Positions 1 through 64,000 of a DNA stretch of 64,000 nt are shown here, in pieces. Both the position numbers and the translations under genes were made by a program. The notes under the pieces are model-generated. The model saw only the letters and a list, made by a program, of their open reading frames with translations, did not search any database and had not been told where the DNA came from. Origin of the DNA: Rufibacter psychrotolerans (GTDB lineage: Bacteria; Bacteroidota; Bacteroidia; Cytophagales; Hymenobacteraceae). How positions within the stretch are numbered: the stretch's first letter is position 1; each line of letters starts with the position of its first letter. The stretch lies in NCBI RefSeq assembly GCF_016924645.1, contig NZ_JAFFJV010000005.1:124001-188000 (forward strand), in the 5' to 3' direction.

Positions 1-603
1 CACTTCAAACCCACCGGGCAGCATGAGTTCTACCATAAGTCAAAGCTGGTGCCTGGGGTGGAGAAAACCCCTTACCCGGCGGTGTTCAAGTTCCTGAAAG
101 CGTTTGCCATTGACCTGGGCGGCATTGCTGGCAACATGGGCGTGCAGGAGACCCGGTCGGTCTTCGGGCATAGCCAGAACCCGCAGCTGTCGGGGGCGCC
201 AGTGGTGTGCTATGAGTCTATTTATGGCGAGTACGTGAGCGAGTACATCCGCAACGGAGCCAACGCCATCTTCATCATCACCAATGATGCCTGGTGGAGC
301 GATTCGCCGGGGCACAAGCAGCACCTGCAGTACGCCTCGTTGCGGGCCATTGAAACCAGACGGGCGGTGGCCCGTTCAGCCAATACGGGTATCTCGGCGT
401 TTATAGACCAGAAAGGCGAAATCGTGCAGAGATCAGGCTGGTGGGTGCCGGCGGCCTTGCGGGGGCAGATCAGGTTTAACCAGGAGCAAACGTTCTACAC
501 CCGCCACGGCGAGTTTATTGGCCATGGTACCCAATGGCTGGCTTTGGGGCTGGTGGTGCTGGCCGTGGTGCTTGCGTTTACCCGCCGTTCGGCCAAAGTT
601 TAA
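1..603 (+). CDS. lnt: Apolipoprotein N-acyltransferase, 3' part
   Basis: This is the C-terminal 200 codons of Lnt, cut by the window edge; frame 1 is open from base 1. Lnt adds the third acyl chain to lipoproteins at the periplasmic face of the inner membrane. The nitrilase-type domain is visible. YHKSKLVPGVE (codons 11-21) carries the catalytic lysine region, and VCYES (cysteine at codon 70) matches the catalytic cysteine segment of the family. NDAWW and the RAIETRRAVARSANTG stretch are also typical. A final hydrophobic helix (WLALGLVVLAVVLAF) anchors the C-terminus. The catalytic glutamate and the N-terminal membrane helices lie outside the window. The next gene starts 42 bases downstream on the same strand and may be cotranscribed. 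Confidence 0.93.
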   Translation, partial: HFKPTGQHEFYHKSKLVPGVEKTPYPAVFKFLKAFAIDLGGIAGNMGVQETRSVFGHSQNPQLSGAPVVCYESIYGEYVSEYIRNGANAIFIITNDAWWSDSPGHKQHLQYASLRAIETRRAVARSANTGISAFIDQKGEIVQRSGWWVPAALRGQIRFNQEQTFYTRHGEFIGHGTQWLALGLVVLAVVLAFTRRSAKV

Positions 604-645
604 TCTAACACGCATTCCGCTCCGGCGGATATACCAACTAACACT

Positions 646-1446
646 ATGACAGACATAGCAGCCCTCCGCGACCAGGTGGTAGCGCTCACCAAAGAAGTAG
701 GCCAGTTTATTCTGCAGGAGTTCACCAATTTTGACAGGTCCAGGCTGGAGCTCAAAGGCCTGAACAACCTGGTGTCTTACGTAGACAAAGAGGCCGAGGA
801 GCGCCTGGTGGCCGGCCTGGAGAAGTTCCTGCCAGAGGCGGGCTTTATTACCGAGGAGGAGACCAAGTCTGAGCTGTCTGAGGAATTCAACTGGATCATT
901 GACCCGCTGGACGGCACCACCAACTTCATCCACGGTTTGCCGGTGTTCTCGGTGAGCATTGCCCTGCAGCAGCGTGACGAGCTAGTCCTGGGCGTGGTCT
1001 ATGACATTACCCGTGATGAGTGCTACCACGCCGTGAAAGGCGGCGGCGCCTACTGCAATGACCAGAAAATCTCGGTGTCTGGGGCGCCTACCCTGGGCGA
1101 TTCGCTCATTGCCACCGGTTTCCCATACTACAGCTTTGACCTGATGCAGAAATACTTGCAGGTGATGGGTGCCTTTATGGAAAGCTGCCACGGCGTGCGC
1201 CGCCTGGGTTCTGCCGCTTTGGACCTGGCGTACGTGGCGGCCGGTAAGTTTGAGGGCTACTTTGAGTTCAACATCAACTCATATGACGTGGCGGGCGGCG
1301 CCATTCTGGTGCAGGAAGCCGGCGGCCAGGTCACCGATTTCAGGGGTGGCAAGAACTACGTGTTTGGGCGGGAAATCTGCGTGAGCAACAACCCCACCGT
1401 GCAGCAGGAAATGCTCAAACTCATTGAACCGTTCTGGAAGGAGTAG
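646..1446 (+). CDS. suhB: Inositol monophosphatase family protein (SuhB-like)
   Basis: This 266-residue protein is a full-length member of the Mg-dependent inositol monophosphatase/CysQ fold. The metal-binding residues are present: ITEEE near residues 68-72, IIDPLDGTTNF at 84-94, and SYDVAGG near 213, the late family motif. Likely substrates are myo-inositol phosphates or related sugar phosphates. SuhB also serves as an RNA polymerase factor in proteobacteria, but that role cannot be inferred here. The length fits the family and the ATG start leaves a normal N-terminal helix. It lies 42 bases after lnt and is followed by a strong hairpin terminator. Confidence 0.9.
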   Translation: MTDIAALRDQVVALTKEVGQFILQEFTNFDRSRLELKGLNNLVSYVDKEAEERLVAGLEKFLPEAGFITEEETKSELSEEFNWIIDPLDGTTNFIHGLPVFSVSIALQQRDELVLGVVYDITRDECYHAVKGGGAYCNDQKISVSGAPTLGDSLIATGFPYYSFDLMQKYLQVMGAFMESCHGVRRLGSAALDLAYVAAGKFEGYFEFNINSYDVAGGAILVQEAGGQVTDFRGGKNYVFGREICVSNNPTVQQEMLKLIEPFWKE

Positions 1447-1486
1447 GCCCCTCCCGTTTAGGGCGTGTTTTCTCCAATCTGGTCTT

Positions 1487-1550
1487 AAAGCAGCTCTCCC
1501 AATGCTGTGCCTCTTGAAAGAGACATAGCATTGGGAGAGCTGCTTTTTTT
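1487..1550. terminator. Bidirectional intrinsic terminator
   Basis: A perfect 20-bp inverted repeat (arms 1487-1506 and 1527-1546) has a 20-base loop, with a T-run on the + side and an A-rich left flank. It lies between the convergent suhB-like gene and the zinc-ribbon gene, so it can serve both. Confidence 0.85.
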
Positions 1551-1585
1551 AGCGTGGGGAAAAGTTATTGGGCCGCTACCGCGCC

Positions 1586-1849
1586 TTAGTCAAACAAATC
1601 GCTCAAGAAAGACCGCTTCTTCTGGTGCGGGTGTTTCTTGTGATAATCATTGCCGTACTCGCCGTAGCCGTACCGCTTGTAGTCAGATTCATAGTTCTCT
1701 TTCTTGGAGTAGTGGTCGGCGGAGCGCTCAATGATCTTCTCCAGTTCGCCCCGGTCAAGCCAGATGCCCCGGCAGTTGGGGCAGTAATCAATTTCAATTC
1801 CTTTCTTATCGCTCATCAGGAGCGTTTCATTGCAGGAGGGACATTTCAT
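1586..1849 (-). CDS. Small TFIIB-type zinc-ribbon protein
   Basis: This 87-residue protein starts MKCPSCNETLL and continues with YCPNCRGIWLDRGELEKI, so it has two CPxC knuckles forming one zinc ribbon. The CPNCRGxWLDxGELE pattern is the signature of the zf-TFIIB family of small bacterial proteins, whose function is unknown. The remainder is a charged tail rich in Tyr, Lys and Gly ending FLSDLFD. It is transcribed towards the suhB-like gene and shares a terminator with it. Confidence 0.85.
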   Translation of the reverse strand: MKCPSCNETLLMSDKKGIEIDYCPNCRGIWLDRGELEKIIERSADHYSKKENYESDYKRYGYGEYGNDYHKKHPHQKKRSFLSDLFD

Positions 1850-2075
1850 AGGAATGGTAGGTTAAAGGTTGCTAAGAAGATGGGATACGTGCGCTACGCC
1901 ATGAGCGGAGTGTCTTCTCTAAAACGCGGCCTCCGGCAGATTAGTGTATGGTTAGCCGTTAAACCGCAGCCCACTGGCGCGGCTTCTGCCTGCCCCGCAG
2001 GTTAAGCAGCAGGAACAGTGATACTTGCCGTCACTAGTAGATATTTTTACTCGCGCGGGGAGTGACGTCAAAGGC

Positions 2076-2111
2076 GTTTCAGGGCTGTTTTTGCGGAAGT
2101 AGCCCTGAAAC
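2076..2111. repeat. Intergenic hairpin of the shared-core family, between divergent genes
   Basis: Arms GTTTCAGGGCT (2076-2086) and AGCCCTGAAAC (2101-2111) form an 11-bp perfect stem. It lies in the 336-base gap between the start of the zinc-ribbon gene (-) and the FeoB-associated gene (+), so it does not terminate either neighbour. The core resembles hairpins found at many gene ends in this window. Apart from the promoter element near 2159, I see nothing else in 1850-2185. Confidence 0.6.
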
Positions 2112-2158
2112 AGCACCGGCGCTCAGTCACTGAATCGGGCACGTAAATAAACTATTTG

Positions 2159-2166
2159 TACCTTTG
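2159..2166 (+). promoter_or_regulatory. Promoter -7 element (TAnnTTTG)
   Basis: TACCTTTG is an exact match to the Bacteroidota -7 consensus and lies 19 bases before the ATG at 2186. No convincing -33 TTG is visible at the usual distance. Confidence 0.55.
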
Positions 2167-2185
2167 CCGGCGTTAAGCCTTTGTT

Positions 2186-2371
2186 ATGGTACAGGAAATC
2201 ATCATTTTCATTGTGTTTGCCCTGGCGGCGGGCTACATGCTGCGGCAGGGGTATAAAAGCTTCTTTTCCAAAGAGACCGGTTGCGCCAAAGGCTGCGGCG
2301 GGGCCTGCTCCACCATTGACCTGGCCAAGATTCAGCGGGAAATGGAGGCAAAAAAAATATCGGTGAAATAA
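2186..2371 (+). CDS. FeoB-associated Cys-rich membrane protein
   Basis: This 61-residue protein has one N-terminal membrane helix (IIIFIVFALAAGYML) followed by a short cysteine cluster, CAKGCGGACSTID, and a charged tail. The arrangement matches the small FeoB-associated Cys-rich proteins that accompany ferrous-iron transporters. No feoB or feoA is present in this window, so the iron link rests on family resemblance only. The ATG at 2186 gives the complete helix. The gene has its own TACCTTTG promoter element and a terminator. Confidence 0.75.
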   Translation: MVQEIIIFIVFALAAGYMLRQGYKSFFSKETGCAKGCGGACSTIDLAKIQREMEAKKISVK

Positions 2372-2396
2372 CGCCGCCCCTTACTGAATGCACTCT

Positions 2397-2431
2397 AAAA
2401 GGCCACCCTGCCCGGGGTGGCCTTCTTTTTT
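2397..2431 (+). terminator. Intrinsic terminator after the Cys-rich protein
   Basis: Arms AAGGCCACCC (2399-2408) and GGGTGGCCTT (2415-2424) form a 10-bp stem followed by CTTTTTT. Confidence 0.85.
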
Positions 2432-2611
2432 GCCTATTTCCTGAAAATCAGGGCAGAAACAGCCCGGGCCCGGCTATAGGCCTGGCGATGCCCGAGCGGA
2501 CCGGAAGAACGGTATATCTTTTTTATTGAATATAGGCGGCAACCCTGCCGTAGTTTTACGTATAGCCCACATACCAACCATTGATATTGAACACTTCTAA
2601 CATATTTGGTT

Positions 2612-2947
2612 ATGCAAGACAAAGAAGAACTGACCAGCCAGGTAAAGGTTGAGGCTAAACTTAGGAAAGAAGGCTATACAGAAGACTTTAGAGTGGCCGA
2701 GGATGAACGCCTCTGGAATTACAAGGGCGACAAGAGCTACGGCGTGGAAGAGGTGACCATTGTCAACTTCTACCGCTTTGAGGGCGAAACCAACCCCGAT
2801 GACATGGCCATCCTGTACGCCCTGGAGTGCAGCGACGGCACCCGTGGCATCATCTCCAACTCCTACGGCCCCTACGCCGACCAGAACATTGACGCCTTCA
2901 TGCGGAAGGTAGAGGACCTGGGCAAGAACATAGACAAGGCCAAGTAA
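2612..2947 (+). CDS. Conserved hypothetical protein, about 111 residues
   Basis: I do not recognise a function. The protein is soluble and acidic with no signal peptide. It begins MQDKEELTSQVKVEAKLRK and contains a mixed alpha/beta region (EEVTIVNFYRFEG, AILYALECSDGTRGII) followed by an amphipathic C-terminal helix. Small proteins of this type are common in Bacteroidota and are sometimes labelled phosphoribosylpyrophosphate-synthetase-like. No PRPP-binding loop is visible, so I do not adopt that name. The ATG at 2612 is preferred over an upstream in-frame TTG at 2606. It ends in a hairpin shared with mscS. Confidence 0.75.
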   Translation: MQDKEELTSQVKVEAKLRKEGYTEDFRVAEDERLWNYKGDKSYGVEEVTIVNFYRFEGETNPDDMAILYALECSDGTRGIISNSYGPYADQNIDAFMRKVEDLGKNIDKAK

Positions 2948-2973
2948 GAACGGGCTTTACCCCGGTATAACAG

Positions 2974-3004
2974 AGCGGCCGAAGATTATTCTTCGGCCGC
3001 TTCT
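2974..3004. terminator. Hairpin shared by convergent genes, overlapping the mscS 3' end
   Basis: Arms AGCGGCCGAAG (2974-2984) and CTTCGGCCGCT (2991-3001) form a perfect 11-bp stem with a short AT loop; TCTTTG follows on the + side. The right arm is inside the last codons of the MscS gene (stop at 2986-2988). Confidence 0.75.
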
Positions 3005-3963
3005 TTGTTTTCAGGACTGTCGTCTGCGGTTTCCTGGGGTTTTACCTTTAACTCAGTGGGGTGGCCATTCTGCGGAAGCCCGTCTTTCAGCTCAATAGAT
3101 AAATCTCGGCCGCCCTTCACTCCAAAGTTGAGCGTGGTGATTGGGAACGGAATCTCCACCTTGTGGGCATCAAAGGCCTTCTTGATCTTGATGATGGCCT
3201 CGCTCTTGGCGTACACAAAATCGGTCTGGCGCTTATACTGGATCCAGTAGCGCACCAGAAAGTTGATGCTGCTGTCGCCAAACTCCTCGTACACCACCTC
3301 CACTTCCTTGCCGGTGATCATGTTGGGAATGTCTACCATGGCGGCCTTCACAATCTGCTGCACGCGCTCCAGGTCCTCGGCGTAAGAGACTCCCACCTTC
3401 AGGTCAATCCGCCGGATGCCGTAGTGCGTGAAGTTGGTCAGCGCCGACTCAAAGACCTTGCGGTTGGGCACTTTCACCAGCTCGCCGGTCTGCCTCCTGA
3501 TGTCCACGGTGCGCAGGTTGATGCGCTCAATGGTGCCGAAATGGTCGTTGGTGTCAATGACGTCGCCCACCACAAAGGGCTTTCTAAAGGCGATAATCAC
3601 CCCCGAGATGAAGTTGGCGGCAATGTCCTGGAAGGCAAAACCCAGGGCCAACCCAATGATACCGGCACCGGCCAGCAAGGTGGTCACCGTCTTGTCCAGT
3701 TTCAGGATGCTCAGGGTGAAGAAGATGCCCAGCGTAAGCGTTGCCACGTACACGGTGGTGCCCACCAGGTTATTGAGGGCGCTGCTGTGGGTGAACCTGA
3801 TGAGGAGTTTGTCTGAGGTGCGGCGTATCAGCCGGGCGGCAAAAAACGTAACCACCAGCACCAGAAGCGCCAAAAAGAGGTTGGGCAGCATGAGCACAAT
3901 CTGCTTCATCCAGATCTCAAGCTTGCGCCACAGGAGTTGAAAAGCTTCGTTTATTTCAGTCAC
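2986..3963 (-). CDS. mscS: MscS-family mechanosensitive ion channel
   Basis: This 325-residue protein has the standard small-MscS layout. There are three membrane helices: about 19-46, 62-86, and the pore helix around 92-116 with its Gly/Ala-rich face, LLAGAGIIGLALGFAFQD. The cytoplasmic beta domain follows (KPFVVGDVI, GTIERINLRTVDIR, VPNRKV) and then the alpha/beta vestibule. It should open under membrane tension and release osmolytes during hypo-osmotic shock. The first start is a GTG at 3963; the next in-frame methionine (residue 19) would remove the helix preceding TM1. The tail is unusually acidic (PENKEAAEE). Confidence 0.92.
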   Translation of the reverse strand: MTEINEAFQLLWRKLEIWMKQIVLMLPNLFLALLVLVVTFFAARLIRRTSDKLLIRFTHSSALNNLVGTTVYVATLTLGIFFTLSILKLDKTVTTLLAGAGIIGLALGFAFQDIAANFISGVIIAFRKPFVVGDVIDTNDHFGTIERINLRTVDIRRQTGELVKVPNRKVFESALTNFTHYGIRRIDLKVGVSYAEDLERVQQIVKAAMVDIPNMITGKEVEVVYEEFGDSSINFLVRYWIQYKRQTDFVYAKSEAIIKIKKAFDAHKVEIPFPITTLNFGVKGGRDLSIELKDGLPQNGHPTELKVKPQETADDSPENKEAAEE

Positions 3964-4074
3964 GGGTATGCGGGTAGAGTAATACAGACATGACGTTCCA
4001 GGGGCCAGCCCCGGGCGCTAAATTCCTCATACGCAAGAGCGGGGAAACAAGCTACAGAAAGTGGCGAAAACCGC

Positions 4075-5100
4075 TTAGCCCCACACTTTGGTGCCCTCAG
4101 AGCAGTTTCGGCACATTTCTATCTGGCTGCGGCCTTTAAGCAAGGATCCCCTGAATTTCCTGTACGAGTCGCTTTTCCAGAGTTGCTTGAAGCTCTGCTG
4201 CTGCAGGTTGCCCAGCCGGTACTGGGCGTCTTTGTCAAAGCAGCAGGGCACCACCAGACCGTCCCAGGTGATCACGCAGGAGTGCCACATCTTCCAGCAG
4301 CCGTCAATGAGCTTGTTCTTGAGGGTATAGGTGCCGTTGGGCTGCGCCTGGTAGCGCGAGTAATAGTCTATGGTAGGGATGAGCGGCGACCCGTGTTCAT
4401 AGTCATAGATCTGCGCGGTCTTGAACCAAACATCGTCCACACCTAGCTCCTTGGCTAGCTTCTTGGCGTCTTCAATCTGGTGCTCGTTGGGCCGCACCAC
4501 TAGAAACTGGAAAATGAGGTACGGGGTTTGGGACTTGAGCTCGCGTTTGTACTTCACCAGCCGTTTGGTGCCTTCCAGCACTTTGTCCAGCTTGCCGCCC
4601 ACGCGGTACTGCTTGTACACGTCTTGCGTGGTACCGTCTAAGGAGATAATGAGCCGGTCTAGGCCAGACGCCACGGTGCGACGGGCATTCTCCTCGGTAA
4701 GAAAGTGGGCGTTGGTGGAAGTGGCGGTGTAAATGCCCTTGCCGGAGGCGTATTTGACCATGTCCAGGAACGAGGGGTTCAGGTATGGCTCGCCCTGGAA
4801 GTAGAACAGTAGGTACAAGAGCCGGTCATGCAGCTGGTCTATGGTTTGCTTGAACAGGCCGTCTTCCAGCATGCCTGTGGGCCGGGTGAAGGACCGTAAG
4901 CCGCTGGGGCACTCGGGGCAGCGCAGGTTGCAGGAGGTGGTGGGTTCAAAGGAAATGCTCACGGGAGCGCCCCAGTGCACTGGTTTTTTGGTGAGGCGGG
5001 CCAGGGCGTAGCTGCCTACCACCTGCAGCGCGTTCCAGGCGCGGCGCGGGGTAAGCTTGGAAGCCAGATTCAATCCATCCTGAAGGGTGCCTCGGGTCAA
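4075..5100 (-). CDS. Radical SAM protein with SPASM-type C-terminus
   Basis: This 341-residue protein carries a radical SAM cluster motif, CNLRCPEC (CxxxCxxC), near residues 57-64, preceded by SISFEPTTS. The barrel has the usual RLIISLDG strand. A cysteine-rich C-terminal region (CWKMWHSCVITWDG, VPCCFDKD, MCRNC) fits a SPASM/twitch auxiliary Fe-S domain. Such enzymes modify peptides or small molecules. No precursor peptide is visible beside it, so the substrate is unknown. The only plausible start is TTG at 5100, because an in-frame TAG lies just upstream. It is separated from the downstream TlpA-like gene by that gene's terminator. Confidence 0.85.
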   Translation of the reverse strand: MTRGTLQDGLNLASKLTPRRAWNALQVVGSYALARLTKKPVHWGAPVSISFEPTTSCNLRCPECPSGLRSFTRPTGMLEDGLFKQTIDQLHDRLLYLLFYFQGEPYLNPSFLDMVKYASGKGIYTATSTNAHFLTEENARRTVASGLDRLIISLDGTTQDVYKQYRVGGKLDKVLEGTKRLVKYKRELKSQTPYLIFQFLVVRPNEHQIEDAKKLAKELGVDDVWFKTAQIYDYEHGSPLIPTIDYYSRYQAQPNGTYTLKNKLIDGCWKMWHSCVITWDGLVVPCCFDKDAQYRLGNLQQQSFKQLWKSDSYRKFRGSLLKGRSQIEMCRNCSEGTKVWG

Positions 5101-5119
5101 GGTGCGGGGTTGCTATGTG

Positions 5120-5154
5120 AAAACAGGTGCCGCCTTGTACGGGCGGCACCTGCT
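5120..5154 (-). terminator. Intrinsic terminator of the TlpA-like gene
   Basis: ACAGGTGCCGCC and its complement (roughly 5123-5134 and 5142-5152) form a strong GC stem; on the minus strand it is followed by TTTTC. Confidence 0.8.
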
Positions 5155-5194
5155 TCTGTTTTAAACCTGTTTTCCCAAAAGTACGCAAAAAGCG

Positions 5195-6637
5195 CTACTT
5201 GCGGGCAGACTTATAATATTGGTCCACGGCGGCGGCAATGTCGCGGGCCCCCTCGGCGTGGCCGGGGCGGCGGGCATTGGTGCTGATGAGCGTGCCGTCT
5301 GGGGCAATCAGGAAATACGTGGGGAAGTTCTTCACGTCATAGTCCTGCAGGATCCTGGCCGAAAGGTCTGGGGCGTACAGCTGAGTGCCCGGCAGTTTCT
5401 TCTGGGCCGTATTAGCTTTCCAGGTATTGAAGTCCTCCCCCACCGATACCTGCAGCAACACAATGTCTTTGTCGGCCAGTTGCTGCGCGAAGTATTTGTA
5501 GGCCTGCTGGTCTACGGTACAGATGCCGCAGTGCGTGCGCCAGAAGCCTAGGTACACCATCTTGTTCTTGAACTGGCCCAGAGAAACGCTGTCGCCGTTG
5601 GCCGAAAGCAAGGTGAACGCCGGCGCCGTGCTGCCCAGCCCAATGCGGCGGTGCTGCTTGTATTGGGCGTTCACGAAAGCCACAAACGTGGGGTGCTTGG
5701 CTTCTTTCTGAAAATCTGCGTACATGGCGTCGGTATCGGGCACGTACCCAAACCGGATGGACTGGGACAGGATGCGGGCCAGCATCATGTCGCGGGCTGT
5801 ACCCTGCAACTCTTGCTTGGCCATGCTGTACAGCGTAGGGTAATAGTCGCGGTCGGCCTGGCCGGGTTTTGCCTGCAGGGCCTTGAACTGGAAGTAGTTG
5901 TTCAGGAAATCAAGGTAGGCCTGGTTGCGCAGCGCGCCGGGGGCGTTCAGGTTCACCTGCTTCAGAAAATCATAGTAATTGGCCGAAAGCTGGGGCGGCA
6001 GATCGCCCACGCGCTTGCGCACCTCCACGTACGTGAGCCGGTCCAGGGCGTAGCTGAAGTCAATCTGCGCCTGCGCGTACTGCTTGAAGGCTTCTGAAAC
6101 CTGGGCGTTTTTCAGAAATTTCTCCAGAAACTTGCGCTGGTCTTCGCGGCGCTCCTCCAGGAAAAGCAGAAACTCTTTCTCCCGCTTGTGGATGTTGTTG
6201 GGCAGGACCTGGTAATCTTCCTCTTCCTCAAACTTGCGCTCAAACTCCAGCAGGAAATTGTTCTCCTGCATGCCTTGTCCCTTCAGCTTGGCGCTGGTGA
6301 CCATGTCCTCGGCGTCGGCGCGTACGTCCAGGCGGTTGCCGGGCTGCAGGTACAGCATGACCGACTCGGGCCCGTGCACTAACTCACCCAGCATGGCTTC
6401 GGGCAAGGGGGCGGTAAGGGTAAACTCCCCGTTCTGGTTAAGGGCCACCGTGTGCGACTCGCCGGAGTAAGAGGCCGGCACCGTGTACAACTCCAGCAGC
6501 ACGCTGTCACTTACGGGGTTGTTGATTTTACCGGTAATGGTAACCGTTGCCTGCGCCTGGGCCAGGGTAACAGTGCCCAGGCAAAGCGCCACCGAAAGGG
6601 CCAGGGAAGACAATAACCTTTTAGAATAACGGAGCAT
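5195..6637 (-). CDS. Exported TlpA-like thioredoxin-fold protein
   Basis: This 480-residue protein has a signal peptide (about residues 1-28, ending TLAQAQA). A beta-sandwich region typical of Bacteroidota TlpA-like proteins follows, then a long charged helical linker. The C-terminal AhpC/TSA-thioredoxin domain has the redox motif HCGIC (cysteines near 370 and 373) and the FPTYFLIAPDGTLI strand with the cis-proline. It probably reduces or isomerises disulfides in the periplasm or on the cell surface. It is downstream of radA on the same strand, but a promoter-like TATATTTG and a 14-bp palindrome lie in the 85-base gap, so it may be transcribed separately. Confidence 0.82.
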   Translation of the reverse strand: MLRYSKRLLSSLALSVALCLGTVTLAQAQATVTITGKINNPVSDSVLLELYTVPASYSGESHTVALNQNGEFTLTAPLPEAMLGELVHGPESVMLYLQPGNRLDVRADAEDMVTSAKLKGQGMQENNFLLEFERKFEEEEDYQVLPNNIHKREKEFLLFLEERREDQRKFLEKFLKNAQVSEAFKQYAQAQIDFSYALDRLTYVEVRKRVGDLPPQLSANYYDFLKQVNLNAPGALRNQAYLDFLNNYFQFKALQAKPGQADRDYYPTLYSMAKQELQGTARDMMLARILSQSIRFGYVPDTDAMYADFQKEAKHPTFVAFVNAQYKQHRRIGLGSTAPAFTLLSANGDSVSLGQFKNKMVYLGFWRTHCGICTVDQQAYKYFAQQLADKDIVLLQVSVGEDFNTWKANTAQKKLPGTQLYAPDLSARILQDYDVKNFPTYFLIAPDGTLISTNARRPGHAEGARDIAAAVDQYYKSARK

Positions 6638-6656
6638 TGCAGATAATTAGAAGGAT

Positions 6657-6709
6657 GAACTATTCTGATAGTAATGGCTAGTGAACGCCCAGCCTTATCA
6701 GAATAGTTC
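6657..6709. promoter_or_regulatory. 14-bp perfect palindrome in the leader of the TlpA-like gene
   Basis: GAACTATTCTGATA (6657-6670) is exactly complementary to TATCAGAATAGTTC (6696-6709), with 25 bases between. It lies between the radA stop and the TlpA-like start and has no T-run. It could be a radA 3' hairpin, a leader hairpin or a split operator. Confidence 0.5.
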
Positions 6710-6716
6710 AAATATA
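6709..6716 (-). promoter_or_regulatory. Promoter -7 element (TATATTTG, minus strand)
   Basis: This exact TAnnTTTG match lies 72 bases before the TlpA-like ATG and just after the radA stop. The predicted transcript would begin within the adjacent palindrome. Confidence 0.45.
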
Positions 6717-6722
6717 GCCCAA

Positions 6723-8102
6723 CTACCCAAATAAACTACTAAATACCTCCTCAAGGCGGCTGGCCGCGTGAATTCTGATGTTGAACCGGTCCAGGTCTAC
6801 TCCTTTTTTGTTATATTTTGAGATGTAGATGTCCTGAAAACCCAATTTTTCGGCCTCAGAGATGCGTTGCTCAATGCGATGTACGGCCCGTACCTCGCCC
6901 CCCAAACCAACCTCAGCGGCAAAGCAGGTGGTGTGCGGAATAGCCACATCTTCAAACGAGGAAAGCAGGGCAGCGCAAATGGCTAAATCCAAGGCGGGAT
7001 CTTCCACTTTGAGGCCACCGGCAATGTTCAGGAACACATCCTGAGTGCCTAATTTAAAGCCGCCGCGCTTCTCTAACACGGCCAGGAGCATGTTCAGGCG
7101 CTTTACGTCAAAGCCGGTGGCAGTGCGTTGCGGCGTACCGTAGGTAGCGGGGCTCACCAGGCTTTGCACCTCAATGAGCAGAGGCCGGTTGCCTTCCATG
7201 GTGCCTCCAATGGTGATGCCGCTGAACGACTCCTCGCGCTGCGAGATCAGGATCTCAGACGGGTTGCTCACTTCTCTGAGGCCGGTGCCCAACATCTCGT
7301 AAATGCCCAGTTCAGACGTGCTCCCGAAACGGTTTTTAGTGGTGCGCAGAATGCGGTACGTCATGTGGCGGTCGCCTTCAAACTGTAGCACGGTGTCTAC
7401 CATGTGCTCCAGAATCTTAGGCCCGGCCAGGTTACCTTCTTTGGTGATGTGCCCGATGAGAAACACCGGCGTGCCGCTCTCCTTCGCGAATTTGAGCAGC
7501 TCGGCGGTACATTCCCGCACCTGCGCCACGCTGCCTGCGCCGCTCTCAATAAAGGAAGAATGCAGCGTCTGGATGGAGTCAATGATCAGGACATCGGGCT
7601 GAAGCTGTTCAATCTGCTTGAAGATGTTCTGGGTGCCCGTCTCGGTGAGGATGAAGCAGTTGGGGTGCTGGGTGCCCAGGCGCTCGGCGCGCATCTTAAT
7701 CTGCTGTTCGCTTTCCTCGCCGGAGATGTAGAGCACGCGCTGGCTGCGCAGACTCAGGGCAATCTGCAACATGAGCGTGGACTTCCCTATACCGGGTTCG
7801 CCCCCGATGAGCACCATGGAACCGGGCACAATGCCGCCGCCCAGCACACGGTTCAGTTCGGCGTCCTCGGTGATGATACGGGCCTGTTCAGAATAGGTGA
7901 TCTCGCCAATGGGTTTGGGCTTGCTGGCCACCTGCTGGCTGCTGGTGCCTACTTTCCAGGCGGTGGTGGGCGTTACGTCCTCCCTGGCCACCACTTCCTC
8001 CACGTATGTGTTCCACTCGCCGCAGGCCGGGCAGCGGCCTATCCATTTAGCCGACTGCGCACCGCAGTTCTGGCAGAAATATGCTGTTTTGATTTTAGCC
8101 AT
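6723..8102 (-). CDS. radA: DNA repair protein RadA
   Basis: This 459-residue protein is a full-length RadA/Sms, the branch-migration factor that helps RecA process recombination intermediates. An N-terminal C4 zinc finger has cysteines at 10, 13, 24 and 27 (FCQNC, GRCPAC). The RecA-like ATPase has the Walker A loop GGEPGIGKST near 100-109 and a Walker B strand (VLIIDSIQ). The RadA-specific KNRFG motif lies near residue 256. The last third is the Lon-protease-like domain (FDVKRLNMLLAVLEKRGG). A short intergenic space separates it from the TlpA-like gene. Confidence 0.96.
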   Translation of the reverse strand: MAKIKTAYFCQNCGAQSAKWIGRCPACGEWNTYVEEVVAREDVTPTTAWKVGTSSQQVASKPKPIGEITYSEQARIITEDAELNRVLGGGIVPGSMVLIGGEPGIGKSTLMLQIALSLRSQRVLYISGEESEQQIKMRAERLGTQHPNCFILTETGTQNIFKQIEQLQPDVLIIDSIQTLHSSFIESGAGSVAQVRECTAELLKFAKESGTPVFLIGHITKEGNLAGPKILEHMVDTVLQFEGDRHMTYRILRTTKNRFGSTSELGIYEMLGTGLREVSNPSEILISQREESFSGITIGGTMEGNRPLLIEVQSLVSPATYGTPQRTATGFDVKRLNMLLAVLEKRGGFKLGTQDVFLNIAGGLKVEDPALDLAICAALLSSFEDVAIPHTTCFAAEVGLGGEVRAVHRIEQRISEAEKLGFQDIYISKYNKKGVDLDRFNIRIHAASRLEEVFSSLFG

Positions 8103-8311
8103 AAAGATGATTGTTCCGCGCCGCGAAATAAGGTGAAGTTAAGGATTAAGCGGCAACTAACTAGGTACAGAGATAACAACTTCTTCCGTATAAATACTCC
8201 GTTTTGTCCTGTTTTTCTCAAAATACCCTGAAAACAACCCAATTGACTTTTCCTAAGTGTAGCCGTTGAGGCTTCTTTTTCGTTCATAGGTTTTGGGCTA
8301 ACTCTAAGACC

Positions 8312-8746
8312 ATGAAGAACATAAAGATTCCATTCGCATATCTCGTATTAGTGCTACTTGTCACGATTGCCGGGTTTGGCTGCCAGACTGCAGCTCCGGT
8401 TGGCACAGATACTTCGGCCAACGCCGCCGCCGATGCCAGAGCTCAGAACAGCCTGGCTCCCACCCGGGTAGACCTCAGAGGAACCATCACCCGGCGAGTG
8501 TATGACCGGGGCCAGGTGACCATTGAAGTAGAAGGCTACGGTACCGATACCCGATTTTCCCGTTATAACCGGGGCTACGTGTTGGTAACGCCCGTTACCC
8601 AGATTGTGGGGCTGAACGGAGGCTCCATTAGTCTGAGCGAGCTCTATGAAGGACAGAACGTAGCCATTCTGATGCGCGGCGGCGGACGCGGAAACTTTGT
8701 GGGCCTGGGCGTTGCCCGGAAGATGTGGATTGAGCCGAGGTACTGA
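8312..8746 (+). CDS. Hypothetical lipoprotein with a small beta domain
   Basis: This 144-residue protein has an N-terminal hydrophobic segment ending in IAGFGCQTA, a probable but imperfect lipobox with cysteine at residue 24. A low-complexity Ala/Thr/Ser linker follows, then a compact beta-rich region (VDLRGTITRRVYDRGQVTIEVEGYG) that reads like a small OB-type barrel. I do not recognise a named family. It probably sits in the periplasm or outer membrane. The ATG at 8312 gives a complete signal sequence. Confidence 0.68.
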   Translation: MKNIKIPFAYLVLVLLVTIAGFGCQTAAPVGTDTSANAAADARAQNSLAPTRVDLRGTITRRVYDRGQVTIEVEGYGTDTRFSRYNRGYVLVTPVTQIVGLNGGSISLSELYEGQNVAILMRGGGRGNFVGLGVARKMWIEPRY

Positions 8747-8801
8747 TTCTGAGCTGGTTTTCGTAAATTGCCGCCAAATTGGTTTTTCTTCTGCTCTCTG
8801 T

Positions 8802-9875
8802 ATGTGTAGCTCTTTCTTTCGTTCTGCCCTGTTGCTTTGTGGGCTGTTTTTTATGTGCTCTTTGGTTTGTGTGGCGCAGGCCGGAAAACCCATCAAAATT
8901 GCCGATCTGGAGATTCAGGTGGCCGGTACCAAGCAGCCAGCCACCCAGTACCAGTACGCTTTTCAGGCCGGCGATGTGATTGTACTGGACCTGGAGAACA
9001 AAACCAAGACCAACTACAAGGTAACCGTGCAGGAGTATTTCTCTAAATCGCCGCTGTATAGCATAGAGGAAACCAGGAAACTGAACAATTTGCGCCTCAC
9101 GGTGCCGCAGAAATCGGTGTACACCATCACGCTGCAGAGTCTGTCTGAGACCAGCACCAGGAGCCATTTCACCCTCACCCGCATCCCCGGCACTGAGGCC
9201 ACCCAGAATTTCAATACGCTGGTGGCCTGGCGCACCGTGCAAGACACCACCTGGACCACCACCACCGAGAAAGTACTGGTGAAAAACGATCTTAAATCTG
9301 AGACGGTAGTGGACAAGACGTTTCAGCTGGCTTCCCTCACAAACATCACCCGCAACAACCGCAGCACCGAGCGCTTTAAGCTGCCCGCCGGTACCAAGCA
9401 CTGGGTATACTGGGTTGGGGTGGGGCAGGAATCTGTCCAGTCTTTGCAGGAAACCGGTAAGACCTTGGCCAAAGGTGCCACAGCCCTGCTGACCGGGGGC
9501 AACCCCTTGGTGGCGTTCGGGCTGGGATTGCTGCCGCAGTTGCCGCAGGTGAAATCCAGCGGGTACATCAGCTATTACCTGTTCAACAAGAACAACGCCT
9601 ACCTGTTCACCGAGGATGAGGACGGCTGGAAGCCTTACGGTGTAGCCAAAGGCAAAGACGTGCTCTCAGATTACGGCAAAGTGCTGGCCAGCCAGACGCC
9701 TAAAACCGAGGACGGGTACCTGTATCTGGGCTTTGAGAACCCTAGCACCATCACTGGCCTGGATCTGACCCTGAAAGTGGTAGCTTTTATAGACAACCCC
9801 GTGTACCAGACCCGCACCGTGCGCAAACCGGCCAAGATCACCACGCGCCGGGAGCCTATCCTGGCGGCGGAATGA
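8802..9875 (+). CDS. Hypothetical exported protein
   Basis: This is a 358-residue protein from the ATG at 8802. That start places a clean signal peptide at the N-terminus (LLLCGLFFMCSLVCVAQA); the longer open frame from 8697 would overlap the previous gene. The mature part is beta-rich, with Thr-rich strands such as DTTWTTTTEKVLV. One Gly/Ala/Leu-rich segment near 220-245 could insert in a membrane or form a hinge. No catalytic motif or named family is recognised. It follows the small lipoprotein gene by 55 bases and may be cotranscribed with it. Confidence 0.7.
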   Translation: MCSSFFRSALLLCGLFFMCSLVCVAQAGKPIKIADLEIQVAGTKQPATQYQYAFQAGDVIVLDLENKTKTNYKVTVQEYFSKSPLYSIEETRKLNNLRLTVPQKSVYTITLQSLSETSTRSHFTLTRIPGTEATQNFNTLVAWRTVQDTTWTTTTEKVLVKNDLKSETVVDKTFQLASLTNITRNNRSTERFKLPAGTKHWVYWVGVGQESVQSLQETGKTLAKGATALLTGGNPLVAFGLGLLPQLPQVKSSGYISYYLFNKNNAYLFTEDEDGWKPYGVAKGKDVLSDYGKVLASQTPKTEDGYLYLGFENPSTITGLDLTLKVVAFIDNPVYQTRTVRKPAKITTRREPILAAE

Positions 9876-9923
9876 GTCCGGTTTAAGGTCATATTTTCAG
9901 AAACAGGCCAAAAACAGAATCGG

Positions 9924-9931
9924 TATCTTTG
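9924..9931 (+). promoter_or_regulatory. Promoter -7 element (TATCTTTG)
   Basis: This exact match to TAnnTTTG lies 33 bases before the ATG of the rRNA methyltransferase gene. It follows a partial hairpin (9892-9917) of the shared-core family that probably ends the previous gene. Confidence 0.6.
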
Positions 9932-9964
9932 CAGGAGCTTCGGTTTAAGCCGGGCACCACGTGT

Positions 9965-11380
9965 ATGAGCCTAGAACTTCCCGCTTCTTTCCAGACCCGC
10001 ATGCAGAACCAACTAGGGGAGGCTTTCCCGGCCTTTGCCGAGGCATTGGACCAGCCCTCGCCCACCAGCATCAGGGTGAACAAAGCCAAGCTGCCAGTGC
10101 CTGCCGGTTTGCCGCCGGTGCCCTGGACCGAGACCGGGTTCTACCTGGCCTCACGCCCCAGCTTCACCCTGGACCCGCTGTTCCACGGCGGCGCTTACTA
10201 CGTGCAGGAGGCCAGCTCCATGTTTCTGGAGCAGGCCCTGAAGCAAAGCGTTGACCTAACCCAGCCCTTGGCCGTGCTGGACCTATGCGGCGCGCCCGGC
10301 GGAAAATCCACGCACATCGCCTCGCTTATTTCTCCAGATAGTTTGTTGGTGGCCAACGAAGTCATCAAACCCCGGGCGAATATCCTGGCCGAGAACCTGC
10401 AGAAATGGGGCAGCGGCAACGTGATCGTGACCAACAATGACCCCAGCCACATTGGCCAACTCACGGGTTTCTTCGACGTGATGGTAGTGGACGCACCCTG
10501 CTCCGGCGAAGGCATGTTCCGCAAAGATCCTGATGCCATCAACGAGTGGTCAGAAGCCAACGTGAAGCTCTGCTCTGAGCGCCAGCGCCGTATTCTGATG
10601 GACGTGTGGGATGCCCTCAAGCCCGGCGGTGTTCTGATTTATAGTACCTGTACCTACAACCAGGAAGAAAACGAAGAGAACCTGGCCTGGCTGGCCCGCC
10701 AGCAAGACGCTGAAACCATCCCGCTGCAACTCCTCCCTGATTGGGGCGTGACCGCCACCGAACTGGAAGGCATGCACGGCTACCGCTTCTACCCGCACCG
10801 CACCCAGGGCGAAGGCTTCTTCCTGGCGGCCGTCCGCAAAACCGAAGGCGAGGAAGCCCGGCCTTACCGCAAGAGCAAGCGGCCATTCCTGGTGAGCGCC
10901 TCTAAGCAGGAAAAGGGTTTGGTGCAGGATTGGTTAAAAGAGTCCCAAAACTGGGAGATTGTGAAGCACAAAGATACCCTGCGGGCACTTCCCAAAGCTT
11001 GGATGCTGGAACTGGAGCAACTATACGAAAATCTGCGCGTGGTCTACGGCGGCATAGAGGTGGCCGAGGTCATGAAGAACAACGCCAAGCCGCTGCCGGC
11101 CCTGGCGCTTTCCCAGCATTTGTCCCCAGACGCTTTCCCGCATGCAGAGGTAGACTTGGCCACCGCCCTCAAGTTCCTGCACCGCGAAGATGTGGTCCTG
11201 GAGAATTCCGCCAACGGCTGGGTGCTGGTGCAGTTCAACGGCGTGGGCCTGGGTTGGGGCAAAAAGCTCCAGAACCGCGTCAACAACCATTACCCCAAAG
11301 AATGGCGCATAAGAATGAGCCTGGATGAAGCTTTGCAGCCCCAGAACCTGGCAGGGCTGTTTACCTTAGGACGCGTTTGA
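9965..11380 (+). CDS. rsmF: RsmF-like 16S rRNA cytosine-C5 methyltransferase
   Basis: This is a 471-residue NOL1/NOP2/Sun-family enzyme, read from the ATG at 9965. The SAM-binding loop is DLCGAPGGKSTHIA. The two catalytic cysteines lie in DAPCSGEGMFRK (motif IV) and STCTYNQEENEE (motif VI). The GEGMF form and the extra ~170-residue C-terminal region (LSPDAFPHAEVDLATA, NGVGLGWGKKL) match RsmF rather than RsmB. The E. coli enzyme makes m5C1407 in the decoding region. An upstream in-frame ATG at 9929 sits inside the promoter element and is rejected. The gene is monocistronic and is followed by a 650-base repeat-rich gap. Confidence 0.88.
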   Translation: MSLELPASFQTRMQNQLGEAFPAFAEALDQPSPTSIRVNKAKLPVPAGLPPVPWTETGFYLASRPSFTLDPLFHGGAYYVQEASSMFLEQALKQSVDLTQPLAVLDLCGAPGGKSTHIASLISPDSLLVANEVIKPRANILAENLQKWGSGNVIVTNNDPSHIGQLTGFFDVMVVDAPCSGEGMFRKDPDAINEWSEANVKLCSERQRRILMDVWDALKPGGVLIYSTCTYNQEENEENLAWLARQQDAETIPLQLLPDWGVTATELEGMHGYRFYPHRTQGEGFFLAAVRKTEGEEARPYRKSKRPFLVSASKQEKGLVQDWLKESQNWEIVKHKDTLRALPKAWMLELEQLYENLRVVYGGIEVAEVMKNNAKPLPALALSQHLSPDAFPHAEVDLATALKFLHREDVVLENSANGWVLVQFNGVGLGWGKKLQNRVNNHYPKEWRIRMSLDEALQPQNLAGLFTLGRV

Positions 11381-11426
11381 TGCCATGTAGTGGCAGCTTA
11401 CACAGTTAGACTGCTTCTGCTAACCC

Positions 11427-11502
11427 CTCCGTTGGCGTGAGTTTGCAACTCATGCCTGAAGACGTTTCCGCTGGCGCGAACGCTCCAGACTCGTGCCTAC
11501 AG
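11427..11502 (+). repeat. Two REP-like palindromes in tandem
   Basis: Two diverged copies of one unit stand head to tail: 11427-11463 (CTCCGTTGGCGTGAGTTTGC onward) and 11464-11502 (TTCCGCTGGCGCGAACGCTC onward). Each has a short inner palindrome around a GAG/CTC pair. The same unit occurs inverted at 11673-11732 and as a long inverted pair at 50715-50919. They resemble REP sequences mobilised by RAYT transposases, but no RAYT gene is visible here. Confidence 0.65.
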
Positions 11503-11625
11503 ATGCCAGATAGTCTCCTGATTATCCTCGCTGCACCGCAGCGATTCTACGCATTGCTGAGGAACCATAGTCAAACTACAGCACGGTAATTATTCCCGTT
11601 TTATGCTATGAAGCTACCTGAGAAA

Positions 11626-11648
11626 GGCGCGGAAGTAACTTCCGCGCC
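11626..11648. repeat. 23-bp palindrome, GGAAGTAACTTCC core
   Basis: GGCGCGGAAG TAA CTTCCGCGCC is a perfect 10-bp stem with a 3-base centre. Related copies occur at 11798, 11839, 61598 and 61638. Confidence 0.75.
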
Positions 11649-11672
11649 ATAGGGCAACACAAAAGATAGTTC

Positions 11673-11732
11673 CGGCGAGTCAGGAGCGTTCGCACCATCC
11701 CTAATCACGAGATCAGAGTCTCGCGCCAGCGG
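11673..11732 (-). repeat. REP-like units in inverted orientation
   Basis: Two diverged units (near 11673-11697 and 11703-11732, the second ending TCTCGCGCCAGCGG) are reverse-oriented relative to the pair at 11427-11502. Together they bracket the palindrome at 11626. Confidence 0.55.
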
Positions 11733-11797
11733 TTCTCTAAATTATTCCAAGAGTAATCCTGGGTTCAGGAACCCCATGCGCTACTATCCGCTACTAT

Positions 11798-11861
11798 GGC
11801 GCGGAAGTAACTTCCGTGCCTTTCCCCTTAACACAAGGTATGGAAGTAACTTCCGCGCCAT
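11798..11861. repeat. Two further GGAAGTAACTTCC palindromes
   Basis: The copies are 11798-11820 and 11839-11861. Each has one or a few mismatches from the perfect copy at 11626, and 18 bases separate them. The gap 11381-12032 otherwise contains only repeats, a terminator hairpin and no credible gene. Confidence 0.75.
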
Positions 11862-11922
11862 CATGAACATCAAAATGTTGCGGAGCAGTTTACTTCATTT
11901 CGCGGTTAGCTTATAAAAATTG

Positions 11923-11975
11923 AAAATGGTGTTTTGGAGCCGATTTCCAGAAATCAGTTCCGAAACACCATTTTT
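11923..11975. terminator. Hairpin terminator in front of the rlmI-like 3' end
   Basis: The arms at about 11923-11938 (AAAATGGTGTTTTGGA) and 11959-11974 pair with one mismatch. T-rich tracts occur on both strands, so it can act bidirectionally. It lies about 60 bases past the stop of the minus-strand methyltransferase. Confidence 0.65.
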
Positions 11976-11997
11976 CCTCTAAGCGCTAAAACCTAAG

Positions 11998-12030
11998 GTC
12001 TTGCTACGTGATACTTGCTACGTGCTACCT
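11998..12030 (+). repeat. TACnTGCTAC short repeat
   Basis: A short tract of reiterated TTGCTAC, GTGATAC and GTGCTAC units. Similar reiterations lie at 62731-62830. Confidence 0.5.
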
Positions 12031-12032
12031 CC

Positions 12033-13220
12033 CTACTCCACGTACAGCACCAGGCCTTTCAGGTACTCCCCTTCCGGGTGGAAGATGCTCACCGGGTGGT
12101 CGGCGGGTTGGGAGAGGTGGTGCATCACTTTCACGTTACGACCAGCTTCAATAGCCGCTGCCATAACCGTGCTCTGGAAGAGGTATTTGTCTACTACGCC
12201 GGAGCAGGAGAAGGTGAACAGGATGCCGCCCGGCTTTATTTTCTGGATGGCCTCGGCGTTCAGGCGCTTGTAGCCCATGAGCGCGTTGTGGCGCACTTTC
12301 TGGCTTTTGGCGAAGGCCGGCGGGTCCAGGATGATCAGGTCGTACAGGCCTTCTTTTCCTTTCAGGAACTCAAAAGTATCTACGGCATAGGCTTCGTGGC
12401 GGTCCTGACCCTGGTTCAGCTCGGCGTTCTGGTTTGTGAGGTCAATGGCTTTTTTGGAGACATCCACGGAGTGAACAGCCTTAGCCCCGGCGTTGAGCGC
12501 GTAAATGGAGAAACCGCCGGTATAGCAGAAGGTGTTCAGCACGGTTTTGCCGGGAGCGTAGTGCGCCAGCAGATCACGATTCTCACGCTGGTCAATGAAG
12601 AAGCCGGTTTTCTGGCCCGTCACCCAATCCACCAGAAACTTGTTGCCGTTCTCGGTGACCACGTGCGGTACCGGCGTGTCGCCGAACAGGTACCCGTTCT
12701 GGCCCTGCACCGGACCTTTGGCGGGCAGCGTCTCGGCCGATTTATCGTACACGGCGGTCAGTTTTCCGTCATACACCTCCATCAAAGCCTGCGCAATGTG
12801 CTGTCGCACGTGGAACATGCCCACATTGTGCGCCTGCAGCACGGCGGTGTTGCCGTAGATGTCTATGATCATGCCGGGCAGTTGGTCGCCCTCGGCGAAG
12901 ATAAGGCGATAGACATCGGTATTGGGGTTGTCCAGGAAGCCTTGCTGGCGGCGGTACTCCACGGCTTTCTGCACGCGGCTTCGCCAGAAATCATAGTTGG
13001 GCTCTACTTCTTCAAAGGAAAAAATCCGCACGGCAATGGAGCCGGGTTGGTAATGGCCGGTGCCCAGGAACTCGCGGCGGTTAGAGTATACCGCCACTAT
13101 ATCGCCTTCCTGCACCTCGCCCTCAATCTTCTTGATGGCCCCTGAGAAAACCCACGGGTGGAAGCGTTTGAGCGAGATTTCTTTGCCGGCGTGCAGTATA
13201 ACGGAAGGAAGTGTTGTCAT
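12033..13220 (-). CDS. rlmI: RlmI-like 23S rRNA methyltransferase
   Basis: This 395-residue class I SAM methyltransferase is read from the ATG at 13220. The longer open frame to 13349 adds 43 non-conserved residues. It has an N-terminal PUA domain (RFHPWVFSGAIKKIEG), a central linker (YRLIFAEGDQLPGMIID) and a Rossmann domain with VLNTFCYTGGFSIYAL and the catalytic LDPPAFAKS motif. The KTGFFIDQRENR stretch is typical of the RlmI/RlmK group. E. coli RlmI makes m5C1962 in 23S rRNA. It faces away from the M19 peptidase gene; their start codons lie close together. Confidence 0.88.
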   Translation of the reverse strand: MTTLPSVILHAGKEISLKRFHPWVFSGAIKKIEGEVQEGDIVAVYSNRREFLGTGHYQPGSIAVRIFSFEEVEPNYDFWRSRVQKAVEYRRQQGFLDNPNTDVYRLIFAEGDQLPGMIIDIYGNTAVLQAHNVGMFHVRQHIAQALMEVYDGKLTAVYDKSAETLPAKGPVQGQNGYLFGDTPVPHVVTENGNKFLVDWVTGQKTGFFIDQRENRDLLAHYAPGKTVLNTFCYTGGFSIYALNAGAKAVHSVDVSKKAIDLTNQNAELNQGQDRHEAYAVDTFEFLKGKEGLYDLIILDPPAFAKSQKVRHNALMGYKRLNAEAIQKIKPGGILFTFSCSGVVDKYLFQSTVMAAAIEAGRNVKVMHHLSQPADHPVSIFHPEGEYLKGLVLYVE

Positions 13221-13343
13221 AATCCAGAAGGTACGCGGTAGAAGTAGCGTACGTTTTTGCGTTGTTTCTGCAAAATTCGGGAAAAAATCCGGGTTTGCGG
13301 CGGGAGATGGAACGGTTCTTCGTAAACTCGCTCTGGATGAGTC

Positions 13344-14387
13344 TTGCAACGCTCATTCGCACATTCACTCCCTCACTCATTAAAATTGGAAGATACCCGA
13401 CTGCCCATTGTTGACCTGCACTGCGACCTGACCGGCTACCTGGCCTGGATACCTGGTTCCACCCCCATGGATGTGGACATCATAGGCTGTGCCATTCCAC
13501 ACTTGCAGGCCGGCCGGGTGCGGCTGCAGACCATGGCCTTCTTCACGCCCACCGAGCCGGGCAGCGCTGCCTTTACCTTAAAACAAGCCCAACTTTTCAG
13601 GGAGAACCTGCTGCAGAACCAGGATGTGTTTACACTGGTGCGCCCCAGGGAACTGGCAGCCCAGGTGCTCCACGCGGACCGGGTAGCCCTGGTGGCGGCC
13701 ATTGAGAACGCCTCGGGGTTGTGCGAGGAAGATGAACCGCTGGGCCTGGCTTTTACCCGGCTGGAGCAGATCATCCAACTGGCCGGTCCGTTGCTGTACA
13801 TCAGCTTTACCCACGTAGATGAGAACCGCTTCTCCGGTGGAAACTTCACCCCCGGCATCGGCCTGAAGTCAGATGGAGAAGAACTGCTCCGATACCTAAG
13901 CGGCAAGCGCATTGCCGTGGACTTGGCCCATACCTCAGACGCCGCTGCCTATGATCTGCTGAACTTCATTGACAAACACGGGCTGGACATACCCATCATC
14001 GCCAGCCATTCTAATTTCTGGGTGGTACATAATGAGGCCCGCAACCTGCCGCCGGAATTGGTGCAGGAAGTGGTGCGTCGCCAGGGACTGATAGGCATTA
14101 ATTTCCTGAAGAAGTTTGTGCACCCAACCCGGCCCGAGGTGCTGCTGGAGCACATCCGCCATGGCTTTGAGCACGCCCCGCAAGCTCTCTGTTTCGGGAC
14201 CGATTTTTTCCAGGAGTCCGGCATCATGGAAGGTGGCGAATCTTATTTCCATCCGCAGCACCGCAATGCAGCGCAGTATCAAACCATTCTAGAGACCTTG
14301 AAAGAACAGTTCTCGGCAGAGCAGCTGTCGGCACTCAGTTACGGAAACGCGGTGCACTTCATGGAAAGGCTGTGGGGCGAAGGTTGA
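13344..14387 (+). CDS. Peptidase M19 (renal-dipeptidase-like)
   Basis: This protein of about 333-347 residues has the membrane-dipeptidase fold. Metal and active-site segments are visible: VDLHCDLTGY near the N-terminus, VAAIENASGL (bridging glutamate region), YISFTHVDENRF, IAVDLAHTSDAA, IIASHSNFW and CFGTDFFQESG. It should hydrolyse dipeptides, including D-containing ones from peptidoglycan, with a zinc pair. No signal peptide is present, so it is likely cytoplasmic. No in-frame ATG precedes the first active-site motif: the candidates are TTG at 13344 and TTG at 13386, and an in-frame stop at 13338 closes the frame upstream. The second TTG gives the more family-like N-terminus. Confidence 0.85.
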   Translation: MQRSFAHSLPHSLKLEDTRLPIVDLHCDLTGYLAWIPGSTPMDVDIIGCAIPHLQAGRVRLQTMAFFTPTEPGSAAFTLKQAQLFRENLLQNQDVFTLVRPRELAAQVLHADRVALVAAIENASGLCEEDEPLGLAFTRLEQIIQLAGPLLYISFTHVDENRFSGGNFTPGIGLKSDGEELLRYLSGKRIAVDLAHTSDAAAYDLLNFIDKHGLDIPIIASHSNFWVVHNEARNLPPELVQEVVRRQGLIGINFLKKFVHPTRPEVLLEHIRHGFEHAPQALCFGTDFFQESGIMEGGESYFHPQHRNAAQYQTILETLKEQFSAEQLSALSYGNAVHFMERLWGEG

Positions 14388-14400
14388 GGTTATGGGAGTC

Positions 14401-14436
14401 GTTTTGGGCTTGTTTTACGGGAAATAGCCCGGAAAC
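14401..14436. repeat. Shared-core intergenic hairpin
   Basis: GTTTTGGGCT pairs with the later TAGCCCGGAAAC with small mismatches. It is 13 bases past the M19 stop and before the MG2 protein gene, so it may end the peptidase transcript. Confidence 0.55.
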
Positions 14437-14548
14437 AAAAATAAGGTGAATAGGTGCCAGAGTTCTGCCGGAAACTTTGTAGGTTACCTGCAGAACCAAT
14501 CCCTACGGCCCTGCCTACCCTTTTTTAATCGCTCTTCCCCCCACCCGT

Positions 14549-17251
14549 ATGTCTGTTACGCCTACGTTACGTTTTGCCCTCTTTTCCCTTGGCTTGTTCC
14601 TGATGTGCGCCTTCGGGCCGAAGCAATGGCTGCAGGATGGGGTGCTGCAGAAAATCATCGCGCAGCTCCAGCAATTCGGCAAGAGTTATCCGCAGGAGAA
14701 AGTCTACCTGCACCTGGACAAGCCGTACTACGCCGCCGGCGAGGATGTGTGGTTCAAGGCCTACCTGGTAGACGCGGCCACCCATGCGCCCAGTCCCATC
14801 AGCAAGGTGCTGTACGTAGATCTGGTAACACCAGAAGATTCTATTTACCGGCGCGTGGTCGTGAACATGGAGAACGGCATGGGTCGGGGTGACCTGGCGC
14901 TGGAAGACACCATTCCCGAAGGGCAGTACCGCCTGCGGGCCTACACCAGCTGGATGCAGAACTTTGACGAGGCCTACTTCTTCCACCAGAACGTGCGGGT
15001 GTTCAACCCCAGGCTGGCGGACCTGGTGCCCTCCGTTCATTTTAGTTTCAAGCGGTACGGCGCGGGAGACTCGGTGTGGGCCGATGTGGCTTTGCGGAAC
15101 CTCAAGGAAGAACCGCTGGCGCAGTGGCCCGTCGCGTTCCATACCCGCATGGGCAAGAAAATTTCGGCGAGGCGCAAAGCAATCACCAGCAAGGAAGGAA
15201 AGGCGCGCTATGCGTTCTTTCTGCCAACCGGCGAGGCCCGGCAACCGGCCCAGCTTTGGCTGAGCCTTAAAGAAGGCAAAACAGAGATGCAGCGGCACTT
15301 CCAGATTCCGCAGGCCAGCGAGCAGGTGGAGTTGGAGTTCTTCCCCGAGGGCGGCGAGCTGGTCCAGAACATGTGGAGCGTGGTGGGCTTCAAGGCGGTA
15401 GACGCCAACGGGCTGGGCAAAGACGTGCAGGGCCATGTGGTGGACGACACCGGCCGGAAAGTAGCGGATTTCAAAAGCTTGAAGTTTGGGATGGGGCGGT
15501 TTGGGTTTCTGCCACAGCCGGGCAAACGCTACGTGGCCCTGCTCCAAAACCCTAACGGCTCCCAGACCCAATACCCGCTACCCGCCGCTCGGGCCAAAGG
15601 CGTGGTTATGCGCGTAGACAACAGCAAGCCAGACGCGGTGCAGATAAGGGCTTACCTGGTGGGCTACGCCGGCGCCGAAGACCGGCCGGCCTCCCTCAGC
15701 ATGGTGGCGCAGAGCCGGGGAACCGTTTACTTCACGGGGCATACCGCCGCCGCCAAAGACCTGATCCAGATGAGCGTGCCGCGGCATAAATTGCCCACGG
15801 GCGTGGTGCAGTTTACGCTTTTCTCCCACACCGGTGATCCCCTGGCCGAACGGCTGGTCTTCGTGAACCGCCAGGACCAGTTGCAGCTCACGCTCACGCC
15901 AGACAAGCCCAGCTACAAGCCCCGCGAGAAAGTAACCATGCACCTGCAGGCCCACAACGCGGAGGGCACTCCAGTCTCGGGGCACTTCTCCGTGGCCGTC
16001 ACCGATGCCCGGAAAGTTACCCCAGAGCCGTACGCCCCCTCTATTCTGTCTACCCTGTTGCTTACCTCAGACCTGCGCGGCCACATTGAGCAACCGGGCT
16101 ATTACTTCTCGCCGGAACCGGAAGCCCCCGAGGCCCTGGACAACCTCATGCTCACCCAGGGCTGGCGCCGGTTTGTGTGGAAAGACCTGCTGCAGGAGAA
16201 ACCGCTGGCCTTGCCTTTTCCCGTGGAACGTGGTATGGCGGTAACGGGCACGGTGCAGAGGCCGTCCGGCAAGCCTGAAGCCAACGCCATTGTGACCCTG
16301 ATCAGCCTGCGCGCGCCGGGCATGCTGCTCCTTGACACCACCGATGCCCAGGGAAGGTTCGCGTTTGGCCTGGCCACGTTAGATGACAGCGCCCATGTGG
16401 TCGTGCAAGCCCGCACCGCCAAGGGCAAAGACTGGCTGGAGGTACTCCTGGACAAGGGCGTGCCCGTTCCGCCGGTCTCCCGGCAAGCTCCTGCCCACGT
16501 GCCGCCCGCCCTGCTCTCGCAAAGCACCTGGGCCTACCTCAGAAACAACCGGGAGCAGTTGCGGCTGGATCAACTGGCCGGGAAAAGCGTTTTGCTGAGT
16601 TCTGTGGAAATCAGGGCCAAAAAGATACGGACAGAAGAACAGGAGCTGCGCCAAGGCCAACTCTACCAGGAGCCCGACCACAGCCTCAAGGCTTCAACCC
16701 TGCCGCCCGCCATGGATCTTATTTCAGCGCTGCAGGGGCGGGTTGCGGGCGTAATGGTGGTAGGTGGCCAGGTCTCCATGCGCGGCAGCGGGCCCCCGCT
16801 TTACCTGCTAGACGGCATGCCCGTGGAAGTGGAGCTCATTAAAGGCATTTCCCTGACTGAGGTGGAAGCCATTGACATCATTAAGCCGGGGCCTATGGCT
16901 ACCATCTTCGGCTCACGCGGTAACGGCGGGGTTATCTCGGTCATCTTGAAAAGGGGCGGCACCAGTGCTCCCGCTTCTACGCGCTACCGCGGAATTGCCG
17001 CCTACCGGGGCGTCAGGCTGCAGAGGGCCCGGGAATTCTATATGCCGCAGCACCAACGGGCCGCAGAGGCAGAGTTGCCAGACCTGCGCACCACCCTGTA
17101 CTGGAGCCCCATCGTTACCACAGATGCCCGGGGGCAGGCCTCGTTCTCGTTTTACTGCGCAGACCCGCAGACCACCTACCAGGCCGTGGTGGAAGGCCTC
17201 ACCGCCCAGGGGCAGTTGGGCCGGGCCACCACCCAGCTGCAGGTACGGTAA
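14549..17251 (+). CDS. MG2-domain protein with embedded TonB plug domain
   Basis: This 900-residue protein has an N-terminal signal peptide. A macroglobulin MG2-like domain at about 45-135 has YPQEKVYLHLDKPYYAAGE and VWFKAYLVD. Further macroglobulin-type domains follow; DKPSYKPREKVTMHLQA near 450 is a second MG start. A carboxypeptidase-regulatory-like repeat lies near 565-630. A TonB-receptor plug-like domain lies at about 726-795 (ALQGRVAGVMVVGGQVSMRG, YLLDGMP, GNGGVISVILKRG). The last 60 residues return to an alpha-2-macroglobulin-type strand (TTLYWSPIVTTDARGQASFS). There is no room for a 22-strand barrel. The architecture recurs in Bacteroidota, but its role is not established. It is probably a surface or periplasmic carrier or adaptor. 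Confidence 0.8.
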   Translation: MSVTPTLRFALFSLGLFLMCAFGPKQWLQDGVLQKIIAQLQQFGKSYPQEKVYLHLDKPYYAAGEDVWFKAYLVDAATHAPSPISKVLYVDLVTPEDSIYRRVVVNMENGMGRGDLALEDTIPEGQYRLRAYTSWMQNFDEAYFFHQNVRVFNPRLADLVPSVHFSFKRYGAGDSVWADVALRNLKEEPLAQWPVAFHTRMGKKISARRKAITSKEGKARYAFFLPTGEARQPAQLWLSLKEGKTEMQRHFQIPQASEQVELEFFPEGGELVQNMWSVVGFKAVDANGLGKDVQGHVVDDTGRKVADFKSLKFGMGRFGFLPQPGKRYVALLQNPNGSQTQYPLPAARAKGVVMRVDNSKPDAVQIRAYLVGYAGAEDRPASLSMVAQSRGTVYFTGHTAAAKDLIQMSVPRHKLPTGVVQFTLFSHTGDPLAERLVFVNRQDQLQLTLTPDKPSYKPREKVTMHLQAHNAEGTPVSGHFSVAVTDARKVTPEPYAPSILSTLLLTSDLRGHIEQPGYYFSPEPEAPEALDNLMLTQGWRRFVWKDLLQEKPLALPFPVERGMAVTGTVQRPSGKPEANAIVTLISLRAPGMLLLDTTDAQGRFAFGLATLDDSAHVVVQARTAKGKDWLEVLLDKGVPVPPVSRQAPAHVPPALLSQSTWAYLRNNREQLRLDQLAGKSVLLSSVEIRAKKIRTEEQELRQGQLYQEPDHSLKASTLPPAMDLISALQGRVAGVMVVGGQVSMRGSGPPLYLLDGMPVEVELIKGISLTEVEAIDIIKPGPMATIFGSRGNGGVISVILKRGGTSAPASTRYRGIAAYRGVRLQRAREFYMPQHQRAAEAELPDLRTTLYWSPIVTTDARGQASFSFYCADPQTTYQAVVEGLTAQGQLGRATTQLQVR

Positions 17252-17335
17252 GGCAGGGGGCAACTTTTTCGGTTTACGGGCTGTTTTCCCAGAAACAAGG
17301 CAAAAACACAGGTCAGCAAATGAGCCGGAATTTCG

Positions 17336-17343
17336 TATCTTTG
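17336..17343 (+). promoter_or_regulatory. Promoter -7 element of prfA (TATCTTTG)
   Basis: An exact TAnnTTTG match 26 bases before the prfA ATG. A partial shared-core hairpin (17271-17313) precedes it and probably ends the previous gene. Confidence 0.6.
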
Positions 17344-17368
17344 CCCCCTGAATTAAGTAACGCAGAAG

Positions 17369-18442
17369 ATGTTAGATAAACTGGAAGCAATCAAGGAACG
17401 GTTTGAGGAAGTAAGCCAGCAGCTCATCCAACCAGATGTGGCCAGCGACATGAAGCGATTCAAGACGCTGAACAAGGAGTACAAAGACCTGGAGAAGATT
17501 GTAGCCGAATACGAGCGCTATAAATTGTTGCTCAGCAACATTGAACATACCAAGCAGGTGATCGCCACGGAAAAAGACGAGGATTTCCGGGAGATGGCCA
17601 AGGAGGAACTGGACGAGCTCCTGCCGCAGCGCGACCAGATGGAGGAAACCATCAAGGAAATGCTCATCCCCAAAGATCCAGATGACAGCAAAGACATCAT
17701 CATGGAGATCAGGGCGGGCGCCGGTGGCGATGAGGCCTCCCTCTTTGCCGGTGACTTGTTCAGAATGTACAGCCGCTTCGCTGAGAAGCAAGGCTGGAAG
17801 ATGGAGCTCATTGACGCCATGGAAGGAACCGCCGGGGGCTACAAAGAGATCATTGTGGGCATCAAAGGCGAAGACGTGTACGGCAAGCTCAAGTTTGAGT
17901 CTGGGGTGCACCGCGTACAGCGCGTGCCGGCCACCGAAACGCAGGGCCGTATCCATACCTCGGTAGCCTCGGTGGTGGTGCTGCCCGAAGTAGAGGAGCT
18001 GGACATTGAGATCAACATGAACGACATCCGGAAAGACCTCTTCATGTCCTCAGGACCGGGCGGGCAGTCGGTGAACACCACGTATTCTGCCGTGCGCCTT
18101 ACCCACATCCCCACCGGTATTGTGGCGCAGTGCCAGGACCAGAAATCGCAGCTCAAGAACTTTGACAAGGCCCTGGCGGTGTTGCGCTCGCGTCTGTACG
18201 AGATTGAGCTGGCCAAGAAGAACGAGGCTGAAGGTGCCCAGCGCAAGAGCATGGTGGGCAGCGGCGACCGCTCAGACAAGATCAGAACCTACAACTATCC
18301 GCAGGGCCGCGTAACCGATCACCGCATCGGGCTTACCGTGTACAACCTGCCCACCGTTATGGAAGGCAACATTGACGAGTTTGTAGAGCAACTACGCATT
18401 GCCGAAAACGCCGAGCGCCTGAAAGAAGGAGTACAGGCGTAA
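17369..18442 (+). CDS. prfA: Peptide chain release factor 1
   Basis: RF1 recognises UAA and UAG and triggers peptide release. The 357-residue length is standard. The stop-codon recognition tripeptide PAT is in [17 protein letters not shown]. The catalytic GGQ is in [18 protein letters not shown] near residues 230-232. The N-terminal coiled-coil domain ([15 protein letters not shown]) and the C-terminal [10 protein letters not shown] segment are intact. It is flanked by its own promoter element and terminator. An RF1-type GGQ protein with PAT instead of SPF excludes RF2. Confidence 0.97.
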
Positions 18443-18458
18443 GTTCAGCCTAAAAACG

Positions 18459-18491
18459 AAAAGCGCGACCTGTGATGGGTGGCGCTTTTTT
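18459..18491 (+). terminator. prfA terminator
   Basis: AAAAGCGC (18459-18466) pairs with GCGCTTTT (18482-18489), followed by more T residues. Other nearby GC pairs strengthen the stem. Confidence 0.7.
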
Positions 18492-18544
18492 TATTCTGTT
18501 TATCTTAGTTATTGCCAACAGTAACGCTCCAGGTGGGCGGTATA

Positions 18545-18552
18545 TATCTTTA
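18545..18552 (+). promoter_or_regulatory. Promoter -7-like element (TATCTTTA)
   Basis: A seven-of-eight match to TAnnTTTG, 11 bases before the ATG of the beta-helix lipoprotein. The predicted leader would be only a few bases long. Confidence 0.4.
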
Positions 18553-18563
18553 CAGACGAGTAG

Positions 18564-19982
18564 ATGATTAAGCGGCACTTTTCCTTTGCTTCCCTGAACG
18601 CTTTCCTGCAAAGCCTGGCTTTGGCCTGCCTGGTGGGCTGGTGGTTGAGTGCGTGCACGCCGCGCGACGAGGAGATTACCCCAGACGGCAGCGCCCTGCT
18701 GCGGTTTGAGGCAGACACCGTCTTGTTTGATACCGTCTTCACGGAGGTGGGCAGCATTACCAAGCGCCTCAAAGTCTACAACCCCCACAAGAACGCCGTT
18801 CGCATCTCAGAGATAAAGGTGGCCGGCTTGGGAGCTTCGCCTTTTGAGGTGGTGGTCAACGGGCTGGCGGGGCCGCAGGTGCAGGACGTGGAGCTGCGGG
18901 GCAAAGACAGCCTGCTGGTGCTGGTGAAAGCCACCATTAACCCTACGGCGGCTGAGCAGCCTTTCCTGGTGAACGACTCGCTCCTGTTCCTGACCAACGG
19001 AAACCAGCAGAAGGTGAAACTGGTGGCCTACGGACAGAACGCTCGCTACTACCAGCGCCAGTACACCACCGCCTCCGGCGAAGTCTGGACGGCGGCCAAG
19101 GCGCACGTAATCTATGACTCGGTTACGGTGCCAGCGGGGCAAACGCTTACCATCCAGAAAGGGAGCCAGGTGCACCTGCACGGCAAGGCCAAGATCAAGG
19201 TGTTGGGCACGTTGCGGGTAGAAGGGGAACATGAGAAGCGGGTGGTCTTTCAGCAAGTGCGCCGTGAAGAACAATACCGCAATGCGCCGGGGCAGTGGCA
19301 GGGCTTGGAGTTTGTGGCCACTGGGCAAGGGCAGATCAGCTACGCCGAAATCAAGAATGCCGTAAACGGGGTGTACCTCAAAGCCCAGGGCGATGCCGTA
19401 CCAGAGGTAACCTTGCGCAATACCCTGGTGAAAAACATGCTGCACGCCGGGGTGTTGAGCCATGGCGGCCAGGTGCACCTCCAGAACAGCATCATTACCA
19501 ACTGCGCCGAGTACGCCCTGGCGGGGCTGGGTGGCGGCCGGTACCAGGTGGTGTTCAGCACCCTGGCCAATTTCGCCTATGACTTTATCCGGTTCACGCC
19601 CTCCTTTGTGTTTGAGGAGCGGTACGAGGTAGAGGGCAAGCTCATCCGGCAGGGCAATTACCAGGTAGACATCCTGAACAGCATTTTGTGGGGGCGGCAA
19701 GAGGAAGAGCTACGGTTTGGGGCCATGACCGGCACCTCCGGCAGAACCATCCGTAACTCCTTCCTGAAAACCCAGGCCTACCGGGCCGAGTTTGGGCAGA
19801 ACGGCAACCAGCTCAACGTAGATCCGCAGTTCCGCGACGCCCCTAAGTTTGACTTCCAGCTCATCAAGCTCTCGCCGGCCAACGCGGCGGGCGTGCCGGT
19901 GCCCGGCATTACCGCCGATTACGAGAACAAACCCCGTGACGCGCAGAAGCCCGATGCCGGCGCCATGGAGGTAGACTATTAA
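18564..19982 (+). CDS. Right-handed beta-helix lipoprotein
   Basis: This 472-residue protein has a lipoprotein signal ending in WLSAC (cysteine near residue 31). An N-terminal Ig-like region (DTVLFDTVFTEVGSITKRL, KVYNPHKNAVRISEI) is followed by a parallel beta-helix region with rung-like repeats such as ISYAEIKNAVNGVYLKAQG and VTLRNTLVKNMLHAGVL. The GAMEVDY end is typical of this Bacteroidota family. Beta-helix folds often bind or cleave polysaccharide, but no catalytic residues can be assigned. The yjbQ-like gene starts 14 bases later, so the two are probably one operon. Confidence 0.78.
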   Translation: MIKRHFSFASLNAFLQSLALACLVGWWLSACTPRDEEITPDGSALLRFEADTVLFDTVFTEVGSITKRLKVYNPHKNAVRISEIKVAGLGASPFEVVVNGLAGPQVQDVELRGKDSLLVLVKATINPTAAEQPFLVNDSLLFLTNGNQQKVKLVAYGQNARYYQRQYTTASGEVWTAAKAHVIYDSVTVPAGQTLTIQKGSQVHLHGKAKIKVLGTLRVEGEHEKRVVFQQVRREEQYRNAPGQWQGLEFVATGQGQISYAEIKNAVNGVYLKAQGDAVPEVTLRNTLVKNMLHAGVLSHGGQVHLQNSIITNCAEYALAGLGGGRYQVVFSTLANFAYDFIRFTPSFVFEERYEVEGKLIRQGNYQVDILNSILWGRQEEELRFGAMTGTSGRTIRNSFLKTQAYRAEFGQNGNQLNVDPQFRDAPKFDFQLIKLSPANAAGVPVPGITADYENKPRDAQKPDAGAMEVDY

Positions 19983-19996
19983 TCTTTTGCGTGCCT

Positions 19997-20419
19997 ATGA
20001 AATGGTTTCAGAAATCTTTGCGGCTGCCGGCCGTAAAACGGGGTTTTCACCTCATCACTGATCTGGTAGAGTCTCAGTTGCCCGAGTTGGAGGAAATAGA
20101 GGTGGGCCTGGCGCATATCTTCATCCAGCACACCTCGGCCAGCCTGTCCATCAACGAGAACGCCGACCCCACCGTGCGGCATGACTTTGAGCAACATTTC
20201 AACCGCATGGTGCCCGAGAACGCGCCCTATTACCGCCACACCCTGGAAGGCGCAGATGACATGCCCGCCCACCTCAAGGCGGCGCTGCTGGGCACCTCTG
20301 TCACGGTTCCTGTCACCAACGGGCGGTTTAACCTGGGCACCTGGCAAGGCATTTACCTCTGCGAACACCGAAACCACGGCGGCAAGCGCACCGTGGTGGT
20401 CACCTTGCAGGGCAAATAA
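19997..20419 (+). CDS. yjbQ: YjbQ family protein (UPF0047)
   Basis: This 140-residue single-domain protein is read from the ATG at 19997; an in-frame GTG at 19991 is less likely. Family motifs are present: IFIQHTSASLSINENADPTV, the YRHTLEGADDMPAHLKA stretch and the terminal GTWQGIYLCEHRNHGGKR. The family has weak thiamine-phosphate-synthase activity in E. coli and contains conserved histidines that may bind metal; its main role is unsettled. It is translationally close to the upstream lipoprotein gene and ends at a strong hairpin. Confidence 0.9.
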   Translation: MKWFQKSLRLPAVKRGFHLITDLVESQLPELEEIEVGLAHIFIQHTSASLSINENADPTVRHDFEQHFNRMVPENAPYYRHTLEGADDMPAHLKAALLGTSVTVPVTNGRFNLGTWQGIYLCEHRNHGGKRTVVVTLQGK

Positions 20420-20440
20420 TTTCACAATTACTGTACGCTA

Positions 20441-20490
20441 GAAAGCCGGTTTGGGGCCGTTTTCTTGAAAACAGCCCCAAACCGGCTTTC
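20441..20490. terminator. Long palindromic terminator, shared-core family
   Basis: A 50-base near-perfect palindrome. The left arm begins GAAAGCCGGTTTGGGG and the right arm ends CCCCAAACCGGCTTTC, with a GTTTTCTTGAAAAC centre and one mismatch. It lies between convergent genes and is the best-preserved copy of the hairpin family in the window. Confidence 0.85.
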
Positions 20491-20514
20491 GGGTTTCAGG
20501 TAAGATTAGGATGC

Positions 20515-21396
20515 CTAATGGTTGAACCGCAGCCCCACCGAAAGGTCTATCCTGGATAGGTTCTCGTAGTTCTCCTGGTCCAGCTTCACGGTGCGGGTAG
20601 AGGTGCCGGAGCTTACCTCGTACTCGCGCAGGGTGCCCGTTACCATTGACAGCTGAAAGCCCAGCGACAGTTTCTTGGCAATGCGCACGTCGTACCCCAA
20701 ATCGCCGGACAAGCCCACGGTGCTGCCTTTAATGGTGAAGCGGTCATTCACCTGCACCACCTCATCGGTGTAGCCCAGGTAGCCCAGGCCCAGGTTAGCG
20801 AAGAAGCCGTTCAGCTTGTTGGCGCTCAGCATTCTGGAACTGAAGTATGGGCCTACAAACGTCACGCTGATCTTGTCGCTCATCTTGCCGTGGATGATGG
20901 TGCCCCCAGATGACACCGCCGATACATCGTTTATCTCGTTCGATGCCCGGTAGGTGCTGTACCGCAGGCCCGCCCCCATCTGCTCAGAGAAGTAGTAGGC
21001 TGCATCGGCGCTTATATTATAGCCTTTCTTCAACCCTTCAATGTATTCCTTGAAATCGGCGGGCACGCCGTCATTGACGCTGGCCAGGCGGTAGCTCCAG
21101 CCGCCGCTCACGCCCAACCGCAGGCGCGGAAACATCTGGAGGTCCTCCTGGTATTTGTAGTCCTCGGGTAGGGCGCTGGTGGCGTAGAAATTATGCTGGT
21201 AATTCTTGATCAGGTGACGGGAAAGCAGCGTCTTGCGCACCTCGCCTTTGTGCACGAAGGTAAAGTACACCCGGTCTCTGGCCACTTTGCTGATCTTGCA
21301 GTTGAGGGAGTCGCCCTCCTGGGTGACAATCAGGTCCTGGGCCTGCAGGAAGTGGGCGGTAACGGTAAGGAATAGAAGGAGTAAAAGTTTTTTCAT
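20515..21396 (-). CDS. Hypothetical outer-membrane beta-barrel-like protein
   Basis: This 293-residue protein has a signal peptide (MKKLLLLLFLTVTAHFLQAQ). A short domain (VTQEGDSLNCKISKVARDRV) resembles the small SH3/Sm-like start of many Bacteroidota exported proteins. It is followed by alternating beta strands that read as an 8-10-stranded barrel, ending in an aromatic-poor strand (SRIDLSVGLRFNH). No enzyme motif is seen. Its ATG overlaps the stop of the upstream lipoprotein gene by four bases (ATGA), so the two are translationally coupled. Confidence 0.72.
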   Translation of the reverse strand: MKKLLLLLFLTVTAHFLQAQDLIVTQEGDSLNCKISKVARDRVYFTFVHKGEVRKTLLSRHLIKNYQHNFYATSALPEDYKYQEDLQMFPRLRLGVSGGWSYRLASVNDGVPADFKEYIEGLKKGYNISADAAYYFSEQMGAGLRYSTYRASNEINDVSAVSSGGTIIHGKMSDKISVTFVGPYFSSRMLSANKLNGFFANLGLGYLGYTDEVVQVNDRFTIKGSTVGLSGDLGYDVRIAKKLSLGFQLSMVTGTLREYEVSSGTSTRTVKLDQENYENLSRIDLSVGLRFNH

Positions 21397-22127
21397 TTTT
21401 TCTTAGCGGCTTTTTCTTTGATGGATTGCAGTTCAAGGCTGCCGGTGCTTTTGTCTACCACGGTAATCTGCGGATGGCCCACAAAGGCTCCCATGCTCAG
21501 GCCGCAGCGCACGTAATACTCTTTGCCCAGCTCTATCTTAATGGGTTCCTCCACCTTTCTCTCGGTCCTGGCCCACAGTGTATTCAGGCCGTCTTTCTTC
21601 ACTTTGATGGTCTGCTTCCAGTTGTTCTTCACGCGGCAGAGCAGCGAGTCGCCCAGGAAAAGGTCATAGTTCACCAAGGGGCCCATTCCGCTGGCGCGGT
21701 ACACGTGCAGCAGCGCATAGTCTGCGTCTGGGATGCTGTTGTCCTCCGGAGCGGACGCGGTACTCACCAGCGCCTCGTCAAAGTTGCTTACCCGCAGAAT
21801 CTTGGCGGTAATGCGGTGGCAGGAGCTGGTCATGAGGTTGGGCTGCAGGTGTTCCACCAGTTTAAGGGCGTTGCCGCCGGCCTGGCGGGCTTCAGCCTTG
21901 GCTTTCTCCAGCACCTGCTCCAGGCCGCAGTTCACGGAGAAGCCGGTGTCAGTGATCTTAACCAGGCCCACCTCTTCGGCACTGGCCGGGTAGGCATCCT
22001 GCAGGCCGTAGACCCGCACGTCTTCGCGGTAGTCAAGGGGAGAATAGGAAGAGGAAAGTTTGGTGGAAACTTTTGGGGCACACGCTGCCAGTACCAGGCC
22101 GAGCAGCAAGAGGCGGAGGTTTTTCAT
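21393..22127 (-). CDS. Hypothetical lipoprotein
   Basis: This 244-residue protein has a clear lipobox (LVLAAC, cysteine at residue 16). The mature part has a region with EVGLVKITDTGFSVNCG and EKAKAEARQAGGNAL, which is reminiscent of small Bacteroidota lipoproteins that share a YdgH/DUF4156-like fold. A second beta domain follows (YALLHVYRASGMGPLVNYDL, ELGKEYYVRCGLS) that resembles DUF2846-type sequences. The function is unknown. It is the first gene of a two-gene unit with the barrel-like protein. Confidence 0.72.
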   Translation of the reverse strand: MKNLRLLLLGLVLAACAPKVSTKLSSSYSPLDYREDVRVYGLQDAYPASAEEVGLVKITDTGFSVNCGLEQVLEKAKAEARQAGGNALKLVEHLQPNLMTSSCHRITAKILRVSNFDEALVSTASAPEDNSIPDADYALLHVYRASGMGPLVNYDLFLGDSLLCRVKNNWKQTIKVKKDGLNTLWARTERKVEEPIKIELGKEYYVRCGLSMGAFVGHPQITVVDKSTGSLELQSIKEKAAKKK

Positions 22128-22252
22128 GAAAGCAGAATAGTATAAAGGGTAGTTAAGAAAGGGGGAAACGAAGATAAGGGTTTCCCGCCATACCCTCCTA
22201 GCGAAGAGCAGGCCCAGCCCAAAATTTTCCTGCTAAAGCCGCCGCTGCGGGC

Positions 22253-24478
22253 TTATCTGGTATACCCTGCCCGCGGAAAGCACACCGTGAACGTGCTGCC
22301 CTGGCCCAGAGTGCTTTCTACCTGAATGGTGCCGCCCAGCGCTTTTACCTGCACATGGGTAAGGTAAAGCCCCAGGCCCTTAGACTGCTCAGTTTTATGG
22401 AATACCTTGTACAGCCCAAACAGATTCTGGCCTATTTTCTCCAGATCCATGCCTAACCCATTGTCTGAGACAGAGAGGCAGAGGGAGTCTGGCGTGCTCC
22501 AGCTCTTCACCAACACTTTGGGCTGGCGGTCTGGGGCGCGGTACTTGAGGGCGTTGGAGATAAAGTTGTGCAGAATGCTCTCCAGGTACAGCTTGGGCAT
22601 GTACAGGGTGCTTACCTCCAGGTGGGTGTTGAGCTCCGCCTGGGTTTGGGCAATCACCGCAGCTAGGTTCTGCTTTTCCTTGGCAATCAGTTCGGTCAGT
22701 TGCACCTCTTCCTGCGGCAGCTGTTTTACCAGGTGCGTCTTCAGGATCACGTTGAGGTCTTCAATGGTTTCCGACATGTTCTCGCTTACCCGTTGCACCT
22801 GCCGCATGACGTAGTCTGCGGTTTCCTGGCCGGGTTCTGCGGTGTAGAACTGGTGCAGACTTTTGATGGTGGCCAGGGGCGAGCGCAGGTTGTGGGACGT
22901 GATGTAGGCAAAGTCCTCCAGCTGCGCGTTGCGGTTGCGGAGCTGCTCTGTATTGAGCAACAGTTCCTGGTTCAGGTTCTGGAGCTCGGCTGCCTGGTTG
23001 CGCAGCCTGATGGCAATCAGGTCCTTGAGCAGCACCTGGGTCATCTCCACCTCGTTCAGGGTCCAGGGCCGGGACTTACCCCTGATCACCTCCACCCACT
23101 TCTCAAAGGATTTGCGCGGATGGATGCGCAGGTTGTCGCCCAGCGCCGGCTTCTCGGGGTTGCCCGCCCAGGTGATGGTTTCCTTGATCTCGGGCTTAAA
23201 GAACAGCAGGTATTCCTGGTTGTACCTGGAAATCTCCAGCGCCAGCAGGCCACTGGCCCTCTCCCTGAAGCCTTCGGCCGCCGGCCAGGCAGCAGACAGC
23301 TGGTGGGTGGAGAAAACGCTGTCAGGCACGGCGCCCGCAAGCCAGCGCACCAGTCCCTCAATTTCCTCCAGGGTGGGCGTTAGCCCGATGGTGACCAAAG
23401 TGCCGTCTACCAGCAGGGCCGCGCCGTGGCTTTCAGTCAGGTGCAGCAAGGTGGGCTCCTGACCGAACAGCGCCTCCTGAAGGGGCACGCCGCTGTTGAG
23501 CCGCTGCACCAGGGTGCGCTCCACTTCCTTGTAGCGGCCGTACTGCTCCAGGTCGCGCTTCTCCTGAATGGAGGCAATCACATTTCCGAAGGTTTTGGTG
23601 ACCACATCGGCCAGTTGCCGCCGCCACACGTCTATGTACACCGGCTCAGCATGGTGGCAGGCAATCACGCCCCAGAGGGTATCTTTCACCAGGATAGAGA
23701 ACGAGATGGTGGCCGCCACCCCTGTGTTGCGGATGTACTCCAGGTGGATCTCTGAGGGGTTGCGCAGCTCTGAGCGCAGAATATTGGTGGGCCTGCCGGT
23801 AGTGGGGTTGTAGTACGGGTGAATGGCCACTGGGGTGGCGTTTACGTCTGGGATTTGCCGCACGTGCTTCTGCCGGAGCAGTTCCCGGGCCTGGGCCGGG
23901 ATGTCAGAGGCCGGGAAGTGGTGGCCAATGAAGGAATTCAGGCGCCCGGTGCGGCTTTCGGCAATCACGTCGGTGTTCCACTCCTGGTCAAACTGCGTGA
24001 TCTTTACGCGGTCATAGCCCAGAATAAGGCGCAGGGCATCGGCCACGGCCTGGGCCACCTGCTCCAGCGTGAACAAGGTATTGAGCTGTTGGTGCAGGCG
24101 GTTCAGGAGCGTGTTGTGCCGCATCTTCTCCGCGTCTGGGTACGGGCGTACCGGCTCACACTCCAGGATTATTTTTGCCCCGGATTGGTGAAAATGGCCC
24201 AGAAACGGCAGGCCCGCAAGCGTCAGGAACTGGGAGTCGGGCAGGGTCAGGTCCAGGGTGGCGTCTTCAGGGGCAAGCAGAAACTCCAGCGGCTGGCCCA
24301 GCAGCTGCGCCGGGGAAAAGGGAAGAAACTGCCCCACGTTCTGGCTAACCTGCTCCATCTGCCGTGAGGCCGCGTCTACCACCGCCAGGAAACCGTGCGG
24401 TTGAATCTGGCCAATGAGGTGAATAGGTTCTTTTTCGCAGTTGGTGAGGTCTACCTTGTGGTTCAGATAATTTTGCAT
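22253..24478 (-). CDS. bphP: Bacteriophytochrome histidine kinase
   Basis: This 741-residue red/far-red light sensor has PAS-GAF-PHY-HisKA-HATPase layout. The N-terminal bilin-attachment cysteine is at residue 14 in NCEKEPIHLIGQIQPHG. The GAF domain has PASDIPAQARELL, EIHLEYIRNTG and VIACHH, all chromophore-pocket motifs. A PHY region follows, then the H-box SHNLRSPLATIK, the N-box NFISNALKYR, DNGLGMD and KGLGLYLTHVQ. The cysteine position indicates biliverdin as chromophore. No receiver domain, response regulator or heme oxygenase is adjacent. The gene is divergent from a small ABM monooxygenase. Confidence 0.93.
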   Translation of the reverse strand: MQNYLNHKVDLTNCEKEPIHLIGQIQPHGFLAVVDAASRQMEQVSQNVGQFLPFSPAQLLGQPLEFLLAPEDATLDLTLPDSQFLTLAGLPFLGHFHQSGAKIILECEPVRPYPDAEKMRHNTLLNRLHQQLNTLFTLEQVAQAVADALRLILGYDRVKITQFDQEWNTDVIAESRTGRLNSFIGHHFPASDIPAQARELLRQKHVRQIPDVNATPVAIHPYYNPTTGRPTNILRSELRNPSEIHLEYIRNTGVAATISFSILVKDTLWGVIACHHAEPVYIDVWRRQLADVVTKTFGNVIASIQEKRDLEQYGRYKEVERTLVQRLNSGVPLQEALFGQEPTLLHLTESHGAALLVDGTLVTIGLTPTLEEIEGLVRWLAGAVPDSVFSTHQLSAAWPAAEGFRERASGLLALEISRYNQEYLLFFKPEIKETITWAGNPEKPALGDNLRIHPRKSFEKWVEVIRGKSRPWTLNEVEMTQVLLKDLIAIRLRNQAAELQNLNQELLLNTEQLRNRNAQLEDFAYITSHNLRSPLATIKSLHQFYTAEPGQETADYVMRQVQRVSENMSETIEDLNVILKTHLVKQLPQEEVQLTELIAKEKQNLAAVIAQTQAELNTHLEVSTLYMPKLYLESILHNFISNALKYRAPDRQPKVLVKSWSTPDSLCLSVSDNGLGMDLEKIGQNLFGLYKVFHKTEQSKGLGLYLTHVQVKALGGTIQVESTLGQGSTFTVCFPRAGYTR

Positions 24479-24662
24479 GCTACTTCTTGCTTCCCCGCAT
24501 TCTACTCTCTAAGGGAACAGCAGCGCGTGCAGGGTTTACGGGGAACAATCAAAAAACGTGGTAATTTTTCCTACCTTTCTGATCTTTACCACCTTTATCC
24601 TGGGCGCTAAGGTACACTATTTATTTTAGCTTGTTTTAGCGTGCAGGCCAATCTACCCCACT

Positions 24663-24962
24663 ATGTTTATCTCCCTCAGTACGTTTACCGTTGCCAATGA
24701 CACCCACGAGCTGGTGAAGGAGGCATTCAGGAACCGGCCCCGCCTGGTAGAGGAAGCCCCGGGTTTCCTGCGGCTGGAGGTCTTGTCGCCAGAGGACAAC
24801 CCCAGGGAAATCTGGCTGAAAACCTACTGGACCGATGAGGAAAGCTTCAAAACCTGGTACAAGAGCCACCACTACCACGACTCCCACCACGGCATCCCGA
24901 AGGGAACAAAGCTGGTGCCTGGCAGCGTAAGCGTGCGGTATTTCCGGCTGGTAGGCGAGTAA
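24663..24962 (+). CDS. Antibiotic biosynthesis monooxygenase (ABM) domain protein
   Basis: This 99-residue single-domain protein has a ferredoxin-like ABM fold: MFISLSTFTVAND, VEEAPGFLRLEVLSPED, EIWLKTYWTDEESFKTWY, then a histidine-rich SHHYHDSHHG. The layout resembles the IsdG/HmoA group of heme-degrading monooxygenases, in which a W and a downstream H are functional. The usual N-terminal asparagine is not clearly aligned. Other ABM proteins oxidise quinols or are regulatory, so the reaction is open. It lies 184 bases from the divergent bacteriophytochrome gene. Confidence 0.75.
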   Translation: MFISLSTFTVANDTHELVKEAFRNRPRLVEEAPGFLRLEVLSPEDNPREIWLKTYWTDEESFKTWYKSHHYHDSHHGIPKGTKLVPGSVSVRYFRLVGE

Positions 24963-24980
24963 CCGGGAATGGCCTGACGG

Positions 24981-25598
24981 CTAGCGGATCACTTCCCCGG
25001 TGACGCGGTAGCGGTCGGGCTCCATCAGGAGCAGTTTCTGCGTTTCATCCAGCGAATACCGGAGCAGCCGCGGCGAGGGGCCAGATGGCGCCTCCAGGTG
25101 CAGGAGTTTCTGGGTCTGGAACAGCATGTTTTCCTGCACAATGGTGGCGTCTAACCGCACCAATTGTCCCTGGGCATCCAGCGTGTAGGTTACTTCCTTC
25201 ACATTGGAGGCAACATCTTCCTTGGCTTGGTACCGGTGCACCTGCTGGCCCTGGGCGTTGAAGGATGTGGTCTTGGTGAAAAGCCCGGTAAGGGCTGGCT
25301 TGTTGATGTCGGCATCGGCGAACGGGCCCAGTTCCTCTGCCCAGTTGAGGGTAGAAACGGTCTTTGCCTCCTTAATAACACCTCCCTCCGATACTGTTTT
25401 GCGGGCGGCGGCTTGCTGGGCAGAAAGGGCCTTTGCCTCCTGGTCCAGGAAGCCGGCCAGGTCATACGCCTGCTGGGTGCGCCTTGCCGCCGGAGCCGCC
25501 GTGTCTTCCTGGCAGGCGCTTGCCCCCACCGCAAGGGCCGCACATATAATAACCGCTGATTTCTGGAGCCACTGGCGGGCGGGCAGTAGAGTAGGCAT
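24981..25598 (-). CDS. Hypothetical lipoprotein
   Basis: This is a 205-residue protein from the ATG at 25598. The longer frame to 25685 adds a stretch that would precede the signal peptide. The lipobox is VGASAC near residue 29. The mature region starts with a helical Ala/Gln-rich part (LDQEAKALSAQQAAARKTVS) and continues with an antiparallel beta region (VHRYQAKEDVASNVKEVTYT). No named family is recognised. Its 3' end faces the ABM gene, with 18 bases between. Confidence 0.65.
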   Translation of the reverse strand: MPTLLPARQWLQKSAVIICAALAVGASACQEDTAAPAARRTQQAYDLAGFLDQEAKALSAQQAAARKTVSEGGVIKEAKTVSTLNWAEELGPFADADINKPALTGLFTKTTSFNAQGQQVHRYQAKEDVASNVKEVTYTLDAQGQLVRLDATIVQENMLFQTQKLLHLEAPSGPSPRLLRYSLDETQKLLLMEPDRYRVTGEVIR

Positions 25599-25664
25599 GG
25601 TGTACGCGAAGGCTAATAGGTGAGAACGGGCGTTTTGGGCCTGTTGTACGCAAAACAGATAAAA

Positions 25665-25707
25665 AACGGAGACAAAGCACGCCAAAGCCGCTCCTTTGTC
25701 TCCGTTT
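25665..25707 (-). terminator. gpmI terminator
   Basis: AAACGGAGACAAAG (25665-25678) pairs with CTTTGTCTCCGTTT (25694-25707). On the minus strand it is followed by further T residues, and it begins 16 bases past the gpmI stop. Confidence 0.85.
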
Positions 25708-25722
25708 CCTATAGATCAGGGG

Positions 25723-27258
25723 TTACTCCGTGGCAGGGATCAGCAGCGAGGTGCCGGTCATGTCAGCGGGAGCCTGTACGCCCAGGAGGGCCAGTACGGT
25801 GGGGGCAATGTCGCCCAGTTTCCCGTCCTGCAGTTCTCCTTTGTAGTCGTTATCGGCTAAGATCACGGGCACCAGGTTGGTGGTGTGGGCAGTGTTGGGC
25901 GTGCCGTCTGGGTTGCGCATCACATCGGCGTTGCCGTGGTCGGCGATGATGATGGACGCGTACCCGTGTGCCAGGGCGGCGTTCACCACAGCCTCGGCGC
26001 ACCGGTCAACCGTTTCCACCGCTTTCACGGCCGCCTCAAACACGCCGGTGTGGCCCACCATGTCTGGGTTGGCGAAGTTGAGGCAGATAAAGTCAGCGGT
26101 CTCCCCTTCTATCTCGGGCACAATGGCGTCTCTGATGTCAAAGGCGCTCATCTCGGGCTGCAGGTCATAGGTGGCCACTTTAGGCGAAGGGCACAGCAGG
26201 CGCTTCTCGCCCTCAAACGGCTGCTCGCGGCCGCCGGAGAAGAAGAACGTCACGTGCGGGTATTTCTCGGTCTCGGCAATCCTGATCTGGGTTTTGCCGG
26301 CGTTGGCCAAAACTTCGCCCAGGGTGTTGGCCAAGTTGTCTTTGTCAAAGATGGGCTGCACGCCTACAAAGGTGTCATCATAGTTGGTGAGCGTGTAGTA
26401 GCGCAGGTTCAGGGGCTGCATGTCCTGCTCAGGGAAGGCGCGCTGCGTCAGGGCCTGCGTGATCTCGCGGCCCCGGTCGGTCCGGAAGTTGAAGCAGATC
26501 ACCACGTCACCCTCCTGAATCTTGGCGGTGGGTTCGCCTTCCTCGTTCAGGCACACAATGGGCTGGATAAACTCATCGGTGGTGCCGTTGTCATAGGACT
26601 CCTGCACGGCTTCGCGCCAGTTCACCGAGCCCCGGCCGTTGGCGTGTACCAGCAGGTCATAGGCCAGTTTCACGCGTTCCCAGCGGTTGTCACGGTCCAT
26701 GGCGTAGTAGCGGCCAATGATAGAGGCTAGTTTTCCGCCGGTTTTATCTAAGGTAGCCTGTAAATCGGTCAGGTACGCCAGGCCGCCTTTGGGGTCGGTG
26801 TCGCGGCCATCAGTAAAGGCGTGCACAAATACGTCTGAAACGCCCTCTTCCTGCGCAATGGTGCACAGGGCCTTGAGGTGGTCAATGTGCGAGTGCACGC
26901 CGCCGTCAGACACCAGGCCAATGAAGTGTACGGGCTTGTTGTGCTGGCGGGCGTATTGCCAGGCGTCTTGCAGCACCGGGTTCTGGCCCAGGGTTTTCTC
27001 CCTAATGGCTACGTTCACGCGCACCAGGTCCTGGTACACCACGCGGCCCGCGCCCAGGTTCATGTGGCCTACCTCAGAGTTACCCATCTGCCCTTCGGGC
27101 AGGCCCACGGCCTCGCCGGAGGCCTGCAGGCGGGCGTGCGGAAAACGGTGGAACAGGGAATCCATGAAAGGAGTATTCGCGTGTGCTATCGCCGATACGG
27201 AAGGGTCTGTTCCCAGTCCCCACCCGTCTAGAATCATCAAAAGTACCTTTTTGCTCAT
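25723..27258 (-). CDS. gpmI: 2,3-bisphosphoglycerate-independent phosphoglycerate mutase
   Basis: GpmI interconverts 3- and 2-phosphoglycerate in glycolysis and gluconeogenesis using two Mn ions. The 511-residue length is standard. The alkaline-phosphatase-fold metal site starts in LLMILDGWGLG. The phosphoserine is in MGNSEVGHMNLGAGR. The substrate-pocket motifs HAFTDGRDTDP and NFRTDRGREI and the late metal ligands in IIIADHGNADVM and NTAHTTNLVP are intact. A -7-like TATCTTTA lies only five bases before the ATG, suggesting a leaderless message. Confidence 0.97.
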   Translation of the reverse strand: MSKKVLLMILDGWGLGTDPSVSAIAHANTPFMDSLFHRFPHARLQASGEAVGLPEGQMGNSEVGHMNLGAGRVVYQDLVRVNVAIREKTLGQNPVLQDAWQYARQHNKPVHFIGLVSDGGVHSHIDHLKALCTIAQEEGVSDVFVHAFTDGRDTDPKGGLAYLTDLQATLDKTGGKLASIIGRYYAMDRDNRWERVKLAYDLLVHANGRGSVNWREAVQESYDNGTTDEFIQPIVCLNEEGEPTAKIQEGDVVICFNFRTDRGREITQALTQRAFPEQDMQPLNLRYYTLTNYDDTFVGVQPIFDKDNLANTLGEVLANAGKTQIRIAETEKYPHVTFFFSGGREQPFEGEKRLLCPSPKVATYDLQPEMSAFDIRDAIVPEIEGETADFICLNFANPDMVGHTGVFEAAVKAVETVDRCAEAVVNAALAHGYASIIIADHGNADVMRNPDGTPNTAHTTNLVPVILADNDYKGELQDGKLGDIAPTVLALLGVQAPADMTGTSLLIPATE

Positions 27259-27263
27259 GCGCG

Positions 27264-27271
27264 TAAAGATA
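27264..27271 (-). promoter_or_regulatory. gpmI promoter -7-like element (TATCTTTA)
   Basis: A seven-of-eight match to TAnnTTTG on the minus strand. The last base is five nucleotides from the gpmI ATG, so the expected transcription start is at or next to the start codon. Confidence 0.5.
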
Positions 27272-27302
27272 CAAGCCTAGCTTGAAAAAAGAGCCATGGC
27301 GG

Positions 27303-27331
27303 TTTGTTTCTGCAGATTTCCTGTATCTTTA
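27303..27331 (+). promoter_or_regulatory. Promoter with -33 TTTG and -7 TATCTTTA
   Basis: TTTG (27303-27306), a 17-base spacer and TATCTTTA (27324-27331) match the Bacteroidota -33/-7 pattern. The element lies upstream of the DUF4783 gene. Confidence 0.6.
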
Positions 27332-27399
27332 GGCCGGTGAACTTATCTGCCTTTGGCATAGTTTTGGCACTGAAGAAGTAAAACTTGGGAAACAAAGAC

Positions 27400-27801
27400 A
27401 TGAAAAATTTCAGAAGATTGATGGCGATGACCTTGGTGCTGTTGGGAATACTGGTGGGTGCCGGACAGGTTGCTGCTCAGTCTGACGTTATGGGCGGCAT
27501 TCAGTCGGCTATCAGGGCGGGTTCCTCGCGCGACCTGGCCCGCTACTTCAATTCTAAGGTAGACGTGAACATAGACGGCGACAACGGCAGCTACAGCCAG
27601 AGCCAGGCCGAGATGGTGGTGCGTAACTTCTTCAGTAAAAACGCCCCGCTGGGGTTCAGCTTTGACCACCAGGGCGGCTCAGAAGACGGCCAGCGCTACG
27701 CCATTGGCAAATACGCCCACAAGGGCGGCCGCTACAACGTGGTGGTGAAGGTGAAGAAGTACGGCGATTCCTATAAGATTGACACTATTGAGTTTAAATA
27801 A
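27400..27801 (+). CDS. DUF4783 exported protein
   Basis: This 133-residue protein is read from the ATG at 27400; an in-frame TTG at 27385 is less likely. A signal peptide ends VGAGQVAAQ. The mature part is an NTF2/cystatin-like fold: IQSAIRAGSSRDLARYFNSK, QAEMVVRNFFSKN and YKIDTIEF, the pattern of DUF4783 in Bacteroidota. The function is unknown and it is presumably periplasmic. It is followed by a strong terminator that overlaps the promoter region of nadC. Confidence 0.82.
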   Translation: MKNFRRLMAMTLVLLGILVGAGQVAAQSDVMGGIQSAIRAGSSRDLARYFNSKVDVNIDGDNGSYSQSQAEMVVRNFFSKNAPLGFSFDHQGGSEDGQRYAIGKYAHKGGRYNVVVKVKKYGDSYKIDTIEFK

Positions 27802-27835
27802 CCAGATATATTCCCCTTAACTGGACAATCCAAAG

Positions 27836-27867
27836 AAAAGGCACCAAATGTTTGGTGCCTTTTTTTA
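27836..27867 (+). terminator. Intrinsic terminator before nadC
   Basis: AAAAGGCACCAAA pairs with TTTGGTGCCTTTT over a 2-base loop, followed by a long T-run. The T-run merges into the nadC -7 element. Confidence 0.9.
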
Positions 27868-27873
27868 TTTTTG
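27866..27873 (+). promoter_or_regulatory. nadC promoter -7 element (TATTTTTG)
   Basis: An exact TAnnTTTG match embedded in the end of the preceding terminator. The nadC GTG start is four bases downstream. Confidence 0.5.
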
Positions 27874-27877
27874 CACT

Positions 27878-28741
27878 GTGAAAGCATCCTACCTTACCCA
27901 AGAAGGCATGAGGGCCTTTATCCGGCAGGCCCTGCAGGAAGACGTTGCCGACGGCGACCACTCGTCTCTGGCGGCCATTCCGGAGACTGCCCAGAACCAG
28001 GCCAAGCTCCTGGTGAAAGACCGGGGCGTGCTGGCCGGGGTAGAACTGGCGTGGAAAATCTTCCATGAAGTAGACCCCACGCTGCGGCTGGAGGTGTTTT
28101 TACAGGACGGCGCCCAGATCAGTCCCGGGGACGTGGTGTTCACCGTGCACGGCAAGGCCCGGTCTATCTTAACCGCCGAGCGGCTGGTACTCAACTGCAT
28201 GCAGCGCATGAGCGGCATTGCCACCTACACCCAGAGCCTGGTGAAGCTGATTGAAGGCACCGGCGCCCGGTTGCTGGACACCCGCAAGACCACGCCTAAC
28301 TTCCGGATGATGGAGAAATGGGCCGTGCTGATTGGCGGCGGCACCAACCACCGGTTTGGCCTGTATGACATGATCATGCTCAAAGACAACCACGTGGACT
28401 ACGCCGGCGGCATCAGGCAGGCCATTGAAGCCACGCACCGCTACCTGGAGAAGCTGGGCAAGCCGCTCAGGATTGAGGTGGAAACCCGCAACCTGGCCGA
28501 GGTGCGTGAGGCGCTGGAGACTGGCGGCATTGACCGCATCATGCTGGACAACTTTGCGGTGGATACGCTGCGCGAAGCGGTGGCGCTGATTGGCGGGCGG
28601 TACGAGACCGAGGCCTCAGGCGGTATTACGGAGCAGACCATCAGGGCGGTGGCCGAGACCGGGGTGAACTTTATCTCCGTGGGGGCCTTGACGCACTCTA
28701 ACCGCAGCCTGGACCTGAGCCTGAAGGCGTTCAAAGATTAA
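27878..28741 (+). CDS. nadC: Nicotinate-nucleotide pyrophosphorylase (carboxylating)
   Basis: NadC converts quinolinate and PRPP to nicotinate mononucleotide in NAD synthesis. Motifs present: QEDVADGDHSS near the N-terminus, AERLVLNCMQRMSGIAT, LLDTRKTTPNFRMMEKWAV, GGGTNHRFGLYDMIMLKDNH, IEVETRNLAE, IMLDNF and EASGGI. The GTG at 27878 gives an N-terminus of family-like length. The ATG at 27848 is inside the upstream terminator, and the ATG at 27908 would be short. No other de novo NAD gene is adjacent. The 287-residue length is normal. Confidence 0.95.
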   Translation: MKASYLTQEGMRAFIRQALQEDVADGDHSSLAAIPETAQNQAKLLVKDRGVLAGVELAWKIFHEVDPTLRLEVFLQDGAQISPGDVVFTVHGKARSILTAERLVLNCMQRMSGIATYTQSLVKLIEGTGARLLDTRKTTPNFRMMEKWAVLIGGGTNHRFGLYDMIMLKDNHVDYAGGIRQAIEATHRYLEKLGKPLRIEVETRNLAEVREALETGGIDRIMLDNFAVDTLREAVALIGGRYETEASGGITEQTIRAVAETGVNFISVGALTHSNRSLDLSLKAFKD

Positions 28742-28818
28742 GCAGCTGAACGGTCCACTAGCTTTAAAATATCGTAAACAAGTAAAAGAGAGAAAGAAAG
28801 AGGAGAAGCAGGCCGGCG

Positions 28819-28856
28819 CGTTTTGGGCGCATTATCTAGAAAACAGCCCCAAAACC
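28819..28856. repeat. Shared-core intergenic hairpin
   Basis: GTTTTGGGCG pairs imperfectly with AGCCCCAAAAC around TATCTAGAAA. It lies between nadC and the YcxB-like gene on the same strand. Confidence 0.5.
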
Positions 28857-28882
28857 TACCACGCCTGACACTAATTAACACT

Positions 28883-29482
28883 ATGCAACAACCAAGTCAA
28901 AGAGGGGGGCAACGGGTTCAGCAACAGCAGCCTTTTAATCCGCTGGCAATCCGTACGAAGAAGAATCAGCTGGACAAGAATGATTACGCCAAAATGGCGC
29001 TAGCACAGGTCTGGAAGAAAGAGTGGTGGCGGGCGCTTATTCCGCTGGTGCTGTTCTCCCTGCCGGCAGCTTATGAGTTCTCCTGGTGGTGGGTGGCCGG
29101 TGCCGTAATTGTAACCGTGCTCTACATCCTGGTGCGCTCTGCGCAGGTGATGGGCGTGACCCAGATGGAGCAGAGCAACGTGCTGTTTGAGCGCGTGATG
29201 TTTGAGATAGACCAGCGCCAGATCCTGATGAAGCGCAACGACCGCGAGGGCATGGCCCTGCAGTGGGACATGATTGACCGCGTGAGCCAGACCAAAGACG
29301 CCTACCAACTGTACCTCAAAGGCCCGGCGGCCGACCAGTTGCCCAAAGGCTGGAAAGGCTGGCTGGCCAAAACCTTCAACGTGCCGGTGTTCCTGCACCT
29401 GCCGTACAAAATCTTCAACAGCCCCAATGATTTGAAATTGATGGAGTCCCTGTTGCGCCGTAAAAACCTTATTCCTGCATAA
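28883..29482 (+). CDS. YcxB-like membrane protein
   Basis: This 199-residue protein is read from the ATG at 28883. A Gln-rich N-terminus is followed by two membrane helices (ALIPLVLFSLPAAYEF and VAGAVIVTVLYILV). A cytoplasmic PH-like domain comes next (NVLFERVMFEIDQRQILMKR, LQWDMIDRVSQTKDAYQLYL). The layout of two helices plus a PH-like domain matches YcxB/bPH families of unknown function. The longer frame from 28823 runs through the upstream hairpin and is rejected. Confidence 0.68.
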   Translation: MQQPSQRGGQRVQQQQPFNPLAIRTKKNQLDKNDYAKMALAQVWKKEWWRALIPLVLFSLPAAYEFSWWWVAGAVIVTVLYILVRSAQVMGVTQMEQSNVLFERVMFEIDQRQILMKRNDREGMALQWDMIDRVSQTKDAYQLYLKGPAADQLPKGWKGWLAKTFNVPVFLHLPYKIFNSPNDLKLMESLLRRKNLIPA

Positions 29483-29525
29483 GCGTCTAAACCAAGAATC
29501 TGTTTTAGACTTAACTTCCTTAAAA

Positions 29526-29822
29526 ATGATAAAAAATATCCTTTCTGTTTTTGCTGTAGCCGGTGCGCTTGTCCTGGCTTCCTGCAGCAGCCAACCGTCT
29601 GACCTGCGTCCTGAAGTAAAAGTTACCACCGACTACGTGCCCCCAGGAATGCGGAACAACACGGCCAACATTGACAATGGGAACAATGAAGAGGCCGTGA
29701 CTCGTCCGGATGTACACATCAACCACGACGAGCACGAGAACCCTACCAATACCAAAAAGCAGGAAGAAGTTGCTCCTGCCCAGAAAAGCGTCCAAAAAGA
29801 AGCGGTAGAAAACCACGAATAG
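29526..29822 (+). CDS. Small hypothetical lipoprotein
   Basis: This 98-residue protein has a clear lipobox (VLASC, cysteine near residue 20). The mature part is hydrophilic and low-complexity, rich in Asn, Glu and His (NHDEHENPTNTKK), and is probably disordered. No domain is recognised. It lies 43 bases after the YcxB-like gene and ends at a strong hairpin. Confidence 0.65.
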   Translation: MIKNILSVFAVAGALVLASCSSQPSDLRPEVKVTTDYVPPGMRNNTANIDNGNNEEAVTRPDVHINHDEHENPTNTKKQEEVAPAQKSVQKEAVENHE

Positions 29823-29834
29823 CCAACCCTGCCC

Positions 29835-29884
29835 GAAGCCCGTTTTTGGCCGGTTTTTCTGTAAACCGGCCAAAAACGGGCTTC
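29835..29884. terminator. Long palindromic terminator, shared-core family
   Basis: A perfect palindrome except for its centre: GAAGCCCGTTTTTGGCCGGT with the matching right arm ending in CCAAAAACGGGCTTC. It begins 12 bases past the small lipoprotein stop. Confidence 0.85.
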
Positions 29885-29903
29885 GGCGTACCTTTTATTT
29901 TCT

Positions 29904-30188
29904 ATGAGAAAGATTTTCATTGCCTGGGCCCTGGCCCTGGCCACCGCCGCCACGGTAACTTCCTGCAACAGTTCTGGCACGCAGGAGCAGCCCGCCACTG
30001 CAGAGCACCAGGGAGCAGCCCAGGATACCACAGCCGCCGGCACCCCAGCTCAGCAAATGGCCTACATCTGCCCCATGGAGTGCGAGGGCAGCGCCAGCAT
30101 GCAGCCCGGCAAATGCCCGGTGTGCGGCATGGACCTGGAGAAAAACCCGGCGTATCAGGCCCCTGCTGACTCAACGGTTACCCTGTAA
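29904..30188 (+). CDS. Small lipoprotein with heavy-metal-binding domain
   Basis: This 94-residue protein has a signal peptide ending TVTSC (lipobox cysteine near 21), an Ala/Thr/Gln-rich linker, and a compact metal-binding motif, YICPMECEG ... PGKCPVCGMDLEKN. The CPM-x-PGKCPxCGMDL pattern is the heavy-metal-binding domain found alone or at the ends of copper/silver efflux components. It probably binds Cu or another soft metal at the cell surface. A ZIP-family metal transporter lies 800 bases downstream, with a methyltransferase between. Confidence 0.82.
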   Translation: MRKIFIAWALALATAATVTSCNSSGTQEQPATAEHQGAAQDTTAAGTPAQQMAYICPMECEGSASMQPGKCPVCGMDLEKNPAYQAPADSTVTL

Positions 30189-30250
30189 GGCTTCGCCCGA
30201 GGAGGTGCCGCTGAAACGGCCGCCTTCTTCCTCTTTCCCCGCACCCCCGC

Positions 30251-30985
30251 ATGACACAACCGGCCGATTGGTTCCACACTTGGTTTGACTCGCCGTACTA
30301 CCATGTACTGTACAGGAACCGTGATGCCCAAGAGGCCCAGCGCTTTTTAGACCGGCTGCTGGAGCACCTCAGGCCCAAGCCCACCTGCACGTTCATGGAC
30401 CTGGCCTGCGGCAAAGGGCGGCACGCCGTGTACCTCAACCAGCAAGGCTATGAGGTCACCGGCCTGGACCTGTCTGAGCACAACATTGCCTACGCCCGGC
30501 AGTTTGAGAACGAGAAGCTGCGCTTCTACGTGCATGACATGCGCGAGGTGTTCCGGCCAGAGGCGTTTGACTTTGTGTTCAACCTGTTCACCAGCTTTGG
30601 GTACTTCAAGGCCGATGCCGAGAACGTGGTAGCCTTGCGGGCCACTACCGCCGCCCTCAAAACCGGCGGCAAGCTGGTCATTGACTTCATGAACACGCCC
30701 CGGGTCATTGGGCGGCTGGTGGCGCAGGAAACCAAGCAGGTAGAGGGCATCACCTTCCACATCACTAGAAAAGTAGAGGCCGGCTTTATCCTGAAGACCA
30801 TCCGGTTTGAGGACCAGGGCCAGCCGTATGAATTTGTGGAAAGAGTGCGGGCGCTCCACTATGAGGAGTTTCTGGAGTACTTCCAGATGGCCCGGCTGCG
30901 GTTGGCAGACGTGTTCGGCGATTACCAGCTAAACCCGTTTGATCCGCAGAAGAGCGAGCGCATGATTTTCATCCTGAAGAAATAA
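30251..30985 (+). CDS. Class I SAM-dependent methyltransferase
   Basis: This 244-residue protein starts DWFHTWFDSPYYHVLYRNRD, a segment common in this Bacteroidota methyltransferase family. The SAM loop is MDLACGKGRHAVYL, followed by VTGLDLSEHNI, FYVHDMRE and a Gly-rich LKTGGKLVIDFMN strand. The substrate is unknown. The gene is followed after three bases by the ZIP transporter gene, so they are probably cotranscribed. Confidence 0.87.
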   Translation: MTQPADWFHTWFDSPYYHVLYRNRDAQEAQRFLDRLLEHLRPKPTCTFMDLACGKGRHAVYLNQQGYEVTGLDLSEHNIAYARQFENEKLRFYVHDMREVFRPEAFDFVFNLFTSFGYFKADAENVVALRATTAALKTGGKLVIDFMNTPRVIGRLVAQETKQVEGITFHITRKVEAGFILKTIRFEDQGQPYEFVERVRALHYEEFLEYFQMARLRLADVFGDYQLNPFDPQKSERMIFILKK

Positions 30986-30988
30986 CCC

Positions 30989-31777
30989 ATGATAGTAGCG
31001 GTCTCCGTTCTATTTAGTACCGTGGTGCTGGCCGGTTGGCTGGTGCGTTTCCTGCCCCAGAACAACCAGCGCTGGCTAAAGTTGCTGCTGGCGTTTAGCG
31101 GGGCGTACCTGTTTGCGCTCACCATCCTGCACATTTTGCCAGATGTGCTGCTGAGTACCCAGGACCCGCACCGCGTGGGGTTCTACATTCTGGCGGGCTT
31201 TTTCCTGCAGCTGGTGCTGGAGGTCTTCTCGCACGGGGTAGAGCACGGGCACATCCACGCGCACCCGGCCGGGCAGCATGACCACCATCACGCGGGTGGC
31301 ACGGTGCCAGTTCTGCTGTTGACCTCGCTGGTGATCCACTCGTTTCTGGAGGGCAGCGTAATGGTGCAGAGCCGCATGGCCGCCCAGCAGGTACATGAAC
31401 ACCTGCACAGCCACCACCATGTAGGCGACAACTTCTACCACATTCTGGCGGGCATTGCGCTGCACCACATTCCGGCGGCCATTGCGCTGATGTCGGTGCT
31501 GGTGACGCGGCTGCACAGTTTCCGGAAAGCCTTCGGGTACCTGCTCCTGTTTGCCGTGGCTTCGCCGCTGGGCTTGCTGTTCAGCAACTACGTGGCCCTG
31601 GAAAAGCTGCTTTCCGGCGAGGCCTATACCGTGCTGTCGGGTTTGGTAGTGGGCAATTTCCTGCACATTTCCACCACCATCTTGTTTGAAACCAGCCCAG
31701 AGCACCGCTTCAACCAGGGCAAACTGCTGGCCACGCTGGCCGGCGCCCTGATTGCCATTGCCGCGGGCATGCTGTAA
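30989..31777 (+). CDS. ZIP-family metal transporter
   Basis: This 262-residue protein has about eight membrane helices. The metal-path motifs are in HSFLEGSVMVQ and ALHHIPAAIALMSVLV, the paired helix IV/V histidines of ZIP proteins. Two histidine-rich loops are present: HGHIHAHPAGQHDHHHAG and HEHLHSHHHVG. ZIP proteins move Zn, Fe or other divalent ions into the cytosol. It starts three bases after the methyltransferase gene. Confidence 0.88.
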   Translation: MIVAVSVLFSTVVLAGWLVRFLPQNNQRWLKLLLAFSGAYLFALTILHILPDVLLSTQDPHRVGFYILAGFFLQLVLEVFSHGVEHGHIHAHPAGQHDHHHAGGTVPVLLLTSLVIHSFLEGSVMVQSRMAAQQVHEHLHSHHHVGDNFYHILAGIALHHIPAAIALMSVLVTRLHSFRKAFGYLLLFAVASPLGLLFSNYVALEKLLSGEAYTVLSGLVVGNFLHISTTILFETSPEHRFNQGKLLATLAGALIAIAAGML

Positions 31778-31803
31778 ATCTTCGCCATAACTAGCCTGCA
31801 TAG

Positions 31804-31862
31804 AGCCGCCTGTTTGTTTTTAGCGTACTTTCAAGAAAAAGAGGCAAAAACAAGCAGGCGGC
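31804..31862. terminator. Long hairpin of the shared-core family
   Basis: AGCCGCCTGTTTGTTTTTAG pairs with the later AAAACAAGCAGGCGGCT, with interruptions in the middle, then TTTTTG. It begins 27 bases past the ZIP gene stop. Confidence 0.75.
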
Positions 31863-31996
31863 TTTTTGCGTCTGAGGAGATAGAAGTGCCTTTGCTACCC
31901 GCTCCCTACCAGCTTATAAAACTAGGAGGGGCGCGGGAGCATGGGCCACCGGCAATACATTGCGTAGAAGTACGCTTCCACCCAAGAAAACTCCTT

Positions 31997-32674
31997 ATGA
32001 AGAAAGTGATGGTTTGGCTCTCTGTGCTGGCATTGGTAGGAGCCGTTGGTTTCTGGCTCTACAAGCGCTATGCCCAGGGGCCTGAGTTCTCTTTGTACCA
32101 GATAAAGCAAGCCGTAGACAACCGCGACCTGGTGGCGCTGGAGAAGTACGTAGACGTGGACCGTACCACCGCCAGTTTCCTGGACCAGGCCGTGCAGGCC
32201 GGCATGGCCGAGCTGCCCCAGAAAGAACAGGCTATGGCCGCCATGGCGCTGGGCATGGCCATGGCCTCCAAGAAGGGCGAAGTGCTGCAGGCCCTGCGCG
32301 GCGGCATTGAGCAGTACGTGCAGCACGGCAAAGCCGGCACCGGCCCGCCGGCCCAGATCAGTGAGGAAGACTGGGAGCAACTGCAGCGAGTATTGCCCGT
32401 GCAGAAGCTGCTGCAGGAAAACCCGCTGCGCAACAGCCGCCTGGAAGGCATCTCCTACGTGAACCGCGAGGATTCTTTGGCGGTGGTGGGCTTAGACCTG
32501 CGGGTGCCCTCCCACCCCAACCCGGTGATTGTGGAAGTGAAGATGCTGGACCAGGGCACCTACTGGCAGGTAGTGGGCTTGCCGAACGCCGGCGCGGTCA
32601 TGAAGCAGCTGGGCCTGCTGGAAACCTTCAAACAACTCAAAGACTTACCCGAGCTGCAAAAGCTCCGTTTCTAA
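31997..32674 (+). CDS. DUF2939-like membrane-anchored protein
   Basis: This 225-residue protein is read from the ATG at 31997. The frame extends to 31814 but would run through the hairpin, so it is rejected. An N-terminal anchor (VMVWLSVLALVGAVGFWLY) is followed by YQIKQAVDNRDLVALEKYVD and an Ala/Met-rich helix. The second half is a mixed alpha/beta region (VVGLDLRVPSHPNPVIVEV). The start of the mature part matches the DUF2939 pattern of a short helix followed by a conserved YVD. The function is unknown. Confidence 0.7.
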   Translation: MKKVMVWLSVLALVGAVGFWLYKRYAQGPEFSLYQIKQAVDNRDLVALEKYVDVDRTTASFLDQAVQAGMAELPQKEQAMAAMALGMAMASKKGEVLQALRGGIEQYVQHGKAGTGPPAQISEEDWEQLQRVLPVQKLLQENPLRNSRLEGISYVNREDSLAVVGLDLRVPSHPNPVIVEVKMLDQGTYWQVVGLPNAGAVMKQLGLLETFKQLKDLPELQKLRF

Positions 32675-32691
32675 CCCTGCACCTGCCCCAA

Positions 32692-32733
32692 GCCGTTTTA
32701 GCGCCGTTTTCGGCCAAAAGGACTTAAAACGGC
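32692..32733. repeat. Shared-core intergenic hairpin
   Basis: GCCGTTTTAGCGCCGTTTTC pairs imperfectly with GGACTTAAAACGGC. It lies between the DUF2939-like gene and purU. Confidence 0.5.
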
Positions 32734-32752
32734 CGCAAGATCACAAGCACCC

Positions 32753-33583
32753 ATGGTACACATCCTCCTGATTGACTGCCCAGACCGAAAGGGCCTTATC
32801 TTCACCATTACGCAGATTGTGTTCCGGAACAACCTCAACATCACCAGCAATGATGAGTTTGTAGACCGGCAGCAGAACCAGTTCTTCATGCGGGCCGAGT
32901 TGGCCGGCGAAGTGCTCCCCCAGAAGCTGGTGCGGGAACTCCAGGCCGAGCTGCCCCCCGAGGCCAACATCCGGCTAGTGCCGGAGCGCAAGAAAGACAT
33001 CGTCCTGCTGGTGACCAAGGAGCACCACTGCCTGGGCGACCTGCTGCTGCGCCACGAGTACGGCGACCTGAACGCCAACATCCTGGCGGTGCTGGGCAAC
33101 TATGCAGAGCTGGAGTCACTGGTGTCCCGGTTCGGGATTCCGTTTCACCACGTCTCCCATGACCATAAGACGCGCGAGAACCATGATCTGGAGATGAGCC
33201 AGGTCATCAGTCTCTACCAACCCGAGTACGTGGTGCTGGCCAAGTACATGCGGGTGTTGAGCCCCGGGTTTGTGGCCCAGTTCCCCAACCGCATCATCAA
33301 CATCCACCATTCGTTCCTGCCCGCGTTTATTGGCGCTAACCCCTACCGGCAGGCCTATGAGCGGGGCGTGAAGATCATTGGCGCCACGGCCCACTTTGTG
33401 AACAGTGACCTGGACGAGGGGCCCATCATTGCCCAGAACGTGATTCAGGTAAACCACACCCAGGGCCCCCGGGAAATGGCGCAGTCGGGCCGTGATGTGG
33501 AGAAGATTGTGCTGGCGCAGGCGCTTAAATTGGTCTTCGCTGAGCGGGTGTTCGTGAGCAACAATAAGACCATCATCTTTTAA
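32753..33583 (+). CDS. purU: Formyltetrahydrofolate deformylase
   Basis: PurU hydrolyses 10-formyl-THF to THF and formate, balancing one-carbon pools. The 276-residue protein has an N-terminal ACT domain (ILLIDCPDRKGLIFTITQIV, about 1-85). The formyltransferase domain carries NIHHSFLPAFIGANPYRQA, the ATAHFVNSDLDEGPII strand with the catalytic Asp, and an active-site Asn/His arrangement as in GART. Length and order are as in the family. The ACT domain distinguishes it from purN. Confidence 0.95.
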   Translation: MVHILLIDCPDRKGLIFTITQIVFRNNLNITSNDEFVDRQQNQFFMRAELAGEVLPQKLVRELQAELPPEANIRLVPERKKDIVLLVTKEHHCLGDLLLRHEYGDLNANILAVLGNYAELESLVSRFGIPFHHVSHDHKTRENHDLEMSQVISLYQPEYVVLAKYMRVLSPGFVAQFPNRIINIHHSFLPAFIGANPYRQAYERGVKIIGATAHFVNSDLDEGPIIAQNVIQVNHTQGPREMAQSGRDVEKIVLAQALKLVFAERVFVSNNKTIIF

Positions 33584-33660
33584 GGGGTGAGGCTGGTGGT
33601 GGGGTTAAGTTGGCTTCCTTGCCAAGGCGGTAGCCCCATCCATAGCCTCCTTCCCTCTTC

Positions 33661-33754
33661 TTTGTCCTCTTGGAAAGATCTTGTGAGCAAACAGTAAAGG
33701 CAGCTACGCAAAGCCTTTCTAGTTCGTCCACAAGGTCCTTTCAGGATGACAAAA
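33661..33754 (+). repeat. ~90-bp inverted-repeat element, copy A
   Basis: The left arm TTTGTCCTCTTGGAAAGATC and the right arm ending CCTTTCAGGATGACAAAAG are inverted repeats of about 30 bp. The asymmetric loop (AGTAAAGGCAGC to GCCTTTCTAG) gives its orientation. No ORF is inside. The rest of the 33584-33892 gap holds only a weak hairpin near 33820-33845. Confidence 0.8.
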
Positions 33755-33892
33755 GAGGGAGAAGCCAAGATTTGTGTAAATCCTATGGTATCTCCCTGTC
33801 TATTTAGGTGCCGTTTCCCAAAAAACAGCCCCCAAGCGCCGCCTTTCTACTCATCGCAGGAAAACAATCAGCAATAGACAATCAACAATCCT

Positions 33893-35260
33893 CTAGTACA
33901 TCCGGGGCAGTTCTATTCCTTTGATCTTGCGGTACAGGCCAATGGCGCTGCTGTCGGTGAGGCCCGAGATGAAGTCGGTGATGTTGAGGATCTTCTCGTA
34001 GGTATCCGGGGAAATCTGGCGCTGAGGACCCAGGAACTGATCGGGCACCAGGTCCAGGTACTTGCGGTGCCGGCCGGTGGTGGGGTCAAACACGGCCTTC
34101 AGAAAAGCCTCCAGCAAACCGCCCAGCACCTCAAAGCCGGCAGCCTCAATCTCCAGCACCGGCCGGTTGCGGTAGATGCGGTCAATGGAGATCTTCTTGA
34201 TGGCATCCAGTGCCTCTTTCTGCTGCACCAGGTTAATCAGCGACTGGTCAAAGGTGCCGTCCAGGATTTCGGCCTCGTGCTCCAGGAAAATGCCCGCGCA
34301 TTCGTAGATCAGGTTGTTGATGATCACGGCCCGCCAGACGCCCAGCTGCTCGCGCCAGTCGTGGAACGTGGTGCTGTGCACCTTGCCCGGGCGCTCGTTC
34401 AGGAGTGGGTGCAGCAGCTCGCGGGCCTGCTCAAACGGGATGAGCCCCAGGCGGCAGCCGTCCTCAAAGTCAATGATGCGGTAACAGATGTCATCGGCGG
34501 CCTCTACCAGAAACGCCAGCGGGTGGCGGTGAAACGCGTGTTCGCCGGCGGGCAGCATGCCCAGTTCCTGGGCGATCTTGCTGAAGTGGGCCTGCTCGGC
34601 CTGAAAAAAGCCGTATTTCTTCTCGCTGGCGCGCTTGCTGCCCTTTACCACCTGGTCTGAGGGGCGCGGGTACTTGGTGAACGTGGCCAGCGTGCTGTAC
34701 GTGAGGCGCATGCCGCAGGTGCCGGTGCTTTGGCCCGGGTGCGTGTGGGTGAGAATCCTGAAGCCGGCGGCGTTGCCCTCAAAGTTCTGCAGGTCGGCGG
34801 TTTGGGCTGGGGTGAGGCTCTGCAGGAAACCCGCCGCCTCAGGGCTCCTGAAGAAAGAGGAAATGGCGTCTTCGCCGGAATGGCCGAACGGCGGGTTGCC
34901 GATGTCATGGGTGAGGCAGGCGGCTGCCACCATGTCCCCGAAGTCTGACTCCAGCATGCCCGGATGGGCCTCCAGAATGCCCGGGTGACGCTCCAGCAGC
35001 ACCTTGCCCACCATGCGGCCCAAAGAACGGCCCACGCACGAAGTCTCCAGGCTGTGGGTAAGGCGGTTGTGCACAAAGTCGCTCTCGGGCATGGGCATGA
35101 CCTGCGTCTTGTTCTGCAGGCGCCTGAACGGCGTGGAAAAGACCAGTCGGTCATAGTCGCGCTGGAACTCCCCGCGCACCGACTCATCGGTGGCGTGGGC
35201 CTGGGTTTGGGTGTCAAAGCGTTTCTTGGAGATCAGGCGCTCCCAGTTCATCTGTGGCAT
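33893..35260 (-). CDS. dgt: dGTPase-like HD-domain triphosphohydrolase
   Basis: This 455-residue protein is in the dGTP triphosphohydrolase family, releasing tripolyphosphate from deoxynucleotides. The HD metal site is in NRLTHSLETS and CLTHDIGNPPFGHSGEDAI. RDYDRLVFSTPFRRLQNKTQV and EAADDICYRIIDFEDGCRLG are family signatures. The order and length fit long-form dGTPases. ATGs at 35260 and 35251 are both possible starts. A shared-core hairpin is about 70 bases upstream, between this gene and the protease gene. Confidence 0.92.
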   Translation of the reverse strand: MPQMNWERLISKKRFDTQTQAHATDESVRGEFQRDYDRLVFSTPFRRLQNKTQVMPMPESDFVHNRLTHSLETSCVGRSLGRMVGKVLLERHPGILEAHPGMLESDFGDMVAAACLTHDIGNPPFGHSGEDAISSFFRSPEAAGFLQSLTPAQTADLQNFEGNAAGFRILTHTHPGQSTGTCGMRLTYSTLATFTKYPRPSDQVVKGSKRASEKKYGFFQAEQAHFSKIAQELGMLPAGEHAFHRHPLAFLVEAADDICYRIIDFEDGCRLGLIPFEQARELLHPLLNERPGKVHSTTFHDWREQLGVWRAVIINNLIYECAGIFLEHEAEILDGTFDQSLINLVQQKEALDAIKKISIDRIYRNRPVLEIEAAGFEVLGGLLEAFLKAVFDPTTGRHRKYLDLVPDQFLGPQRQISPDTYEKILNITDFISGLTDSSAIGLYRKIKGIELPRMY

Positions 35261-35327
35261 GGCAAAACTCTAAAACCCTAAGCTACGGTGAGCCACCGTG
35301 CCATGCAACTCCCCGGCCGGGTAAAAG

Positions 35328-35384
35328 AAAACTCCATTTAAGAGCCGTTTTGCAGAAAACAGCCCCTAAACGGAGTTTTTTTTT
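35328..35384. terminator. Shared-core hairpin terminator of the protease gene
   Basis: AAACTCCATTTAAGAGCCG pairs with the later CCCCTAAACGGAGTTTT with few mismatches; T-rich runs lie on both sides. It follows the minus-strand metalloprotease gene (stop at 35454) and precedes the dgt start. Confidence 0.75.
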
Positions 35385-35453
35385 AAGGCGAAGGGATGCT
35401 CCCAGCCAGGCGCAGGACCACAAACCCAGCGCCGGAGCAACCTAAAGTAGGCT

Positions 35454-37589
35454 TTACTCCAGTTTCAGGTACCGGATGGTGCCGCTTTCCCGCGCCGTCT
35501 CCCACCTGATCAGGAACAGTCCGCGGCCGATGGGCGGCAGGGTGAGCTCATAGCGGTTCGACTCGGGGGCCACGTTCAGCTCAACGGTACCGAAGACCCG
35601 ACCTGCCACGTCATAGATCACCAGGTTAACTTTCTCCTCCTCGGTGGTCCTGAAGTACAGAAACGTCTGGTTGCCACCAGGATTGGGGGCCAGCTGTACC
35701 GTGAAGTTTGGACCCGCCACCTGCACCACCTCAGAGTACTCCGTGGCGTTGTTGGTCCTGACTACCCGCAGGCGGTAATAGTTGAGGTTAGGAAAAGGGG
35801 CCGGGTCGGTGAACTGGTACGAGCGGGCCGTGTTGGGACCGCCCTGGGCAGGCACAGAGCCAATGGTGGTGTAGGCCACCCCGTCGGGGCTGCGCTCAAT
35901 CAAGAACTCGGTGATGCCTACCTCCTGCTGGGTGGTCCACTGCAGCAGCACCTGGTTCTCGCTGGTGAGCACGCCCTCCAGTATTATCAACTCCACCGGA
36001 ATGGCGCAGGCGTTGGCGGTTTTGGGCACCATGAGGGCCGCGTTGCAGGAGAAAGGCACCTGGCTGCGGGCTATCACGTAGTTGCCGCCGGCAATGTCGC
36101 TGAGCGGGTTCAGCACGCGCGAAGACTGCCCCCGGGCCACGGCGTAGTGCATGACCGCCCGCGGCAAGATCAGGTGGCTGAGCTGGTGGCCGTGCCCCAA
36201 CTCATGCAGCACCACCGACTGGAAGTCGAACTGCTGGTTGGTGGCGGGTTCTGGCCCATACTGCCAGTTAAAGTTAGAGGCGTACTCCATGTCAATCTCG
36301 CGCACCCAAAAATTGACCGTGGTACCCACAATGCAGCCCCGGTAGCGGCTGATGGTGCGTCCCAGCACATTGTTGGGCAGCTCGCCGGAGGTGGTAAACC
36401 GCACCGAGTTCACGTTGTCTTCCTCGGTGGTGGCAATGGGCACATTAGAGGCGGCCACCCAGTTCACGTAGGTGTTGCAGGACCACTCGTTCATGGCCCG
36501 CTTAAAGGCGTAGAGGGCCGGCGTGTTGTTCTCAAAACTGGCCCCGAACCGGAACGTATAGCCGCCCTGCCCGTTCTGCGAGATGAGCCGCGGCTGAAAA
36601 CTTTGCAGCGGAATGCCCCGCTCGGCGTCTTCATAGCTCACGTTGGAATGGGCGTAGATGATGGTGAGCTGGGTGGCCGAGGTGGCCGTGTTGGGATCAT
36701 TGTTCACCACCCTGAACACGCCGGTGCCCGCGGTGCCGCCGTCTTCGCCGTGGGTGGGCACTTTCACCCTGATCTCGGTATCGGTCCAGCTGAGGTAATC
36801 GGTGGCCAGGGGCTTGATGAAGGTTTGTCCCCCGTCATCGGCGTTGCGGAACTCCACAAACCCGTTGCCTCGCGTGTTCCCGAAGTTGCTTCCCATGATG
36901 GTGAGCACGTCGCCGGTACCGGCCCGTAAGGTGGTGGGATTGAAGCTGGTGATGGAGGGAATGAGCCGGCGCTGGTTCTGGGTGGCGGCCTTGGGTTTCA
37001 GGGCCTCTTCCAGGTCTGGATTGGCCTTGATGGTGCGCAGGGCGCTGCCCGACAAGCGCCTGAGCGGGCTGTACACCTGCATGGCAATGGAGGAGTACCG
37101 GGCAAACGGATCTTTGGCCGTGCCCTGCGGGAGTTCGTACTTGATAAAGCCCTGCATGCTGCCAAATACCTCATAGCGCGCCTTGGCCACCTTGCGCTTG
37201 GCCGGCTGCAGGAAAAACACGCCCTGCTGCTGCGGTTTGAGCTGCAGGGTAGCCGAGTACACATGAATGTCCAGACCTACCTGGCCTCCCTCGGTGATGA
37301 TTTCCACAGTGTTGGCCGCAGGGCTGCCCTTGAATACTTTGTACACCTCCACGGTATGCGCGGTGTAGATGTTCTTGTGCTGGTCGTCCCAGAAGGAGCG
37401 CTGTTTAATGACTTTGCCCTCCACCACCAGGTCTGCGGAGTCTACCCGCTCTTCCAGAGAAAGGGGCACCAGCAGGCACACGTCCTGCGCGGTAACGGGG
37501 CCCGCCAGCGCCAGCCCTAACGCCAGGAGGAAAACCGTAAGAAAGTTCTTTTGGAAAAAAGAGGAAAGGCGCGTAAACCTATGCTTCAT
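35454..37589 (-). CDS. Secreted metalloprotease with IPT and type IX sorting domains
   Basis: This protein of about 711 residues has a signal peptide (LTVFLLALGLALAGPVTAQ). An N-terminal beta region is followed by an IPT/TIG domain (ITSFNPTTLRAGTGDVLTIM). A matrixin-like zinc site, HELGHGHQLSH, lies near 461-471 with a downstream MHY Met-turn. A fibronectin-like domain follows (FLIERSPDGVAYTTIGSV), then a C-terminal type IX sorting domain (FTVQLAPNPGGNQTFLYF to GTIRYLKLE). It should be exported through PorU-type type IX secretion. Candidate starts are ATG at 37628, 37598 and 37589; 37589 gives the cleanest signal peptide. Confidence 0.86.
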   Translation of the reverse strand: MKHRFTRLSSFFQKNFLTVFLLALGLALAGPVTAQDVCLLVPLSLEERVDSADLVVEGKVIKQRSFWDDQHKNIYTAHTVEVYKVFKGSPAANTVEIITEGGQVGLDIHVYSATLQLKPQQQGVFFLQPAKRKVAKARYEVFGSMQGFIKYELPQGTAKDPFARYSSIAMQVYSPLRRLSGSALRTIKANPDLEEALKPKAATQNQRRLIPSITSFNPTTLRAGTGDVLTIMGSNFGNTRGNGFVEFRNADDGGQTFIKPLATDYLSWTDTEIRVKVPTHGEDGGTAGTGVFRVVNNDPNTATSATQLTIIYAHSNVSYEDAERGIPLQSFQPRLISQNGQGGYTFRFGASFENNTPALYAFKRAMNEWSCNTYVNWVAASNVPIATTEEDNVNSVRFTTSGELPNNVLGRTISRYRGCIVGTTVNFWVREIDMEYASNFNWQYGPEPATNQQFDFQSVVLHELGHGHQLSHLILPRAVMHYAVARGQSSRVLNPLSDIAGGNYVIARSQVPFSCNAALMVPKTANACAIPVELIILEGVLTSENQVLLQWTTQQEVGITEFLIERSPDGVAYTTIGSVPAQGGPNTARSYQFTDPAPFPNLNYYRLRVVRTNNATEYSEVVQVAGPNFTVQLAPNPGGNQTFLYFRTTEEEKVNLVIYDVAGRVFGTVELNVAPESNRYELTLPPIGRGLFLIRWETARESGTIRYLKLE

Positions 37590-37734
37590 AGTTGCCATTG
37601 CTAGTTGTGCAGAAGGTGATACCAGCATGGAGTCCTCCGCTGTAGTAAGTTACTGGACCAGTGACACCAATGCAATACTACTACGGATATATACTCTCTG
37701 CGGATGGCTGGGAAAGTGCGCGGGGCCTAAAAAA

Positions 37735-37770
37735 ATTGGGGCACCTATCCCTACAGACAGATGCCCCAAT
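37735..37770 (-). terminator. Minus-strand terminator without an obvious gene
   Basis: ATTGGGGCA (37735-37743) and TGCCCCAAT (37762-37770) pair over an 18-base loop. On the minus strand the stem is followed by a run of T. No gene ends here; it lies about 145 bases before the protease start, so it could be an attenuator or the end of a small RNA. The gap 37629-38054 holds this, the next hairpin and no convincing ORF. Confidence 0.55.
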
Positions 37771-38013
37771 AAGCTAAACAGAAACTACTTCAGGATAGAA
37801 ACGCCGGGCAGTCGCTGATATTGTGCGATGGGTAAGAAAGCGGTCCCTGTTTTTGGCCCGAATCTCACAAAATGAGCCAGAAACCAAAGGGCCTTACAAC
37901 ACGAAAGGATCCAGCCAAGCCGGCTGAATCCCTTCGGTCTGTACACAACAACTATTACGCCCTATAAACGCAGGCTTGCGGGGATATATTGTGCAGTCGC
38001 AGAAATTTTTTCG

Positions 38014-38052
38014 GGTTTTTGGGCTGTTTTTTTCAAAGTAGCCCCAAAACGG
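38014..38052 (-). terminator. Shared-core hairpin terminator after the YciI-like gene
   Basis: GGGTTTTTGGGCTGTTTTTT pairs with AGTAGCCCCAAAACGG. On the minus strand it is followed by AT-rich sequence, directly past the YciI-like stop at 38055. Confidence 0.75.
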
Positions 38053-38054
38053 GC

Positions 38055-38456
38055 TTACTGCAGCTTGGCGCCTTTCTGGGCATACCACGGGTGCAGTTCC
38101 ATCACCAATCGGCCGGCTTTCACGGCTGGGTCCGCCTCCGTGAGGGCTTTGGCTTCTTCCATGGTGCGCACGTTGAAGATGAAGATGCCGCGCAGGTCAC
38201 CGTCGTCCAGGAACGGACCGGCCAGGGTGAGTTTGCCGTCAGCGGCCATTTTGTTGATGTGCGCCATGTGCGCCTCCTGAATCTTGGCGGCGGTGAGCGA
38301 ATCATGCCCGCGGTTGGGGCCTTTCTTCAGGAACGCCATGTAATAGGTTTTCATCTCGCCCTCGGCGGGTTCCTTAGCGATGGGTTTGGTTTGGGCCTGA
38401 ACCGTGGCGGCGCCCAAAAGAAGCGCGACGAACAGGAAAAAGTGCTTTAATTTCAT
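38055..38456 (-). CDS. Exported YciI-like protein
   Basis: This 133-residue protein is read from the ATG at 38456, where a signal peptide (FFLFVALLLGAATVQAQ) begins; the longer frame to 38525 is rejected. The mature part is a YCII domain: YYMAFLKKGPNR, AHMAHINKMAADGKLTLAGP, RGIFIFNVRTMEEAKALTEADP and a final VMELHPWY. The fold is a ferredoxin-like dimer; some relatives are dehalogenase-like, but most have no known role. Export is uncommon in the wider family and is recurrent in Bacteroidota. Confidence 0.8.
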   Translation of the reverse strand: MKLKHFFLFVALLLGAATVQAQTKPIAKEPAEGEMKTYYMAFLKKGPNRGHDSLTAAKIQEAHMAHINKMAADGKLTLAGPFLDDGDLRGIFIFNVRTMEEAKALTEADPAVKAGRLVMELHPWYAQKGAKLQ

Positions 38457-38621
38457 AGAGATAAAAATAGGTGTAGCTAAGTTAAGGTAAATCTTGACAG
38501 CACTTCGCAGGGAAAGACCGGGCAAAGGGCAAACCTAGGGAAAGGCTCTACGGAGGAGGAAACCGCTTGCGGGGCAGACTGCTGCCCTATTGGGAATATA
38601 GGAATTCTTTCCCTAATATCG

Positions 38622-39101
38622 GTGAATAAAATTTTCCGGCGTATGCCCTCCTCTTATCGGCGTTTGGTCTGGCTTAGGGTACTGGTGGTGGTGAGTATCA
38701 TCGGGTCTTTGTGTTCCTCGTTTACCCTTATCAAAGGCTGGGGCGAGCTGTACCCATTTGCCAACTGGAAGCTCTTCACCCAGCCCCGCGGCAGCGACAA
38801 TCACTACAGCACCTATCGGATCTACACCCGTACCGCCGGGGAAAAGACCTTTCAACGGCAAGCCGTACGCCCCACCCGCACCTTTGACCAGGACGATTAC
38901 GTCTACACCCTAGACTACTGGGTTAACCGCACCTTGGCTGATTCTGCTGGCACCACCAACAGCAAAGCCCGACTGCATACCTTGATCAAATACCTGCACC
39001 CAGAAGCAAGTGAATACCGCATCGTGCGGGAAAGCACCACGGTAGAAGAACTGCTGCATCACCCCAACAACTATGAAGCCGATACAGTGGTCTGGTTCTG
39101 A
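38622..39101 (+). CDS. Hypothetical membrane-anchored protein
   Basis: This is a 159-residue protein from the GTG at 38622; ATG at 38643 is an alternative. One N-terminal hydrophobic helix (VWLRVLVVVSIIGSLCSSF) is followed by an extracytoplasmic domain with YPFANWKLFTQPRG and EYRIVREST. No family is recognised. It ends four bases before the next gene, a multi-pass membrane protein resembling vitamin-K-type carboxylases, so the two products probably work together. Confidence 0.7.
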   Translation: MNKIFRRMPSSYRRLVWLRVLVVVSIIGSLCSSFTLIKGWGELYPFANWKLFTQPRGSDNHYSTYRIYTRTAGEKTFQRQAVRPTRTFDQDDYVYTLDYWVNRTLADSAGTTNSKARLHTLIKYLHPEASEYRIVRESTTVEELLHHPNNYEADTVVWF

Positions 39102-39105
39102 TTCT

Positions 39106-40224
39106 ATGGAGGCAACGGCAGAAAGAAAGCATCAGACCAGCACTCATGTCGTCAATAACCAATACCTGCGCGCGAGCATAGATTTCTTCTATGCCGAGTT
39201 GACATTGCGGCTTTTCACGTTTGTCTGGCTCTATTGGGCCGTGCAGAAGTTCAACCTGTACTTAGATAGACCAGCCGAGTTGTTTGAGCCGCTGAATATG
39301 GTGGGCCGGTTGGTCGCGCCTGCTTTCCCGCCAAAGGAAGTGTTCTGGAGCGTAGTAGCCGTGGCAACTCTGGCGAATGGGAGTAAGTTCTTCCTTAAAA
39401 AGGCGATGCTCCCGCAAGTGATGCTGGCGGCGGCCTTGCTATGGATTAACCTGGTGCTGTGGAGTTACGGTTATCTGCCGCACGTGAACCATTTGTTTCT
39501 GTTGGCGCACCTGTTTCTGATCTTCGTGGCGGTGGAGCGCCCCGCGGTGAATGAGCCAGACAAGTACCAATACGCAAGCATCAACTGGTTTTATTTTGGG
39601 TTGCTGTTTGTCTATACCTTGTCGGGGTTGTGGAAGATAGCGGCGCTGAGCAAGAAACTGCTGTCTCAATCGCCGGAGGTGCATTGGCTCAAACCTGAGG
39701 CGGCCCTGTACAATGCGTTGGTCAGTTTCAGAGACTATGACCAGCCTTTTCCATTCGCCCACCTGTATCTGGAGTATCCGTGGGTGTGGCAGATCGGGTT
39801 TGTGATCACGGTTTATTTCCTGACCTCGGCGGTAGTGGCGGCCTGGCATCCTCCCCTGCGGCCCTGGATTGGCGCTTTGCTCATCTGCTTTCACCTCATC
39901 AACCAGTTCGCCTTCCTTATTTTCTTTGTGGTGACCTGTCTGACCGTTTTCTGCCTGTTTTTCCCATATAGCCTTATTTTCAGGAAGCATCTGACCCAAT
40001 ACAGTTTTCCGCGGGAAATTCGTTTTACAGGGCGAAAACGGCAGGCTTGCTATGTGCGTCAGTATGAGAACGGCGAACAGGATGTCTACTTCGGCTTTGA
40101 GGCCTACCGTCAACGGTTGCTGGACCGGCACTACTACCTGGCGGGGCTGCTGTACTTCCCGGGGGTGAAACCATTCACCGAACTCTACTGGAGAATCACC
40201 CGCTCTAACCTGCAAAATGATTAA
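39106..40224 (+). CDS. HTTM/vitamin-K-carboxylase-like multi-pass membrane protein
   Basis: This 372-residue protein is read from the ATG at 39106. It has about six to eight hydrophobic helices, for example QVMLAAALLWINLVLWSY and NHLFLLAHLFLIFVAVE. A conserved-looking loop with LSGLWKI and a C-terminal soluble part (CYVRQYENGEQDVYFGFEAY) follow. The helix pattern and aromatic-rich loops resemble HTTM-domain (gamma-carboxylase-like) proteins of Bacteroidota. I cannot identify the catalytic Lys/His set with certainty. It overlaps nothing and starts four bases after the previous stop. Confidence 0.65.
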   Translation: MEATAERKHQTSTHVVNNQYLRASIDFFYAELTLRLFTFVWLYWAVQKFNLYLDRPAELFEPLNMVGRLVAPAFPPKEVFWSVVAVATLANGSKFFLKKAMLPQVMLAAALLWINLVLWSYGYLPHVNHLFLLAHLFLIFVAVERPAVNEPDKYQYASINWFYFGLLFVYTLSGLWKIAALSKKLLSQSPEVHWLKPEAALYNALVSFRDYDQPFPFAHLYLEYPWVWQIGFVITVYFLTSAVVAAWHPPLRPWIGALLICFHLINQFAFLIFFVVTCLTVFCLFFPYSLIFRKHLTQYSFPREIRFTGRKRQACYVRQYENGEQDVYFGFEAYRQRLLDRHYYLAGLLYFPGVKPFTELYWRITRSNLQND

Positions 40225-40287
40225 TTTGGTGAGTAAATTGGGGAAGGCTGAAAAGCTTACGCTAACTAAAAACAAACCCGAAACAAC

Positions 40288-42474
40288 ATGAACAAACCGT
40301 CTGCGTTTCTATGCCTTGCCGCCTTTGCGGCGATCACCGGCTGCAAGACCAATGCTCCGTCGGCTTCTGTTTCTACAGAGGACAAGGCCGCGGTGACGGC
40401 GGCAGCCACTGCTAAACCATCTTTTATGTACCCGAAAACCGAGAAAATAAACCACGTAGATACTTATCACGGCACCCAGGTGCCCGACCCTTACCGCTGG
40501 CTGGAAGCCGATACGGCCCAGAACGTAGCGGCCTGGGTCAAAGCTCAGAACGAAGTTACCTTTGATTACCTGGAGAAAATCCCGTTCCGGGAGCAGATCA
40601 AGCAACGCCTCACCAAGCTGTGGAACTACCCCAAGTACGGCGCTCCGTTCCGCGAAGGCGATTATTACTACTTCTACAAGAACGACGGTCTGCAGAACCA
40701 GGCGGTGTTGTACCGGCAAAAAGGCCTGAACGGCACTCCGGAACTCTTCCTGGATCCCAACAAGCTGTCAGAAGACGGAACTACCTCGCTAGGTAGTTTG
40801 GCCTTCAGCAAAGACGCCAGGTACGCGGTGTACACCACCTCCACCGGTGGTTCTGACTGGCGCGATGCCTACGTGTTGGACGTGGCCACCGGCAAGAAAC
40901 TAGCAGATGAGCTGCACTGGATCAAGTTCTCCGGCACCAGCTGGCACAAAGACGGGTTCTTTTACAGCCGTTACCCAGAACCTACCCAAGGTTCTAAAAT
41001 GGCCAACAAGAACGAGTACCACAAAGTGTACTACCACAAAATAGGCACCCCGCAGAGCCAGGACAAACTCATCTGGGAGGCCAAAGAGCACCCGCTGCGC
41101 CTGTTGTTCGCGGGCACCACGCAAGACGAGAAATACCTGATTTTAACCGCCTCTGAAGGCACCAGCAACAACAGCCTGTACGTGAAAGACCTTTCCAAAG
41201 CCAATAGCCCTATTTTGCCGCTGGTGGAAAGCTTTGACAAAGAGTACGGCGTGGTGGAGAACGTAGGCGACAAGCTCATTGTGCTCACTAACCAGGGCGC
41301 GCCAAAGTACAAGCTGGTAGAGATTGACCTGAAGAAGCCGCAGCAAGCCAACTGGAAAACCCTGGTGCCCGAGACCGAGAACGTCTTGAACTCGGCTTCT
41401 CTGGTAAACGGGCGTTTGATCTTGAATTACATGAAAGATGCCGCCACCTTGGTGCGCGTGCATGACACCAAGGGCAAGTGGCTGCATGATGTACAGCTGC
41501 CCACCCTGGGTACCGCCGGTGGTTTTGACGGGAAGAAAGAAGACAAAACGGTATTCTACACCTTCACTTCCTTCACCTACCCCAGTGCCATTTACCAGTA
41601 CGATGTGGCAACCAATAAATCTACCCTGTTCCGCAAGGCCGAGGTAGACGTGGACATGGATGCGTATGAGACCAAGCAGGTGTTCTACACCAGCAAAGAC
41701 GGCACCAAGGTACCTATGTTCATCACGCACAAGAAAGGCCTGCAACTGAACGGCGACAACCCCGCCTACCTGTACGCCTACGGCGGATTCAACTCGGCGG
41801 TGACGCCTGGTTTCAGCATCTCGCGCATGCTGTGGCTGGAGAATGGCGGCGTGCTGGCCATTGCCAACATCAGGGGCGGAAGCGAGTACGGTGAGGCCTG
41901 GCACAAAGCGGGCATGACACCCAACAAACAGAACGTATTTGACGACTTCATTGCCGCCGCCGAGTACCTGAGAGACCAGAAATACACCTCGCCGCAGAAA
42001 CTGGCTATTGCCGGTGGTTCCAACGGAGGTCTGTTGATCGGGGCCGTAGCCAACCAGCGTCCGGATCTGTTCAAAGTGGCCCTGCCGGCCGTGGGTGTGA
42101 TGGACATGCTGCGGTTCCATAAATTCACCATCGGGTGGGCCTGGGTGCCGGAGTATGGTTCCTCAGATGATCCGGCGCAGTTCCAGAACCTCATGAAGTT
42201 CTCGCCCATCCACAACATCAAGGAAGGCGTGAACTACCCGGCCACGCTGGTCACCACCGCCGATCATGACGACCGCGTAGTACCGGCCCACTCGTTCAAG
42301 TACATCGCCACGCTGCAGGAGAAAGGCGCGGGACCTAACCCGTGCCTCATCAGGGTAGACGTGAAAGCCGGGCACGGTGCCGGTAAATCCACCACCGCCC
42401 AGATCGCCGAGGCCACCGATGTCTGGTCCTTCACCTTCTACAACATGGGCGTAAATCCGTACGGAGCGCAGTAG
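40288..42474 (+). CDS. Prolyl oligopeptidase family serine protease
   Basis: This 728-residue exported S9A peptidase cleaves after proline in short peptides. The lipoprotein-type signal ends AAITGCKTN. The N-terminal beta-propeller begins YHGTQVPDPYRWLEAD. The hydrolase domain has YAYGGFNSAVTPGF, the nucleophile serine in AGGSNGGLLIGAV (about 577), the aspartate in TTADHDDRVVPAHS (about 660) and the histidine in KAGHGAGKST (about 696), a complete triad. It is probably anchored in the outer membrane facing the periplasm. It is monocistronic with a terminator. Confidence 0.95.
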   Translation: MNKPSAFLCLAAFAAITGCKTNAPSASVSTEDKAAVTAAATAKPSFMYPKTEKINHVDTYHGTQVPDPYRWLEADTAQNVAAWVKAQNEVTFDYLEKIPFREQIKQRLTKLWNYPKYGAPFREGDYYYFYKNDGLQNQAVLYRQKGLNGTPELFLDPNKLSEDGTTSLGSLAFSKDARYAVYTTSTGGSDWRDAYVLDVATGKKLADELHWIKFSGTSWHKDGFFYSRYPEPTQGSKMANKNEYHKVYYHKIGTPQSQDKLIWEAKEHPLRLLFAGTTQDEKYLILTASEGTSNNSLYVKDLSKANSPILPLVESFDKEYGVVENVGDKLIVLTNQGAPKYKLVEIDLKKPQQANWKTLVPETENVLNSASLVNGRLILNYMKDAATLVRVHDTKGKWLHDVQLPTLGTAGGFDGKKEDKTVFYTFTSFTYPSAIYQYDVATNKSTLFRKAEVDVDMDAYETKQVFYTSKDGTKVPMFITHKKGLQLNGDNPAYLYAYGGFNSAVTPGFSISRMLWLENGGVLAIANIRGGSEYGEAWHKAGMTPNKQNVFDDFIAAAEYLRDQKYTSPQKLAIAGGSNGGLLIGAVANQRPDLFKVALPAVGVMDMLRFHKFTIGWAWVPEYGSSDDPAQFQNLMKFSPIHNIKEGVNYPATLVTTADHDDRVVPAHSFKYIATLQEKGAGPNPCLIRVDVKAGHGAGKSTTAQIAEATDVWSFTFYNMGVNPYGAQ

Positions 42475-42494
42475 AAGACCAAATCAACAATAGC

Positions 42495-42529
42495 CAAAAG
42501 CCGATGTTCTTCTGGAGTATCGGCTTTTG
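42495..42529 (+). terminator. Terminator of the prolyl oligopeptidase gene
   Basis: CAAAAGCCGAT (42495-42505) pairs with ATCGGCTTTTG (42519-42529), an 11-bp perfect stem. Confidence 0.85.
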
Positions 42530-42712
42530 TGCTTCTTTGGGGAATTCGGGCTAAAAACGGGAAGACGGCATAACTTAGAATAATTGAAAGCTTAAGGGCC
42601 AGTGGTGCTGGCGGATGAATTAAAGAAAAGCAGTGCCGGAGCCCTTTGGGTTTAGGCCCGCGGAGGCGTAATTTGCAGCACCATCGGCCGAGAGGCCCTT
42701 TAGAAAAGTAGT

Positions 42713-43189
42713 ATGAGTCTAACTATATCCGTAAGGAGAGGAACGGAGGCCGATCTGCCCGGCGTGCACGCCCTGATTGTGGAATTGGCGGTCTATGAGA
42801 AAGCGCCCAATGAGGTCTCTAATACCATTGAAGACATGCGTCGGGATGGTTTTGGGGAGAAACCGATCTTTGAGTTCTTCGTGGCCGAGTCGCCGGAGGA
42901 AGGCATTGTGGGCATTGCGCTGTACTATACCGCTTACTCCACCTGGAAAGGCAAAATGCTGTTTCTGGAAGACATTGTGGTCACTGAGCGGCACCGCAGA
43001 AAAGGCATTGGGCGGTTGTTGTTCAACCAGGTGGTGAAGGCCGCCAAGGAGGAAGACTACAAGCGCATGAAATGGCAGGTGCTGGACTGGAACGAGCCCG
43101 CCATCAACTTCTACCGCAGCATTGGCGCCAACCTGGACGGCGAGTGGATCAACTGCAATCTCACGGCAGAGCAGCTGCGGCGGTTTTAA
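42713..43189 (+). CDS. GNAT family N-acetyltransferase
   Basis: This 158-residue single GNAT domain has VRRGTEADLPGVHALIVELA at the N-terminus, FVAESPEEGIVGIALYY, and the acetyl-CoA loop region VVTERHRRKGIGRLLFNQVV (R-x-x-G-x-G/A type). It ends with WQVLDWNEPAINFYRSIGAN. The DxN/FYxSIGA end is typical of the diamine/spermidine acetyltransferase-like branch, so polyamines or amino acids are candidate substrates. It ends at a hairpin. Confidence 0.9.
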   Translation: MSLTISVRRGTEADLPGVHALIVELAVYEKAPNEVSNTIEDMRRDGFGEKPIFEFFVAESPEEGIVGIALYYTAYSTWKGKMLFLEDIVVTERHRRKGIGRLLFNQVVKAAKEEDYKRMKWQVLDWNEPAINFYRSIGANLDGEWINCNLTAEQLRRF

Positions 43190-43209
43190 CGGGAGCACTC
43201 GGCAGAAAT

Positions 43210-43250
43210 AAAACAGCCCGAAAGCGATGGAACGTTTTCGGGCTGTTTCT
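43210..43250 (+). terminator. Terminator of the GNAT gene
   Basis: AAACAGCCCGAAA (43211-43223) pairs with the later TTTTCGGGCTGTTT, then CTTTG. Confidence 0.8.
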
Positions 43251-43330
43251 TTGAAAGTAGGCCAGAAACGGGAGAGATTGACAAGAGTGCTGTTCTCTAA
43301 CAACGAACAACTAAAGACTCTCAGCCAAAA

Positions 43331-43636
43331 CTATCCCACTACCTCCAGCACGGTTCTGAAAGCGGCGTATTGGCCGGCGTACTTGGCTTGCATCTTGGCC
43401 TGCAGGGCCTTGTCGTGTTCGCGGTGGTACTCCAGAAGGTCATCCATGTGGCGGGCGTAGTACTGAACGGCGTACGTGGTGCCGCCGTTGTCTTCCTCCT
43501 CCATTACCTTGGCAATCTGGTAGCGCACAAAGTACGTAGTGGCCATTACCTCCGGAATATGGGTTTCCTGCATCCACTGCAGCCATTCGGCCGCCACGGC
43601 ATTGTCAATGTTTACGGTCTCGTTGAACAGAATCAT
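43331..43636 (-). CDS. DUF4286 family protein
   Basis: This 101-residue protein is read from the ATG at 43636; an in-frame TTG at 43642 is less likely. It begins MILFNETVNIDNAVAAEWLQ with WMQETHIPEVMAT, followed by YAVQYYARHMDDLLEYHRE. This is the DUF4286 pattern, a small ferredoxin-like/ABM-like fold common in Bacteroidota. No function is known. It is convergent with the GNAT gene and divergent from the TonB-domain gene. Confidence 0.82.
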   Translation of the reverse strand: MILFNETVNIDNAVAAEWLQWMQETHIPEVMATTYFVRYQIAKVMEEEDNGGTTYAVQYYARHMDDLLEYHREHDKALQAKMQAKYAGQYAAFRTVLEVVG

Positions 43637-43721
43637 TCCCAAAATTAATCTTTATCTTTCAACGATTGAAGGAACGGTTTAGTGCAATATACGAGACTAC
43701 TGGACCGCACAAGTAAAAGGT

Positions 43722-44537
43722 ATGAATAGAATAGGGATGGTGCTGCTGCTATGGGCCGGCAGCGCATTGGCGGTTTTTGCGCAGACAGACTCGCTGGAGT
43801 ACTTAGATAAGGACCGGGTACGGGTAAAATCAAAGGAGGAGGCGACTTACTACAAAATCAGCCACTGGAACGGCGCTCCAGACGGCAGCGGCACGGAAAT
43901 CACCTACTATCTCACCGGCGAAAAAGAAAGCGTGGTGCCCTTTGCAGTGATGGGGGCCGTGCGGGAGGGCGTGGCGATGGACTGGTACAAAAGCGGACAG
44001 GTCTCTGAGAAGAAGTACTACCACCAGAACAGGCTGCAGGGCATTAGTGAGGAATGGTACGCTGACGGCACCCGGAAGGCTCTGATGACGTACTGGCAAG
44101 ACACCCTGCACGGAACGCTGAAGACCTTCTACCCCACCGGTGCCCTTAAACGCAAAGACGTGTACCAGAAAGGCAGACTGAAGGAAGGCCACTGCTATGC
44201 CCCAGACAGCACCGAGCTGCCGTACGTTCCCTACCAGACCCTGGCCGAGTTCCCGAAGGGCGGCACCGCGGGACTACGCAAATTCATCCTCAACCGAGGA
44301 AGGATGCCAGAGGCCGCCATCTTAGCCGGCGTGGGCGGCAAGGTGGTCGTGAACTTTGTGGTGGGCCCCGACGGGAAGGTGGAGCGGGTCTGGATCAAGG
44401 AAGCCAGCTTCAGGGAGTTTGCCCAGGAGGTCATGCGGGTCATGCGGACCATGCCCAACTGGAAGCCGGGCACCCTGGAGGGCGAACCCGTTTCGCAGCG
44501 GTTTGTGCTGCCCATCCGGTTTTCATTCACTCAGTAA
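43722..44537 (+). CDS. TonB C-terminal domain protein with MORN-like repeats
   Basis: This 271-residue protein has a signal peptide (LLLWAGSALAVFAQ). A MORN/toxin-antitoxin-type repeat region follows (EGVAMDWYKSGQVSEKKYYH, GISEEWYADGTRKALMTYW, HGTLKTFYPTGALKRKDVYQ). The C-terminal TonB-type domain carries GGKVVVNFVVGPDGKVERVW and MRTMPNWKPGTLEGEPVSQR, with the final strand FVLPIRFSF. Typical TonB proteins have an N-terminal helix in the inner membrane; here a cleavable signal replaces it, so energy transduction is doubtful and an adaptor role is possible. Confidence 0.85.
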   Translation: MNRIGMVLLLWAGSALAVFAQTDSLEYLDKDRVRVKSKEEATYYKISHWNGAPDGSGTEITYYLTGEKESVVPFAVMGAVREGVAMDWYKSGQVSEKKYYHQNRLQGISEEWYADGTRKALMTYWQDTLHGTLKTFYPTGALKRKDVYQKGRLKEGHCYAPDSTELPYVPYQTLAEFPKGGTAGLRKFILNRGRMPEAAILAGVGGKVVVNFVVGPDGKVERVWIKEASFREFAQEVMRVMRTMPNWKPGTLEGEPVSQRFVLPIRFSFTQ

Positions 44538-44585
44538 CTTGCAGCGCTGTTTTGAGGCTACTTCCCCTGAAACGGGCCTAAAACC

Positions 44586-45821
44586 CTATTCCACGTAATC
44601 CAGGTCTTTGCTGAAGCTTTCGGGCAGGGTGCTGATGGAGACCAGGGCAATGAGGAGGGTGACCGCGCCCAGGAGAGCGGCCGTGGTGAGCAGCCCCAGG
44701 TCATCCTGCAGGCTCTTGAACGAGAGGGTGAGCACCACCACCGCGCCCCGCACAAAGTTGGGCACCGTGGTGGTCACCGTGGCCCTGATGTTGGTGCCAA
44801 ACTGCTCGGCCGCAATGGTCACAAACACCGCCCAGTAGCCCCCGCCAAAGCCCAGCGCCACGCATAAGCCATAGAAGTACGCCTCGCTGGCACCCTGCGC
44901 CAGCAGGTACAGGGCAATGATGCCCGCCAGCAACAGCAAGAACAGCACCACCACCCGTTTGCGGCTCCGCAGTTTCTGGCTGAGCAGACCGCTGGCCAGA
45001 TCGCCCAGCGTAAGCCCAAAGTAAGAGAACGCAATGCCCTTGGCCGCCGAGATAGGCGCCGTGATGTTCAGGGCCTGGCTGATCTCCGGAGAGAACGTGA
45101 TGAGTACGCCCACCACAAACCAGATGGGCACCCCAATGAGAATGCATTTAAGGTATTTGAAAAAGCGGGCGCCGCTGGTAAAGAGGCTCAGGAAGTTGCC
45201 CCGGGGCACCTGCTGCTGCTGAGTGCGCTCAAACATGCCAGATTCATATACCCCTATCCTAAGCAGCAAGAGGAGCAGCCCCAGGCCGCCGCCCACAAAA
45301 TAGGCCGTGCGCCAGTGGAAGTACTCGCCGATCACCCCGGCCAGAATTGCCCCCGAGATGCCCACCGAAGCCACAATGGTGGTGCCGTAGCCCCGTTTCT
45401 CCTTGGGCAGTACCTCGGTTACCAGCGTAATGCCGGCGCCCAGTTCACCGGCCAGGCCCACCCCGGCAATGAACCGGAGCCAGGCGTACAGCTCCAGGTT
45501 GGTGACAAAGCCATTGGCCACGTTAGCGGCAGAATACAAAAAAATAGACCCGAACAGCACCGAGATGCGGCCCCTTTTGTCGCCCAGAACTCCCCAGAAT
45601 ATCCCACCCAACAGCATGCCCGTCATTTGCATATTTATCAGGTAGACCCCGTCTTCCAGCAAGGCCGTGGCATTGGTGATGCCCAGGTCGCGCAGGCTGG
45701 CAATACGCACAATGCTGAAGAGCACCAGGTCATAGATGTCTACAAAATAGCCTAGGGCGGCCACAATCACGGCCGTGTTCAAGAGCTTGCGGTGGGGGGC
45801 CGGCGGGGCAGTGGCTTGCAT
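44586..45821 (-). CDS. MFS transporter
   Basis: This 411-residue protein has about twelve membrane helices. The loop 2-3 signature is GDKRGRIS, and the central loop is followed by a second set of six helices. YFVDIYDLVLFSIVRIASLR and AGVGLAGELGAGITLVTEVL resemble the metabolite:H+ symporter (sialate/aromatic acid) branch. The substrate is unknown. The gene ends close to the convergent TonB-domain gene; a partial shared-core hairpin (44548-44582) lies between. Confidence 0.9.
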   Translation of the reverse strand: MQATAPPAPHRKLLNTAVIVAALGYFVDIYDLVLFSIVRIASLRDLGITNATALLEDGVYLINMQMTGMLLGGIFWGVLGDKRGRISVLFGSIFLYSAANVANGFVTNLELYAWLRFIAGVGLAGELGAGITLVTEVLPKEKRGYGTTIVASVGISGAILAGVIGEYFHWRTAYFVGGGLGLLLLLLRIGVYESGMFERTQQQQVPRGNFLSLFTSGARFFKYLKCILIGVPIWFVVGVLITFSPEISQALNITAPISAAKGIAFSYFGLTLGDLASGLLSQKLRSRKRVVVLFLLLLAGIIALYLLAQGASEAYFYGLCVALGFGGGYWAVFVTIAAEQFGTNIRATVTTTVPNFVRGAVVVLTLSFKSLQDDLGLLTTAALLGAVTLLIALVSISTLPESFSKDLDYVE

Positions 45822-45972
45822 ACAGGAAGAAGCAAATATGGGTTATAGGTCTGTTTTGTACTTTTTGAATAAATGCGTTGCAGCTCCCTTGCGGGGTAAA
45901 TGCTTTATCTCCAGTTTGTTAGATTTGGTCGGGAAATTCTCCCGATTCATCGCTTTGTTGGTAAAAAACATG

Positions 45973-46001
45973 TTGTGCTCCGGAAAAAAGTAATACTTTT
46001 G
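45973..46001 (+). promoter_or_regulatory. Promoter with TTG and TACTTTTG
   Basis: TTG (45973-45975), an 18-base spacer and TACTTTTG (45994-46001), an exact -7 match, lie 25 bases before the TraB/GumN ATG. Confidence 0.65.
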
Positions 46002-46026
46002 TCAAAGTACTGTAACCTTCCTCCCT

Positions 46027-46914
46027 ATGGGCACGTATAAAAGCGCTTTTTTTTGGTTGTTCACCGTAAGCCTGTTCTTTGGAACCTTGCTTCCGAAGAG
46101 TGGGACTTGTGGCACTCCCAACACCCAAAAGAACTCCTTGCTTTGGAAAGTAAGCGGCAAAGGCATCAAGACCTCGTACCTGTACGGGACTTTTCACCTG
46201 GTGCCCAAAGACCAGTTTGTTCTGCCAAGTAAGGTAAAACAAAAATTAGTGAAATCCGAGACAGCGGTGTTTGAGGTTGATCTGGACAGTCCCAAGCTAA
46301 GCAACCTGCTGTCCAAGCACATGCGCATGAGCCAGCCCATTGAAACGCTCATGACCAAGCAAGACTACAATCTGCTCTCGCAGTTTGTGAAGGATAGCCT
46401 GGAGCGGAGCCTGCAGCATTTCCGGTACGTGAAGCCCGGCTACCTGGGCCAGATGCTGCTCTACCCCAAGCTGCTGGGCTACGACCCAGAGTCATACGAC
46501 CTGGCCCTGCTCAACCTGGCCAAGAAATGGTACAAGTCTATCTACGTGCTGGAAACCCCTGAAGAGCAGGTGGCCCTGTTTGACAAAACCACCCTTGAGT
46601 TGCAGACCTCCCAACTGCTCAACAGCGTGAAGCAGTTTGACCAGCAGCGCAAGACCATGCAAAAGATGCTGGCCCTGTACCAGCAAGAGGATCTGGACGG
46701 CCTGTACGCCCTAATTACCTCCCAGGACGAAGCTGCGGAAACCCAGGCGCTCCTGCTGGACGAGCGAAACAAAAAGTGGCTGACTCCCCTGGTGGATATG
46801 ATGCAAAAATCTCCCGCGTTCATTGCCGTAGGCGCGGCCCACCTGCCCGGCGAGGGCGGCCTGATTCAGCTGCTCCGCGAGCAAGGCTACAAGGTGGAAC
46901 CCGTAATGGACTAA
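46027..46914 (+). CDS. TraB/GumN family protein
   Basis: This 295-residue exported protein has an N-terminal hydrophobic signal. LLWKVSGKGIKTSYLYGTFH is the first family block (GTFH carries a conserved His), and FIAVGAAHLPGEGGLIQLLR near the C-terminus is the second (AAHLPG). The TraB/GumN fold resembles the TIKI/erythromycin-esterase-like superfamily, in which conserved His/Glu residues suggest a metalloprotease. The substrate is unknown. It has a good promoter and its own terminator. Confidence 0.88.
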   Translation: MGTYKSAFFWLFTVSLFFGTLLPKSGTCGTPNTQKNSLLWKVSGKGIKTSYLYGTFHLVPKDQFVLPSKVKQKLVKSETAVFEVDLDSPKLSNLLSKHMRMSQPIETLMTKQDYNLLSQFVKDSLERSLQHFRYVKPGYLGQMLLYPKLLGYDPESYDLALLNLAKKWYKSIYVLETPEEQVALFDKTTLELQTSQLLNSVKQFDQQRKTMQKMLALYQQEDLDGLYALITSQDEAAETQALLLDERNKKWLTPLVDMMQKSPAFIAVGAAHLPGEGGLIQLLREQGYKVEPVMD

Positions 46915-46930
46915 GCGGCACAGCCTCCAT

Positions 46931-46971
46931 AAAAAAAGGGTTGGTTCTAAGCAGAGCCAACCCTTTTTTAT
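46931..46971 (+). terminator. Terminator of the TraB/GumN gene
   Basis: AAAAAAGGGTTGG pairs with CCAACCCTTTTTT around GTTCTAAGCAGAG. A separate partial shared-core hairpin follows at 46974-47013. Confidence 0.85.
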
Positions 46972-47062
46972 GGGGCGTTTTAAAGCTGTTTTCTAGAAAA
47001 GGGCTGTAAAACAGAAAAGGCCCCGGCACCGCCGAAGCCTTTTCTTGTATTGGAACCCCTCC

Positions 47063-47617
47063 TTATTGGATGGTGATAGGGAAAGTTACTTCTGCGTCTG
47101 TTTCACCAGTATTGATGGTGCTGGTAGCGCTTTTCAGGTCGGGTTGGTGCTTCAGGACTACTTGCAGGTTGCCGGTAGAGGCCGCTGCCGTGGTGATTCT
47201 GGTGTGAATGCCAATGGGGCGGTTGTTGCTGTCGGTATCAGTATAGGCTACTGTCAGGTTCAGGCCGTTGGAAGCCACGTAGAAGAATTGGTGCTCATCG
47301 CCTTCCTCCTCTACTTCCTCGGTGATGTCCTCGGCGGGGTTCTTCGACTCATCCAGCACTTGCACAGTCACGTCATACGTCTTGTTGGCGGCCAGCGTAG
47401 CGCCGGTCACGGTTGGAGCCTGGCCGCCGTCGCCGTCCAGATCCTGATAAGTTGCGGTGACGGTAGTTCCTCCGCCCTGGGGCTTAAACGCTAGTTTAAC
47501 AGTGGTGATTAGTTCTTCCTCGTTAGTGGGCACGGGATCTTCGTCATTGCTGCACGAAGTCATGAACACAGAAGCGGTGAACAGAATGGCGAGGGATGGT
47601 TTCAAAAATGCTTTCAT
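47063..47617 (-). CDS. Lipoprotein partner of a TonB receptor
   Basis: This 184-residue lipoprotein has the lipobox VFMTSC (cysteine near 22) and an acidic linker (NDEDPVPTNEEE). A beta-rich mature domain follows with TVTATYQDLDGDGGQ, VLDESKNPAEDITEEVEEE and VVLKHQPDLKS. In Bacteroidota such proteins are encoded next to ZnuD/OprC-like TonB receptors and are sometimes labelled type-1 periplasmic-binding-fold proteins. It lies 37 bases after the receptor stop on the same strand, so they are likely one operon. A surface metal-binding role is inferred from that context. Confidence 0.78.
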   Translation of the reverse strand: MKAFLKPSLAILFTASVFMTSCSNDEDPVPTNEEELITTVKLAFKPQGGGTTVTATYQDLDGDGGQAPTVTGATLAANKTYDVTVQVLDESKNPAEDITEEVEEEGDEHQFFYVASNGLNLTVAYTDTDSNNRPIGIHTRITTAAASTGNLQVVLKHQPDLKSATSTINTGETDAEVTFPITIQ

Positions 47618-47654
47618 ATAGATTTCAAATCTTTAGTCTGGTGAAAAAATAAGG

Positions 47655-50114
47655 TTAAAAATTCAGCGGGATGCTCACCCGCAGGGTAATGGACCGGCCT
47701 ACTTCATCGGCGTAGTACCGGAAACGGTTCAGGTAATCGCGGTAGGCGGTGTTCAGGAGATTGCGGCCAATCAGGCCTACCTCAATCTGCTGTTTGCCAA
47801 AATGCAGGGTAGTGCCGGCCTCGGCGTTCAGCAGGAAGTAACCGGCCGGTGGCATGGCGTAATCCCGGGCCAGGTAATTGTCTGGGATGTGGCGCTGCCG
47901 GGCTACGGCTAAGCCACTTACTTGAAGAAAGTTTTGCGCAAATACTCCCCGGGCTCCCAACTGCTCTACCGAATAGCGCAGGCTGTTCTCGTAGCGGTCT
48001 GTGGGAATCCAGATCAGGTACTCATCGGCGGTACGGTTGTAGGCCCGCACCAGAGACGCCTTGGTGGCGAACAGCAGGTGATCCGTCAACTGGTAAGACG
48101 CACTTACATCCAGGCCGGTAAAGGTGGCATTGGTTTGCTTCTGCCGGGCCGTCAGGAACGCGCCTCTGATGGTAAGCGTAGGCACCGTATCGGGTTCCTG
48201 GTAGATGTAGTTGTCAATGAAGTTGTGGTACACACTGATTTCGCCGTTCAGGCGCTTGTTCTGCACGTACGCCAGCGTGGCCATGAAGTTGTAGGCCCGC
48301 TCCACGCCCAGGTTGGCGTTGCCGTACTCATAGGTGCCCGTACCGTGGTGGATGCCGTTGCTGTACAGTTCACTGGTGGTAGGCGAGCGCCAGGCCGTAG
48401 AGGCATTCAGGTTCAGGTCCAGGTGCGGCCCGAAATGGTAGATGGCGCCCAATGTACCAGACAGGTTCTGGAACCGGTGCGTGGGCGTGAGCAGTTCATT
48501 GTCCAGCGCCGACTGACCGGTTCTCTCCGGGGTGTCTTTGCGGTACAACTTGGCCTGCAGGTAGCGGTAATCATATCGGAGTCCCGCCTCCACGTGCCAT
48601 TTGCCTTTCTCCCAGTGCTCAATCCAGAACAAGCCGCCGGTGTGCATCTGGTAAAACGGCACAAAGAAACGGCCCTCGTAGCGGTTGAACTGGTACTGGT
48701 ACGTCGCCCCGATGCTGCCTTTCAAATTCCAGATCAAAGGATGCTCCCAAACTGCTTCGCTGCTGTGCGTGGTGATCTCGAACCGAAGACCGGGCCGGCT
48801 GGAATCGCCGTGGGCATCGTACTCCTCGCGCTGGTTGTATTGCCGGGCATAGGTGAAGAGCAGTCGGCTGGCGGGTCCGGTGCGGTAGAAGCCGTGCAAC
48901 CGGAACAAATCATGCGTCACGTTCTGGTACGGCACCCCAATGTCATAGGTGAAAGCAGCCTCCGGCTCCGGGCGTTCGCGTTGCAGTGCGTTGCGGATAT
49001 CGGTGAGGTTACCCACGTGCGAGGCCGAGAACACGCCTAACTTGGTGTCAAAACGGCTGAAAAAAGCATCTACCCCAAGCTTCTCGCGGGTCCAACCGGC
49101 GGCCGCCGAGAAGTTCTGTTCCTGGTAGCCGGTGTTGGCGAGGTAGTAGTCAGGGGTTTTGCTGTTACCGGCCTTTTTGAGTGTGCCTTGCAGACGCCAG
49201 CTCAGCGACGGAATGCCTGCCGGATTGCTTTCCACCATACCAGACAGCACGCCCTGACGGTTGTGGCTCACGCCCACCAGGTTCAGCTCGGCACTGGTAC
49301 CGGCGGAATCTCTCAACGGTTTAGGTTCTACCAGAATCACGCCGCCAATGGCATCGGCACCGTAGCGTACGCCGGCGGCACCTTTCACCACGGTAAGTTC
49401 AGAGGCCACAAACGGATCAATCTCGGGCGCGTGCTCAGAACCCCACTGCTGGGCCTCGTGGCGCACACCGTTGTTCATAACCAGTACGCGGTTGCTGTGC
49501 ATGCCGTGGATCACGGGCTTGGCGATGCTGGGTCCGGTCTGGATGCTGGTAAGGCCCGTCATCCGCTCCAGCGACTGGGCCAGCGACTGACCCTGGGTCT
49601 GCCGCAGCTCCTGCCCTTTTAGCTGGCTAGTGGCCTGGGTAACTTCTTCGCGTTGCCGGGCCACGCGCACTTCCACGGAGTGCAGTTGCAGGGCGTCTGG
49701 GTGCATCCTGAAATTGATCACCTCGGGCGCCCGTACCGATTTCTCCAGCCGTTCTGGGTTGTAGCCAATGTAAGACACTACCAACCGGTACGTGCCGGGG
49801 CAGAGATCGTGAAAATGGTAATGACCGTTGGCATCGGTGATGCTGGTGTGTTGGGTGCCCTCCAAAACTACGGTGGCACCTATCAATGGGCTGCGATCTT
49901 CGTGGTCTGTGACCGTGCCAGACAAGGTGATGCCGCAATCTTCGGCAGAAGGGGCGTCTTGCAGGGGCGGTACCGGACCCGTTTGTGCCATGGTTCCGGC
50001 CGAAGCCAGACCAATGCACAGCAGAAGCAGCACAAAATAGCTTATGTATTTGCGCAACTCAGTAAGAAAAAAGAAATGGAAAAACAGGAGGATTCCCCTC
50101 CAAACGTCCTTCAA
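47655..50114 (-). CDS. TonB-dependent receptor, ZnuD-like
   Basis: This 819-residue outer-membrane receptor has a signal region, a carboxypeptidase-regulatory-like domain at about 55-130 (GTVTDHEDRSPLIGATVVLE), a plug domain at about 150-270 (SLAQSLERMTGLTSIQTGP, HGMHSNRVLVMNNGVRHE, GADAIGGVILVEPK) and a 22-strand barrel ending in the aromatic RVSIPLNF. The plug sequence with QQWGSEHAPEIDPF resembles ZnuD-like zinc receptors. ATG at 50114 gives a long signal peptide; an in-frame TTG codon about 20 residues later gives a shorter one. It is flanked by a His-rich protein gene and a lipoprotein gene. Confidence 0.9.
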   Translation of the reverse strand: MKDVWRGILLFFHFFFLTELRKYISYFVLLLLCIGLASAGTMAQTGPVPPLQDAPSAEDCGITLSGTVTDHEDRSPLIGATVVLEGTQHTSITDANGHYHFHDLCPGTYRLVVSYIGYNPERLEKSVRAPEVINFRMHPDALQLHSVEVRVARQREEVTQATSQLKGQELRQTQGQSLAQSLERMTGLTSIQTGPSIAKPVIHGMHSNRVLVMNNGVRHEAQQWGSEHAPEIDPFVASELTVVKGAAGVRYGADAIGGVILVEPKPLRDSAGTSAELNLVGVSHNRQGVLSGMVESNPAGIPSLSWRLQGTLKKAGNSKTPDYYLANTGYQEQNFSAAAGWTREKLGVDAFFSRFDTKLGVFSASHVGNLTDIRNALQRERPEPEAAFTYDIGVPYQNVTHDLFRLHGFYRTGPASRLLFTYARQYNQREEYDAHGDSSRPGLRFEITTHSSEAVWEHPLIWNLKGSIGATYQYQFNRYEGRFFVPFYQMHTGGLFWIEHWEKGKWHVEAGLRYDYRYLQAKLYRKDTPERTGQSALDNELLTPTHRFQNLSGTLGAIYHFGPHLDLNLNASTAWRSPTTSELYSNGIHHGTGTYEYGNANLGVERAYNFMATLAYVQNKRLNGEISVYHNFIDNYIYQEPDTVPTLTIRGAFLTARQKQTNATFTGLDVSASYQLTDHLLFATKASLVRAYNRTADEYLIWIPTDRYENSLRYSVEQLGARGVFAQNFLQVSGLAVARQRHIPDNYLARDYAMPPAGYFLLNAEAGTTLHFGKQQIEVGLIGRNLLNTAYRDYLNRFRYYADEVGRSITLRVSIPLNF

Positions 50115-50195
50115 GCGCAGGGTGTTTCTTGCCTGTTTTTACAAAATCAGCTGAAAACAGCGTGACCAGGCAAGTCTGCCTTAAAGGAAAAAGAA

Positions 50196-50528
50196 TTAAC
50201 TAAGCCGGGCCACAGGCGGGCCGCGCGGAGAGGTGGTTTGTGGATAGCTGAACTTCCAGATAAAGGCGTAACCAGCCTGATAGCTGTCTATCAACGGAAT
50301 AGGAGCGGTAAACGCCACTACGGTCTCTGAGGGTTGAAAAGGCGTATTGAACAACTCGGCCGTTGGACAATGCGTGTGCTTGTTGTCAATGTGCGGCCGG
50401 TTCTCGTCGTGGGGTTTGTCTTCTGAGTGCGCGTGGGCGTGCAAAGCCACCAGTACCTTTTCAGGTACCATCACCCGCATAAACAGCAGGAGCAAGAGGT
50501 AGGCACTTATGGTTCTAAGACAACGCAC
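50196..50528 (-). CDS. His-rich membrane-anchored small protein
   Basis: This is a 110-residue protein, best read from the GTG at 50528: an N-terminal hydrophobic helix (ISAYLLLLLFMRVMVP) precedes an exposed tail with HAHAHSEDKPHDENRPHIDN and KHTHCPTAELFNTPF. ATG at 50480 would remove most of the helix. Clustered His and one Cys suggest binding of Zn, Cu or a similar ion. It lies upstream of the TonB receptor gene on the same strand and has its own -7 element. The open frame can begin at a TTG at 50549, inside the promoter element, which is unlikely. Confidence 0.68.
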   Translation of the reverse strand: MRCLRTISAYLLLLLFMRVMVPEKVLVALHAHAHSEDKPHDENRPHIDNKHTHCPTAELFNTPFQPSETVVAFTAPIPLIDSYQAGYAFIWKFSYPQTTSPRGPPVARLS

Positions 50529-50546
50529 TTTCAAAAGGGGAATAAG

Positions 50547-50554
50547 CAAATATA
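50547..50554 (-). promoter_or_regulatory. Promoter -7 element (TATATTTG, minus strand)
   Basis: An exact TAnnTTTG match; the expected start of transcription near 50542 is about 14 bases before the GTG of the His-rich protein gene. Confidence 0.55.
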
Positions 50555-50714
50555 GGTCCTAAAAATAATAGTTGTACAGCAAACGTCAGACAAACAGGAA
50601 GAACGGCAGCTATAAGCTATTGAAACGAGGAGGTGCGGGCTTATGTTTTTAGGGTGTTTCTCAGAAACTGGGCTATAAATGAGAAATGCTTTGCCTTCAC
50701 AGAGTTGCTCTTAT

Positions 50715-50754
50715 CCGCTGGCGCGAGCTTGCAGCTCGTGTCCGCACGCATTCC
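50715..50754 (+). repeat. REP-like unit, left arm of a 40-bp inverted repeat
   Basis: CCGCTGGCGCGAGCTTGCAG continues to a GCATTCC end. The right arm at 50880-50919 is its reverse complement with one mismatch in 40 bp. Between them lies copy B of the ~90-bp element. Confidence 0.8.
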
Positions 50755-50778
50755 CGGGATAATCGATTCACCCACTCC

Positions 50779-50867
50779 TGTCATCTTGGGAAGATCTTGT
50801 AGGCAAACTAGAAAAGCCTTAAAGAGACGCTACTACTGTTTGCTCACAAGATCCTTTCAGGGTGACA
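50779..50867 (-). repeat. ~90-bp inverted-repeat element, copy B
   Basis: Left end TGTCATCTTGGGAAGATCTT, right end ATCCTTTCAGGGTGACA. The loop contains CTAGAAAAGCC before CTACTACTG, so it is inverted relative to copies A, C and D. It is nested in the 40-bp inverted repeat. Outside this composite the 50555-51089 gap holds nothing recognisable. Confidence 0.8.
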
Positions 50868-50879
50868 GAAAGAAGCAAT

Positions 50880-50919
50880 GGAATGCGTGCGGACACGAGC
50901 GGCAAGCTCGCGCCAGCGG
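50880..50919 (-). repeat. REP-like unit, right arm of a 40-bp inverted repeat
   Basis: This begins GGAATGCGTGCGGACACGAG and ends CTCGCGCCAGCGG. It is the reverse complement of 50715-50754 with a single mismatch. Confidence 0.8.
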
Positions 50920-51089
50920 GGCATAAACGAGTAAATTGTTCTTTCATAAAACGCCTCAGCTAATCATTGACATTCGCCAATGCTGCTCCTGCCATATTTT
51001 TTCTGCCATCCTGTCACTTTTGACGTAGGTGGAACAGCTTTTGCCAAGCCTCTTCAAAACCGCAATACATACACATCGATATAAAGGAA

Positions 51090-52910
51090 ATGGAAGAAAA
51101 AGGCACGATTTCGATTCACACCGAGAACATTTTCCCTATCATCAAGAAGTTTTTGTACTCAGACCACGAGATCTTCTTGCGTGAGTTGGTTTCAAACGCT
51201 GTAGACGCGAGCCAGAAGGCCAAGCGTTTGTCGGTGATTGGTGAACTGAAAGGCGACCTGGGTGACCTGAAGGTGACCGTGAAGGTGGACAAAGAGAAAA
51301 AGCAGATCATCATCTCGGACAACGGGATAGGGATGACCGCCGAGGAGATCAAGAAATACATCAACCAGATTGCCTTCTCCGGCGCCACTGAGTTTGTGGA
51401 GCGCTACAAAGACTCTACTGACAAGAGCCAGATCATCGGGCAGTTCGGTTTAGGTTTCTATTCTGCCTTCATGGTGGCCGGCACCGTGGAGATTGACACT
51501 TTGTCGCACCAGGACGGCGCGGAGCCTGCGCACTGGATCTGCGACGGTTCTACAGAGTTCTCCATCACTACCGGCAGCCGCACTGAGCGTGGTACCGATG
51601 TGATTTTGAACATCGCCGAGGATTCTGAGGAGTTCCTGGAAGAAGCCCGCTTGCAATCCATCCTGAACAAATACTGCAAGTTCCTGCCAATTCCGGTAGA
51701 GTTCAACGGCGAGACCATCAACAACCCGAACCCCATCTGGACCAAGTCTCCGTCTGAACTGACCGACGAGGACTACAAGAACTTCTACAAAGAACTGTAC
51801 CCGTTCTCTGAGGACCCGCTGTTCTGGATTCACCTCAATGTAGACTATCCGTTCAACCTCACCGGTATTCTTTACTTCCCTAAAGTGAAGAATGAGTTCG
51901 ATTTCCAGAAAAACAAAATTCAGTTGTACAGCCGTCAGGTATTCATCACCGACGAGGTGAAAGACGTAGTGCCTGAGTTCCTGATGCTGTTGCACGGCGT
52001 GATCGACTCCCCAGACATTCCACTGAACGTGAGCCGCTCCTTCCTGCAGGCCGATGCCAACGTGAAGAAAATCAATACCTACATTACCCGTAAGGTGGCC
52101 GATAAACTGAACGAGATCTACAAGAAAGACCGCACTGCCTACGAAGAGAAGTGGAATGACATTGCGGTGTTCGTGAAGTACGGCATGCTTTCTGACGACA
52201 AATTCTACGAGAAAGCCAAAGACTTCGCCCTGCTGCAAAGCACCGACGAGAAATTCTACACCCTGGAAGAGTACCGCAATTACGTGCAAGCCAATCAAAC
52301 CGATAAAAACGGCCAGTTGGTAATCTTGTACACTACGGATGCCGAGAAGCAGCACGCCTTCATTGAAACCGCCAAGAACCGCAACTATGACGTGGTTAAG
52401 CTGGACACGATGATTGACCCGCATTTCATTGGTCAGTTAGAGCAGAAACTGGAGAAAACGACCCTGAAACGCGTAGACGCCGATACCATTGACAAGCTCA
52501 TTGAGACCGATGCCAAGCCGGCCAGCGTGTTGTCTGAAGACGAGACCAAGCGTTTGAAAGAGTTGTTTGAGAAGGCCATCAACAACCAGAACATGACCGT
52601 AGGCGTGGAAGCCCTGAGCACCGATGACCAGCCGGTTATCATCACCCTGCCTGAGTTCATGCGCCGCATGAAAGACATGAACCGCATGGGCGGCGGCGGC
52701 ATGATGATGGGCAACTTCCCAGACATGTACAACGTGACCATCAACGCCAATCACCCCATCAACCACCGTATCCTCAAGCACAACGACGAGCGCGGTGAGA
52801 AGATAGCCAAACAAGCCTATGACCTGGCGTTGCTGTCGCAGAACATGCTTTCCGGTGCAGCCCTTACCGCGTTTGTGAAGCGCAGCGTGGAGCTAATTGA
52901 CAAAGAATAG
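51090..52910 (+). CDS. htpG: Molecular chaperone HtpG (Hsp90)
   Basis: This 606-residue Hsp90 homodimer is an ATP-driven folding chaperone. The N-terminal ATPase (Bergerat fold) has LRELVSNAVDASQKAK, ISDNGIGMTAEEIKKYINQI and IGQFGLGFYSAFMVA. The middle domain carries DVVPEFLMLLHGVIDSPDIP and NVSRSFLQAD. The C-terminal dimerisation region is present, with a Met/Gly-rich segment RMGGGGMMMG. It is short in the charged linker, as bacterial forms are. It is downstream of the repeat-rich gap and ends at a strong terminator. Confidence 0.97.
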   Translation: MEEKGTISIHTENIFPIIKKFLYSDHEIFLRELVSNAVDASQKAKRLSVIGELKGDLGDLKVTVKVDKEKKQIIISDNGIGMTAEEIKKYINQIAFSGATEFVERYKDSTDKSQIIGQFGLGFYSAFMVAGTVEIDTLSHQDGAEPAHWICDGSTEFSITTGSRTERGTDVILNIAEDSEEFLEEARLQSILNKYCKFLPIPVEFNGETINNPNPIWTKSPSELTDEDYKNFYKELYPFSEDPLFWIHLNVDYPFNLTGILYFPKVKNEFDFQKNKIQLYSRQVFITDEVKDVVPEFLMLLHGVIDSPDIPLNVSRSFLQADANVKKINTYITRKVADKLNEIYKKDRTAYEEKWNDIAVFVKYGMLSDDKFYEKAKDFALLQSTDEKFYTLEEYRNYVQANQTDKNGQLVILYTTDAEKQHAFIETAKNRNYDVVKLDTMIDPHFIGQLEQKLEKTTLKRVDADTIDKLIETDAKPASVLSEDETKRLKELFEKAINNQNMTVGVEALSTDDQPVIITLPEFMRRMKDMNRMGGGGMMMGNFPDMYNVTINANHPINHRILKHNDERGEKIAKQAYDLALLSQNMLSGAALTAFVKRSVELIDKE

Positions 52911-52937
52911 TCTGTCGTTTTTAAGTAGTTTTATAGA

Positions 52938-52973
52938 AAAGAGGCCGGAAACGTACGTTTACCGGCCTCTTTG
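52938..52973 (+). terminator. htpG terminator
   Basis: AAAGAGGCCGGAAACGT pairs with the later ACGTTTACCGGCCTCTTT with one bulge, then GTTTTT. A near-identical hairpin recurs at 54120-54153 and a related one at 57814-57845. Confidence 0.85.
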
Positions 52974-53040
52974 TTTTTACATATCTGCGAACGTGCTCTT
53001 TCATGGTTTGGCTCTGCTCCCGTTCCAGCTTCACATCTCT

Positions 53041-53131
53041 TTTGTCATCCTGAAAGGATCTTGTGGGCGAACGGTAGTGGCGTTATTGTAAGGTCTTTCT
53101 AGTTTTCTAACAAGATCTTTCCAAGATGACA
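53041..53131 (+). repeat. ~90-bp inverted-repeat element, copy C
   Basis: Left arm TTTGTCATCCTGAAAGGATC, right arm AACAAGATCTTTCCAAGATG. The loop order (GGTAGTGGCG before TTTCTAG) matches copies A and D. It starts 68 bases after the htpG hairpin. Confidence 0.85.
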
Positions 53132-53138
53132 AGGAAAG

Positions 53139-54059
53139 TTAGTAGCCCACCAAGCCATCTAGTTTATAGAGGGTAAGAAGAGAGTTAGCTTTGGAGGTGT
53201 CTTGTTTTTGAAGGGCTGCGAAATAAGGCTTAATTAGTTTACTGGCAGGTGATTGGGGTGCTTTCTTCTGAAGATATTGGTACGCCTCAGCATAGGATGG
53301 ATCTAGTTTGCCATCCTCAAAGCTCAGTACTGGCGTGTTGTCCATCCCCTCAAATAAAGTAGCTAAATAACTCTTTCTCTCTGATTCAGCAGATTTCCGA
53401 AAAATGAAATCAGGATGTTTGCGTAAGAAGTTTTCTCTCCAGATTACCCTATCCGCCAATTGAACAGGACTAATTGTTAAGCCGCCATCTTCTGAGAAGC
53501 CCTCTTTGTGGTCCTTGTTCACCTGAACGAGGTATTCTTTAAGAACTGGGCTTATAAAGCTATAGAAATGCTTCGCGATGAAATCACGGTCTTGCTTTAA
53601 ATAGGTCGCTCCCTCCGTCATGTCCACTTCAAAGCCATTGGCTATCATTTTATTATTATAGTCTTTTAGTTTTTGGGTTAACGCCAGCGGATTGGGTTCA
53701 TCATATACCAAGACTAGGGGCTTATAGTCGGTAGAATCCTGAAAATGGATTTCATTGATAGTATTATCAACTCGCCGGTAGAATTTTTCGAAGATGACGT
53801 ACCCAGAGTCTGCCATGGAAGAGGGTTGGCCTTTGAACAAAGAGGTGTACTTGTCTGCTGCCTTAGACACGCTGGTAACATCTCCGCTATCTAGTTTCGC
53901 CAGGAACTGCTGATACTCTATCAGCGGAGAGACTGTTGGTGTACTTGTTCTCTCAGGAAGTTGCGTTGGTGCCTTCGTTTCTTGCTGGGGAGGACTAGTT
54001 TGTTGGCATGCTGCTACCAGAAGCAAAACGCCTGTAAACAAATAGAGCAATCCTCTCAT
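53139..54059 (-). CDS. Hypothetical lipoprotein, paralogue 1
   Basis: This 306-residue lipoprotein has the lipobox LLLVAAC (cysteine near 18) and a Thr/Pro-rich linker. A long alpha-helical mature region has FLAKLDSGDVTSVSKAADKY, YVIFEKFYRRVDNTINEI and NGFEVDMTEGATYLKQDRDF. The protein at 55314-56255 shares most of these blocks (SKAA-KY, SLFK-Q, NGFEV, TYLKQ, FYSFISPVLKEYL), so the two are clear paralogues. No known domain is recognised. Base composition here is AT-richer than in the second copy. It is bracketed by element copies C and D. Confidence 0.72.
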   Translation of the reverse strand: MRGLLYLFTGVLLLVAACQQTSPPQQETKAPTQLPERTSTPTVSPLIEYQQFLAKLDSGDVTSVSKAADKYTSLFKGQPSSMADSGYVIFEKFYRRVDNTINEIHFQDSTDYKPLVLVYDEPNPLALTQKLKDYNNKMIANGFEVDMTEGATYLKQDRDFIAKHFYSFISPVLKEYLVQVNKDHKEGFSEDGGLTISPVQLADRVIWRENFLRKHPDFIFRKSAESERKSYLATLFEGMDNTPVLSFEDGKLDPSYAEAYQYLQKKAPQSPASKLIKPYFAALQKQDTSKANSLLTLYKLDGLVGY

Positions 54060-54119
54060 AGGTCTGAAAGATGGGAAGTGGTTGGGTCTAAAGTAACAGT
54101 TTTAAAGTAGTTTTTACCA

Positions 54120-54153
54120 AAAGAGCCTGGAAACTCATGTTTCTAGGCTCTTT
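54120..54153. terminator. Hairpin near-identical to the htpG terminator
   Basis: AAAGAGCCTGGAAAC (54120-54134) pairs with GTTTCTAGGCTCTTT (54139-54153). It lies between paralogue 1 and element copy D and reads as part of a duplicated unit (hairpin plus element). Confidence 0.75.
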
Positions 54154-54181
54154 GCTTTTAGGCTCCTTTCTGTCTCTCTTC

Positions 54182-54270
54182 TGTCATCCTGAAAGGATCT
54201 TGTGGGCGAACGGTAGTAGCGTTACAACACAGCTTTTCTAGTTCGCTAACAAGATCTTTCCAAGATGACA
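54182..54270 (+). repeat. ~90-bp inverted-repeat element, copy D
   Basis: Begins TGTCATCCTGAAAGGATCTT and ends CAAGATGACA. The arms pair over about 30 bp and the loop order matches copies A and C. Confidence 0.85.
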
Positions 54271-54286
54271 GGAAAAGAAGAAATGA

Positions 54287-55195
54287 TCAGAGTTTAACAT
54301 TCCAGGTGGCGCAGTTCAGAACGCCTCCATGGTAAGCGATTTCATTTGATAGAATAGGATGAATAATGCAACCAGGGTACAGTTCCTTCATCTTCGCTAG
54401 AACAATCTCGTCCTCTGGTAGACCAAAGAAAGGGAGCAGGATAACATTGCCCACTTGAGCGAAGTTGATGTAACAACCTATGGCAGTATAATCTCCGTCT
54501 TCATTTTTCTCGTCTGATGGCACGTAAGGAAACAGAACAATCTCCAGACCGGTATTTTTCAGAGCTCTGGCAAGACGTTGCTTCCAACTAGGGCTTGCAT
54601 GGCTGAAGTCATTCACCAGCAACCGATGCTCGTCTAAAAAACGAACCATTCCATCTGCATGGCCGGTAAAGTCATAAGGCTGACTAGGTATAACAAATAG
54701 TTCTTCCACTTGCAGTTCATCTTTCACAGCTGCTTTAACTACCTCTTTAGATAAGTGGCTGTTCTCTGTGAAGACTCTCTCCGTAACAATGGCTTTGCTT
54801 TTTGCCTTCACTACATTGCCTCCGTCTAGCTTCAAGGAGGAATGTTTTACAGGTGAGTGCCAATCCAAGGGAACCTCGGCAACATTGGTTCTGAGGTGGC
54901 GGTACTTCTTAGGTTCAAGATAGCTTGGGTCATAAATGAACTGCACCAATCCATCGTCTGACACTTGTACCGGCATGTAATCGCGGCACCAGATGTCTTT
55001 AGTGCCTTGAAGCAGGCTGTAGTTGATGCCTTCTTTGTCTAGGATGCTTTTCAGCCTGAGCCAGAAAGGCCTGTATTTTTTTTCGGTGGCAAGTAATGCA
55101 GACAGGTAGACAAAATTGGTTTCCTGGTCTATTATCATTTCGCCCTTAGCTCTCTCTTCAGAAAAGGCAGTAGCTGCATTGGTCATATTTTCCAT
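54287..55195 (-). CDS. Agmatine deiminase/peptidylarginine deiminase-like protein
   Basis: This 302-residue protein of the PAD_porph/agmatine deiminase fold has family active-site blocks in order: KDIWCRDYMPVQ, KLDGGNVV, FTGHADGMVRFL and GGVLNCATWN, the last with the nucleophile cysteine near the C-terminus. The family hydrolyses guanidino groups of agmatine or peptidyl arginine. The short length and lack of a signal peptide favour a cytoplasmic, free-substrate enzyme. AT content is high relative to most of the window. ATG at 55195 or 55186 may be used. It stands between the two paralogous secreted proteins. Confidence 0.82.
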   Translation of the reverse strand: MENMTNAATAFSEERAKGEMIIDQETNFVYLSALLATEKKYRPFWLRLKSILDKEGINYSLLQGTKDIWCRDYMPVQVSDDGLVQFIYDPSYLEPKKYRHLRTNVAEVPLDWHSPVKHSSLKLDGGNVVKAKSKAIVTERVFTENSHLSKEVVKAAVKDELQVEELFVIPSQPYDFTGHADGMVRFLDEHRLLVNDFSHASPSWKQRLARALKNTGLEIVLFPYVPSDEKNEDGDYTAIGCYINFAQVGNVILLPFFGLPEDEIVLAKMKELYPGCIIHPILSNEIAYHGGVLNCATWNVKL

Positions 55196-55313
55196 TACCA
55201 GTGAATATAGTAAATTCTGAATAGAAAGGAGCTCCTAAAACCGCAAACGCAGATGTACAAAGGTGTTTGCTTAATACTGATAGAAGATCAGGTGCTAGCC
55301 TGTTTCGCCCAGA

Positions 55314-56255
55314 TCAAGACCCCGGTGCCGAGGAACCCAGGATGGCGCCGGCTTTCCGGTATTGCTGCAGGAGGGCATTCGCCCGGAGTTTGTCTGACCG
55401 AACCAAGGCTTTGAAGTAGGGTTGTACCAGTTTGTTGGCTTCTGAGGCGGGGGCGCATCTATGGAGTTCCCGGTACGCCACGGCGAAGTAGGTGTCCAAT
55501 TTTTTGCGCTCATAGGTAAGGACGGGCGTGTTGTCCAGCCCAGCCAGTAGAACGGTCAGGTAGTACTTCTTCCTTTCTGCACTTTCCTTCGCGTACAGGA
55601 ACGTGGGGTTTCTGGCCACGAAGGATTCCCACCAGACTACCCGGTCCACAAACGCTTCCTCAATGATGGTGAGGCCGGTATCATCGGCGAAGCCTTCCTT
55701 GGTTTCTTTGTTGACTTGTTCCAGATACTCCCTCAAAACCGGACTGATAAACGGATAAAAGTGCCGGGCGATAGAGTCGCGGTTCTGTTTCAGGTACGTT
55801 CCCCCTTCCCGTAGGTGCACTTCAAACCCGTTGGCCAGCATGGTTTGCTGAAAGTCCTTCTGCGTTGGGGTAGGTTGGGCAGGGTTGGCCTCCCCGTGAA
55901 CCTGCGCCAGCAGATTGGAGTGGGCGGCATTTTCCCCGTGCAGGCGGGTGAGGGCGGTGTTCACCCGCTGGTAGAACCCCTCAAACACCGCGTAGCCTGA
56001 ATCGGCGAGCGCCGGCCGTTGCGCCTTGAACAAGGAGGCGTACTTTTCGGCGGCTTTGGAGACATGCGTGACATTGCTGCTGTCTAACCCCGAGACATAC
56101 TTTTCATACGCCTGAAGGGGAGGCAGACTAGGGTTCATTTGCCCCACCAGAGACAGAAAGGCCGTGCTTACCTCCTTCGCCCGAAGATCGCCCTTCATCC
56201 GGAAGGCGAACAGCACAAACAAAGCAAGAATGAACAGGCTGAGAAGCTTCTTCAT
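55314..56255 (-). CDS. Hypothetical exported protein, paralogue 2
   Basis: This 313-residue protein has an N-terminal hydrophobic segment (LSLFILALFVLFAF) but no lipobox, unlike paralogue 1. The mature part repeats the paralogue's blocks: YEKYVSGLDSSNVTHVSKAA, YASLFKAQRPALADSGY, ANGFEVHLREGGTYLKQNRD and FYPFISPVLREYLEQVNKE. GC content is typical of the window. Loss or gain of the lipobox suggests that the two copies act in different compartments. Function unknown. Confidence 0.72.
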   Translation of the reverse strand: MKKLLSLFILALFVLFAFRMKGDLRAKEVSTAFLSLVGQMNPSLPPLQAYEKYVSGLDSSNVTHVSKAAEKYASLFKAQRPALADSGYAVFEGFYQRVNTALTRLHGENAAHSNLLAQVHGEANPAQPTPTQKDFQQTMLANGFEVHLREGGTYLKQNRDSIARHFYPFISPVLREYLEQVNKETKEGFADDTGLTIIEEAFVDRVVWWESFVARNPTFLYAKESAERKKYYLTVLLAGLDNTPVLTYERKKLDTYFAVAYRELHRCAPASEANKLVQPYFKALVRSDKLRANALLQQYRKAGAILGSSAPGS

Positions 56256-56327
56256 AGAACTAAACCAGATGCGTTTCTATGGCATGTAGAAGTGGTGTCT
56301 CAATATACAAAATACTTTGAGGGTAAC

Positions 56328-56373
56328 GCCCGGTTTTAGGGGCGCTTTCGTGAAAACAGCTCCAAAACCGGGC
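56328..56373. repeat. Shared-core hairpin between divergent genes
   Basis: GCCCGGTTTTAGGGGCGCTT pairs with GCTCCAAAACCGGGC. It is upstream of both paralogue 2 (-) and the NamZ-like gene (+), so it is not a simple terminator for either. Confidence 0.65.
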
Positions 56374-56501
56374 ACTTCTCTCCTGTTGTGGTGCCGATGC
56401 TGGCGCGTGGGCCAAATAGTAGCGGCGCAGCCCCGGTCTTGATTGCTACTTTGGCGGCAATCCTTCATCTTGCGGTTTAATCTCCTACTATCCCTCAAGT
56501 T

Positions 56502-57770
56502 ATGACGAATTCCTTGCTTTCGTACCTGTCCATGGGCTTGCTCACGCTAGCGCTGGGCTGCTCTTCCTGTTCTAAAACCTCCACCACAACTGCTTCGTCT
56601 ACGGCTTCCTCCAGCGGTTCTACTGCGGCCAAACCAGCCAAGGCCTTGCTGACGGGTGCCGACCAAACCCAGAAATATGTGCCCTATCTGAAGGGCAAGA
56701 AAGTGGCCATGGTGGTGAACCCGTCCTCCATCATCGGGGGAAAATCCAGTGTGGATAGTCTGTTGGCTTCGGGAATTCAGATCGTGAAGGTGTTTGGGCC
56801 CGAGCACGGGTTCAGGGGCAATGCCAGCAACGGCGCCAAGGTAGACGACGAGGTAGACGCCAAAACCGGCATTCCCATTATCTCGCTGTACGGCAAAAAG
56901 CGGAAGCCTAGCAAAGAAGACCTGGCCGGCGTGGACGTGCTCATCTATGACATCCAGGACGTGGGCGTGCGCTTCTACACCAACATCAATACCCTGCGCG
57001 ATGTGATGGAATCCTGCGCCGAGCACAACGTGGAACTGATGGTGTTGGACCGCCCCAACCCGCACGCCTACATGATTGACGGGCCCATCCTGGACATGAA
57101 GTATAAATCGGGCATCGGGCAGTTTCCTATTCCTATTGCGCACGGCTTAACCGTTGGCGAATTTGCCCAGATGGTGAACGGCGAAGGCTGGATGGAGAAA
57201 GGCCTGAAACTGAACAAGCTCAACATCATTAAAATGGCCAATTACCACCATGACATGCCGTACGTGCTGCCGGTGAACCCCTCGCCTAACCTGAACACGC
57301 CGCAATCGGTGATGCTGTACCCCAGCCTGTGCTTGTTTGAGGGAACCATCATCAGCCAGGGCCGCGGCACGCACATGCCGTTTACCGTGTTAGGTGCCCC
57401 AGCCCTGAAAGGTAAATATTCGTTCTCCTTCACCCCGGTGAGCATCAAAGGCATGAGCGAAACCCCGCTGCACATGAACGAGGAATGCTACGGCCTGGAC
57501 CTGCGGAACTATGACGTAGAGCAACTCAGAAAGAAACGCCAGATCAACCTGAGCTGGATGATAGAACTCTACAAAGCCTACCCCGAGAAAGCCCGGTTCT
57601 TTGACTCTTCTTACAGCAAGCAGATGGGCGTGATTGAGCGCCTGGCCGGCGTAGCCGATTTCCGGAAACAGATAGAAGAAGGCTGGTCTGAAGAGCAAAT
57701 CCGGAAAACCTGGGAGCCCGGCCTGAAAGCCTTCAAAGAGATGCGGAAGAAGTATCTCTTGTATCCGTGA
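56502..57770 (+). CDS. namZ: Exo-beta-N-acetylmuramidase NamZ-like (DUF1343)
   Basis: This 422-residue exported protein has a lipoprotein-type signal (LTLALGCSSC) and a Ser/Thr-rich linker. The DUF1343 domain has VAMVVNPSSIIGGKSSVDSL, KVFGPEHGFRGNASNGAKVD, YDIQDVGVRFYTNINTLRDV, LDRPNPHAYMIDGPIL and FVLGAP-like blocks. NamZ (YbbC in B. subtilis) releases N-acetylmuramic acid from the non-reducing ends of peptidoglycan fragments. GPEHGFRG carries conserved acidic and His residues. It may take part in wall recycling or in predation on other cells. It ends at a hairpin. Confidence 0.9.
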   Translation: MTNSLLSYLSMGLLTLALGCSSCSKTSTTTASSTASSSGSTAAKPAKALLTGADQTQKYVPYLKGKKVAMVVNPSSIIGGKSSVDSLLASGIQIVKVFGPEHGFRGNASNGAKVDDEVDAKTGIPIISLYGKKRKPSKEDLAGVDVLIYDIQDVGVRFYTNINTLRDVMESCAEHNVELMVLDRPNPHAYMIDGPILDMKYKSGIGQFPIPIAHGLTVGEFAQMVNGEGWMEKGLKLNKLNIIKMANYHHDMPYVLPVNPSPNLNTPQSVMLYPSLCLFEGTIISQGRGTHMPFTVLGAPALKGKYSFSFTPVSIKGMSETPLHMNEECYGLDLRNYDVEQLRKKRQINLSWMIELYKAYPEKARFFDSSYSKQMGVIERLAGVADFRKQIEEGWSEEQIRKTWEPGLKAFKEMRKKYLLYP

Positions 57771-57813
57771 GGTAACACCAGAAAGCCACCCCCGTTTCAG
57801 CGGTAGTTTCACA

Positions 57814-57845
57814 AAAAGAGGCCGGAAATGCTCCGGCCTCTTTTC
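57814..57845 (+). terminator. Terminator of the NamZ-like gene
   Basis: AAAAAGAGGCCGGA pairs with TCCGGCCTCTTTT around AATGC. The arm sequence resembles the htpG hairpin. Confidence 0.85.
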
Positions 57846-57875
57846 ATTCTAAAGGCACACCTTCTTTGCTCTCCA

Positions 57876-58055
57876 ACCTCTCCCTTTGTCATTCAATCCT
57901 TCTCTCTTCCTCCTCCAGCCCTCTGTTTGTCATTCAACCTCTTTCCTTGTCCCCAACTCCTCTCTTGTCATATACCCTCTCCCTTTGTCATTCAATCCTT
58001 CTCGTTGCCTTCCAACTTCTCCCTTTGTCATGCATCCTCTCTCTTTGTCATCCTG
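57876..58055 (+). repeat. 20-bp-period degenerate tandem array
   Basis: A pyrimidine-rich tract repeats a unit like CTCTCCCTTTGTCATTCAAT. TTTGTCAT or a decayed version recurs near 57885, 57926, 57965, 57984, 58024 and 58044, with weaker units at the 20-base positions between. The last unit is the outer edge of element copy E (CTCTCTTTGTCATCC). The open reading frame across it is repeat-derived and not called. Confidence 0.7.
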
Positions 58056-58137
58056 AAAGGATCTTGTGGGCGAACTAGAAAAGCGTTTATTCAAGCGCCA
58101 CTACCGTTCGCAACCAAGATCCTTCCAGGATGACAAA
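58044..58137 (-). repeat. ~90-bp inverted-repeat element, copy E
   Basis: TTTGTCATCCTGAAAGGATC to CCTTCCAGGATGACAAAG, arms of about 30 bp. The loop has CTAGAAAAGCG before CGCCACTACCG, inverted relative to copies A, C and D. Confidence 0.85.
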
Positions 58138-58217
58138 GAGACAATACCTTCCAGGACGACATAAAGACAATAAATAATGATGAAGAAAGCCGAGCCTCTT
58201 GCAGCGCGAGGAGGAAC

Positions 58218-58982
58218 CTACTTAGCCGCAGCGTGTAAAGCCGAAGCCGCTACGGGCTTTCTGCTAGTGAGCCACAGATTCACCAGCAGCAGCACCAGCA
58301 GAATTCCTGAGTTGACGGCTAGCACCGGCAAGGCCCCAGAGATCTTCCCTAACGTCATCAGGAACATATTGGCAATAGCTTGTACCACCATCACTTTCTC
58401 CAATCTGCTGAGCGAAGGCGGCAACAGCGCACACGCTCCTGTCAACCCGAAAGTCAGTAGCCCGAAACCGTTGGTCATGTCATAACTGAATTGGGTGGAA
58501 ACCATGGTGCTCAACGCCGCCGCCAGAATAGCCCAAGGCAGCTTCCCGCTCCGGAACTGCTCCAGCGGAGTGGGCTCGGCAGGCATCATCACTTCGGGAG
58601 AAAACAGGAACCAGAAACGTTTAGACTCATACAGCAGCAGGCTCAGGTTCAGCAGCAGGAACACAGTGTTCACGTAGGGCGTGCCGGTCCAGTTCTGCGA
58701 AACGGTAACGGCCAAAATAGAGATGTTCATAGGCACCAGCATCACGGCGCCCAGCAGACTGAACCGCTGCGAGAACAGCAACGCGCCTATGATCACCTGG
58801 CATACCGCCACTACCTGCGCAAACAACCCAAGGCCGTGCTTGGCGAGCGCCTCCTCCAGCCAGGGCGGACCAATCAACTGCCCGAAGTTCCCGTGGGTGA
58901 GTTTACAGATGCCCGCCGAGAAGAAGACGTAGCCTAAAAAGAGCCGGATGAGGAGCACGAGAAAGTCTTTGTTTCGGAGCAT
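58218..58982 (-). CDS. DoxX-like membrane protein
   Basis: This 254-residue protein is read from the ATG at 58982; ATG at 59027 is possible. The N-terminal half is DoxX-like: LLIRLFLGYVFFSAGICKLT, GLFAQVVAVCQVIIGALLFS and the following helices. The C-terminal half adds more hydrophobic segments (MVSTQFSYDMTNGFGLLTFG, ILLVLLLVNLWL), making about seven to eight in all. DoxX proteins are poorly understood; some link to quinone or sulfur oxidation. No partner subunit is adjacent. Confidence 0.6.
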   Translation of the reverse strand: MLRNKDFLVLLIRLFLGYVFFSAGICKLTHGNFGQLIGPPWLEEALAKHGLGLFAQVVAVCQVIIGALLFSQRFSLLGAVMLVPMNISILAVTVSQNWTGTPYVNTVFLLLNLSLLLYESKRFWFLFSPEVMMPAEPTPLEQFRSGKLPWAILAAALSTMVSTQFSYDMTNGFGLLTFGLTGACALLPPSLSRLEKVMVVQAIANMFLMTLGKISGALPVLAVNSGILLVLLLVNLWLTSRKPVAASALHAAAK

Positions 58983-59203
58983 GGTCTGGTAGATTGAGGT
59001 GAAAATCAGGAGCCCGATTTCAACCATCGGCTCCTATCATGACTCCAAGTAAAAGAGAGTTCCACAGCCTGAAAAATCATTTAGACCAACCGCCCAATTA
59101 CTTAGACGAATCCTCGGAAATGGTTGGCAACCAGTTTGGTTCCTATCCCCGAGTACCTATCTATTAGGGCAGCCCATGTAATGTACAAAAGCGGAGATAA
59201 ACG

Positions 59204-59228
59204 AAAAAGGGCAACCACAAGGATTGCC
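59204..59228 (-). terminator. Terminator of the dioxygenase-like gene
   Basis: On the minus strand GGGCAA pairs with TTGCCC around TCCTTGTGG, followed by TTTTT. It lies about 30 bases past the gene's stop. Confidence 0.7.
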
Positions 59229-59258
59229 CCTACATTTCTGATATATTAGCCAGAGAGC

Positions 59259-60140
59259 TTATGCCCCAATTTTCACCGAGGTCATGGTCAGTGAGCCGCC
59301 CACCATTTTATCGTTGAAGAACGAGGCCTCTTCGTCTTTGCCCTGCAGCCCCAGCGTGTACATGAGCGGCAGGTAGTGTTCCACCGTGGGGATAGCCAGC
59401 AGCGCTTCCTTGCCCAGGGTCTGGTAGTGGATGAGCGGCTGGTGGTCGCGGTTCAGGATGAGTTCCTTGAATTTCTCGTTCATGGAGTGGGTCCAGTCAT
59501 AGCCGCCACCGTTGATCATGGCCCAGTTCATCATGCGCAGGTTGTGCACCATGTTGCCGCTGCCGGCAATGAGCACGCCTTTCCTGCGCAGCGCCTGAAG
59601 CTCTTTGGCCAGATCATAGTGGTACTGCGGACCTTTGGTGTAGTCAATGCTGAGCTGCAGCACCGGAATGTTAGCCTCGGGGTACATGTGCCGGATGATG
59701 GTCCAGGTGCCGTGGTCCAGGCCCCAGTCATGGTCCAGTTCCACGTGGGCGCTTTTGATCAGGTCAACGGTTTCCTGGGCCAGCGCAGCATTGCCGGGAG
59801 CCGGGTACTGCACCGCGAACAGTTCTTTCGGGAAGCCTCCGAAATCATGGATAGTCTGCGGGAAATCCATGGCCGTGATCTTGGTGCCCTTGGTAAACCA
59901 GTGCGCCGATACCACCAACACCGCTTTAGGCGTGGGAATCTCCTGCGCCATCTTCTTCCAGCGTTGGCTGAACTCGTTGTCTTCAATGCCGTTCATAGGC
60001 GAGCCGTGCCCAATAAAGAGCACCGGCATGGTATAGTCCTGAGGCGTCAGTTCCTCGGTAAATTTCCGGAATGCGCTTAAAGTAGTCATGGTGATTGCTC
60101 CTGCTGCCAGTGATTTGATAAAAGTTCTCCGTTCCATCAT
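59259..60140 (-). CDS. ygiD: YgiD/DODA-type extradiol dioxygenase with Tat-like signal
   Basis: This 293-residue class III extradiol dioxygenase resembles 4,5-DOPA dioxygenase. The metal and acid-base residues are in VLFIGHGSPMNGIEDN, VLVVSAHWFT, LDHDWGLDHGTW and IAGSGNMVHNLRMMNW. The N-terminus MMERRTFIKSLAAGA is a twin-arginine-like signal (RRxFxK plus a hydrophobic region), so the enzyme may be exported folded. Related genes in enterobacteria lack such a signal. The substrate is unproven. It lies 123 bases downstream of the Crp-type regulator gene on the same strand. Confidence 0.88.
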   Translation of the reverse strand: MMERRTFIKSLAAGAITMTTLSAFRKFTEELTPQDYTMPVLFIGHGSPMNGIEDNEFSQRWKKMAQEIPTPKAVLVVSAHWFTKGTKITAMDFPQTIHDFGGFPKELFAVQYPAPGNAALAQETVDLIKSAHVELDHDWGLDHGTWTIIRHMYPEANIPVLQLSIDYTKGPQYHYDLAKELQALRRKGVLIAGSGNMVHNLRMMNWAMINGGGYDWTHSMNEKFKELILNRDHQPLIHYQTLGKEALLAIPTVEHYLPLMYTLGLQGKDEEASFFNDKMVGGSLTMTSVKIGA

Positions 60141-60263
60141 GTTGGTAAGTATGGATCAAGAAAAGTGACGTTGCCGCGGCAGCTACTGGCAAAACAACCT
60201 CTCTCTGCCGCAGGTTCACCATACAAAGATCGCGTGCGGCGGGGCCGAAAAGAATAAGGTAGT

Positions 60264-60854
60264 TTAAGAAATCGCCTGCCGGTACAAATCCAGCCCTTCG
60301 GATTTGATGGTGCTGAAGAACTCGGGCGTAATGCCCAAATATGAGGCGATGTGATACTGCGGAATGCGCTGGCTCAGGTCTGGGAACTTGAGCAGGAAAT
60401 CACGGTAGTTCTCGGCGGCCGTCTGCGTCATGCCGGTGAGCATCCGCTTCTTGAACGCGAAGTAGCCGTTTTGGAGCAGTTTCCGGAAAAACAGGTTGAA
60501 AACGGGACGCTCCTGCGTGAGCTGCTCAAAGGCATTGATGTTGATCTGCACGTACTGCGTAGCTTCCAGCGCCTGAATAGACAGCATAGCCGGTTTGTTG
60601 AACGCGATGTCGCTGATCCAGTAGCGTTCTACCGCAAACTCCAGATTCACCTCCTTGCCCGCCTTGTCAATGATAAACGACCGCAGACAACCCTTCTGCA
60701 CAAAGTAGATGGCGTGGTTCAACTCGCCCGTACGCAGCAAATACTCCTTCTTCTTCGCTTCCTGTGTGGTGCAAATAGCCAGGAACGCCGCTTCCTCCTC
60801 TGCGGTAAGCGTGACGTGTTGGGCAAGGGCGGCGGTGAGGAGGTTTTGGGGCAA
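60264..60854 (-). CDS. Crp/Fnr-family transcriptional regulator
   Basis: This 196-residue protein has a cyclic-nucleotide-binding-like beta roll (KKEYLLRTGELNHAIYFVQK, RSFIIDKAGKEVNLEF) and a short C-terminal helix-turn-helix with RIPQYHIASYLGITPEFFST. The Bacteroidota form lacks Fnr cysteines and a clear cAMP pocket. The only available start is a TTG at 60854. It begins four bases after the DUF5615 gene's stop, which suggests transcription with the toxin-antitoxin pair. It may regulate the following dioxygenase gene. Confidence 0.85.
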   Translation of the reverse strand: MPQNLLTAALAQHVTLTAEEEAAFLAICTTQEAKKKEYLLRTGELNHAIYFVQKGCLRSFIIDKAGKEVNLEFAVERYWISDIAFNKPAMLSIQALEATQYVQININAFEQLTQERPVFNLFFRKLLQNGYFAFKKRMLTGMTQTAAENYRDFLLKFPDLSQRIPQYHIASYLGITPEFFSTIKSEGLDLYRQAIS

Positions 60855-60858
60855 GACT

Positions 60859-61185
60859 TTATGATGTTGTAATGATGGTTGCTCCCGGCACCAATGGCGT
60901 AGCCAAGACTTCCTTCAACGCAGGAACAAGGGCCTTTAGCGTGATATAGGTGTTATCTGGAGCGGCCAGGACGAGAACCGGAACGGCGAATTTGGTGAGA
61001 TTCTGCTGGAATTGAAGGTTTCTATCAAAAGTTAGGAAGGCATCAAAACCTTCTGCCAGGAGCAACTGCATTAACTCTCCGTTCTTCTTCCCGTTCCACC
61101 CTTTGTCCCGCACGGTATAGATTTCATGTTCCTCGAAATCCAGCTTCAGTCGTTTAGGAAGGTTCTCGTCAAGCAGCAGTTTCAT
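60859..61185 (-). CDS. DUF5615 PIN-like protein (putative toxin)
   Basis: This 108-residue protein starts MKLLLDENLPKRLKLDFEEH with a PIN-like acidic site. FDAFLTFDRNLQFQQNLTK and a third block (VLVLAAPDNTY) complete the DUF5615 pattern. Members are predicted toxins paired with DUF433 antitoxins. Its first 17 bases overlap the end of the DUF433 gene, the usual arrangement. Nuclease activity is inferred, not shown. Confidence 0.87.
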   Translation of the reverse strand: MKLLLDENLPKRLKLDFEEHEIYTVRDKGWNGKKNGELMQLLLAEGFDAFLTFDRNLQFQQNLTKFAVPVLVLAAPDNTYITLKALVPALKEVLATPLVPGATIITTS

Positions 61186-61411
61186 ACAACTGCTCTATGT
61201 TTTTAGACGTGACCAGCTTTCCGGCTATTCCTAACACGGCTACGGCTTGTTCTCTATCTACGGTAGGAAAATCCTCTAAAAACTCATCCAGTGAAATCCC
61301 CTTTTCCAAATGCGCAAATAAAGTCTCAATAGGAACCCGGGTTCCTTTAAACACCGGCTGACCTGCCAGAATCTCTGGGTCAATGGCGATATAATCTTTG
61401 ATGGTTGCCAT
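61169..61411 (-). CDS. DUF433 protein (putative antitoxin)
   Basis: This 80-residue protein is read from the ATG at 61411. It has a DUF433 helix-turn-helix: DPEILAGQPVFKGTRVPIET, LEKGISLDEFLEDFP and VDREQAVAVLGIAG. It is the predicted antitoxin and autorepressor for the overlapping DUF5615 gene. The longer frame to 61552 would run into element copy F and is rejected. Confidence 0.87.
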   Translation of the reverse strand: MATIKDYIAIDPEILAGQPVFKGTRVPIETLFAHLEKGISLDEFLEDFPTVDREQAVAVLGIAGKLVTSKNIEQLYETAA

Positions 61412-61480
61412 GGTGAAGTATACGGAGAAGATGCCTTCAGGAGCGCGGTGAAATACCTTTAATATAATGCTGCTCTTTTC

Positions 61481-61570
61481 TGTCATCTTGGAAAGATCTT
61501 GAGAGAAGGCTAGAAAAGCGCTGGAGTAAACGTCAATACCATTCGCCCACAAAATCCTTTTAGGAGGACA
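61481..61570 (-). repeat. ~90-bp inverted-repeat element, copy F
   Basis: TGTCATCTTGGAAAGATCTT to AATCCTTTTAGGAGGACA. It is more diverged at the right end. The loop has CTAGAAAAGCG first, inverted relative to copies A, C and D. It lies 69 bases upstream of the DUF433 gene. Confidence 0.75.
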
Positions 61571-61597
61571 AGGAAAGTTCTTTGTAGAATGCTTTCA

Positions 61598-61662
61598 ATG
61601 GCGCGGAAGTTACTTCCGTGACTAACGAGTAAGAGAAAGTCACGGAAGTAACTTCCGCGCCA
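61598..61662. repeat. Double palindrome, GGAAGT(T/A)ACTTCC family
   Basis: Two copies (61598-61622 and 61638-61662) stand in inverted orientation 15 bases apart, each itself a palindrome. They match the copies at 11.6-11.9 kb. Confidence 0.75.
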
Positions 61663-61727
61663 TAGTCAGGAATGGCAGAAAACATCCCTATCCGCTCTCT
61701 AAAGGAAGAATCATCAAGAGGAGAATC

Positions 61728-61770
61728 TTCCGTTTTGGCCTGTTTTCTTAAAATTTGGTCCTAAACGGAA
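61728..61770. terminator. Shared-core hairpin at the nitronate monooxygenase 3' end
   Basis: CTTCCGTTTTGGCCTGTTTT pairs with the later AAATTTGGTCCTAAACGGAAG with mismatches. It is directly past the minus-strand stop at 61776. Confidence 0.65.
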
Positions 61771-61775
61771 GGGTA

Positions 61776-62720
61776 CTACCATTCCCCACAAAATCTCGCT
61801 TTCGCCTCCAGGAACTCCTGCCACATCTCCTGCACAATCTGCCCGGCGGGTTTAATGTCCTGTACAATGGCGGCGGCCTGGCCTATCTCCAGTTCGCCCT
61901 CTTCCAGGTCGCCCTCGTACATGCCGCGTTTGGCCCGGCGGGAACCTAGTAGTTCCGCTAACTCCAGGGGAGTGGCGCCCCGCAGTTCGGCGGCTTTCAC
62001 GTCCTGGTAGAACTTGTTTTTGAGCAGGCGCACGGGCGTGAGTTGTTTCAGGGAGAGTTCGGTGTCGCCTTCCTGGGCGGCTACCACGCGCTCCTTGAAG
62101 CTGGGATGCGCACTGGACTCTACGCTAGCCACAAACCGACTGCCTACCTGCACGCCCTCGGCTCCCAGCGCCAACGCACCGAAGATTCCCGCTCCGTTCG
62201 CAATGCCGCCTGCGGCAATAAGTGGTAAATTCACGGCTTGCCGCACCATGGGAATCAGGCAAAAGGTGGTCGTTTCCTCGCGGCCGTTGTGGCCCCCGGC
62301 TTCAAATCCTTCGGCCACAATGGCGTCTACTCCGGCTTCCTCGCACTTACGGGCAAACTTCACGTTGCTCACCACGTGCACCACTTTGGCCCCGTTCTCC
62401 TGCAGCACCTTGGTCCAGGTCTTAGGGTTACCCGCCGAGGTGACCACTACCGGCACTTTCTCTTCCAGGATGATTTTGAAATGCTCTTCCAGGTCTGGGT
62501 ACAGCAGCGGCACGTTCACGCCAAAGGGTTTATCCGTGGCCTTCTTGCATTTCTGAATGTGCTCGCGCAACGTGTCTGGGTACATGGAGCCGGCGCCAAT
62601 GAGGCCCAAGCCACCGGCATTGCTCACCGCCGAGGCCAGTTTCCAGCCGCTGCACCAGATCATGCCGGCTTGTATAATGGGGTACTGGATGTGAAAGAGT
62701 TGGGTGATTCTGTTGCTCAT
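61776..62720 (-). CDS. Nitronate monooxygenase family protein
   Basis: This 314-residue FMN enzyme of the 2-nitropropane dioxygenase/FabK fold is read from the ATG at 62720. PIIQAGMIWCSGWKLASAVS, GLGLIGAGSMYPDTLREHI, VVVTSAGNPKTW, IVAEGFEAGGHNGREET, LPLIAAGGIANGAGIFGALA and GAEGVQVGSRFVA are family blocks, including the catalytic-region His in AGGHNG. It may oxidise nitronates or act as an enoyl-ACP reductase-like enzyme; the substrate cannot be read from sequence. Confidence 0.9.
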   Translation of the reverse strand: MSNRITQLFHIQYPIIQAGMIWCSGWKLASAVSNAGGLGLIGAGSMYPDTLREHIQKCKKATDKPFGVNVPLLYPDLEEHFKIILEEKVPVVVTSAGNPKTWTKVLQENGAKVVHVVSNVKFARKCEEAGVDAIVAEGFEAGGHNGREETTTFCLIPMVRQAVNLPLIAAGGIANGAGIFGALALGAEGVQVGSRFVASVESSAHPSFKERVVAAQEGDTELSLKQLTPVRLLKNKFYQDVKAAELRGATPLELAELLGSRRAKRGMYEGDLEEGELEIGQAAAIVQDIKPAGQIVQEMWQEFLEAKARFCGEW

Positions 62721-62730
62721 GGTCTCAAGT

Positions 62731-62830
62731 ATCATGTAGCAAGTAGCAAGACTACAGCCTTGTTTGATGCTACATGATGGATGAATGTTCTACTATAAAG
62801 TCGTGCTACCTGATACGTGCTACTTGCTAC
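62731..62830. repeat. TACnTGCTAC repeats in inverted orientation
   Basis: The left part ATCATGTAGCAAGTAGCAAG is the complement of the right part's GTGCTACTTGCTAC and TGATAC units. It lies between the nitronate monooxygenase and nucleotidyltransferase genes and matches the tract at 11998-12030. Confidence 0.55.
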
Positions 62831-62836
62831 TAAAAA

Positions 62837-63835
62837 TCAGTGGCTAAAATCAATCTCAGTGCTGTCGCCAATGTTCAGGCGCTGGCTCAGGCCTTTCAGG
62901 GCAGAGTCTGAGCCCACCAGCGAGTCTTCCAGCACGGCGTAGCCCAGCTCGGCGTAGCCGCCGATGATGGAATTGCGCACAATGGTGTAGTTGAGGATAG
63001 CGCCTTCGCCAATGGCCACGTTGGGGCCCACAATGGAGTTGGAGATGTGCACCCCTTTGCCAATGCTCACTGGCGGAATAATGATGGTGTTGGGAAAGTC
63101 CAGGTGCTCGGTGCGCTTGAACTCGGGGCGGTTGAGCAGCGTGGCGTTGGCCTGCAGCAGCGTGTCTTTGCGGCCGCAGTCAAACCAGTGGTCTACGGTC
63201 AGAGGCACCATCTTCTCGCCGCTCTGGATCATGTGCATGAGCGCATCGGTGAGGTGGTACTCGTTCTGCGTCCTGATGTCCTGGGCAATGATGTGCTCCA
63301 GGGCCTCTGCCAGGTTAGCGGGATTGTTGATTTTGTAGAGCCCCACCAGCGCGAAGTTAGACTTAGGGATCTTGGGCTTTTCTACCACCTTGGTGATGAA
63401 CCCCTCGGCGTCCAGCTCGGCAATGCCAAACAAGGTGGGCGTCTTCACCATTTTCACCGCCAGGGTGGTGTGCTCCGCCGCAAAAAGCTGCTGCAGGTCT
63501 ACGTCTACAATGGTGTCGCCCAACTGGATGAGCAGGTCCTGTTCATGGCGGAACGTTTCGCGCGCGGCCCACAGGGCGTGCCCCAGCCCCTCGCGGGGCT
63601 GCTGCACCACAAACTCGGCCTGTATGTGCGGGTACTTGCGCTGCACGTAGTGCATGATCTTCTCGCCCAGGTAGCCAATCACAAAGACAAACTGGGTAAT
63701 GCCCGTGGCCTGCAGCCGTTCAATAATATGCCCCAGCATGGCTTTGCCGGCAATGGGCACCAGCGCCTTGGGTTGGGTGTGGGTGTGGGGCCGCAAACGG
63801 GCGCCCATGCCCGCTACCGGAATTAATGCTTTCAT
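62837..63835 (-). CDS. Sugar-phosphate nucleotidyltransferase (RmlA/GlmU-like)
   Basis: This 332-residue protein has an N-terminal NTP-transferase domain with the signature MGARLRPHTHTQPKALVPIA. FVIGYLGEKI, LIQLGDTIVDVDL (metal Asp), KVVEKPKIPKSNFALVGLYK and NEYHLTDALMHM follow. The C-terminal hexapeptide repeats (ISNSIVGPNVAIGEGAILNY) form a left-handed beta helix. Long RmlA-type or mannose-1-phosphate-type enzymes have this layout. The sugar and nucleotide cannot be fixed from sequence. It is the last complete gene in the window. Confidence 0.88.
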   Translation of the reverse strand: MKALIPVAGMGARLRPHTHTQPKALVPIAGKAMLGHIIERLQATGITQFVFVIGYLGEKIMHYVQRKYPHIQAEFVVQQPREGLGHALWAARETFRHEQDLLIQLGDTIVDVDLQQLFAAEHTTLAVKMVKTPTLFGIAELDAEGFITKVVEKPKIPKSNFALVGLYKINNPANLAEALEHIIAQDIRTQNEYHLTDALMHMIQSGEKMVPLTVDHWFDCGRKDTLLQANATLLNRPEFKRTEHLDFPNTIIIPPVSIGKGVHISNSIVGPNVAIGEGAILNYTIVRNSIIGGYAELGYAVLEDSLVGSDSALKGLSQRLNIGDSTEIDFSH

Positions 63836-63974
63836 ATCACCTGTAAAGGAGGCTTAACACCACAAGCTACACAATTTAGCGGTTTGTTTGGCATCTATCC
63901 CGCCAGAAGAACCTCCCGGGCGCCTTTCCTCCAAAATATTAATAGAGTTTTCTGAATATATAACGAGATGCCCT

Positions 63975-63982
63975 TATCTTTA
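63975..63982 (+). promoter_or_regulatory. Promoter -7-like element (TATCTTTA)
   Basis: A seven-of-eight match to TAnnTTTG near the right edge of the window, probably for a + strand gene beyond it. Confidence 0.3.
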
Positions 63983-64000
63983 GAAACCAACTTCTACGTA

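Follow-up and report, generated by a model that had tools for sequence, protein, structure and literature searches.

The 64,000-nucleotide stretch of the Rufibacter psychrotolerans genome analysed here (the window) carries, upstream of htpG, a 205-nt inverted repeat that encloses another repeat. This raised the question of whether one element was inserted into another, whether the whole is a composite mobile unit with its own termini, or whether the symmetry is a local accident. Hairpin repeats of the REPIN type probably multiply with the help of a small transposase. Our analysis indicates that the element is very probably a REPIN belonging to a RAYT subgroup typical of Bacteroidetes, the spacer of which holds M, a palindrome similar to a dimer of CGTC-type REPs, which reportedly have no transposase of their own. 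At one and the same site, some related species have arms that enclose M and others have arms that do not. Since the same nested pair recurs across the genome and the relatives, this is mostly known biology, with an inner cargo that is unusually changeable.

Structure and folding of the element

The outer arms were reverse complementary at 39 of 40 positions, as the first-pass annotation had claimed, and the sole mismatch falls on the loop-closing position in the hairpin of the right arm (Table 1). Each arm consists of a hairpin, GGCGCGAGC-N5-GCTCGTG, followed by TCCGCACGCATTCC. The enclosed repeat, also claimed in advance, proved to be the 89-bp palindrome M, two further copies of which stand in the window without arms. 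Over its full length, the window composite shares 82–84% identity with congeneric copies and equally with the paralogs that G000 itself contains. Folded alone, a check that the first-pass annotation had suggested, the 205 nt formed a strong structure, reaching −131.7 kcal/mol as RNA (z −16.1) and −75 kcal/mol as DNA (z −13.1), and none of 200 shuffles was equally stable in either case. A local accident was ruled out: with up to 3 mismatches allowed, the 23-base core of the arm matched nowhere in 100 shuffles of the window, while the genome contained 96 and 84 matches to the two arm patterns described below and none to the reversed patterns.

Table 1. Features of the window (position 1 is its first letter) and of other loci referred to in the text. 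C numbers without a genome are contigs of G000, the R. psychrotolerans genome.
Feature	Position	Strand	Remark
REP pair of family B (by eye)	11431..11730	.	encloses a family-X palindrome at about 11626-11652
117-aa ORF, left neighbour	50196..50549	-	start 50549; divergent to htpG
Left REP arm, family A	50715..50754	+	CGCTGGCGCGAGC-TTGCA-GCTCGTGTCCGCACGCATTCC; from arm pattern matches
Left linker	50755..50778	+	terminates in GATTCACCCACTCC; from linker comparison
M, 89-bp palindrome	50779..50867	+	TGTC-tagged head-to-head dimer of small hairpins
Right linker	50868..50879	+	from linker comparison
Right REP arm, family A, inverted	50880..50919	-	reverse complement of left arm
Putative sigma54-like promoter block TGGAACAGCTTTTGCC, 5′ of htpG	51030..51045	+	context only
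htpG (HSP90), right neighbour	51090..52910	+	
Solo M, armless	53043..53131 (approx.)	-	83-84% alike to window M
Solo M, armless	54182..54270 (approx.)	-	83-84% alike to window M
RAYT A, 181 aa	G000:C28:216146-216691		A arms on both sides, in opposite directions
Arm-pair site	C35:93149		bare in G002, G007
Arm-pair site	C35:30694		bare in G003, G008
Arm-pair site	C27:84027		bare in G000; loaded in G002, G003
Arm-pair site	C24:49441		bare in G000; loaded in G011
Arm-pair site	C22:17480		holds M in G003, a different insert in G000
GGCTGTGTCTGAAAAA repeat	L086:4674-4827		
GGCTGTGTCTGAAAAA repeat	G000:C23:308170-308455		

The arms and their RAYT

The family-A arms are REPs tied to one RAYT lineage. 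Patterns for arms and M were scanned through whole genomes, namely 39 including the own genome (G000; 5.18 Mb in 35 contigs), 16 of the genus and 23 of other genera. In G000, a 22-base arm core had 96 matches and a 32-base arm pattern 84, with none for the reversed control of either. The arms therefore recur genome-wide, which the first-pass annotation had suggested checking. The pair closing the hairpin loop was T-A, G-C or C-G in 101 of 103 matches (the loops of 11 were read from the opposite strand), which represents covariation; of the two matches that deviate, one is the window's right arm. The foot of the arm is CGCT, and a GTAG-type foot is absent. The first-pass annotation was right in calling the arms REP-like; the kinship it saw with the REPs at 11.4–11.7 kb did not hold, because the repeats at 11.43–11.73 kb have only the 12–13 base foot CCGCTGGCGCGA in common with the window arms and form, by eye, the distinct family B. 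No ORF of 70 aa or more was found at 22 of 28 scored arm-pair sites, the other six being spanned by an ORF taken as spurious; according to a crude ORF caller, the 28 scored sites besides the window lie between tandem (16), convergent (10) or divergent (2) genes. Several contig ends of G000 (both ends of C5, and C9, C10, C14 and C28) were no more than about 350 bases away from an A-type arm, a pattern that these repeats would produce if they hinder assembly.

Two genes of G000 exceeded the Pfam Y1_Tnp cut-off and a third relative was found by protein search. A RAYT gene flanked by the same arms, which the first-pass annotation had suggested looking for, exists in RAYT A. This protein reached 99.7 bits against NF047646, the NCBIfam model of REP-associated tyrosine transposases (cut-off 80), and 1.7e-9 against Pfam Y1_Tnp; its best PDB match was 4er8, deposited as TnpArep (E 3.2e-5), and its ORF contains a predicted HUH motif (SHVH) and a putative catalytic Tyr motif (YIHLNP). 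Some RAYT was present in 27 of the 39 genomes, and RAYT A orthologs (79–100% identity) in G000, G014 (Rufibacter sp. SYSU D00344), G008, G022, G011 (Sabulibacter ruber SYSU D00434), G010 and G021. A arms lay within 1.5 kb of all seven RAYT A loci, on both sides in five and on one side in G010 and G011. A test at 1.3 kb, applied alike to all RAYT loci, again placed A arms at 7 of 7 RAYT A loci and at none of the other 37 distinct loci (the 46 rows of the RAYT locus table represent 44 distinct loci, two having been read twice). A looser arm pattern detected a look-alike hairpin at 4 of 18 other RAYT loci. In a wider scan of 80 loci, A arms stood by the gene at 20 of 20 with at least 70% identity, five of which belong to genomes already in the 39-genome set, and at 6 of 60 below 70%; the former included loci of Pontibacter, Adhaeribacter, Pedobacter and Marivirga.

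Within the genus, A arms numbered 84 in G000, 67 each in G014 and G011, 62 in G008, 45 in G003, 27 in G010, 24 in G002, 8 in G015, 6 in G004, 5 in G009, 2 each in G001 and G007, and 0 in G005, G006, G012 and G013. The 32-base pattern had no match in the 23 genomes of other genera; in G021 and G022, RAYT A is adjoined by A-type hairpins with a different tail, which explains why the pattern is blank there. Arms numbered 27–84 in the five genomes of the genus with full-length RAYT A and 0–45 in the 11 without (Mann-Whitney P 0.0015, with species that are not independent); G004, counted among the latter, retains fragments of RAYT A, around which three of the six arms of this genome lie. The arms looked as if they decayed where RAYT A is missing: by hand count, 60 of the 84 arms of G000 were perfect matches, whereas in G003 and G002, which lack RAYT A, the numbers were 15 of 45 and 3 of 24 (Fisher P 4e-5 and 2e-7 against G000, respectively). 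Nevertheless, G003 maintains its 45 arms despite having no RAYT A, and the RAYT A gene of G014 has an in-frame stop between the HUH and Tyr motifs, yet this genome has 67 arms.

The M palindrome

M exists independently of RAYT A. Every one of the 16 genomes of the genus has M half-sites (18 to 176 per genome), even the four in which no arm matched; outside the genus, M ends were present in 2 of 23 genomes (G017 and G022). The TGTC tag was found in 76 of 82 M halves, which start their 5-bp stem with A-T (75/82) and T-A (79/82) pairs, close it with a 3-nt loop and continue with CTTGTG; the fourth pair covaries (C-G in 54, T-A in 27 and T-G in one of the 82). The ends of M are TIR-like, with a mean of 24 of 30 positions identical, and its orientation was assigned from the asymmetry of its centre. 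By eye, solo copies are flanked by pyrimidine-rich sequence on the left and purine-rich sequence on the right. That M might be the REPIN of another RAYT was considered and rejected: it lay near 1 of the 46 RAYT rows, approximately the chance level (1–2 by our own arithmetic), so that no cognate RAYT was found for M.

Nesting of M in arm pairs

The stretches of G000 that were read cover 90 of the 96 arm matches, with six outside, and contain 36 convergent arm pairs, seven of which have a differing second arm and one of which is of family B, as the arm-pair pattern with 4 mismatches also lets in family-B pairs. Intact M was found in 18 of the 36 pairs and partial M in two more, so that 18 of the at least 41 M copies in these stretches are inside arm pairs. 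Random intergenic placement, assuming 400–620 kb of intergenic DNA and 57 or 115 M copies, would put 0.4–1.4 copies there versus the 18 observed, an enrichment in which copied and inherited composites count as separate events that are not independent.

Across genomes, exactly one M was present in 67 of 99 distinct arm pairs, a set enriched by the many stretches chosen for their composites; the totals of M and composites are lower bounds, as 40 of 123, 40 of 71 and mostly 20 candidates per genome were scored. Fifteen of these 67 composites, the window copy included, have linkers of 34–36 and 21–26 nt that are similar in sequence and in fixed relation to the direction of M, and they are spread over 9 distinct sites that share no flanks. 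The total linker length was 50–66 nt in 23 composites, eight of which split it otherwise, and most of the remaining composites have one longer linker or extra inserts. Some hold a further nested palindrome of family X or D, families that adjoin RAYTs of their own. By eye, a CTCTTTT-like tract is frequent at the M border of the REP spacers, and the flanks of solo M look similar.

The window site in relatives

In the window, the composite lies in a divergent gene arrangement, between htpG and a minus-strand ORF that gave no match in a Pfam search. The TGGAACAGCTTTTGCC block, which resembles a sigma54 (−24/−12) promoter and may be one, is kept 5′ of htpG in each of the 16 genomes compared, at distances of 60 to 692 bases from the start codon. 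Repeats seem to separate this block from htpG in some relatives, and a hairpin of roughly TTTTNGGCCTGTTTTCTGAAAACAGGCCNAAAA was noticed by eye at 50640–50690 of the window and at other intergenic loci, including 5′ of htpG.

Within 900 bases 5′ of htpG, the composite was absent at this site in 15 of 15 congeners, the aligned interval being compared in 13 of them. G003 has alignable flanks and a remnant half arm, G001 carries an unrelated family-B REP pair, and in the remaining congeners no A arm was found 5′ of htpG. G011, the nearest by its flanks, is not a simple empty site because its whole upstream region differs. As congeners lack the composite, the element appears to be dispensable at the htpG site, at least across species, and it is probably neutral intergenic DNA, since near relatives manage without it.

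Orthologous sites

An orthologous site was at hand for 18 of 31 arm-pair entries of G000, a list that takes in family-B pairs and the window site. The presence of M differed at five of these 18 (Table 1), with gain and loss left unpolarised given a genus species tree that is unstable between markers. Not only M but also other parts of the interior varied. At C27:87614, both M and X were found in G000 and G011, and M only in G008, where the orientation call is based on a decayed M; another orientation call (G011, L388) scored zero. At C35:93149, the M of G010, G003 and G015 points the opposite way to that of G000, G008, G011 and G014, and in G010 both linkers are, by eye, reversed along with it; the direction of M also differs at C6:53934 (G010) and C27:14575 (G003), where the linkers do not clearly follow. 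At C35:30694 in G009, two half arms are fused to one palindrome, which is what deletion between the arms would leave. G000 and G011 both have arm pairs at 13 sites (11 of 19 compared rows and two C35 sites), the interior being alike at 8 and of another kind at 5 by eye, while the other eight rows had no G011 pair, one or decayed arms, a single arm, or an unusable alignment.

Because the states of the same site vary (with M, without M, with M or the entire interior turned round, or with extra nested repeats), one repeat appears to have lodged within another, and the spread of the composite was probably in part that of a single unit. Arm pairs that hold no insert exist as well, in relatives even at matching sites, and these bare and loaded arms support the suggestion of the first-pass annotation that one element was inserted into another. 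Its alternative, a composite mobile unit, may apply to the copies with like linkers at 9 distinct sites. No movement, excision or target duplication was seen among the sites compared across relatives, nor was a clean empty site with a target duplication found there; element-free relatives diverge for tens of bases or have repeats of another kind there.

Comparison with known REP systems

The published accounts used here (PMC3116915, PMC8049555, PMC3733652, PMC6006769, PMC2817692, PMC1525189) enter the comparison in excerpt. Like REPINs and BIMEs, the element is an inverted intergenic REP doublet in many copies with a predicted hairpin, inverted REPs surround a RAYT gene, and the number of arms is higher where the RAYT is present. 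In contrast to them, its arms have the CGCT foot instead of GTAG, its spacer bears a second palindrome, and its M-bearing units in G000 measure 201–433 bp, compared with 71 bp between the 16-mers of the GI REPIN of P. fluorescens in the part of the study consulted (PMC3116915). The GT[AG]G foot is not general, however, as TnpA-Y1 subclass 2.6, equivalent to RAYT group 5 of Bacteroidetes, is described without it in the sections used (PMC6006769). RAYT A was likened to this subclass by motifs and flanking REPs: according to the same excerpt, both have WQ and both are flanked by REPs without GT[AG]G that have copies elsewhere. Its SHVH and YIHLNP correspond to NH[LIV]H and YIH[QN]NP, and thus RAYT A differs in the S as first HUH residue and the L of YIHLNP; the A arm hairpin is strong and covarying, whereas weaker, atypical structures are described for subclass 2.6 in those sections (PMC6006769).

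M was compared with the CGTC REPs, which, as excerpted from PMC3733652, often have a TGTC tag, A-T first pairs and head-to-head dimers, lack a dedicated transposase and have Bacteroidetes among their hosts. M shares the TGTC variant, the A-T/T-A start of the stem and the head-to-head dimers, and no cognate RAYT was found for it among the 46 RAYT rows. It differs in stem and loop (5 bp and 3 nt versus 8–9 bp and 4–5 nt) and in continuing with CTTGTG where a CCA-like tail is reported in the same excerpt (PMC3733652). Because the stem and loop lengths disagree, M was labelled CGTC-like and not a member. The literature already contains mosaic and hybrid BIMEs as well as REP dimers inside palindromes. 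Excerpted accounts include hybrid BIMEs with REPs of two RAYTs (PMC2817692) and REPs as known insertion targets, with ISs inserted in them (PMC1525189). Families are interleaved here as in mosaic and hybrid BIMEs (PMC2817692, in excerpt), but the inserted repeat is a small palindrome whose position within the doublet recurs, and bare and loaded states exist at orthologous sites. No description of an arm–M–arm composite was recognised in titles and abstracts of the REP/RAYT literature, a coverage that included few subscription papers.

Origin of the composites

By analogy with TnpA-REP as described in part of PMC6006769, RAYT A would copy REPINs via single-stranded arm hairpins. M may have entered the REPIN spacer, perhaps at the pyrimidine tract, and some arm–M–arm composites could later have been copied as one unit, while others would stem from independent insertions of M or from arm-to-arm recombination. 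Replication or recombination at the inverted arms might account for the inversion of the interior and for the fusion of arms.

Movement of whole composites and repeated insertion of M are about equally likely, and the two do not exclude each other. That the composite is active and moved whole by RAYT A, with M as passenger cargo, can be entertained tentatively: the 15 of 67 composites with like linkers fixed relative to M stand at 9 distinct sites, and the window copy is equally close to congener copies and its own paralogs (82–84%). However, relatives differ in M and keep the arms at 5 of 18 sites, therefore M can come or go alone; 8 of the 23 composites with 50–66 nt of total linker split it otherwise, and a clean empty site was not found. 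M could just as possibly be a MITE that repeatedly hit the pyrimidine tract of REPIN spacers, each composite being a separate insertion, which is consistent with the CTCTTTT-like tract at the M border, with the similar flanks of solo M (by eye), and with REPs being known insertion targets in the excerpt of PMC1525189. On the other hand, the solo flanks look, again by eye, like an extended inverted repeat and not like a target, no transposase bearing M ends was met in an unsystematic look, and shared linkers require copying or a fixed site. Two functional readings carry less weight. The very stable fold of the 205 nt and the tandem or convergent genes on either side of 26 of the 28 scored arm-pair sites (crude ORF caller) would suit a structured RNA that regulates neighbours as terminator, mRNA stability element or attenuator, which we consider improbable because the window copy is flanked by divergent genes, precedes the conserved htpG promoter block and is absent at this site in 15 congeners, Rfam gave no match anywhere in the window, and the interior is often unconserved between orthologs. 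Least probable of all is an invertible switch with an interior that flips between inverted arms. M is indeed reversed at C35:93149 in G010, G003 and G015, together with both linkers in G010, but reversal was seen only between species, the linkers do not clearly follow at the two other sites where the direction of M differs, and simple inversion at inverted repeats suffices to explain it.

A broader and rather doubtful extension of the REPIN interpretation is that RAYT-bounded REPINs act as carriers, in which transposase-less palindromes such as the CGTC-like M, and REPs of other RAYTs, lodge in the spacer, are copied together with the arms, and are swapped or inverted through arm-to-arm recombination, the sites being long-lived docks with exchangeable cargo. 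If true, this would answer how transposase-less CGTC REPs spread, their mobiliser having been left open in the excerpted part of a 2013 survey of tagged REPs (PMC3733652). As a CGTC-like dimer is found in RAYT-associated REPINs with bare and loaded versions of the same site, such hitch-hiking is testable in a genus that is not known to be linked to disease. The data also provide a well-mapped REP/RAYT set for a Bacteroidetes subclass so far described as structurally atypical.

Other repeat families in the genus

Other REP families adjoin other RAYTs (family B at 4, C at 7, X at 3 and D at 1 of the 46 rows). A palindromic repeat of approximately 155 bp starting with GGCTGTGTCTGAAAAA adjoins RAYT A and was also seen inside an A-type arm pair (Table 1). 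Two A-type arm pairs of G000, C11:42901-43332 and C22:17480-17884, contain a different cargo with ends CCCACCCCCACCCCTCCCAGGAGGGG, and at the former site G011 has an M composite in place of this cargo. A further RAYT lineage (L326–L334; 26–32% identity to RAYT A) is accompanied by a distinct REP, TTGTTGGTGTTATCACCAACAA, at 7 of 9 loci read; L334 has neither this nor the variant that replaces it at L332, GGTCTGTCAGGGGACAGACC.
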